Virus record (IMG/VR): IMGVR_UViG_3300046534_001152
Location: 1 to 27,154 of that record
Direction: 5' to 3' (one strand)
Origin: a virus
DNA: 27,154 nt
Both the position numbers and the translations under genes were made by a program. The stretch's first letter is position 1, and each line of letters begins with the position of its first letter. A model generated the notes under the pieces. The model made no database searches and was not told where the DNA came from. It saw nothing but the letters and a program-made list of their open reading frames with translations. Positions 1-27,154 of the stretch are shown piece by piece.

Positions 1-504
1 CTCAACCAAGCATTCTGCATAAATATCATCGTAATAACTTTTGATCATCGACTTAATTTGATCAAAGGTTTTATTCATAAGCGAGTATCCGCCGATCTTT
101 GCCGTTATCTTGTAGCTCACTGGGTCGTTGTTGTTGCCGTCAATTACTCTACTGAGGCATTGACTAAGGCTTGGCAGTCTGCACGCCGCACGAAGGAACT
201 CAGAGACGCTAGGGTTCCAGTCTGACAGCATCGCGAAAGCGTCAACACCTCGGCGTAATTGTTTATTGCTAAGTCCTGATAGCTTTTGAGACCATACAAG
301 CTTACCAACTTCCATTGCATCCGCTCCCGTAAAGTTCGAGCGCCACCGAGCGCCATAGATTGCGTTCATTTCTAAAAAAAACTGATCTGTTTTAGCACTA
401 GAAAGCCTCGGAAGGGTCGTAAGAGTTTCTAGCGTCGGCAACGATTCGCTCACCGGCTTGTTGACTTGGGGAAGTAAATCTTGAACCTTGGTTATTTTTT
501 GCAT
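1..504 (-). CDS. P-type replication protein (helicase loader), partial
   Basis: This leftward frame is open from an ATG at 504 to the left edge (168 codons visible), so the C-terminus lies outside the window. Residues about 40-110 (FFLEMNAIYGARW, then GKLVWSQKLSGLSNKQLRRGV and DWNPSVSEFLRAAC) follow the pattern of lambda P / phage replication P proteins, which bring the host DnaB helicase to the O-bound origin. The start is supported by a GGGA element 6 nt upstream and by position: it begins inside the last 107 nt of the O-like gene in another frame, the usual O-P overlap. No contradictory stop is seen. Family assignment is from motif memory, not from a search. Confidence 0.75.
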   Translation of the reverse strand, partial: MQKITKVQDLLPQVNKPVSESLPTLETLTTLPRLSSAKTDQFFLEMNAIYGARWRSNFTGADAMEVGKLVWSQKLSGLSNKQLRRGVDAFAMLSDWNPSVSEFLRAACRLPSLSQCLSRVIDGNNNDPVSYKITAKIGGYSLMNKTFDQIKSMIKSYYDDIYAECLVE

Positions 505-1234
505 AGTTGTTCCCGTTGTTTATGTATTCAGGTTTGACAGTCTGCCATTGCTCGTTGTCCAGTCTGTCCATGGCTTGATCAAGTGTTTGGAATAAGCCCT
601 GATCAATGCAGGTCTGAAAGTTGTTAATTACAAGTTTGATTTTCTTATCGGTGTTGGCTGGTTTCTTAATATCCGCTCGATGCTTTACGATTCTTTTAAT
701 CAAAGCCAAGTCAACACAAAGCGCCTCAGCAAGCGCAGCGTGTTTATCTTTTATTAGTTCTTTCTTCTCTTCTCTTCTCTTCTCTTCTCTAGCTAACGGC
801 TTCGCTAACTCTTCAGGCGTTAGTTCAGCGTTAGCGCTTGCGTTAGTATTGGCGTCAGTTGCTTTCAGCTCTTTCTCTTCAGCATCACGTAAAGCCTTTA
901 GCTTAGCCACTCTTCGCGCTGTATTGGCTCTTTTCTTAGCGCTGGCACCATTGTGGTTATCAAAGTTTGGTATCGTCAGCGTTTCGCCCTCTTCGCGCAT
1001 CCAGTCGACCGATATCATACAATTAACGAAACCGGTAACGCCAACAGACCTATCCAGTAACAATTTGCTAACGCTCGGAGCGTTACCTTCTTCGCTATGA
1101 GAGTCGAACCACGACCACACTCTAATGAGCTTTCCAACAACCGCGTCAGGGTCTATAGAAAGGTCGTGAGCCATCTGTAATATCTCAGGCTTGTCAGGCG
1201 TTGAGGTCTCTACTTTTAACCAGTCGCCAGCCAT
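398..1234 (-). CDS. O-type phage replication initiator
   Basis: The 278-residue product has the N-terminal block MAGDWLKVETSTPDKPEILQ followed by DPDAVVGKLIRVWSWFDSHSEEGNAPSV, typical of phage O-like/DnaT-like replication proteins whose N-terminal winged-helix domain binds the origin. A low-complexity, highly charged linker (about 100-165, including REEKRREEKKE) separates it from a C-terminal part (about 165-278) expected to contact the P protein and helicase. The start ATG overlaps the previous stop (TAATG). DNA inside the linker holds the candidate origin motifs (see 740-846) and five TTCTC repeats. Neighbourhood with a P-like gene makes the role convincing; the exact subfamily is uncertain. 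Confidence 0.75.
   Translation of the reverse strand: MAGDWLKVETSTPDKPEILQMAHDLSIDPDAVVGKLIRVWSWFDSHSEEGNAPSVSKLLLDRSVGVTGFVNCMISVDWMREEGETLTIPNFDNHNGASAKKRANTARRVAKLKALRDAEEKELKATDANTNASANAELTPEELAKPLAREEKRREEKKELIKDKHAALAEALCVDLALIKRIVKHRADIKKPANTDKKIKLVINNFQTCIDQGLFQTLDQAMDRLDNEQWQTVKPEYINNGNNYAKNNQGSRFTSPSQQAGERIVADARNSYDPSEAF
740..846. other. candidate replication origin inside the O-like gene
   Basis: Five copies of GTTAG or its complement CTAAC occur at near helical spacing: CTAAC at 793 and 805, then GTTAG at 819, 830 and 842. The last three are part of GCGTTAG (817-823, 828-834, 840-846). On the downstream side of the O gene they are followed by a pure pyrimidine tract (five TTCTC units, 765-789) and an AT-rich run near 741-760. 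Lambda-type origins also lie in O and consist of initiator-binding iterons followed by an AT-rich, purine-biased segment. The motifs fall in a protein linker rich in N-A and E-L-T codons, so a coding explanation remains possible. Confidence 0.4.
765..789. repeat. five tandem TTCTC pentamers
   Basis: TTCTC is repeated five times without error, giving a polypyrimidine (+) / polypurine (-) tract that encodes part of the charged REEKRREEKKE linker of the O-like protein. A unit of five changes the reading frame if one copy is gained or lost. Confidence 0.9.
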
Positions 1235-1464
1235 TATGATTTCACCAGTCTGTATTCGCCCACTTTCTTGCGCTTACCGTTTCGCATGATATATTTATCT
1301 AGCGTCTCAATCGTTAGCTCTGGATTACTGACGCGCAGTTGATGACGCAATTGGTATATCACGTCAGGAATCTTATTGACCCCGTATAGGGCGCACGTCG
1401 TGTTGTCAGTGCCTATAATATCGCCTCGCTTGAGGTCGGCCAGTACCATTGAATTAGCGCTCAT
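1234..1464 (-). CDS. small HTH-like protein of the replication operon
   Basis: From an ATG at 1464 the product has 76 residues (MSANSMVLADLKRGDIIGTD...). A longer frame reaches 1506, but the 1464 start has a GGAG element 8 nt upstream and overlaps the preceding stop by only 11 nt, so I prefer it. The middle (ALYGVNKIPDVIYQLRHQLR) and the C-terminus (RNGKRKKVGEYRLVKS) look like a small winged-helix fold: helix, short turn, second helix with basic residues, then a strand ending. Its stop overlaps the O-like start (TAATG), so translation is probably coupled. DNA binding is inferred; no family name can be given with certainty. Confidence 0.55.
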   Translation of the reverse strand: MSANSMVLADLKRGDIIGTDNTTCALYGVNKIPDVIYQLRHQLRVSNPELTIETLDKYIMRNGKRKKVGEYRLVKS

Positions 1465-1666
1465 GACGGGCCTCCAGTTCACGCTTAAAGCGCTGTATGT
1501 CGGCAAGCGTTAGAGTGTCACCAGCAGTATTTACTGAAAGTCCGGCCCCGCTAGGCTTGGCCTCGCTATTATAAATTACAATAGTCCCATCGCGGAAGTC
1601 TGACGCGATCACATTGCCGACATGCTTAACAAGCAATGCCTCGAGGTCTTCTAGGAATTCTTTCAT
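1454..1666 (-). CDS. small protein, paralogue of the next gene upstream
   Basis: This 70-residue product begins MKEFLEDLEALL and ends LTLADIQRFKRELEARHER. The frame at 1663-1848 has the same architecture (MKEFQEKLDKLEAL ... LTPWDFKRFKRE), pointing to a tandem duplication. Both show an N-terminal amphipathic helix, a short beta-like core with an isoleucine/valine-rich strand and a basic C-terminal helix. The start ATG overlaps the preceding stop in an ATGA and has GGGGGT as ribosome site. Function is not recognised; position between the methyltransferase and O/P suggests an early accessory role. Confidence 0.6.
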   Translation of the reverse strand: MKEFLEDLEALLVKHVGNVIASDFRDGTIVIYNSEAKPSGAGLSVNTAGDTLTLADIQRFKRELEARHER

Positions 1667-1848
1667 GATTTACCCCCTGACTCACGCTTAAATCGCTTAA
1701 AGTCCCATGGGGTCAAGTTGAAGCCGTTAGTTTTTACCGAGTGATAGAAATCGCAAACGATGATTTTCTTGCCTTCAATGTGAATGAAAAGGTCGAGCTC
1801 ATTCATTAGAGCTTCAAGCTTATCTAGCTTTTCTTGGAATTCTTTCAT
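1663..1848 (-). CDS. small protein, first member of the tandem paralogue pair
   Basis: This 61-residue protein shares the N-terminus MKEF, the spacing of leucines in the first helix, an I-x-x-x-DF strand and the C-terminal RFKRE with the following gene. Nucleotide similarity is also visible at both ends: GGAATTCTTTCAT is identical at the two starts, and a CACGCTTAAA stretch is shared near the ends. It is linked to both neighbours by 4-nt ATGA overlaps and has a GAGGT ribosome site. Function unknown. Confidence 0.6.
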   Translation of the reverse strand: MKEFQEKLDKLEALMNELDLFIHIEGKKIIVCDFYHSVKTNGFNLTPWDFKRFKRESGGKS

Positions 1849-2042
1849 AGTACCTCGAAGAAGCCGCGATTAGTGGCGTTTAACCCCGAAGGGGTCAACT
1901 CATAAGTTTCAGTAAATATAATTCTCGATATTAGTCCTCGATAAATCATTGCTTTCGCAGTATTTTTTGGAATTGACGATATTGGCACTGGCCCGTCGAT
2001 TAATATCTTAAGGTGTTTTATTACTCCTTTAGGTAGCTTCAT
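1845..2042 (-). CDS. small winged-helix-like protein, unknown function
   Basis: The 65-residue product has the order helix (GVIKHLKILI), PVPISSIPKNTAKAMIYRGL, then IIFTETYELTPSGLNATNRG. The pattern x-RGLI-x(6)-YELTPSG resembles the recognition helix and wing of small winged-helix proteins, but this is a visual impression only. The start ATG overlaps the methyltransferase stop (ATGA) and its own stop overlaps the next start in the same way, placing it in a translationally coupled chain of four genes (2638 to 1454). Confidence 0.55.
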   Translation of the reverse strand: MKLPKGVIKHLKILIDGPVPISSIPKNTAKAMIYRGLISRIIFTETYELTPSGLNATNRGFFEVL

Positions 2043-2638
2043 TTCTTTTTCTCCAATACTAAAAAATAACTATGGAACTTTCTGGCGTGCTTTTGATTTG
2101 AATGGTTGTGTCCAATTATCCTATTCTTTGCATTTAGAATAAATATATCCTTGCAATAGAACCCTAGTTTTTCAGCCTCATTTATTATGTGGATATGCGA
2201 CCACCACTGCTTTCCACTGCTAACCGTGTCCTGGCACTTGAATATCAGTACCCCTTTGTCCTTTAGCACTCTGTGAAACTCCACAAGGCACCTGTCGTAC
2301 CACTCCCAAACGTCCGCCATATACCTAAATCCGTGAAATCTTTCGCCAATTATGCCGGTCGGCTTTTGTTTAGTGTAGCCAGCTAAAAATGGAGGATCGA
2401 ACATTATTGATCGTATGACTCCACTGTCAATGGCAGGCAGGCTCGCAGCATCGGCCTTCTCAATACTTGAATCCATAGGGTATAAGTCAGATTTAATTCG
2501 CGGCTGATTAATCATAGGGTGATCGTAAAACTTACCCTTTGAATAAGTTGGATCTAACCATATCTGACCATCAGTGATGTGTAGGGCTATTATATTTCTA
2601 ATTATTTCATGCTGGTCGTAACTAGTAGTTTTAATCAT
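2039..2638 (-). CDS. orphan class I SAM-dependent DNA methyltransferase
   Basis: The 199-residue protein carries WLDPTYSKGKFY at about 27-38, a SAM-binding motif I variant in which the glycine-rich loop is replaced by SKG. FDPPF at 80-84 is the catalytic motif IV of amino-methyltransferases (N6-adenine or N4-cytosine). WEWYDRCLVEFHRVLKDKG and VLIFKCQD follow, then HARKFHSYFLV near the end. Motif I precedes motif IV. No restriction enzyme is adjacent, so the likely role is protecting phage DNA from host restriction or marking it. Compact single-domain size is common among phage orphan enzymes. Base specificity cannot be read from the sequence. Confidence 0.75.
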   Translation of the reverse strand: MIKTTSYDQHEIIRNIIALHITDGQIWLDPTYSKGKFYDHPMINQPRIKSDLYPMDSSIEKADAASLPAIDSGVIRSIMFDPPFLAGYTKQKPTGIIGERFHGFRYMADVWEWYDRCLVEFHRVLKDKGVLIFKCQDTVSSGKQWWSHIHIINEAEKLGFYCKDIFILNAKNRIIGHNHSNQKHARKFHSYFLVLEKKK

Positions 2639-2806
2639 GTGATTATCCTATTTAGCGGAATCCTTTCGGCTTTCTAGGAATTCCAAGTTTAAATTGACCC
2701 AAGTTTAGTAAATGGAGCTGGTGGCAACTTGGAACCGGACACAGGAGCTACCCATATCTTTTACCAGCGGTGTTATTGTAATACGGTCATTCGTTTTGAT
2801 CAAGGG

Positions 2807-3004
2807 TTATTTAGTCGGTCCCCAATCATCAGGCATGAGCTTTTGCAGCTTATCTACAGCGCAGGCCAAAGTCATGATATCCGGCTTGTATCTCTTTCCG
2901 TTTAAGTCTTTAGAGCCATAGCCGTTCAAAGTCATTTCAAGGTCTTCTCGCAAAGCCTCGACCATTGCTGTAGCTAAAAGCTCCCAGTTTATTTTATCGC
3001 TCAT
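2807..3004 (-). CDS. small hypothetical protein
   Basis: The 65-residue acidic product (MSDKINWELLATAMVEALRE...) is predicted to be mostly helical, ending with MPDDWGPTK. The start has a good ribosome site (AAGAGGT, 5 nt spacing). The next 168 nt (2639-2806) towards the methyltransferase contain no convincing gene. The same frame continues after the TAA for 35 codons without an ATG at its beginning. Function not recognised. Confidence 0.55.
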   Translation of the reverse strand: MSDKINWELLATAMVEALREDLEMTLNGYGSKDLNGKRYKPDIMTLACAVDKLQKLMPDDWGPTK

Positions 3005-3028
3005 ACTTACCTCTTATTGTTTATGTTA

Positions 3029-3250
3029 TTAGTTAGCTTGATCTACTTCGAGCAATCCCGCACCCTTGGCGCAATCGTCGCAATACGGCAAGCCTTCGTC
3101 ATCTAGAGTATTGTCCTCTTCACAATTACCCGTGGGCTCATCACATTTACAGCAAATCTCCAGGGTGCCAGGATAGTTTGCGCTATTCCAAGATTCATGC
3201 TCACATTGAGTCAATGATTGTCTTCTTCCGTTTGGCCATGTGTTACTCAT
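3029..3250 (-). CDS. cysteine-rich, probably zinc-binding small protein
   Basis: Seventy-three residues include C16-E-H18, C33-C34-K-C36, C43 and a C-terminal YCDDC, the spacing of a small treble-clef or zinc-ribbon-like protein. Acidic residues between the cysteine clusters (CEEDNTLDDEG) are typical of short phage zinc proteins of unknown role. The ribosome site GAGGA lies 7 nt before the ATG. Zinc binding is inferred from cysteine spacing; nucleic-acid or protein contact is open. Confidence 0.6.
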   Translation of the reverse strand: MSNTWPNGRRQSLTQCEHESWNSANYPGTLEICCKCDEPTGNCEEDNTLDDEGLPYCDDCAKGAGLLEVDQAN

Positions 3251-3276
3251 TATTTAATCCTCGCTTATCGTTTTCG

Positions 3277-3582
3277 TTAGCTATCAGTTTGCTTTAAATC
3301 TCTACGCCAATTGTTTGGAACGTTCGGATTATCAACATGGTTCTTTGCTATTCCAATACCGAAGCCAAGAATAATCAAAGTTACCGACCAGTCCCAATTT
3401 GAATGCTCATAAAGATTTCTAACAAAATAGAATTGTGTTCTAAGGAATACTCCAAATTCAGGGCAGTTTTTAATTTTCAATATCTTTGGAAAGAAAAGTT
3501 CAACCGTGTACCTGCCGAAGAAAAACGATACCCTGTCAATCTGAACGTCTACCTTGTTATTTAAAATCGTGTATGTTTTCAT
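3277..3582 (-). CDS. hypothetical protein with one hydrophobic segment
   Basis: The 101-residue product is rich in aromatic residues (VSFFFGRYTVELFFPKI; TQFYFVRNLYEHSNWDW) and has one moderately hydrophobic stretch, SVTLIILGFGIGIA, at about 66-79 that could sit in a membrane. The start overlaps the preceding stop in an ATGA with AAGG as ribosome site. The gene is more AT-rich than its neighbours. No family recognised. Confidence 0.5.
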   Translation of the reverse strand: MKTYTILNNKVDVQIDRVSFFFGRYTVELFFPKILKIKNCPEFGVFLRTQFYFVRNLYEHSNWDWSVTLIILGFGIGIAKNHVDNPNVPNNWRRDLKQTDS

Positions 3583-3812
3583 TTTGTAACCTTAATATTT
3601 TCGTTAGCCCTTAGCACAAGCTCGTACAAGCATATGCAATCATAAGGGTTGGCCTCGTTATGGCTTGATTTAGTTATTGCCATTACTGGCAATTCAATCT
3701 CTTTTAGCCACTCGCTCAAGTGTGACTTATTTCCAAACTCGCGTTTCAATAACTCTAGGTCTAACCGCAAGTCCTGAGCGAATCTAGGATCTCGATTAGA
3801 GATGACCCCCAT
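3579..3812 (-). CDS. small hypothetical protein
   Basis: The frame opens with a TTG at 3845, but the first ATG is at 3812 (MGVISNRDPRFAQ...), giving 77 residues. Neither start has a strong ribosome site; I chose the ATG because it reduces the out-of-frame overlap with the gene ending at 3761 from 85 to 52 nt. The sequence has a charged helical middle (LRLDLELLKREFG, LSEWLKEIEL) and ends IKVTK with a stop overlapping the next start. Function unknown. Confidence 0.45.
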   Translation of the reverse strand: MGVISNRDPRFAQDLRLDLELLKREFGNKSHLSEWLKEIELPVMAITKSSHNEANPYDCICLYELVLRANENIKVTK

Positions 3813-3940
3813 CCAGTCAGACCGTTCCAATTGCAATATTCGCAAAACAAATAATTTGCCGATGCTTGGCTAATTTCTTCATCAGTTAGGTTCTCCCCAA
3901 GATCCGCGAGAATGTGTGGTGGTATTTTTTCAATGTTCAT
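3761..3940 (-). CDS. small hypothetical protein (59 aa)
   Basis: A 59-codon frame runs from ATG at 3940 to TAG at 3761 (MNIEKIPPHILADLGENLTD..., then FCEYCNWNGLTGWGSSLIEILDSL). The ATG overlaps the previous stop in an ATGA, good evidence of a coupled gene. The C-E-Y-C-N-W-x-G-L-x-G-WG pattern recalls small phage proteins with an EFCEWHGL-like core, but I cannot name the family. Its 3' end overlaps the next gene in a different frame. Confidence 0.55.
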   Translation of the reverse strand: MNIEKIPPHILADLGENLTDEEISQASANYLFCEYCNWNGLTGWGSSLIEILDSLRTCG

Positions 3941-4143
3941 TTTGTTGCCTCTGTTGGTTGTTGTATTGTTCGGTAAATGTAATTAATCCTGGCTGAAGAT
4001 ACGGGGAATGTATCTTTTCGCTCACACCATTCCATTATTATCAAGACGCCCTCGTCGGGCAGGTATCGAATGAAGCAGAAGTGTCGATGCCATTCTTTGA
4101 TTCTGTCTTTTTTGTGTCGTGCGCACTCCCATTTTAGCCTCAT
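3937..4143 (-). CDS. small basic hypothetical protein
   Basis: The 68-residue product begins with a very basic stretch (RLKWECARHKKDRIKEWHRH) followed by a beta-like middle (FCFIRYLPDEGVLIIMEWCER). No clear ribosome site precedes the ATG; the next gene is coupled by an ATGA overlap. Function not recognised. Confidence 0.5.
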   Translation of the reverse strand: MRLKWECARHKKDRIKEWHRHFCFIRYLPDEGVLIIMEWCERKDTFPVSSARINYIYRTIQQPTEATK

Positions 4144-4152
4144 GTTATTGCG

Positions 4153-4341
4153 TTACAATTGGTCGTCGTGAGAATAGGCAAGATTTCTTAATTCCTCGGC
4201 TTTCTCTTGAAAGTATTTATCTTGATATTCAATGCCGCCGCCATATTCCTGTTTGTGGAGCTCGTTAGCTGCTTTCATGCCTTCAATTTCAGCTTGTACA
4301 GCCAAAACCATTGCCAATCTTCTTACGTCTGCGCTTTCCAT
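4153..4341 (-). CDS. small helical hypothetical protein
   Basis: The 62-residue product is predicted almost entirely helical (ADVRRLAMVLAVQAEIEGMKAANELHK; QEKAEELRNLAY). The start has a strong AGAGGA ribosome site within a leader (AATAAGAGGATTAAAC) that recurs before several genes of this operon. Function unknown. Confidence 0.5.
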   Translation of the reverse strand: MESADVRRLAMVLAVQAEIEGMKAANELHKQEYGGGIEYQDKYFQEKAEELRNLAYSHDDQL

Positions 4342-4352
4342 GTTTAATCCTC

Positions 4353-4535
4353 TTATTGGTTATCTGCGCGCTCTATTCTTCGGCGCATACTGTAATTCGG
4401 AATCAGCGCCAAATTCATACCGCAGGCGTTGCATAGTCTTATCTCTTCGTCTATCTGTAGTTGTGAGCTGTAGCCACTTCGGTCGTACTCTTGACCGGTT
4501 TTTAGGTTTACGATTTTGTATCTTGCGTTAGCCAT
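4353..4535 (-). CDS. small hypothetical protein
   Basis: The 60-residue product (MANARYKIVNLKTGQEYDRSGYSSQ...) has an N-terminal beta-hairpin-like segment (YKIVNLKTGQEY) and a C-x-x-C (CNAC) at about 35-38 with a basic C-terminus (MRRRIERADNQ). It overlaps the preceding gene by 8 nt and has GAGAG as ribosome site. The two cysteines alone do not establish metal binding. Confidence 0.5.
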   Translation of the reverse strand: MANARYKIVNLKTGQEYDRSGYSSQLQIDEEIRLCNACGMNLALIPNYSMRRRIERADNQ

Positions 4536-4782
4536 GATTTAATCTCTCGTTTATTGTGTTAATTATTTCCCATCGGTGCCAAGGATATCCAGAAGCTACA
4601 GTCTTGATTTTGCCCGAGAGCTCCAGTTTTGATATAATCGCTCTAAGCTTAGGGCTTTCTGCCATAGCCCAAGTGCTTAGCTTTGGGTCTCTCAATAGAG
4701 CGCTCAATACAGACCCTTCAGTTAGCTTTGATTTTGGTATGTCTGCGGCTGATCCGCTAAAGCTATCTATAAATGCTTTCAC
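4528..4782 (-). CDS. hypothetical protein with possible winged-helix C-terminus
   Basis: Eighty-four residues start at a GTG that overlaps the TGA of the amber-interrupted gene upstream (GTGA). The first third is low-hydrophobicity (FIDSFSGSAADIPKSKL). The rest, SPKLRAIISKLELSGKIKTV followed by YPWHRWEI, looks like a helix-turn-helix with a short wing. Inference only. Its dependence on an upstream stop for coupling suggests its translation may be reduced by the amber codon upstream. Confidence 0.5.
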   Translation of the reverse strand: MKAFIDSFSGSAADIPKSKLTEGSVLSALLRDPKLSTWAMAESPKLRAIISKLELSGKIKTVASGYPWHRWEIINTINERLNHG

Positions 4783-5048
4783 GCGCAGTTGTGCCGATCT
4801 GCAATGTCAGCAACTCTCGCATCGGTTTCAATCCAGTGCTTAGGATCGGCACATGCATCAAAAGGGTCTGGCCCCACTTGAAACCAATAAACTACTTGAC
4901 AGCAAAGACAATCTTTGGCCGTCCTCTTTGTTGGCGATTTAAGCAGCTTGTCTAAATCACTCTAGTCAACGTAACCACCGGTCATATCATCGGCGGGGGC
5001 AATAGACCACAAGTAACAATGATCTTTATATGCTTGTTCGTATGTCAT
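4779..5048 (-). pseudogene. small phage gene interrupted by an in-frame amber codon
   Basis: From ATG 5048 the frame reads 28 codons (MTYEQAYKDHCYLWSIAPAD, then DMTGGYVD), meets TAG at 4964-4962, and continues for 60 codons in the same frame (SDLDKLLKSPTKRTAKDCLC..., YWFQVGPDPFDACADPKHW) to TGA at 4779. Both parts read as one protein: the second half has no start codon or ribosome site of its own, and both ends keep the overlapping junctions of the operon (ATGA at 5048, GTGA at 4782). The position between VD and SDL would suit a glutamine (CAG to TAG is one transition). TAG is an ordinary terminator elsewhere here (for example at 10600), so recoding is unlikely. Function unknown. Confidence 0.7.
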
Positions 5049-5293
5049 TTCATTTCTCTCTTATTGTTTTGGTATCTATCTGCATACTCTTGGCAATACA
5101 CCATGTGACCGAGCGGCGTTATAGCCCAGCCTAAAACTTCAATCAATGGAAAATCCCTTAATGATTTTCTATCTTTATAGCAATAATTAAGGCCCTCTAG
5201 TCGAGTAAATATCTCTTCTTTTGACTGAACCAGTTCGGCTATACAATCGGCATAAAATAATCTGCCGAGCGCTTTAAATTCTCTCTTATTCAT
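5045..5293 (-). CDS. small hypothetical protein
   Basis: I take the ATG at 5293 (MNKREFKALGRLFYADCIAE...), which has AGAGAG 8 nt upstream, over the GTG at 5329. The product has 82 residues and is helical at first (ALGRLFYADCIAELVQSKEEIFTRLEGLNY). A hydrophobic stretch, FPLIEVLGWAITPLGHMVYC, follows. The stop overlaps the start of the amber-interrupted gene. Function unknown. Confidence 0.5.
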   Translation of the reverse strand: MNKREFKALGRLFYADCIAELVQSKEEIFTRLEGLNYCYKDRKSLRDFPLIEVLGWAITPLGHMVYCQEYADRYQNNKREMK

Positions 5294-5295
5294 TG

Positions 5296-5403
5296 TTAAT
5301 ATCTCTCTAACTGTATATCGATAAACCACATAACCAGTACGGCTAGTGGCATGTATAGTGGGTTGGGTGGGGCTATCATTTGCTTTATAGCCCCGTAGTA
5401 CAT
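5296..5403 (-). CDS. possible 35-aa membrane peptide
   Basis: A short frame (ATG 5403 to TAA 5296) encodes MYYGAIKQMIAPPNPLYMPL and then AVLVMWFIDIQLERY, a single hydrophobic segment of about 14 residues. AGGG lies 4 nt before the ATG and the stop sits 2 nt before the next gene's start. It fills an otherwise empty gap, but a perfect 8-bp hairpin lies inside it, so the region could be regulatory instead. Confidence 0.35.
   Translation of the reverse strand: MYYGAIKQMIAPPNPLYMPLAVLVMWFIDIQLERY
5369..5394 (-). repeat. perfect 8-bp inverted repeat (hairpin)
   Basis: GGGGCTAT (5369-5376) and ATAGCCCC (5387-5394) pair perfectly around a 10-nt loop. A second small dyad, GATAG-TGG-CTATC (5421-5433), shares the CTATC/GATAG core, so alternative pairing in the leftward mRNA is possible. 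There is no T-run, so it is not an obvious terminator. Confidence 0.6.
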
Positions 5404-5431
5404 GCTGCCCTGGTGTTAATGATAGTGGCTA

Positions 5432-5716
5432 TCACGCCTTGCCCTTAATGTCGCGCGGCAATGGGAACTCTCGACCGTCCATTTTACTGTCATACCACTC
5501 CTGAACCTTTTCAGGTGATTCGGGCCAATCTTCGTCATATCCCGCGATGGAATTATTTAGCCACTCTTTAGCGCCCTCAGAATTTCCACTATCTGAAAGG
5601 GTTATTGAGCTGACAATACATAGTATTAGCTTGTCGACCATGTAGGCGTTCTGCCTAGCTATTAGCGTCACCCGCTCAAGCTTGGTTAAATCTGCAACTC
5701 TTACATCTTTACTCAT
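5432..5716 (-). CDS. small acidic hypothetical protein
   Basis: The 94-residue product starts after a GGAG element (8 nt spacing). It is helical at first (LTKLERVTLIARQNAYMVDKLILCIVSSI), then acidic and tryptophan-rich (EWLNNSIAGYDEDWPESPEKVQEWYDSKMDG). No family recognised. Confidence 0.55.
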   Translation of the reverse strand: MSKDVRVADLTKLERVTLIARQNAYMVDKLILCIVSSITLSDSGNSEGAKEWLNNSIAGYDEDWPESPEKVQEWYDSKMDGREFPLPRDIKGKA

Positions 5717-5740
5717 TTTATTGCTCCGTTGTTAGGGTTA

Positions 5741-5929
5741 TTATTCGTTAACGATTTCTACGCCGCCATTGATATAGTTACATGACCAGTCATCCCAGTA
5801 TCCGTCCATTAGCTTTTCTCTTTCTTCGTCTGTTTTGCACTCACTCCATTCGGTTTCGCAAATATCAATAATGTCTTCTCGCTTAGCATTTGCAAAACCG
5901 ATGCTTAAAGTTACTTTTAATTTTGGCAT
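5741..5929 (-). CDS. small conserved phage protein
   Basis: The 62-residue product begins MPKLKVTLSIGFANAKREDI and ends WDDWSCNYINGGVEIVNE. This K-V-T-L-S-I-GF opening with an E-W-x-x-C-x-T-x-EER-x-K-L core and a terminal WxxNYIxGG is a pattern I associate with a small phage family of unknown function (possibly DUF7167, from memory). GGAG lies 8 nt before the ATG. It follows directly after the terminator-like structure downstream of the Cro-like gene. Confidence 0.6.
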   Translation of the reverse strand: MPKLKVTLSIGFANAKREDIIDICETEWSECKTDEEREKLMDGYWDDWSCNYINGGVEIVNE

Positions 5930-5946
5930 GTTATTTACTCCGTTGT

Positions 5947-5982
5947 TAAAAAATGCCCGCCTTCAATTTCTATCCAGCGGGC
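5947..5982 (-). terminator. terminator-like hairpin after the Cro-like gene
   Basis: Read leftward, GCCCGC (5982-5977) pairs with GCGGGC (5960-5955) across a 16-nt loop and is followed by ATTTTTT (5954-5948). A second hairpin, CCCGC-ATTT-GCGGG (5989-6002), precedes it. Position just past the first gene of the operon resembles early lambdoid terminators that need antitermination, although no antiterminator gene is recognised here. Confidence 0.5.
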
Positions 5983-6014
5983 CAAATTCCCGCATTTGCG
6001 GGACGAGAGGAGAA

Positions 6015-6221
6015 TTAATTCTCAGGAGGCCAATAGTCCGGCCTAAGCTGTTCTTTTGTGAGATTGATGCCTTCATGTGCGTCGATCTGTAGCGCCCTCT
6101 TAGTGCCCACCTTAAGCTTTCCAGAGGCCCATTTCTGAACCGCGCCTTGTGTGCAGTCACCAAGCATGTTGGCAAATTCTGTTTGAGTGATGCCGTTTTC
6201 TTCTAAATATTTCTTTATCAT
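6015..6221 (-). CDS. Cro/YdaS-like DNA-binding protein
   Basis: The 68-residue product has a helix-turn-helix at about 10-35 (GITQTEFANMLGDCTQGAVQ, KWASG). It ends with INLTKEQLRPDYWPPEN, the C-terminal TxxxLRPD signature of Cro-like and YdaS-type proteins. It is the first gene of the leftward replication operon and faces a divergent AT-rich control region, as Cro does. The ATG lacks a clear ribosome site (AGGA is 13 nt upstream). A candidate promoter (TTTACA, 17 bp, TAGAAT on the minus strand, about 6256-6228) would start the transcript close to the ATG, perhaps nearly leaderless. Confidence 0.75.
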   Translation of the reverse strand: MIKKYLEENGITQTEFANMLGDCTQGAVQKWASGKLKVGTKRALQIDAHEGINLTKEQLRPDYWPPEN

Positions 6222-6311
6222 TCGATTATTCTATTCCTGTTTGTATTAATTGTAAAGTACATATGATATTATAAATACTCATTAAAAGCATTAATATTTT
6301 TGGAGAAACAC
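6222..6311. promoter_or_regulatory. divergent promoter/operator region
   Basis: This short, very AT-rich gap separates the leftward Cro-like gene from the rightward early operon. An imperfect 24-bp palindrome at 6256-6279 (arms AGTACATATGAT and its near complement, 9 of 12 positions matching) is a candidate operator. Leftward, TTTACA-17-TAGAAT is a reasonable sigma70 promoter. Rightward, TTGTAT (6241) with TGATAT (6264), 17-bp spacing, is weaker. Confidence 0.5.
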
Positions 6312-6458
6312 ATGAAAGCATATTTAACATTTATTATTCACTTGATAGGGACGGGCATTGTTAACCAATTTTTTTTCATTGAGCCGCTAAGCATGGAGGG
6401 CGTATTGATTTTTTCTTTTGCTTCGACTTGGTGTCTGTCAAAGCATCCTGAATGGTAA
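6312..6458 (+). CDS. 48-aa membrane protein, first gene of the rightward operon
   Basis: An ATG at 6312 with a strong GGAG 8 nt upstream opens a 48-codon frame with two hydrophobic stretches (LTFIIHLIGTGIVNQFFFI and GVLIFSFASTWCL), ending in KHPEW. Short two-pass membrane proteins in the first early position of phages often alter the host envelope or exclude other phages; that role is inference. In lambda-like order this place would hold the repressor, which is absent. Confidence 0.6.
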   Translation: MKAYLTFIIHLIGTGIVNQFFFIEPLSMEGVLIFSFASTWCLSKHPEW

Positions 6459-6499
6459 GCTCGTTTTAATTATTATTAAAAACTAATTTGGAGAGCATT

Positions 6500-6673
6500 A
6501 TGACAGTAACGATGGCAATGATTCAGGCGGCAATTAAATCAGCAGTAGAAGACAAAATACTGCCGTCACATGAGCTGGATTTCGACACCTTAATACACTA
6601 CAGGATGCATTACAGGGAAAGCGTAAAGCGAATGATAGAAGCGGCCCTTGATAAAGAAGGGCAAGAAATATAA
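6500..6673 (+). CDS. small hypothetical protein
   Basis: The ATG at 6500 (MTVTMAMIQAAIKSAVEDKI...) follows GGAGAG with good spacing and is preferred to the one at 6488, which lacks a ribosome site. The 57 residues are amphipathic helices, ending RESVKRMIEAALDKEGQEI. No family recognised. Confidence 0.55.
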   Translation: MTVTMAMIQAAIKSAVEDKILPSHELDFDTLIHYRMHYRESVKRMIEAALDKEGQEI

Positions 6674-6687
6674 AAACTATTTAACCC

Positions 6688-6715
6688 TTGCATTAATAAA
6701 TAGATTGGGTATTAT
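6688..6715 (+). promoter_or_regulatory. candidate sigma70 promoter
   Basis: TTGCAT (6688-6693), a 16-bp spacer and TATTAT (6710-6715) lie in an 80-nt gap before the next gene. The -10 matches 5 of 6 consensus positions; the -35 matches only 3. Confidence 0.3.
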
Positions 6716-6753
6716 GTATTACATCAAGTCAACTACAGCAGCGAGAAACGAAC

Positions 6754-7098
6754 ATGCAACTAACAACGATTGAGCAGTTAAAAGAAGTTAAGCCGCTAGA
6801 TACGCTATTTCTAATAAACGCATTCAGCAATACAAGTCAAGGCGATGTAAATATAAGCGCATTTAATGTCCTTGAGGTGAAGTCTGATAGATTCAATGGT
6901 AGGGGCATTGTAGGCAGCGAGTCGGATCTAATCGGCAGTGGATCAGACTCAAAGTTTTTTGGTGATTTGTTGAACCAAGGCCATTACGTTTACACCGACG
7001 CGCTGGAAGCTAGCGAAAAATTAAAAGAGGTTCGCGACGGACTGCATGAGGTCGAAGTTAAAAAGCATCATGACCAGCTTGAGGCATGGTTTTATTAA
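6754..7098 (+). CDS. hypothetical protein
   Basis: The 114-residue product starts MQLTTIEQLKEVKPLDTLFL and contains a glycine/serine-rich middle (GIVGSESDLIGSGSDSKFFG) and a charged C-terminal helix (EASEKLKEVRDGLHEVEVKKHHDQLEAWFY). The leader carries TCAAGTCAACTACAGC (6724-6739), nearly repeated before the next gene at 7105-7120. Function unknown. Confidence 0.55.
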   Translation: MQLTTIEQLKEVKPLDTLFLINAFSNTSQGDVNISAFNVLEVKSDRFNGRGIVGSESDLIGSGSDSKFFGDLLNQGHYVYTDALEASEKLKEVRDGLHEVEVKKHHDQLEAWFY

Positions 7099-7131
7099 AC
7101 AAATTCAAGTCAACCACAGCGGAGAAGCAGC

Positions 7132-7260
7132 ATGATTACTACAGCAGAACAAAAAAAGCTTACAGAGCTTAAGGCTAAACTGGCGAAGGCGGCTTCTCTT
7201 GAATATTGGCACCTAGTAAGGCGAATAGAGCGTCAAATAGAAGCGATTAAGAACAAATAA
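7132..7260 (+). CDS. 42-aa helical hypothetical protein
   Basis: ATG 7132 follows GGAG at 8 nt and opens a 42-codon frame (MITTAEQKKLTELKAKLAKA, then SLEYWHLVRRIERQIEAIKNK), strongly helical and basic, with a heptad-like pattern. Clean spacing to the next gene supports it as real. Function unknown. Confidence 0.55.
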   Translation: MITTAEQKKLTELKAKLAKAASLEYWHLVRRIERQIEAIKNK

Positions 7261-7278
7261 CACAACGGAGAAAAGAAC

Positions 7279-7503
7279 ATGAAAGATTACGAAATGACAC
7301 AAGAACATCTAGACGTGCTGATGGATTCAATGAAAGCAGTGCCATTGATTGCGATTAATTGTGGAATGCCTAGAAGTCAGCAAGAAAATGCAAATGCGGC
7401 ATGGCAGAGATTAGGCGATGAAATGGGCTTTAAGCATATGACAGTAAGGCCGAACGGAAAAGGCGATAGGTTCTTTTCAGCGGAGCCAGTAAAAGCAGAC
7501 TAA
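7279..7503 (+). CDS. small conserved phage protein
   Basis: The 74-residue product contains PLIAINCGMPRSQQENANAA and ends with HMTVRPNGKGDRFFSAEP. I recognise this combination (Q-ENAN-x-AW and HMTVRP-x-GKGDRFFSA) from small proteins in many lambdoid phages and prophages, where function is not established. The start has GGAG 8 nt upstream. Confidence 0.65.
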   Translation: MKDYEMTQEHLDVLMDSMKAVPLIAINCGMPRSQQENANAAWQRLGDEMGFKHMTVRPNGKGDRFFSAEPVKAD

Positions 7504-7629
7504 ATAAATTCAAGTCCCCAAGGTCACCTAGCACGGTACAAAACTGCACGGGTAGGGTTGGAGCAGATGGTAAGAAGCACTGCTAATATAAATGCTTTAT
7601 GATATTAAATAACAGAATTGGAGATAATC

Positions 7630-7857
7630 ATGAAAAGTAAGATTAAGCGCCGCAAGTCAGAGAAGAAAGAACTGCCGTTCCCTAAATTAATGGAAAGCAA
7701 TCAAAATGAGGGCCTTGTAGTATTATTTACCAGCCAAAATGTCGGAGTTGCTGTAGCACAGGGTGATCAGGGGTTTCATGTGATCGGACATACATCTAAT
7801 TCATGGAACATGTTTTCCTTTGGCGACTACGACGGAAAAGTAATTCTAAAAAACTAA
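7630..7857 (+). CDS. small hypothetical protein with basic N-terminus
   Basis: The ATG at 7630 has GGAG 7 nt upstream and is preferred to the in-frame start at 7618, giving 75 residues. A strongly basic start (MKSKIKRRKSEKKE) precedes a beta-rich part (LVVLFTSQNVGVAVAQGDQG, FHVIG, WNMFSFGDYDGKVIL). An 11-codon SD-led mini-ORF (7567-7602) lies in its leader. Function unknown. Confidence 0.55.
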   Translation: MKSKIKRRKSEKKELPFPKLMESNQNEGLVVLFTSQNVGVAVAQGDQGFHVIGHTSNSWNMFSFGDYDGKVILKN

Positions 7858-7877
7858 GCCAAAATCAAATAAAAACT

Positions 7878-7899
7878 AGAGGTAACTATGAAGCGCTGA
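7878..7899 (+). other. SD-led three-codon mini-ORF (M-K-R-stop)
   Basis: AGAGGT (7878-7883) is followed by ATG AAG CGC TGA at 7888-7899. Spacing is normal for initiation, yet the frame ends after three codons. It could be a minigene, or the start of a decayed gene: a +1 shift would continue as SADEEHITQSLQSTKK. Confidence 0.4.
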
Positions 7900-8063
7900 C
7901 GAAGAACACATAACACAAAGCTTACAATCAACTAAGAAGTGATTAGATTGGCTAAACAGATAAGCCAGAAGCCAAGATATCTGAAACCAAGAGGAAAGCA
8001 TATGCGCCCAACGACGTAGAAATACGACACATTTACGGGCTACATTTAGACAAATAAAAAGAT

Positions 8064-8092
8064 GTGAGCGGGATTGTTTAAGTCTCGCTCAC
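8064..8092 (+). repeat. 10-bp hairpin
   Basis: GTGAGCGGGA (8064-8073) pairs with TCTCGCTCAC (8083-8092) with one G-T wobble, leaving a 9-nt loop. The nearest T-run (about 8104) is 11 nt further on, so it is not a classical terminator. Confidence 0.7.
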
Positions 8093-8206
8093 TTCGAAAC
8101 TAGATTTTTAAATTGATTAGCGGTGTTGTAGAACATAGAAACACAAGACTAGAAATAAGCCGCAAATGAGCGCGGGGGAGAAGAAGATTAAATTCTGCTT
8201 ACTAAA

Positions 8207-8232
8207 TCAACGCTTCTAGGTTCGTGCGTTGA
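8207..8232 (+). repeat. 7-bp hairpin
   Basis: TCAACGC (8207-8213) and GCGTTGA (8226-8232) are perfect complements around a 12-nt loop in the same poorly coding stretch. Confidence 0.65.
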
Positions 8233-8338
8233 GGTTTCCTTAGAGTCAGGAATGGGTAGTTGAAAAACGAAACTCGAAAAGACGCGCTAGAGTAATGACT
8301 AGCCTAATCAATTTAACAATTTAAAAGCGAGATTTATC

Positions 8339-8563
8339 ATGAGCAAATATATAATACCTGTTCACATACAAACATCGGCAAGCACGGTAATAGGTGAGGT
8401 GGAATGCGACTCACTTGCTGATTTTAACGTGAAGGCGGAAGAGCTTTGGGAGAGCAAGGGCTACGATTACCCCTCAACAAATATTCATAACGACTTCGAT
8501 CTTTGTGATTGGGAGCTGTCGGAAATGAGTGAAGATGATTTAATCTACTACGAAGTGGTTTAG
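8339..8563 (+). CDS. small acidic hypothetical protein
   Basis: The 74-residue product starts with a beta-like stretch (YIIPVHIQTSASTVIGEVEC) and continues with an acidic C-terminus (DFDLCDWELSEMSEDDLIYYEVV). The ribosome site is weak (GCGAG). It resembles in composition several DNA-mimic-like small phage proteins, but this is only a charge observation and no family is recognised. Confidence 0.55.
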   Translation: MSKYIIPVHIQTSASTVIGEVECDSLADFNVKAEELWESKGYDYPSTNIHNDFDLCDWELSEMSEDDLIYYEVV

Positions 8564-8609
8564 GTTATTTTAATAAAATAGATAAGTATTAGCAGTTAAC
8601 AACAAAGAG

Positions 8610-8632
8610 AGGAGGTGATCATGTTTGACTAA
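8610..8632 (+). other. near-perfect Shine-Dalgarno before a three-codon ORF (M-F-D-stop)
   Basis: AGGAGGTGATC (8610-8620) matches the complement of the canonical bacterial 16S rRNA 3' end over 11 nt, the strongest ribosome site in the window. It is followed at once by ATG TTT GAC TAA (8621-8632). No long frame begins here. It resembles phage minigenes, whose short peptidyl-tRNAs can deplete tRNA, or a ribosome-loading or standby element for the gene at 8817. Confidence 0.6.
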
Positions 8633-8661
8633 TTAACCGAAGTAACACAATTTAACCCGTT

Positions 8662-8696
8662 CGCTACCCTCACCCGAAGCACCTTAAGGGGTAGCG
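8662..8696 (+). repeat. 8-bp hairpin after the M-F-D mini-ORF
   Basis: CGCTACCC (8662-8669) and GGGTAGCG (8689-8696) are perfect complements with a 19-nt loop, 30 nt after the mini-ORF stop. A weak AT-rich run follows but no clean T-tract. Confidence 0.65.
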
Positions 8697-8720
8697 GATT
8701 TAAAAGAGGTTTATTTGATT

Positions 8721-8783
8721 AATGTCGATAAGTGTCGCCTAACGCGAGAAATGCGGTTATGAATTAGGGCTTCATTCGACATT
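8721..8783 (+). ncRNA. candidate structured RNA element before the 8817 gene
   Basis: AATGTCG (8721-8727) and CGACATT (8777-8783) form a perfect 7-bp outer stem. Inside, GCCTAA can pair with TTAGGGC, or TAACGC with GCGGTTA, as alternative inner stems. The nested and mutually exclusive pairings suggest a leader RNA structure. It ends 33 nt before the next start codon. No known riboswitch or tRNA pattern is recognised. Confidence 0.4.
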
Positions 8784-8816
8784 ATTCAAATACATTTTAA
8801 CCGAGATGAGAATTAT

Positions 8817-9119
8817 ATGAAACCAAGCCAACTAGACCATATCGAAATGTCAGCAAAGGCCATTGAGCTTTTAGCAGACAAATACGCCGATGGATATCAT
8901 GAGTTATTTGCCGACATAGTGCATGGGCATGAAGAAACGTTTCTTCGATTTCTGGCCATCATGTCATCGTATAGAATTGCCAATCAAGACATGTCAAACG
9001 CTGGCCACGCGACGAATAAAATAGGCTGCTTGGAGTTGTGCCAAAAGCTAGAAGAAGAGCTTAGGCCTGATCTTAAAGACTTAATTGACGAAATGCTATT
9101 GAAAAAAACTGGAGAATGA
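8817..9119 (+). CDS. hypothetical helical protein
   Basis: The 100-residue product is predicted all-helical and acidic (AKAIELLADKYADGYHELFA; LELCQKLEEELRPDLKDLIDEM). The start has GAGATGAGA upstream. A structured, mini-ORF-containing leader of 253 nt (8564-8816) precedes it. Function unknown. Confidence 0.55.
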   Translation: MKPSQLDHIEMSAKAIELLADKYADGYHELFADIVHGHEETFLRFLAIMSSYRIANQDMSNAGHATNKIGCLELCQKLEEELRPDLKDLIDEMLLKKTGE

Positions 9120-9120
9120 A

Positions 9121-9318
9121 ATGTTAAAAGGTAAAGTTTACGCACCAAGAAAGAAGTCTCGCGCTTATCCAGACACGCAAGATCAGATTGATTTTAAGTC
9201 CGCGAAGAAGCGCCAGGCTAGAAGGTTATTTATGGCGCGAATTAAGGCAAGCAAAAACGAAATTATTATAGCTTGCGTTTTAGTTGCAGCATTAACGTTT
9301 GCATATTACATGCATTAA
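9121..9318 (+). CDS. small tail-anchored membrane protein
   Basis: The 65-residue product starts one nucleotide after the preceding stop with GGAG in the previous gene's end. Its first 47 residues are very basic (PRKKSRAY; KSAKKRQARRLFMARIKASK). The C-terminus, EIIIACVLVAALTFAYYMH, is one membrane span, so the basic domain would face the cytoplasm. Function unknown. Confidence 0.55.
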   Translation: MLKGKVYAPRKKSRAYPDTQDQIDFKSAKKRQARRLFMARIKASKNEIIIACVLVAALTFAYYMH

Positions 9319-9326
9319 CAAATAAC

Positions 9327-9421
9327 CCCGCTTAGCCAAATTCTTTTACTTAACAGCTTATGGAGCGATTAGTAGAGCATTTAAATTTTTGTTTAGCAAC
9401 AACGGCTAAGCGGGATTTTTT
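9327..9421 (+). terminator. long-loop hairpin with T-run (terminator or small RNA)
   Basis: CCCGCTTAGCC (9327-9337) and GGCTAAGCGGG (9404-9414) form a perfect 11-bp stem separated by 66 nt, followed by a TTTTTT run (9416-9421). A T-run after a GC-rich stem is terminator-like, but the loop is unusually long, so the segment may fold as a small RNA. It ends 5 nt before the ribosome site of the recombination genes and could gate their transcription. Confidence 0.55.
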
Positions 9422-9435
9422 ACAGGAGAAATATT

Positions 9436-9951
9436 ATGACCGAACAACACAAGACACATTACAGAAAGGTATTCAAAAGCGATCATTTAGGCTCTGCGGA
9501 TCTTGAGGATATGATTGAGTCTGGCAACTCGTTAATATTCACAATCGCGCACGTTAAGCAGGAATACGGCGCTAAAGTAGCAGGCAAGACAATTGACGCA
9601 AACATTGCATATTTCAAAGAGTCGATCAAGCCAATGGTTTTAAACTCGATCAACTCGAAAGCTCTTAAAAAGTTATCTGGCGGCTCCTCATTTGTTGATG
9701 ATTGGAATAATATAACAGTTCAACTCTACATCGATCCAAACGTCAAAATGAAAGGCGAGATTGTTGATGGCGTAAGAATTAATCACAACCCGCCGCGAGC
9801 AGAGAAAATTGTTTTAACGCCTGAAAGTGGTGAGCGATGGGATCGAGCTATCACAGCATACAAGCGCGACAATAACTTAGACTCTGTACTTCAACACTGT
9901 TCAATATCTAAAGCCAATCAAGATCTTATTGCGGAGCAAGCAGGTGCTTAA
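9436..9951 (+). CDS. recombination-associated protein preceding the exonuclease
   Basis: The 171-residue product has the blocks YRKVFKSDHLGSADLEDMIE, VKQEYGAKVAGKTIDANIAYF, VDDWNNITVQLYIDPNVKMK and a C-terminal WDRAITAYKRDNNLDSVLQH. I associate this arrangement with phage proteins that sit directly upstream of YqaJ/lambda-type exonucleases. Partner genes in that position are commonly single-strand annealing or single-strand-binding proteins, so that role is likely but not proven. The start has AGGAG. The exonuclease begins inside its last codons. Confidence 0.6.
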   Translation: MTEQHKTHYRKVFKSDHLGSADLEDMIESGNSLIFTIAHVKQEYGAKVAGKTIDANIAYFKESIKPMVLNSINSKALKKLSGGSSFVDDWNNITVQLYIDPNVKMKGEIVDGVRINHNPPRAEKIVLTPESGERWDRAITAYKRDNNLDSVLQHCSISKANQDLIAEQAGA

Positions 9952-10600
9952 ATTCCACGACATAAGTCAAAATGACGATGAGTGGTATCAGATGCGCGGC
10001 GGCAGACTTACTAGCTCAATGCTTGCCAAGGTTATGGCTAACGATGGAAAGGCGTTTGGCGACCCCGCAAAGAGATACGCTCAACAGATAGCAGTAGAGC
10101 AGATTACAGGAAAGGCAACCGAGGGCGGCTATCATGATGCGGCAATGCAGCGAGGGCACGATGAAGAGCCGCTATGTAGGGCTCTGTATGAGTTCGAAAC
10201 GTTCTCTAAGGTCACTAACGGTGGGTTCTTTTGCAATGAGCGCATAGGTTGCAGCCCTGACGGATTAGTAAGCAATGACGGCGTTGTAGAGTTCAAATCT
10301 GCAATAGCCTCGATTCACTACGAGCGCCTAAGAAAGCAGACTTTTGACAGCGGTTACAAATGGCAGTTAATCGGAAACGTAAAATTCACAAGTCGCGACT
10401 GGATTGATTTTGGCAGCTACTGCTCCGAGTTTCCAGAAGGCAAGCGGCTTTATGTTCATAGATTATGGGCCGATGACTACAAAAGTGAGTTTGTCAGAAT
10501 TGATGAGCGGACAGAGCAGTTTTTCGAACTCGTCGAGGCGACTAAAAAGAACATAGAATCACTCCCTTACATTAACCAACTAACAACAAAGGCGGGATAG
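9944..10600 (+). CDS. lambda exonuclease family (YqaJ-like) recombination nuclease
   Basis: The GTG at 9944 has GGAG 8 nt upstream and overlaps the previous stop, so I prefer it to the TTG at 9929; the product is then about 218 residues. RGGRLTSS lies at 18-25, GHDEEP at 71-76, SPDGLV at 104-109, VEFKSA at 115-120 and YKWQL near 138. D106, E116 and K118 have the D-x9-E-x-K spacing of the lambda Exo catalytic centre, a PD-(D/E)xK fold with Mg2+. Length agrees with the family (about 220). It would resect duplex ends 5' to 3', leaving single strands for the partner protein in phage recombination. Confidence 0.85.
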   Translation: MLKFHDISQNDDEWYQMRGGRLTSSMLAKVMANDGKAFGDPAKRYAQQIAVEQITGKATEGGYHDAAMQRGHDEEPLCRALYEFETFSKVTNGGFFCNERIGCSPDGLVSNDGVVEFKSAIASIHYERLRKQTFDSGYKWQLIGNVKFTSRDWIDFGSYCSEFPEGKRLYVHRLWADDYKSEFVRIDERTEQFFELVEATKKNIESLPYINQLTTKAG

Positions 10601-10604
10601 AATT

Positions 10605-10784
10605 ATGAGTATTGCAGACGATATTGTAGCAGGAGAAATTTGTAGTTTTTGCATGATGCCTCATGATAATGTTGCTGGGTATCCGTGCCTATGCATTGAG
10701 TGTTATGACCCAGAAGACAAAGAGCACAACCCCTTGCACCCTGATTTTGAAGAACCATCAATCAACAATAAAAAAAAGAGGTAA
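10605..10784 (+). CDS. 59-aa cysteine-rich zinc-finger-like protein
   Basis: A 59-codon frame starts at ATG 10605, 4 nt after the exonuclease stop (MSIADDIVAGEICSFCMMPH...). It contains C13-x2-C16 and, after PH, C28-L-C30-x2-C33, a four-cysteine-plus arrangement of small zinc proteins. It ends with KKKR and then TAA. The following gene starts 4 nt later, leaving no gap. Function unknown. Confidence 0.6.
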   Translation: MSIADDIVAGEICSFCMMPHDNVAGYPCLCIECYDPEDKEHNPLHPDFEEPSINNKKKR

Positions 10785-10788
10785 CAAC

Positions 10789-11061
10789 ATGGCAACTATA
10801 CAAATAAACGAGCAGTACCGGCTTCGCTCAGATTCGCGGCAATGGATCTTTGAGAAGATAACCAATTCTAAAAACGATAAGGGTGAAGTGATTTACACGC
10901 CGCTACGGTTCCATACATCGCTTGGCACGGCCATTAAATCTGCGCACGGATACTTTCTAAGGGCTTCGGATGCTGAGGACGTGACGGACTTAATATACGA
11001 GTCAAACCGTATCATAGATGAGTTAAGTAGAGCTTTCACGCCATACGCTGGAATTAAATAG
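10789..11061 (+). CDS. small conserved phage protein near recombination genes
   Basis: ATG 10789 follows GAGG and gives 90 residues (MATIQINEQYRLRSDSRQWI...); an earlier ATG at 10663 in this frame overlaps the cysteine-rich gene and is unlikely. The blocks EQYRLRSDSRQWIFEKITNS and YTPLRFHTSLGTAIKSAHGY occur in many lambdoid recombination regions as unnamed small proteins. Function unknown. Confidence 0.6.
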   Translation: MATIQINEQYRLRSDSRQWIFEKITNSKNDKGEVIYTPLRFHTSLGTAIKSAHGYFLRASDAEDVTDLIYESNRIIDELSRAFTPYAGIK

Positions 11062-11131
11062 ACCAAACACGCCCACCAGGTAAGCGTAAGAATCTTAGTC
11101 GAGGTGGCGGCTAAGTTGATGGAGAATAATT

Positions 11132-11395
11132 ATGAAAACACCGAATAAATTAACAATCACTATAACCGCCGATGGTTATCAAACAATATTAACCGACTCA
11201 GATGGAAATGAAATATGGCAGCAATCAAATAAAATGGATTCTGCCGGCATGAGCTCTGTAGAAAGCGGCCCCGATATTTTCGACTGCAAGTGTCTGGAGG
11301 ATATGGGTTACGACGACCTTCAGTGTGCCATTGATGAACTTAGTTTTGGCCCGTTCGGTGTAGCTGCATCACTATATGATTTGAAGGGCGAGTAA
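11132..11395 (+). CDS. hypothetical protein
   Basis: The 87-residue product begins with a beta-rich part (KLTITITADGYQTILTDSDG) and ends with FGPFGVAASLYDLKGE. It has GGAG 9 nt before the ATG. A small dyad (CTTAG/CTAAG) lies in the 70-nt leader. No family recognised. Confidence 0.5.
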   Translation: MKTPNKLTITITADGYQTILTDSDGNEIWQQSNKMDSAGMSSVESGPDIFDCKCLEDMGYDDLQCAIDELSFGPFGVAASLYDLKGE

Positions 11396-11397
11396 TT

Positions 11398-11661
11398 ATG
11401 ATTAAACTGCCTAAGCATATTTCAGAATGCGGCATGTACGGCAAAGGACACCTAGACGGCCAAAAGTATCAAGCGGAATTAAATCCTTGGATTTCGGTTA
11501 ATGGCTACGAAGAAATGCCAATTGGCCTATGGCTTGTTAAAATTGATGGAAATGACCCAATGGTTGCCAATATCCATGAAAAGCTTTCTTTTATCGGCGG
11601 TCGCTTTACATGGGATCACAAGCCTGTTACGCACTATAAAGACATTGGATTAAACGATTAA
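11398..11661 (+). CDS. hypothetical protein
   Basis: The 87-residue product starts 2 nt after the previous stop (MIKLPKHISECGMYGKGHLD...). It is glycine- and aromatic-rich (SFIGGRFTWDHKPVTHYKDI), suggesting a small globular fold. A 52-nt hairpin follows it. Function unknown. Confidence 0.5.
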   Translation: MIKLPKHISECGMYGKGHLDGQKYQAELNPWISVNGYEEMPIGLWLVKIDGNDPMVANIHEKLSFIGGRFTWDHKPVTHYKDIGLND

Positions 11662-11671
11662 TAGCAATAAT

Positions 11672-11723
11672 GGGTTTACTTCATGCTGTAATATCTATAC
11701 TATTACAGCATGAAGTTTAACCC
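11672..11723 (+). repeat. very long hairpin (16-bp perfect core plus 5-bp base)
   Basis: ACTTCATGCTGTAATA (11678-11693) is the exact complement of TATTACAGCATGAAGT (11701-11716) around a 7-nt loop. Beyond a 1/2-nt bulge the arms continue as GGGTT (11672-11676) and AACCC (11719-11723). It sits 2 nt before the GAGAGGA ribosome site of the YopX-like gene. There is no T-run, so an operator, an RNase III site or a translational control hairpin is more likely than a terminator. Confidence 0.85.
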
Positions 11724-11734
11724 GAGAGGATAGT

Positions 11735-12229
11735 ATGAATAAGTATAGAGCGTGGGATGGTGAGAAGATGGTAGTAGATGGCGACCGATGGTATCCACGT
11801 GGAGAGTCGAGACACGGAAGAATCCCTTATGAAGTGCAAATATCAAGCATTGGCATTCATTACACCAAGCTTTTTGACCTCGGTCAGAAGTCCGTTAATA
11901 TAGACGGGGTTGATTATTACAGTAACCAAGATGGTGATGGTGATGCGGTGCATTCCGAGGGTCTAGAGCTAATGCAATACATAGGCATAAACGACATGAA
12001 CGGAGTTGGGATTTGTGAGGGGGATATTGCAAGTCACGCCAAAGAGTCAAACATGACCAGTAGATGCACCATGATTGGATGCGATGAAATTGTTTGGTGC
12101 AACATATATTGCAGATTTAAACTTTCAGGCGCTGCCTCAGGGATGGGGCTTGTTTACAAGTCCTATGAGATTCTAGGAAACATATACGAAAACCCTGAGC
12201 TGCTAAGCGCGGCCACTGCAAACGAATAG
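11735..12229 (+). CDS. YopX-family protein
   Basis: The 164-residue product shows the YopX signature: YRAWDGEKM at 4-12, LELMQYIGINDMNGVGICEG at about 77-96, a variable middle with DEIVW, and EILGNIYENPELL near 145-157. The family is widespread in phages and plasmids; its biochemical role is not established. The stretch RCTMIGCDEIVWCNIYC replaces the usual middle strands and is unusually cysteine-rich. The start has AGAGGA with 6-nt spacing. Confidence 0.8.
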   Translation: MNKYRAWDGEKMVVDGDRWYPRGESRHGRIPYEVQISSIGIHYTKLFDLGQKSVNIDGVDYYSNQDGDGDAVHSEGLELMQYIGINDMNGVGICEGDIASHAKESNMTSRCTMIGCDEIVWCNIYCRFKLSGAASGMGLVYKSYEILGNIYENPELLSAATANE

Positions 12230-12238
12230 GAGTATGAG

Positions 12239-12580
12239 ATGAGTGATTACAAAAAGTTAGTAGAGGACGGCCAGAGACCAGAGATGTGTAAACGCTGCCC
12301 ATTCCGCAGAGACATTAGGCCGTTTTTGACAGAAGGTAGATATGAAGAGCTTGCGGATAATGCAAGCAACCCATATTCAAGCTTTCCTTGCCATAAAACA
12401 ACCTCTAGTGATGGCGAGGGTAATAGGCTCTGTACTGAAAAAACATTAACCTGCGCGGGTCATACAATTATGCAGAGCGAGGTTAACGATAACCCCTTGC
12501 CCGACGGAATGAAAAGTGACTCAAATGTTTTCGAATATTACGAAATGATTGACGCTCATGAGTGCTGGGACGGTGCCTAG
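12239..12580 (+). CDS. cysteine-rich protein, possibly DUF6283-like
   Basis: The 113-residue product has CKRCPFRRDIRPFL at 17-30, FPCHKT at 49-54, C65 and TCAGH at 71-75. The order C-x2-CP-x-R, CH, CAG-x is the signature I associate with the DUF6283 phage family; metal binding by these cysteines and histidines is likely. The start has AGGAG. The next gene overlaps its stop (TAGTG). Confidence 0.6.
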   Translation: MSDYKKLVEDGQRPEMCKRCPFRRDIRPFLTEGRYEELADNASNPYSSFPCHKTTSSDGEGNRLCTEKTLTCAGHTIMQSEVNDNPLPDGMKSDSNVFEYYEMIDAHECWDGA

Positions 12581-12960
12581 TGAGTGATAAACAAATAGAG
12601 CGAATTAAGACCGCGCTTAGTGATGGTAGTTGCGAGAGCGTGACAATAATGAATGTAGATGAGCCGCATGAAGAGTGCGCAACAACGATCAAAAACAATG
12701 ACATGCATTTGTTTAATCGAGGTGAAAGCTGGCTTGGTGAGGCTGACGCTGAGGTAAGAATATTTTCAGTGAAATACAACCGTCGCACCTATGCTGATCT
12801 TGAGGCTGGCGATATTGTTGATACGCCAGACGGTGAAGCGAGAATAAGAAGCGTTATTGGTGTCGATCAAAATCTGTTTGAAGTGATTCATTTGATGCCG
12901 TTTTATTTTGGATGCTATCAGCGCCACGAATTAATTTTACTGGAGAAACGAAATGACTGA
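12580..12960 (+). CDS. hypothetical protein
   Basis: I choose the GTG at 12580, which overlaps the previous stop, rather than the GTG at 12562; the product has 126 residues (VSDKQIERIKTALSDGSCES...). The C-terminal third (YADLEAGDIVDTPDGEARIR) looks like a small beta-barrel (SH3/KOW-like) segment, inferred from pattern only. The stop overlaps the next start. Function unknown. Confidence 0.5.
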   Translation: MSDKQIERIKTALSDGSCESVTIMNVDEPHEECATTIKNNDMHLFNRGESWLGEADAEVRIFSVKYNRRTYADLEAGDIVDTPDGEARIRSVIGVDQNLFEVIHLMPFYFGCYQRHELILLEKRND

Positions 12961-13156
12961 TCAATGTAAAGGTTGCACACTTAGAGGCGACATAAAGGAG
13001 TGTGAGGCTGTTGAATGCTCGAATCATGACAACTGGTATGTAGTGGAATTAAAAAAACAGATTGCGATTATAAAAGATGAGAATAATGTCCTGTTGAGTG
13101 TTATTCGTCACCAAGATAGAGTAATTGAGAAACTTGAGGAAAATGATTGTGAGTGA
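12953..13156 (+). CDS. small cysteine-rich coiled-coil protein
   Basis: The 67-residue product has an N-terminal cysteine cluster (C5-x2-C8, C17, C22 and H25) followed by a coiled coil (ELKKQIAIIKDENNVLLSVI, RHQDRVIEKLEEN). GGAG precedes the ATG by 7 nt. A zinc-binding head with a dimerising tail is the natural reading. Function unknown. Confidence 0.55.
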   Translation: MTDQCKGCTLRGDIKECEAVECSNHDNWYVVELKKQIAIIKDENNVLLSVIRHQDRVIEKLEENDCE

Positions 13157-13508
13157 AAAAACATATTCAATGCCAGTGAACGCAATTGAAACATTAAAAG
13201 CCCTGCGTGATCGCGCCACGGTTAACAGGGGTGACTACCTCGGGATTGCTAGAGATCAAGACGCCTCGCGGTGTGGATCCTCTGGTGATGTCACTAGAGG
13301 TCTAGCCCTTGAGTGTGATGAAGAAATTACGGCCCTAACCGAGGCAATACAGGCGATTGATAAGGTATCGGCGATTCGAGAGCGGGTAGAAGAATTAAGG
13401 CCTTATGATTACTACAAGAGATATGATTCTGTGTCGATCGAGATAACCGAGTCAATTAAATCTGATTTGATCGCCTTCATGGAATCGCTATATAAGGTGG
13501 AGTCATGA
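13149..13508 (+). CDS. hypothetical helical protein
   Basis: Possible starts are ATG 13143 and GTG 13149; I prefer GTG 13149, which is 9 nt from GAGG (the ATG is only 3 nt away) and overlaps the previous stop. The product (about 119 residues) is helical (VNAIETLKALRDRATV; CDEEITALTEAIQAIDKVSA). No family recognised. Confidence 0.5.
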   Translation: MSEKTYSMPVNAIETLKALRDRATVNRGDYLGIARDQDASRCGSSGDVTRGLALECDEEITALTEAIQAIDKVSAIRERVEELRPYDYYKRYDSVSIEITESIKSDLIAFMESLYKVES

Positions 13509-14047
13509 GTGGCGGTAAGTTTGGAAACGATAAATTTGATGTTAACGATAAATTTAAACGAGAGGGAGTCATAAGCGAATCAAGAAACGACATAATAGAC
13601 GAAGCCATCGAAAAAATACGAGACTGCGAGCTTGTAGAGCCAAACGTTAAGCGAATACGTCTTCATGAGGCTATCGGCGCATTGCTTGAATTAAAGGTTC
13701 CTGCGGCAGTTGTAGGGGAGTTTGTAGAGCCGAATATAGATCCTTTATTTATTATTGACACTATAAATAGCGAGATTAAACATCTGTCGATACCGCCAGT
13801 GCCTATTGATGATCCAGGCATGCTAGCAGAAGAGACTGATGGCATAAACCTACCGTCAGAGACAACGTTCGAAAAAGTCAACGGATGGATTCATGGTGCA
13901 GATGTTCATTTCGAGGAAGTGCAAGCACTTTGCCTCGGCATGGCTACAGAGCTAGACACTTTAAGAGAAAGGCTTAAATGTTCGGACAAAGAAATTAAGA
14001 GGCTAGAGATAGACAATAAAGACTGGGCCGATGAATTTCAAGTATAA
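13505..14047 (+). CDS. hypothetical protein with C-terminal coiled coil
   Basis: The 180-residue product starts in an ATGA overlap with AAGGTGGAG as ribosome site. The N-terminus is low-complexity (GGKFGNDKFDVNDKFKREG). The middle is helical with a proline-rich loop (LSIPPVPIDDPG). The end (ELDTLRERLKCSDKEIKRLE) is a coiled coil. Function unknown. Confidence 0.5.
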   Translation: MSGGKFGNDKFDVNDKFKREGVISESRNDIIDEAIEKIRDCELVEPNVKRIRLHEAIGALLELKVPAAVVGEFVEPNIDPLFIIDTINSEIKHLSIPPVPIDDPGMLAEETDGINLPSETTFEKVNGWIHGADVHFEEVQALCLGMATELDTLRERLKCSDKEIKRLEIDNKDWADEFQV

Positions 14048-14075
14048 AACACTAAACTAATAGGATAAATGAATT

Positions 14076-14270
14076 ATGACGCTAGATTATTTTAAACAAG
14101 TAGTGAGCCATCTAGAAACCGAGTTCGGATGCAAAGGTAACAAAGAAATACTAGACGGCCCGTATCCCATGAGAATTAACGGGCAAACTGATATCGTCGT
14201 AATTGAAGGCGACAGTATCAGCGTGAATAACATAAGGCTAAAGCGGCCATTACTAAACAAGGTGAAATGA
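14076..14270 (+). CDS. small hypothetical protein
   Basis: The 64-residue product (MTLDYFKQVVSHLETEFGCK..., ending SVNNIRLKRPLLNKVK) has an N-terminal helix and a beta-rich second half (TDIVVIEGDSISVNNIRL). It overlaps the methylase start in an ATGA. Its tail carries the sequence ACTAAACAAGGTGAAAT, which reappears as a leader at 15247. Function unknown. Confidence 0.5.
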   Translation: MTLDYFKQVVSHLETEFGCKGNKEILDGPYPMRINGQTDIVVIEGDSISVNNIRLKRPLLNKVK

Positions 14271-15220
14271 TTATGACAATTGAAAGCAATAAATTCGAGC
14301 CTTGGCTAATGCACGGAGACTGCTTGATTGAAAGCGATAAAATAGAAAGCGGTAGTGTTGATTTAATATTGACCGACTTGCCTTATGGCAATATGAATAC
14401 AGACGGCGGCAGAAAGCTCGGCATTAACGGTTGGGATTTAGCAATAGATCCCAAAAAGGTTTATGAGATTGCAAACCGTATTTTAAGAAAAAACGGCAAG
14501 ATGATTTTATTTAGCCAAGAGCCCTACACAACTAAATTAATAACGGAAGCAATGCCGAACATGCCATTTAATTACAGGGCTACGTGGGAAAAAGATAACT
14601 TTGCAAACGCTTTAGGGGCTAAAGTCAATATGGTTTCTTTTACTGAGGATGTCTTAATATTTAGTAAAAGCGAAGATATAACCATCAATCCAATAAAGGA
14701 ATATACTAATAAAATTAGAGCTTTTATAAATAAAAAGAATTATGATATTTATGATGACTTTGAAGGTGCTGGGCTTAAAAAGTACGCTGTTTTAGATACT
14801 TTTAATAGCGATAAAGCAAGGAGATATAATTTTCATACTCTAGAAACTTATAATAATTTAATAGAATTGTATGGGATTGATAAAATGCAAGACTTCATGG
14901 ATTATCAAGATGCTTTTAAGATTTATACAGATTTTGAAGATGCAACATTAAGCACTTTTAATCTCTGGGAGGGGAAAAAGTACAAAAGCAATATCCTGAA
15001 GTATAAAAAGGATTACACGGGACACCACCCAACACAAAAGCCTGTGCTGCTTTTAGAGGACTTAGTGCAGACGTTTAGCAATGCGGACGATGTAGTTGTT
15101 GACCTAACAATGGGAAGCGGCTCAACTGGTCGAGCTTGCAAAAACGTGAACCGCAGATTCATCGGCATTGAGAAAGAAAAAGATTACTTTGAAATAGCAA
15201 AGAAGCGAATCAGCGAATAA
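14267..15220 (+). CDS. beta-type DNA N4/N6 amino-methyltransferase
   Basis: The 317-residue protein contains catalytic motif IV as DLILTDLPYGN (32-42; DLPY replaces the usual DPPY), FSQEPY (about 83-88), HHPTQKP (253-259) and motif I as VVVDLTMGSGSTG (276-288). Motif IV before motif I defines the beta group (N6_N4_Mtase fold). Residues about 140-240 form an AT-rich insert (NKIRAFINKKNYDIYDDFEG, YNFHTLETYNNLIELYG) that likely reads the DNA target. ATG 14273 is an alternative start with better spacing to AAGGTGA. No restriction gene is adjacent; protection from host restriction is the likely role. Confidence 0.8.
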   Translation: MIMTIESNKFEPWLMHGDCLIESDKIESGSVDLILTDLPYGNMNTDGGRKLGINGWDLAIDPKKVYEIANRILRKNGKMILFSQEPYTTKLITEAMPNMPFNYRATWEKDNFANALGAKVNMVSFTEDVLIFSKSEDITINPIKEYTNKIRAFINKKNYDIYDDFEGAGLKKYAVLDTFNSDKARRYNFHTLETYNNLIELYGIDKMQDFMDYQDAFKIYTDFEDATLSTFNLWEGKKYKSNILKYKKDYTGHHPTQKPVLLLEDLVQTFSNADDVVVDLTMGSGSTGRACKNVNRRFIGIEKEKDYFEIAKKRISE

Positions 15221-15227
15221 AACCAAC

Positions 15228-15242
15228 TAACCGCCCATAGGG
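15228..15242 (+). repeat. leader repeat TAACCGCCCATAGGG, copy 1
   Basis: This 15-nt element with the internal dyad CCC-ATA-GGG lies between the methylase and the 15267 gene. It is followed by ACTAAACAAGGTGAAAT, nearly identical to the leader of the methylase itself (14253-14269). Confidence 0.75.
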
Positions 15243-15266
15243 CATACTAAACAAGGTGAAATAATT

Positions 15267-15644
15267 ATGAATGTAGGTGAGTGGGTATTATTTTCTGATT
15301 TGGATTTAAGAGGCAACAAGCTGCCTCAATGCGAGATTGCCTTTGATGGCGGGGATATGCGGGTTTACTATTCACAATCCGAAGATGAAAACGGCTTTGA
15401 AGCTGCTTGTGTTGAGTTTGCGTCCTGTGCGGCGGGAGGCGATCACTGGCTATGCCCGCAATTAAGAGTGCAGGTAACGTTCAGAGCCATAGCCAGATTC
15501 GATGGTGTGAGGCATCTCCACTTCAATCACTACTCTAACGATGAGGATAATAAAGGGTATTTATACTATCCTTCAATCAAAGGTCTCCGCAAGGCGCTAA
15601 GTGCGCTAGAAAAGCTTGAAAAAAAATATTGCCGTGAAATTTGA
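15267..15644 (+). CDS. hypothetical protein
   Basis: The 125-residue product (MNVGEWVLFSDLDLRGNKLP...) has aromatic- and histidine-rich segments (GGDHWLCPQL; GVRHLHFNHYSNDEDNKGYL) and a C-terminal helix (IKGLRKALSALEKLEKKY). AAGGTGA precedes the ATG. It lies in a run of genes that share the TAACCGCCCATRGGG leader. Function unknown. Confidence 0.5.
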   Translation: MNVGEWVLFSDLDLRGNKLPQCEIAFDGGDMRVYYSQSEDENGFEAACVEFASCAAGGDHWLCPQLRVQVTFRAIARFDGVRHLHFNHYSNDEDNKGYLYYPSIKGLRKALSALEKLEKKYCREI

Positions 15645-15654
15645 AGATAGAAAC

Positions 15655-15669
15655 TAACCGCCCATAGGG
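15655..15669 (+). repeat. leader repeat TAACCGCCCATAGGG, copy 2
   Basis: Identical to copy 1 over 15 nt and flanked by ACTAACCG...GCATA in both places. It lies 12 nt before the ATG of the 15682 gene. Confidence 0.75.
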
Positions 15670-15681
15670 CATAGAGGAATC

Positions 15682-15870
15682 ATGAAAATAACAATTGAAA
15701 TCAAAAACCCGAGCGACAAGAAAGATATCTACTGGCTCTTTCATCGATTGCAGGAAATTAACGAGGGTACCGGAATATTGCTAACAGCAAAGCATAACAG
15801 CGGTGAAAAAAATGAGCACTACTTCGATGGCGATGGCGGACAGAGAATTAATGTTACTATAATCGATTAA
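15682..15870 (+). CDS. small hypothetical protein
   Basis: The 62-residue product starts with a beta strand (MKITIEIKNPSDKKDIYWLF) and ends GDGGQRINVTIID, suggesting a compact alpha/beta fold. AGAGGAA is an excellent ribosome site. Its stop lies within leader repeat copy 3. Function unknown. Confidence 0.55.
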   Translation: MKITIEIKNPSDKKDIYWLFHRLQEINEGTGILLTAKHNSGEKNEHYFDGDGGQRINVTIID

Positions 15871-15882
15871 CCGCCCATGGGG
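15868..15882 (+). repeat. leader repeat TAACCGCCCATGGGG, copy 3
   Basis: This copy differs from the others at one or two positions but keeps the CCCAT-GGG dyad. It begins with the TAA stop of the preceding gene and lies 13 nt before the next ATG. Confidence 0.7.
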
Positions 15883-15894
15883 TTGGAGTGATTT

Positions 15895-16068
15895 ATGAGT
15901 GAAGAAATTAGAAAACAAAATCAATTCGCTGAGGATGCTTGCATGGCATTCGCTGAACTTGCCCGACGATGTGAGAAGATCGATCTATCTCTAAATCTAT
16001 TTTCTGAGGCTGTGGCGCGAATGCATTTTAAGAATTCAAGATACGACAAATTAAAGAATAGGATTTAA
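15895..16068 (+). CDS. 57-aa helical hypothetical protein
   Basis: ATG 15895 follows GGAGTGA and opens a 57-codon frame (MSEEIRKQNQFAEDACMAFA, then ELARRCEKIDLSLNLFSEAV, ending RYDKLKNRI), all helical and amphipathic. It is 4 nt from the next gene. Function unknown. Confidence 0.55.
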   Translation: MSEEIRKQNQFAEDACMAFAELARRCEKIDLSLNLFSEAVARMHFKNSRYDKLKNRI

Positions 16069-16072
16069 TGCC

Positions 16073-16282
16073 ATGAAATTCATAGAAGAAATTGCGCGAG
16101 ACGTGTCAAAAGCGTTTGCAGATCCTGCGCTGATTAAACTTTACTTAATAGTAATTGCCATCATGCTTTACGCGATTCTAATGTACTACTACACGCCATA
16201 CGGCATTATATTTACGCTAATAGTGTTGATGCTTGAAATTTCACGCAAGCCAAATAATCCAATGGGTCCAGGCGAATTATGA
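16073..16282 (+). CDS. small two-span membrane protein
   Basis: The 69-residue product has hydrophobic segments at about 22-40 (IKLYLIVIAIMLYAILMYYY) and 43-57 (GIIFTLIVLMLEI), with a basic end RKPNNPMGPGEL. It overlaps the following gene in an ATGA. A holin- or antiholin-like role is conceivable given two spans but the late lysis set lies elsewhere, so this is uncertain. Confidence 0.5.
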   Translation: MKFIEEIARDVSKAFADPALIKLYLIVIAIMLYAILMYYYTPYGIIFTLIVLMLEISRKPNNPMGPGEL

Positions 16283-16419
16283 AAACATTAAACGATATGA
16301 ATGAGAAGATTGAAGAGTCAATTAATAAACTATGGAGTCTTATAGTTGACCTCAGGTATTTAATTCTTGCGGCGGCAGTCATAGGCTCAGTAATGGCAAT
16401 GATTGCAACTTCGCCATAA
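16279..16419 (+). CDS. 46-aa single-span membrane protein
   Basis: ATG 16279 overlaps the previous stop (ATGA). The product has an N-terminal helical arm (LNDMNEKIEESINKLWSLIV) and a C-terminal span (RYLILAAAVIGSVMAMIAT). This small arm-plus-anchor layout resembles XhlA-like phage membrane proteins but is too short to assign. It is probably co-made with the 69-residue membrane protein. Confidence 0.5.
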   Translation: MKTLNDMNEKIEESINKLWSLIVDLRYLILAAAVIGSVMAMIATSP

Positions 16420-16445
16420 ATTAATAATTTCGAAATAGGTGAATT

Positions 16446-16922
16446 ATGGATCACAGAATCACAATCGGCGGCGCTTCTGAAGTTGAAAAGCAAATACTAA
16501 AACCAAAGTACACCGATAAAGGCGGCGGCATTCATGACGCCAGAGAAATGAACATTGCAGTAACGAAAGACTTTTTAAAAAACCCTAAGCAATATCTAAC
16601 AGATCGAGGAAAGGACAAGATGGAAACTCAAACTAAAATGACTGACAAGCTATTCGAATCTCACGTTACCGCTGTCAATACGGGTATAAACCAACTTATA
16701 TCAGCAGAGAAGAAATTCGATGATGCGTCTAAGTCTGTATCTCAAAGCGTAAGAAAGAACACTGAGAGCTTAAAGCAGGGGCTGGAGCGAATACAGAAGC
16801 AAGCAGACTTTAATAGCCTAGAGCGCTATGTATCGCTGCTTGAGCGGGCCTCTGTTGCAATAGAGTCGCTGGCCAAAATTCACGATAGCGGTAAACTTGA
16901 GAAGATTGGCAACGCACTTAAG
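16446..16922 (+). CDS. hypothetical coiled-coil protein, last gene of the rightward operon
   Basis: The product of about 159 residues (MDHRITIGGASEVEKQILKP...) has a GGGIHDARE loop near 26-34 and then long helices with heptad character (SQSVRKNTESLKQGLERIQK; FNSLERYVSLLERASVAIES). It is followed at once by the bidirectional terminator. A dimerising or scaffold role fits, but I cannot assign one. Confidence 0.5.
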
Positions 16923-16969
16923 TAATAATTTCCGGTGCCGACGTTGATGTTGGCACCAGAATTATTTAC
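16921..16969. terminator. bidirectional terminator between convergent operons
   Basis: GGTGCCGAC (16934-16942) pairs with GTTGGCACC (16949-16957), nine pairs with one G-T wobble and a 6-nt loop. The flanks AATAATT and AATTATT extend the stem and give T-rich runs on both strands. It lies exactly where the rightward early operon meets the leftward late operon. Confidence 0.75.
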
Positions 16970-18372
16970 TCAGCAACAACCCAAACAATATTACTCCGCT
17001 CTGGACGCTGCGTTATCTTTCCGGCGTTATCGCGCGGTGACCACTTTGAGTTGCGTGTATTGGTCGCGGCCAGTATTCCGATAATGTGGCCTTTTCTAAT
17101 CCACGGGTAATAGCTCCAGCCCTTTCCTCGGCCCTTTTTACCTGCAACGCTGTACTCCCAGTTACATATCCATAGCTCACCGCTTACAGGATCCATGCTT
17201 ATTATTGAATCGGAGCCATCGATGTATTTACCATGCTCGAACAACTTAGATTTCCAAACACCTTCTTTGCTGTGCGTTAGCCAATAACGCTTTTTGGCTA
17301 CTCGTGCATTAGCGGCTATGGCGGTCTCTGGAAAGTTAAGCGGGTTTGTCGATCCCTTGTAGACCTTTGCCTTGCTGAGGTCAACTGAGGCGGGTTTAAG
17401 TAGGTGCTTATCCTTTGGCGGTGCGGTTGCTGGGGTTTGCACTAAAGTCTCTACAGCGCCCCTAGCAATCCTGTCGGCTAAGATATCAATACCGTGTTGG
17501 ACTTTGGAATACATGACGCCCATATTAGTGTCAGAATACCCGAGTCTCAATAGTTGCGGCTGAGCGTCAGATCCAGCCCTTAGTGATCCATTGGTTAGTC
17601 TTTGCTCGGCATTCAAAGCCCTAGCCCTAGCCATTATTGCCGCGGTAAAAGTGGCATCCCATGCAGCTAGTTTGCCACGGTTGCGCTCAATAAACGCCTG
17701 CGTGTCTTTATAGCCCGCCGGTAGGTTTTTGCTAAAATGCGGGTAGTAGTAATTAGTAACCTCATGCATTTTACTCTCGCCTAAAAGTCTCGGCACCACC
17801 TCTGCCGCTTCTTCTAAGCCGTCCATATGCTTTCCATTGCTAGTGCCACGTAGAAGCCCATAGAACGTTATATTATTGGCATGAGCGCCGTTCTGTAGCG
17901 ACCACTGTAGATCATGCGCGGCGGCTCCGTAGACTAAATCAAGCGGACCCTGCTTCGATCTTTCAATAATCGCTAGTGCGCCCTCGGATTTTATAGCCCT
18001 GTATTCATGGTGTCCTTGGTAGACCGGTATATTAAGAGCAAGCAATTGAATCATTTTAGTGGTCGGCCGCTTGTCTAGCCCGTCCTCAGAAACCGTGACC
18101 ACGATAAACGCTGGCTTAGTGCCTCGCTCCGATACTTCCATAGCGATAGTGTAAAGAAGATCAGGCCCGCCGTTAACTTCTGTGCCTTCAGTTGTCGCCG
18201 GAATGCATTCGTCGACGAAAGCCCACTCGCCAACGGGCAAATCAGCTATGGCGCCAAGCTCCAGATTAGCCGGCTCTGCGTTTTTATTCTTGCGCTTTCT
18301 GCGTTTGCTTAGGTGCAAGTGTACGCCGCCGCCAATCAATGCCAGTGCAGCCAATCCGTATATAATCCACAT
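16966..18372 (-). CDS. membrane-anchored protein with faint nucleoside-hydrolase resemblance
   Basis: The 468-residue protein has an N-terminal span (MWIIYGLAALALIGGGVHLH) and a basic stop-transfer (SKRRKRKNK). Residues about 52-180 run in the order of a nucleoside hydrolase: FVDECIP...GGPDLLYTIAM, FIVVTVSEDGLDKRPTTKMI, NIPVYQGHHE, and PLDLVYGAAAHDLQWSLQN. They lack the strict DTDxGxDD calcium site, so activity is doubtful. The C-terminal part (about 370-468, WNWEY- and GRGKGW-rich) is not recognised. As last gene of the late operon after the spanin pair it may be a moron; fold assignment is tentative. Confidence 0.45.
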   Translation of the reverse strand: MWIIYGLAALALIGGGVHLHLSKRRKRKNKNAEPANLELGAIADLPVGEWAFVDECIPATTEGTEVNGGPDLLYTIAMEVSERGTKPAFIVVTVSEDGLDKRPTTKMIQLLALNIPVYQGHHEYRAIKSEGALAIIERSKQGPLDLVYGAAAHDLQWSLQNGAHANNITFYGLLRGTSNGKHMDGLEEAAEVVPRLLGESKMHEVTNYYYPHFSKNLPAGYKDTQAFIERNRGKLAAWDATFTAAIMARARALNAEQRLTNGSLRAGSDAQPQLLRLGYSDTNMGVMYSKVQHGIDILADRIARGAVETLVQTPATAPPKDKHLLKPASVDLSKAKVYKGSTNPLNFPETAIAANARVAKKRYWLTHSKEGVWKSKLFEHGKYIDGSDSIISMDPVSGELWICNWEYSVAGKKGRGKGWSYYPWIRKGHIIGILAATNTRNSKWSPRDNAGKITQRPERSNIVWVVAE

Positions 18373-18692
18373 TATTTATAAAACTCCCACCATTCTTTAC
18401 TCAATTTAACTTCTGTTTTTTCGATTCGCTTAATGTCCTTATACAGAACATCGCGCTCTATAAGGCATACCCCAGTGACTGATTGAAACTGCTTTTCAAA
18501 GCTTAGAATTAATGGGAATACCGGATCGCCGCGGTCATCTAGCAACCGATACTTCTTTGGTAGCCGCGGGAAATCAAGCTTGGAGGGCGCTAGCGATGGA
18601 GACAAGTCCTGCTTAATCGCCGTCTTGCAGCCGGTCAGCCCAATCATGCCAAGCGTCAGTGCCAGCGTAACTATTAGATTTTTCTTGCTCAT
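18372..18692 (-). CDS. Rz1-like outer-membrane spanin lipoprotein
   Basis: The 106-residue product has a lipoprotein signal with lipobox LTGC (C22), a proline-rich mature start (SPSLAPSKLDFPRLPKKY) and overlaps the upstream Rz-like gene by 80 nt in another frame. That out-of-frame overlap plus lipobox is the hallmark of o-spanins, which join the i-spanin across the periplasm to fuse the membranes in the last lysis step. It ends WWEFYK, with TAATG overlap into the next gene. It is longer than many Rz1 proteins. Confidence 0.75.
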   Translation of the reverse strand: MSKKNLIVTLALTLGMIGLTGCKTAIKQDLSPSLAPSKLDFPRLPKKYRLLDDRGDPVFPLILSFEKQFQSVTGVCLIERDVLYKDIKRIEKTEVKLSKEWWEFYK

Positions 18693-18897
18693 TGCGTGCC
18701 TCGTTTAATTTCTCTACTTTGTCAGCGCCCGACGCCTGAACTACCGCGGCCTGCCTAGCCAGCTCTCTATTCTCTGATTTAAGTTGCCAGTATTGATAGC
18801 ACAGGAATAGTGTTCCGGCAAATATCAATAGCGCTACTGGATTGAATTTACCGCCAGTTGTGAATAGAGATATAAAAAGCTGTCCAAGAGATATCAT
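18613..18897 (-). CDS. Rz-like inner-membrane spanin
   Basis: The 94-residue product has one N-terminal span (FNPVALLIFAGTLFLCYQYW, about 18-37) followed by a charged periplasmic coiled-coil helix (LKSENRELARQAAVVQASGA; VEKLNEARNEQEK). Type II topology with a coiled coil is typical of i-spanins. The overlapping lipoprotein gene supports this. Its start overlaps the holin candidate's stop in an ATGA. Confidence 0.7.
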   Translation of the reverse strand: MISLGQLFISLFTTGGKFNPVALLIFAGTLFLCYQYWQLKSENRELARQAAVVQASGADKVEKLNEARNEQEKSNSYAGTDAWHDWADRLQDGD

Positions 18898-19115
18898 TCT
18901 TTGTCAGCAATCTTAGCGACCGAGGCGAACACGCCAAACCCGCCGAATGCGTAGCCGATGGCCTTTATTACTTCCGCTAGATCTTTCATGTCGTCGCCGA
19001 TAAGGGCCAAAATTATCACTGTTGCAAATAGGCCGAATAGTGAGATCATGCGCTTCCAGCCACTTGCGAACCTGTTAAATGATACTAAAATGCTTTTTGC
19101 TTGTTCTGGTTTCAT
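18894..19115 (-). CDS. holin candidate
   Basis: The 73-residue product has a charged N-terminal arm, a first span (MISLFGLFATVIILALIG, about 23-40) and a second (IKAIGYAFGGFGVFASVAKI, about 50-69), ending DKE. Small two-span proteins next to an endolysin are usually class II holins, which open the membrane for lysis. It sits between the endolysin and the i-spanin. No sequence family is recognised, so the call rests on size, topology and place. Confidence 0.65.
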   Translation of the reverse strand: MKPEQAKSILVSFNRFASGWKRMISLFGLFATVIILALIGDDMKDLAEVIKAIGYAFGGFGVFASVAKIADKE

Positions 19116-19117
19116 GA

Positions 19118-19438
19118 TTATTTAACTCCGTTATGCTCTAGTGAATAGTGATTGCCGTCATTGAATCGACCGCCCCATGTGCCGCCTATTGACTCCCAAT
19201 AAATGCCTAGCGGCTCGTGATCGTCGGTTTCGGTTAGAAACCGGCCATTTTTGAATAAGTTTAGATCGATAGCGAGACGGTTTAAATGATTGCTGTTTGG
19301 GTGCCCATTATCAGCCTTGTTAGCCGCTACTGAGGCGTAGCCCCTGCCCATAGTTAGCTCGTAGCCTAAGTGGTCGGCGTGGCGTATAAGGTCGGCCAGC
19401 ATCCACATGAAAGCGCTTTGTTTTTCTCTTAATTTCAT
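19118..19438 (-). CDS. endolysin, M15-family peptidase
   Basis: The 106-residue enzyme starts MKLREKQSAFMWMLADLIRH and carries GHPNSNHLNRLAIDLNLF (45-62) and GGRFNDGNHYSLEH (89-102). SxHxxxxAxD gives zinc ligands H51 and D58; D94/H97 fit the second part of the M15 (VanY-like L-alanyl-D-glutamate peptidase) site. Length and spacing match short phage endolysins of this family. It has no signal peptide, so it needs the holin to reach peptidoglycan. The motifs are complete. Confidence 0.85.
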   Translation of the reverse strand: MKLREKQSAFMWMLADLIRHADHLGYELTMGRGYASVAANKADNGHPNSNHLNRLAIDLNLFKNGRFLTETDDHEPLGIYWESIGGTWGGRFNDGNHYSLEHNGVK

Positions 19439-19446
19439 AGCTTGCC

Positions 19447-19743
19447 CTAAATCAATTTTTCTATTAATCTATCAACCTTAGCGTCTAAGACAGTAAACCT
19501 TGCGTCCACTAGGTTCCTAAGAAGATCTTCCCTCTCAGTAACCAATCCCTGCAAGGCGTCGATTTTGTCGTCTTGTTTGCTTGATCTTTTTTCTTGCTTT
19601 TCAAACCGCTCATCTTGTTCAACATTTTTCGCGTGTTGATTTTTAACACTTTCGGTATGCTTGCCCCAAATTGAAGCTATGGCAAGTAGCGGCAAAACTA
19701 GAGACGTAAATATCACGATTGCTAGCTGTATGTAATTTATCAC
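19447..19743 (-). CDS. membrane-anchored coiled-coil protein of the lysis region
   Basis: The 98-residue product starts at a GTG (19743) with no ribosome site of its own. One N-terminal span (IQLAIVIFTSLVLPLLAIAS) is followed by a long charged coiled coil (DERFEKQEKRSSKQDDKIDA; LVDARFTVLDAKVDRLIEKL). The layout fits XhlA/holin-accessory or spanin-like proteins. The GTG overlaps the stop of a short upstream mini-ORF, so translation probably reinitiates there. Confidence 0.6.
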   Translation of the reverse strand: MINYIQLAIVIFTSLVLPLLAIASIWGKHTESVKNQHAKNVEQDERFEKQEKRSSKQDDKIDALQGLVTEREDLLRNLVDARFTVLDAKVDRLIEKLI

Positions 19744-19787
19744 TTTGACTTACTCATTAAAATCTTCCTAATCGTTTTGATAAACAT
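19740..19787 (-). other. 15-codon coupling mini-ORF
   Basis: ATG 19787 opens MFIKTIRKILMSKSK and ends with a TGA that overlaps the GTG start of the next gene (GTGA). An inner ATG (MSKSK-stop) has AGGAAG 7 nt upstream. As the downstream gene lacks a ribosome site, this short frame could deliver ribosomes to it. Confidence 0.35.
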
Positions 19788-19794
19788 ACTTAAA

Positions 19795-20274
19795 TTATAC
19801 CCTGCTACGTGAAAAAATAAATTCATCAGCGCGAATCCTGAAATTAGTAATGCGATCATTAATCCGTCCGGATCTACCATTTGCATATCCCTCAATAATC
19901 AGTAAATTCTCAAGCATTAAAAATATAACCGAGCTGAGCCATAACCACGTAAAACCAACAACCCCCGCAGCATAAAGCATTACGAAAGGGAGCCTAATCA
20001 TTAATATGAATCCTATGGCATAGCACAGCTCGCTTGACTCAATATCTAGCATCCCGCCGTCGCCACTTCTAAGCGAGATGACACAAACACCAAACGCGAC
20101 GATTAAGGATACCCCCATCAGTAGAAAGCTTCCGCATTTCGATGAAAGAATAGCGGACGGCATCACAATTATTAACGCCGCCGCAATGCGAAAATTCCTA
20201 CCCCTCCAAACACATAACCCAATAGACACCACGGTTAGCGCCATAAGAAAATATTCAATCGCCGCGTAAATCAT
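19795..20274 (-). CDS. multi-span membrane protein, unknown function
   Basis: The 159-residue product has about five hydrophobic segments (near 5-22, 28-43, 48-67, 83-105 and 109-126), ending in a hydrophilic basic tail (SGRINDRITNFRIRADEFIF). It lies between the 129-residue gene and the lysis set. Its C-terminal ending and small size do not match a holin family I know. An exclusion or holin-like role is possible; not assigned. Confidence 0.5.
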   Translation of the reverse strand: MIYAAIEYFLMALTVVSIGLCVWRGRNFRIAAALIIVMPSAILSSKCGSFLLMGVSLIVAFGVCVISLRSGDGGMLDIESSELCYAIGFILMIRLPFVMLYAAGVVGFTWLWLSSVIFLMLENLLIIEGYANGRSGRINDRITNFRIRADEFIFSRSRV

Positions 20275-20275
20275 G

Positions 20276-20665
20276 TTAAGGCTTAATCACAACGCCAATG
20301 CCAATATATTTAAATATCGCATTGGTCACATCACCATAACCTTTGGCCTTGATTCGCTGTGATAGTATTTCGTGGATAATAACTTCTTTCTCATACACTA
20401 AGCCCTTTAGCTCATACAGCATCGACTTAACGCCGCAGGCTTCCATGCTATTTGTTGGCGTTCCGTCTGCGTTCATATCAATGACGGACTGATCCATGCA
20501 GCTAATAGCCTTATCGATAAATAATCCAAAGAACCATACCGCCTTGGCCAGCATATACCCCGTCATTATTTGACTGTATAGGGGCTTTTTACCGCCGCCC
20601 GTCCAAGTCATATCATTTAGCCTTTGCTTGGCTTCGCCTTCTGGTATGTCTATGTAATCTGTCAT
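20276..20665 (-). CDS. hypothetical late protein
   Basis: The 129-residue product (MTDYIDIPEGEAKQRLNDMT...) has a helical middle with one mildly hydrophobic stretch (MLAKAVWFFGLFIDKAISC) and ends IFKYIGIGVVIKP. It is the first gene after the terminator at 20680-20711. The ATG lacks a strong ribosome site. No family recognised. Confidence 0.5.
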   Translation of the reverse strand: MTDYIDIPEGEAKQRLNDMTWTGGGKKPLYSQIMTGYMLAKAVWFFGLFIDKAISCMDQSVIDMNADGTPTNSMEACGVKSMLYELKGLVYEKEVIIHEILSQRIKAKGYGDVTNAIFKYIGIGVVIKP

Positions 20666-20668
20666 AAT

Positions 20669-20696
20669 ATTTTATGTGTTAAAAAACCGCAGTTAA
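20669..20696 (-). promoter_or_regulatory. candidate promoter for the lysis genes
   Basis: On the minus strand TTAACT (20696-20691), 16 bp and TAAAAT (20674-20669) lie over and after the terminator, immediately before the first lysis-side gene. Matches are 4/6 and 5/6; unproven. Confidence 0.25.
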
Positions 20697-20711
20697 GCGG
20701 CTTTTTGTTTT
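20680..20711 (-). terminator. terminator after the EEP gene
   Basis: CCGC (20687-20690) and GCGG (20697-20700) form a short GC stem around AGTTAA, flanked by A6 on one side and CTTTTTGTTT on the other. Read leftward the stem is followed by TTTTTT. It separates the EEP gene from the lysis-side genes. Confidence 0.6.
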
Positions 20712-20726
20712 GGTTTATTTGTTGGT

Positions 20727-21479
20727 TTAAAGTAATCCTAATATGAGGTTATTTGTAACAATAATAGCATTCAGGTTTATAAACTTAGCTTTAACATATG
20801 GGTGATCGCTCAAGGACATATCATGCTCCCTGTCGAACCTCACTATAACTGTTTGGTCGCTGGTTCCAATCTTGTCAATATTCCAGAAGGCATCCGCGCC
20901 GTTAACGTCTTCTCTAGTTTGAACATACTGAAGTAGTTTTGCATCGTTTTGAGGATATCCGGTCTCGCCCGACCAAGTATTATAGTCGCCCATGAAAACG
21001 AAAGGTATCTGCACCGAAGATAAGAAAATATCCATCGACTCAGTGTTTAATTCATCGGTTAGCGGAAAATGGCAATTATAATAATTCACGCCACTAACTA
21101 AGACATGCACACATTGCCGTTTGTCAGCAATGTCAATAGGCTGCAAGCAATCGTAGTCAATGCCAGTTTTAATCAGAATGACAGTGTGCGCCAACGAATA
21201 ATCAATCTCACTAACACATGCCGAGTAATTCTCAATAGCTAGAATGTAATCAAGCTGCTCACCACTTTCCACCTCTTGGAGCGCTACTATGCTAGCCCCG
21301 CCGTCGATTATCTTACTCACTACCTCAGCCTTTCTATCGGCCCACGATGGAACGATAGGGCTAGGGTTGCACGTCGCACAAAGGATATTCCAAGATGCAA
21401 GCCGATACCCGACAACGCCTGCATTAGCATTGAAGCTAATTGACAATAAAAATGATAGCAGTAATATATTCTTAATCAT
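20727..21479 (-). CDS. secreted DNase I-like (EEP superfamily) hydrolase
   Basis: The 250-residue protein starts with a signal peptide (MIKNILLLSFLLSISFNANA, cleavage after ANA at about 20). It then shows the whole endonuclease/exonuclease/phosphatase catalytic set in order: SWNIL with N31, ALQEVE with E69, NCHFPL with H137, FMGDYNTW with D165 and N167, and LSDHPYVKA with D225 and H226. EEP enzymes cut phosphodiester or phosphomonoester bonds with Mg2+ (DNase I, sphingomyelinase, inositol phosphatase), so the substrate is open. AAGGAGAG is a strong ribosome site. Mature size (about 230) is short but complete. An exported enzyme between fibre and lysis genes is unusual. Confidence 0.8.
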   Translation of the reverse strand: MIKNILLLSFLLSISFNANAGVVGYRLASWNILCATCNPSPIVPSWADRKAEVVSKIIDGGASIVALQEVESGEQLDYILAIENYSACVSEIDYSLAHTVILIKTGIDYDCLQPIDIADKRQCVHVLVSGVNYYNCHFPLTDELNTESMDIFLSSVQIPFVFMGDYNTWSGETGYPQNDAKLLQYVQTREDVNGADAFWNIDKIGTSDQTVIVRFDREHDMSLSDHPYVKAKFINLNAIIVTNNLILGLL

Positions 21480-21498
21480 AACGCTCTCCTTAGTTGTT

Positions 21499-23178
21499 TT
21501 AAAATTCGCCTAGCTTATTGGTTCTTTTAAATGTTGCATTTGAAAGATCAGTTTCGCCAGATTCCGCTAGTATAGCGCCAACAGGAAAACTTTGCGATGG
21601 ATTTGAATTGGATAAGTCCTCGACTACTACGCTTTGCAAGTACGACTCTGCATCAGCTATAGTGGCAAACCACTCGTCTCCATAAACCGCTGCAAATGCC
21701 CCTGTGGATAAATGCAATATAATATGGACGCCGATTCTTGAGGTAGCCCCTGGTATAGCAGTTACAACTCCAGCGGGTGCATAGTTTCCCACCTGTATCT
21801 CAGTCTCTGCCGTTGGTAGAAAAGCGCTTGGTGTAATGTAATTAAATGATCCTGCTATACCCGTGTTTAACTCGGGTACAATAAGAGTGTTGGGGTCTGC
21901 ATAGCTGTTATTGTAATTTATACCAAACTTAAAAACGGTTCCAGCTAAAACCTTCAGATTTAGTGTTCCTGCGTTCGAAGCGAGCCTAAGTCCCGCTAAA
22001 CGAATCTCACCCAACGCGATGGATAGTTCGTGTAATGCGGTGCCTGTTTGCTGCAATGGCTGGTGTATAGTTCTAAGTCCAATGATAACGCCGCCTTGAA
22101 AGAACGTTTCTGCTATATATAAACGAGTGCGTAGCTGCTCATTAGTGGGGTCAGCGGTATCTTGATTTAGAGCTCCGAGCGCGTCGAAGTACCAATATGT
22201 TCTTAGTCCGGCAGAAATCACAGCTTCATCAGTAATGTCGGTCCAAGTTATTTCTGCATATGTTGGGTTTTCAGCGTCTGTATTGTCCAAGATAGACCCC
22301 ATGCCAGCGGTCACGTCTACAGAGTCGCCAGCAACATTAAGCGATATTATACCGCCATATAGAAAGCCAGTATTTCTTGCGCTCAGTAAAGCCCTGTCAA
22401 TGTCCACCACTAACGCCTGAACATCTGCACCCCCCAGCACATCCAATCCGGCGTCATCGATAGATACGTCCGCCCCAGAAAGTTCGGATATATCAACGCC
22501 ATCAACTAACGCCAGCGCGGCCAAGTTAATATCTCCTGAAGTTATGGTTAAGTCGCCATCAGAGCTAAATGAAACTCGCTCTATTGCGTTTGTTTTAAAT
22601 GCAATAGAGCCGGTTGCATAGTTGTTTTGAAAAATAAGATCGTCTGTAGACTGGTATCCAAAAAAACCTTTTTTTGAATCTAATGAATCCCTAAATGAAA
22701 ATTGTGTATTTATGCCACTTCCAGCGGTATCACTGTCCACTAGATCTAGTTTAGATGCCGCCCCAAAAGCACTAAGTACAGCGCCGTCCCATGTTAGATT
22801 GGGGTCGCCCTCTATGACTGTCGAGCTAGTCCAGACTGCGATCTGATTGTTTATCGGAGTTCCAGATATTGATGCGCCGGTGCCGGTCGGTAGATTGCCA
22901 ACGTCGAACTTCTTCAATGCATTGGCAGCATCAAAGCCGATCAAGTAATCACCGGTTGCAGGGACAGCCTCTTCCGCAATGTCTCCAGCCGCAATGTCTT
23001 GTGGTACGCCGGTCGCCGCATTATTTCGACCCTTGATAGTCCACGCAGTGGCATCCTGCAACTTCGCATTGGTTATTGATCCATCTGGGATTGTGTCTGG
23101 GTTAATCTGAACCTGAGAAAATACCGGCATAGAAAAAGCCAGAACAACAAAGGTTAACGATATTTTAATACTGTTCAT
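21499..23178 (-). CDS. tail fibre-like protein with an N-terminal signal peptide
   Basis: The 559-residue protein opens with a typical signal sequence (K5, then ISLTFVVLAFSMPVFS, possible cleavage near 21). The fibre motif PDGSITNAKLQDATAWTIKG and a repetitive beta-rich body (GDLTITSGDINLAALALVDG, DISELSGADVSIDDAGLDVL) follow. The second half (about 300-559, LALGEIRLAGLRLASNAGTL and on) is less repetitive and could be the receptor-binding part. Its start overlaps the previous gene by 14 nt, as in a normal tail operon. Fibres are normally cytoplasmic until assembly, so the signal is odd; alternatives are a misleading hydrophobic start or a secreted decoy. Confidence 0.65.
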   Translation of the reverse strand: MNSIKISLTFVVLAFSMPVFSQVQINPDTIPDGSITNAKLQDATAWTIKGRNNAATGVPQDIAAGDIAEEAVPATGDYLIGFDAANALKKFDVGNLPTGTGASISGTPINNQIAVWTSSTVIEGDPNLTWDGAVLSAFGAASKLDLVDSDTAGSGINTQFSFRDSLDSKKGFFGYQSTDDLIFQNNYATGSIAFKTNAIERVSFSSDGDLTITSGDINLAALALVDGVDISELSGADVSIDDAGLDVLGGADVQALVVDIDRALLSARNTGFLYGGIISLNVAGDSVDVTAGMGSILDNTDAENPTYAEITWTDITDEAVISAGLRTYWYFDALGALNQDTADPTNEQLRTRLYIAETFFQGGVIIGLRTIHQPLQQTGTALHELSIALGEIRLAGLRLASNAGTLNLKVLAGTVFKFGINYNNSYADPNTLIVPELNTGIAGSFNYITPSAFLPTAETEIQVGNYAPAGVVTAIPGATSRIGVHIILHLSTGAFAAVYGDEWFATIADAESYLQSVVVEDLSNSNPSQSFPVGAILAESGETDLSNATFKRTNKLGEF

Positions 23179-23812
23179 AGTCTACTACCATTCGGTTTTG
23201 ATCGTTTAATGACGGTGTAAATCCAAGCGTCACAGTGCGCACCGCAAATGTGAAGTCTGTTTGTCTTTGTCCGTTTATGTATACTGCCATATTATCATTA
23301 GAGATGGTTCCCCCGCCTGGGATTGTCGCCTCTGTATCACCATTAGCCATTGTTAATGCGTTTGTATAAACTGGGTGCGCAGTGCCACTAACTGCGGTCT
23401 TTTGAATTACGCCTATCGGGAGCGGAGTACTGCTGATAAGAGCCGCATTAGTTCCTTGCGCGGTTATCTTAACGTAGCCTTGTCTAATTGGCCTTAACCC
23501 AATGGTGCCGCCAAAGTCTATATCTAAAGCAAGCCAGCACCTCGTCAAACCCGAAGCTAGAAGCTGATTAGTTTGCAATAATGTAAATTCTATTAGAATG
23601 GAATCGGTATCCACGACACTAACCGTCGGCTGGACTAATGCGCCTTGTGATGTTTCTAGCGGAAATGCTTTGCAGACAAGTGTACCGGCACTGAAGTCGC
23701 CCTGATTCTTTAGAACTAACGCCTCATTACGCCCGCCATGGATAATGTGCTTGTCGGGATCCCATGAAGTGGAGTTAATATGGCTGTCTTCATATAAAGT
23801 TTCTTGGCTCAT
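23165..23812 (-). CDS. tail/baseplate-associated structural protein
   Basis: The 215-residue product (MSQETLYEDSHINSTSWDPD...) is beta-rich with many polar and glycine residues (TMANGDTEATIPGGGTISND) and a C-terminal strand pattern (MAVYINGQRQTDFTFAVRTV, LNDQNRMVVDYEQY) seen in phage adaptor proteins. It is coupled to both neighbours (ATGA at 23812). Placement between a tail protein and the fibre suggests a fibre-attachment role; no family is assigned. Confidence 0.55.
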   Translation of the reverse strand: MSQETLYEDSHINSTSWDPDKHIIHGGRNEALVLKNQGDFSAGTLVCKAFPLETSQGALVQPTVSVVDTDSILIEFTLLQTNQLLASGLTRCWLALDIDFGGTIGLRPIRQGYVKITAQGTNAALISSTPLPIGVIQKTAVSGTAHPVYTNALTMANGDTEATIPGGGTISNDNMAVYINGQRQTDFTFAVRTVTLGFTPSLNDQNRMVVDYEQY

Positions 23813-24657
23813 AGCGAGTAATCCCCTGCGAACTTATTTCGCGTTGTTATGTCAAGCGTGTTTAAGTTGCCATCGTTTTGAGTTGATGTAGTAGCGTTAG
23901 ACGGCCCATAGAAAAAACTGTCTTGATCTGACCCGTCTTCCAAAACTAGCAAAGTAAGATATCGCCTGTCACTTCTGAAAAATCGTATCAACCTCTTAAG
24001 TTGATCTAGATTAGCAGATTCAATAGGTACGCTCTTTTGCATGAATGTTGACTCATTGATCTCAAATGATTGCTGATTCGACTGCTCGAACTGCAACTCA
24101 TTGCCCAATCTCAATTGCGACCCGTAAACGTAACAAGTCCCGCTATCTTGCGCTATATCGTCACCACCAAAAAAGGGAGGGTACATGCTAAGCCTAACCT
24201 CTTGGCCGTCATTGTTCTCCAAATAAGGAAACGTGATTGACACCTTTATCGATGAAAGTCCGCCGATTGATGAAAGCTTAATGTATATGAAATTGTCAAT
24301 CTGAGAAGCTGTACCGATTACGCTGCCGTCTGAATTTGTTGCTACGGCCTCACAGCCTACAACACTAAGCCCGCCGATATAAAAATGCGTAACGTCTGGC
24401 GCTGGGGTATCCACTAAATCCAACTCATAAGCAAAGTATAAATACTTGGAAATGTCTGGATTATCAGGATGCCCTCCACTAAATACAGGGAGCCCCTCTG
24501 GGAACGAAACTCCAGTTGCTGTGTATAAGAAGTTCATCACGCCAGCGTTCGCGCCAAGAATGTCGGTAACGTCATTGTCGGTATCGTAATCTCTAAACAT
24601 TGTTAGAGTGCCTTTGTGCTCAGACGTTAATAGCTTGTAATTGACCATTCTTGACAT
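23809..24657 (-). CDS. tail structural protein
   Basis: The 282-residue product has a beta-rich polar composition, a conserved-looking tail (SVPIESANLDQLKRLIRFFR) and a glycine/serine-rich loop region. GGGGGT precedes ATG 24657; ATG 24648 (M4) is an alternative. It overlaps the 755-residue gene by 38 nt. Tail assignment is from size, composition and position only. Confidence 0.5.
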   Translation of the reverse strand: MSRMVNYKLLTSEHKGTLTMFRDYDTDNDVTDILGANAGVMNFLYTATGVSFPEGLPVFSGGHPDNPDISKYLYFAYELDLVDTPAPDVTHFYIGGLSVVGCEAVATNSDGSVIGTASQIDNFIYIKLSSIGGLSSIKVSITFPYLENNDGQEVRLSMYPPFFGGDDIAQDSGTCYVYGSQLRLGNELQFEQSNQQSFEINESTFMQKSVPIESANLDQLKRLIRFFRSDRRYLTLLVLEDGSDQDSFFYGPSNATTSTQNDGNLNTLDITTRNKFAGDYSL

Positions 24658-26887
24658 AATACACCCCCGACACTATCGTTGTCTTGCTATCTGTTTGATC
24701 TGTTATAGATTCGCTCACAAAAGAACCCTCTGGTAATCCACTGTTTGTTAGATTGAATTCCTGATTGGGTTCCATAGCCCACTGCTTATTAGTTGCAATG
24801 AATGAGCACTCATAAGCAAGCAGCGAGTGCTTATCTAGCTTTCTGGAGACCCTGAACGCTGTGTTGCTGTCACTTATTGGCGCTTTTATGGTTCTTTCTT
24901 CGGACTTGATGAAATTACCGGCGGTTCTAGTGATAGTCTTGCCTGCTGTTCTCCACTTCACGACGTCTTGCTGAATTATATGGTTCGGCTCATATATAAC
25001 GTCATAACGCTTGTACCTTGCTCTTCGAGCGCCTATCCTTACCTTGCCGTCTATTTCTTGGCTAACGTCAATAACGTGATCATATATAGAGAATGTTGGC
25101 ACTATTCTATCATCGATATAGATTTTAGAGTCTCTAACGATATTAACGGCATCAAAGCCAAACAGTATTTCATCTAAAGCTTGCCTAGCTGTCAATTGAT
25201 CGCCGTAAAATAGAGAGGGGTATTTAACTGAAAGCTCGCTATAGATGCCGCCAAGCTCGACCCCGACCCTAGCCAGAATGGCCTCAAGATAGACAAAAAA
25301 GTCATCTCCGATAACCAATAGCTGCGAGGACGCCGTAGGCTGTCCATCAAAGTTTGCTAGTAATATTTTCGGCTCTCCGGCAACAAATAACCACGACTTA
25401 CTTCCCGCCGCTTTTTTAGTGTCAAAATCGGCCTGATCTGCCGCTTGAGTTACTTCTATGCCATCATCTCTAACGGGCGCACCCACGAGGTTCCCTTTGT
25501 CGTACTCATCGCCGCCAAGAGGCTTTAGCGGGTAATTATTAATTACCCCGTAACCCAGAACGCGCGCGACTTTGGGTCGTGGAGTTATGCCCGATTGATC
25601 CGCATAAAGAAACGTTACTTTTATTTCGTCGGTGCCGTTACCGAAAACAACCTCATTGCCAGTCGGCGTTAGCTCGTTCGGGCTTGTCATGTCTGACGAT
25701 AGTGTAATAGTTGTGGCGTCCAGCGGATCCCATGTGTAGACACCGCCGATTTCTTTATCAGCTGGAGGGCTGAATGATATATTTGCTGGTAAAACATCGG
25801 GCTCTGTTACGCTTTCAGGCCACATCTTTAAACCCTCTATATAAACCCTATTGCGGCCAACAGCGCCGTCAGGGATCATGTACCCGTTTGGCCTTGTGCT
25901 ATTTATTGTAAACGTAATAGATGTTGCGCCAGCCAAATTATCCCATTCTATAACCGAGTTTTCAGCGGGTAGCCCCTCCGTGCTATTAGGAAAACCTGTT
26001 ACTAAATCGCCAGTCGACACTAGCCTGATCCTGTCTGGAGCGACCGAGTAGGCGGTTACTGTGCCGTATATCTGGCGCATAGTCCACTTCAGCACGTCTA
26101 CACCATTCGGGAATCCCAGAGTAACAACCTTTGAGGTTGGCGCGAGATCGGCAACAGTCACCGTTATTGCCCCGCCTAGTGTGCTCGTCAGTATATTATC
26201 TGTAGTCTGTTCGAAGTTATAGCTACTAAATTCGTTACCACCTGCAACTGACGATAAATCTAACTCTACGCGCCCAACAGCTTCACCAAAAACTATTTCA
26301 AGATCATCAGATACTATTTCAGCTGTAACGCCTATATCATCTGCACTCTGAACCTCCGTTGGACTGACAACGGTAAAATCAAAGTCAGTGCCTTGAGTAA
26401 CTCCAATAGAAATATCCTCTTCATCTAGAAGATTTTCATCAAGCAGGCTGAGTCCAGACTCAAGCGCTATTATGTAGTCCTTACCGTCAAACGTTACTGA
26501 TTCAACAAAGCCGGTGAATAATGATACTTTGTTGTTGTAGTAAACGTATTGCTCCGTGCCAAGGTTTTTATTTATAACCCCAAAAACACTAATCGTAAAC
26601 GGCTCACCTTTCAGTAGCAAAAGAGACGAATCACCAGGATATATTCTTATTGCCGCAAAACTATCACGAACGCTAACGCTGAAGGGCTTACCAACAGATT
26701 GTTGATAGCTAAGCTTTGAGGCAATCTGAGCTATTGCGTCACAAAAAAAACTAGAAGTGTTGCTGTAAATCACATCGCCAGACTCAAAATCAAAACCATA
26801 TTCTGATTGCTGATTAGACAGCATTCCGCGAGCCGTTACGTTCTCGAAACTATCCTCGGGAGGTAGTGGAACTTTGGATACAGTCAT
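24620..26887 (-). CDS. large tail protein (hub/tip-type candidate)
   Basis: The 755-residue protein begins MTVSKVPLPPEDSFENVTAR and is beta-rich throughout (KPFSVSVRDSFAAIRIYPGD; VSLFTGFVESVTFDGKDYII). A second part (about 520-755) contains GVELGGIYSELSVKYPSLFY, YGDQLTARQALDEILFGFDA and KIYIDDRIVPTFSIYDHVID. LTARQALDEIL with a following hydrophobic strand is common in tail hub/tip proteins with a baseplate-hub fold. The gene starts in a TAATG overlap with the previous one. Functional name is tentative. Confidence 0.6.
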   Translation of the reverse strand: MTVSKVPLPPEDSFENVTARGMLSNQQSEYGFDFESGDVIYSNTSSFFCDAIAQIASKLSYQQSVGKPFSVSVRDSFAAIRIYPGDSSLLLLKGEPFTISVFGVINKNLGTEQYVYYNNKVSLFTGFVESVTFDGKDYIIALESGLSLLDENLLDEEDISIGVTQGTDFDFTVVSPTEVQSADDIGVTAEIVSDDLEIVFGEAVGRVELDLSSVAGGNEFSSYNFEQTTDNILTSTLGGAITVTVADLAPTSKVVTLGFPNGVDVLKWTMRQIYGTVTAYSVAPDRIRLVSTGDLVTGFPNSTEGLPAENSVIEWDNLAGATSITFTINSTRPNGYMIPDGAVGRNRVYIEGLKMWPESVTEPDVLPANISFSPPADKEIGGVYTWDPLDATTITLSSDMTSPNELTPTGNEVVFGNGTDEIKVTFLYADQSGITPRPKVARVLGYGVINNYPLKPLGGDEYDKGNLVGAPVRDDGIEVTQAADQADFDTKKAAGSKSWLFVAGEPKILLANFDGQPTASSQLLVIGDDFFVYLEAILARVGVELGGIYSELSVKYPSLFYGDQLTARQALDEILFGFDAVNIVRDSKIYIDDRIVPTFSIYDHVIDVSQEIDGKVRIGARRARYKRYDVIYEPNHIIQQDVVKWRTAGKTITRTAGNFIKSEERTIKAPISDSNTAFRVSRKLDKHSLLAYECSFIATNKQWAMEPNQEFNLTNSGLPEGSFVSESITDQTDSKTTIVSGVYYVKNGQLQAINV

Positions 26888-27154
26888 TACCGCCCTGCAC
26901 TCGCAATAGCAAGGTCAACTAGTGGAGCTTTTCGCTGATTGTCGGTTATTATCTGATCCATTTTATCAATGAGCTCTGCTTGTTGTCGTTGTTGTTCTTG
27001 CTGCTGGTTATTATTGCTCTGATTGCCGCCTTGCACAACCGCTAAATTATTTCGGGCCTCAATGAGTCGACGCGCCGCCGCTTCTGTCGAGCCTTGAACC
27101 CCTGTTATGCCCCCTTGAATCAATCTTAGAGCTCTATTCGCATCAGCACCAAGA
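26887..27154 (-). CDS. C-terminal part of a large virion protein, partial
   Basis: The frame stays open to the right edge (89 codons, LGADANRALRLIQGGITGVQ...), so the gene begins outside the window. It ends with a glutamine/asparagine-rich, flexible stretch (GGNQSNNNQQQEQQRQQAEL) and DKMDQIITDNQRKAPLVDLA. A TTG at 27123 is not needed as a start. Such tails occur in tape-measure or internal virion proteins; which one cannot be said here. Confidence 0.6.
   Translation of the reverse strand, partial: LGADANRALRLIQGGITGVQGSTEAAARRLIEARNNLAVVQGGNQSNNNQQQEQQRQQAELIDKMDQIITDNQRKAPLVDLAIASAGR

Follow-up and report, generated by a model that had tools for sequence, protein, structure and literature searches.

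A six-codon mini-ORF with a strong Shine-Dalgarno (SD) site in the E. coli LEE4 (espADB) leader guards the mRNA against RNase E, a finding of Lodato et al. 2012 which is cited in PMC3997798 and described in PMC8708949. According to the latter source, occupancy of the SD by ribosomes suffices for this effect, whereas translation and the peptide are dispensable. Strong SDs also act as stabilisers in cryIIIA and other Bacillus leaders, even where a start codon is missing, and the same source states for E. coli that a bound ribosome gives poor protection at a distance (PMC3997798). For the two-codon minigene of axe-txe, located near the next start, protection of the mRNA in cis has been proposed and translation is required (PMC8708949). 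A phage precedent for an inhibitory minigene is lambda bar, a two-codon AUG-AUA-UAA unit (PMC8012679) with toxicity shown in Pth-deficient cells.

Here, we describe an orphan SD site followed by a three-codon frame in a virus record of 27,154 bases, which was analysed over its whole length and is called the window in the following. The record resembles a portion of a temperate-type phage, and no tRNA or tmRNA was found in it. The unit, referred to by the first position of its SD (8610), sits amid small ORFan genes of the rightward gene run and on the same strand as the coding sequences (Table 1). Searches of phage and plasmid sequences revealed no close relatives by DNA. The proteins encoded at 8817, 7630, and 24620 have no relatives in the viral contigs searched, and neither the 8817 protein nor the exonuclease has any in the bacterial genomes searched. 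By protein, only distant links (37-54% identity) were obtained, through the YqaJ exonuclease and the neighbour upstream of it; they lead to Klebsiella, Enterobacter, Pseudomonas, and Cellulophaga phages and to two to four viral contigs. The SD unit itself is absent from all six related records searched; one of the six has a 12/13 match, GGTGGTGATCATG, on the other strand.

Table 1. Features of the window and of the region around the orphan SD site.
Feature	Position	Strand	Remarks
Repressor-like gene	6015-6221	-	
Rightward gene run	~6.5 to 16.9 kb	+	mostly small genes, including YqaJ recombinase
Leftward genes	beyond 16.9 kb	-	mostly larger genes
Eleven-codon frame after GGAG	7567-7602	+	-7.0 kcal/mol, rank 89; chance level
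ATG AAG CGC TGA after AGAGGT	7888-7899	+	-7.2 kcal/mol, rank 81; chance level
Gene-free gap with the 8610 unit	8564-8816	+	253 nt between two ORFans; from six-frame translation
Orphan SD site AGGAGGTGATC	8610-8620	+	complementary to the 16S 3' tail at all 11 nt
Three-codon frame ATG TTT GAC TAA (Met-Phe-Asp)	8621-8632	+	ATG 8621-8623, TAA 8630-8632
Hairpin 3' of the mini-ORF	8659-8699	+	12 bp, no T run after it
Long stem	8712-8792	+	17-nt arms 8712-8728 and 8776-8792, 94% complementary; terminates immediately upstream of the 8817 gene's SD
Next downstream gene	8817-9119	+	100-aa ORFan, no Pfam match

The SD at 8610 is the sole 11-nt match to the anti-SD in the window, where the remaining matches are all of 7 nt, and its spacing to the ATG is ideal. 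As a measure of strength, the duplex energy between the 16S 3' tail and the 20 nt upstream of each ATG was calculated for both strands (n=948). The ATG at 8621 ranks first with -21.1 kcal/mol, followed by a runner-up at -17.2 (a gap of about 4 kcal/mol), and the SDs of the phage's own rightward genes range from about -2 to -10. Of 200 dinucleotide-shuffled versions of the window, only one contained an ATG of this strength. Exact anti-SD matches of at least 11 nt appeared in 29 of 1500 shuffles, and their combination with a start codon 3-9 nt past GGAGG in 6 of 1500. A second background of 636 non-coding short-ORF ATGs, taken from 1.10 Mb of other viral loci, contained three sites at -15 or stronger, of which two had been retrieved by the query SD pattern and the third lies within a terminator-like hairpin. 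Because of the ATG ranking, the shuffles, and this second viral background, the site is regarded as an outlier. Statistically, the oddity is real but solitary, and it is to be taken as ordinary unless contradicted by an experiment or a relative.

The earlier note on this DNA had described strong SD sites, in the plural, leading into tiny ORFs. Its letters and coordinates for the 8610, 7888, and 7567 units proved correct on re-reading of the sequence, and the 8610 site indeed stands above chance. The plural fails, since the other two units rank so low (Table 1) and the window has 41 ATGs that combine a frame of at most 15 codons with an energy of at least -7 in strength, compared with 45.2 +/- 6.9 in shuffles. 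Both units fall outside the feature and require no explanation. For a possible 33-codon stop-free piece within 7858-8338, a database search gave no match.

The ATG at 8621 does not open a longer gene. Six-frame translation revealed no frame beyond about 30 codons, and a decayed or frameshifted gene at this position was rejected on these grounds; read-through of the TAA gains only 29 codons, and no alternative GTG or TTG start nearby yields a longer frame. In other viruses with the same 14 bases, apparent frames of 1 to 11 codons often conceal a GTG start located two bases further along (AUGUG), and in four of them (L010, L089, L094, and L131) this GTG opens a longer frame, unlike at 8621.

Across 2.9 million viral contigs, the exact SD with a three-codon TAA frame occurs five times in frame and four times in a control with the stop shifted by +1. 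Most of the five in-frame cases belong to longer genes: only one (L132) lies outside any long frame, and another (L129) is in an antisense long frame only. Thus, the SD with a three-codon frame is not a recurring or widespread viral module. Among the first 119 viral stretches listed as carrying AGGAGGTGATCATG, the majority of the sites precede ordinary genes, while 6 precede frames of at most 5 codons and 9 precede frames of at most 10. Nearly all of these short frames sit within longer ones, the exceptions being two six-codon frames in intergenic leaders (L070 and L121). In L070 (4480-4780), the same SD and ATG are accompanied by promoter-like sequence on the 5' side and, on the 3' side, by a strong hairpin that resembles a terminator and has a T run; this stretch, which has no match among phage records, is possibly a short autonomous RNA. 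In L121 (reverse strand, ~13210-13380), the same SD and ATG begin the frame MKKRIF, located after a terminator-like hairpin and before a recombinase-like gene. A match to the SD unit in L002 and L003 was discounted as part of a terminator-like hairpin.

The gap around the unit has an AT content of 64%, rising to 78% upstream of the SD (8564-8609). No Rfam model matches the gap, and no DNA match to it exists in the phages or plasmids searched. Of six folding windows, four left the SD largely unpaired (0.63-0.69), and the 400-nt (0.39) and 121-nt (0.32) windows did so to a lesser degree. No promoter was found close upstream of the unit, and thus the site probably stands within a long mRNA and not at its 5' end; promoter-like matches in the region number 5, compared with a shuffle mean of 9.3. 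Between the unit and the gene at 8817, no terminator-like site was found on the plus strand. The 8817 gene has a weak SD of its own (-5.1), and its start is the least accessible (0.22) among 21 gene starts tested. Translational coupling of the unit with this gene is disfavoured because the distance of 185 nt is too large.

Several further repeats were observed in the window. Three inverted repeats, at 8101-8323, 8712-8792, and 9320-9421, are among the strongest in the window; they close structured stretches which stop 14-24 nt before the start codons of the genes at 8339, 8817, and 9436; these stems are possible processing or translation-control elements. Within the last of them, the arm GGCTAAGCGGG, after which six T stand, has two possible upstream partners, an arm at 9320-9337 and one at about 9387-9397, an attenuator-like alternative just before the 9436 gene (fold z-score -4). 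Between two rightward genes, at 11678-11716, lies an inverted repeat whose 16-bp arms match perfectly around a loop of 7 nt. The 22-nt intergenic sequence AACTAACCGCCCATAGGGCATA is present in two identical copies and a third at 80%, each near a gene start (15225-15246, 15652-15673, and 15858-15882), and two genes are preceded by copies, 96% identical, of a 26-nt ribosome-binding region, TACTAAACAAGGTGAAATRATTATGA (14251-14276 and 15245-15270). A tandem duplication of 8564-8700 and 8701-8816, suggested by two direct repeats with equal spacing, was rejected, as 20 of 300 shuffles score equally. A search for an element common to the intergenic regions gave no pairwise similarity clearly exceeding shuffles.

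Our tentative preference is to read 8610-8632 as a genuine 30S-binding site which acts in cis within a long untranslated leader, as an mRNA shield comparable to that of LEE4. The early phage mRNA would carry a very strong 30S site in its AU-rich untranslated part, which is flanked by the genes at 8339 and 8817. Ribosomes would load at this site, make fMet-Phe-Asp at most, and then stop; with loading and an immediate stop, the site is proposed to be almost permanently occupied. An occupied site could shield the AU-rich leader in cis from attack of the RNase E type, and may also keep ribosomes near the 8817 gene with its weak and folded start. The peptide itself would be irrelevant.

The likeness to LEE4 consists in a strong SD and a tiny ORF, placed in a lengthy AU-rich untranslated segment ahead of a gene. 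The 8817 gene, on the same strand as the unit, may share its transcript. In contrast to the six codons, the mapped leader, and the demonstrated RNase E protection of LEE4, the present frame has three codons and a presumed leader, and occupancy of the site, protection of the mRNA, and a benefit to the 8817 gene are what we infer. With the cryIIIA STAB-SD and other 5' polypurine stabilisers (PMC3997798), the unit shares a strong SD that does not have to serve a gene; these stabilisers function in Bacillus hosts and at a processed 5' end. The axe-txe minigene provides a second example of a leader mini-ORF with a proposed protective role in cis, but differs in its need for translation and in its position near the next start, as 185 nt separate the 8610 unit from 8817. 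The L070 unit of an unrelated viral contig combines an identical SD and ATG with a tiny intergenic frame and a hairpin; its hairpin ends in a T run, which suggests a short RNA of its own, whereas the hairpin behind the 8610 frame does not. The poor protection at a distance in E. coli, taken together with the probably internal position of the site, counts against the stabiliser reading. Chance is a further counterweight which is not negligible, at about 0.4-0.5% per window for a best case picked out in the earlier note.

Among the alternatives to a cis-acting ribosome site, two, a relic and chance, come close to it in likelihood. It is rather doubtful, though worth weighing, that the unit is the relic of a lost gene, i.e. 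the SD and start codon which a deletion left of a cargo gene, still binding ribosomes without a role. A foreign gene start might well have an SD so much stronger than those of the rightward genes, and the gap between two ORFans resembles an accessory region in which a hairpin persists behind the SD. However, no frame of more than about 30 codons in the gap looks like a gene remnant, no donor sequence was found in phage and plasmid DNA searches, and SD, spacing, and start are all intact, although decay would be expected without selection. A little less probable, and in our view unlikely, is a chance origin, i.e. an accidental match between the 16S tail and purine-rich non-coding sequence. The combination of match and start codon does arise in shuffled sequence, the unit was selected as the best item out of 27 kb, and the in-frame and control counts from the whole viral collection hardly differ. 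Against chance speak the single shuffle in 200 that attained this duplex energy and the ~1.1 Mb of other viral DNA without a comparable non-coding site, apart from those fetched by the pattern.

It is improbable that the unit is an inhibitory minigene in which abortive translation sheds fMet-Phe-Asp-tRNA-Asp and slows host protein synthesis in the manner of lambda bar. Like bar, it is a phage mini-ORF of very few codons with a UAA stop and a strong SD directly before the start codon, and both a strong SD and a UAA stop are reported to raise minigene toxicity (PMC8708949). The frame is not AUG-AUA-UAA, however: it has three codons instead of two, and toxicity drops with length (PMC8708949); its last sense codon is GAC in place of AUA, and neither AUA nor another known drop-off codon occurs. 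Furthermore, it is present as a single copy in an mRNA, and such units are not in excess in viral contigs. The earlier note had named both this mechanism and a ribosome-loading platform for downstream genes, and the putative cis role, as platform or stabiliser, fits the unit better. A broader idea, to which we assign still less weight, is a phage ribosome trap: a structured early RNA with a near-perfect anti-SD match and a three-codon frame would cycle ribosomes without making protein, either tying up host 30S subunits or stabilising phage mRNA, and would be in independent use by unrelated viruses (compare L070). Least credible of all is a function of the reverse strand as an antisense RNA whose GATCACCTCCT, identical to the 16S tail, could mask mRNA SD sites, since the 11-nt match, which can equally be taken on the minus strand, and a 9/12 promoter-like match at 8821-8794 on that strand are opposed by the low number of promoter-like matches in the region, by flanking genes on the plus strand, and by an ATG whose ideal distance from the SD would then be a coincidence.

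If the 8610 unit is a relic or a product of chance, it is a caution that strong SD sites without a gene occur and that sequence alone is no ground for the label "minigene". If instead the cis-acting site is occupied and protective, it would be a phage case of the mini-ORF stabiliser of a bacterial leader, and would offer an inexpensive part with which to hold an mRNA together.
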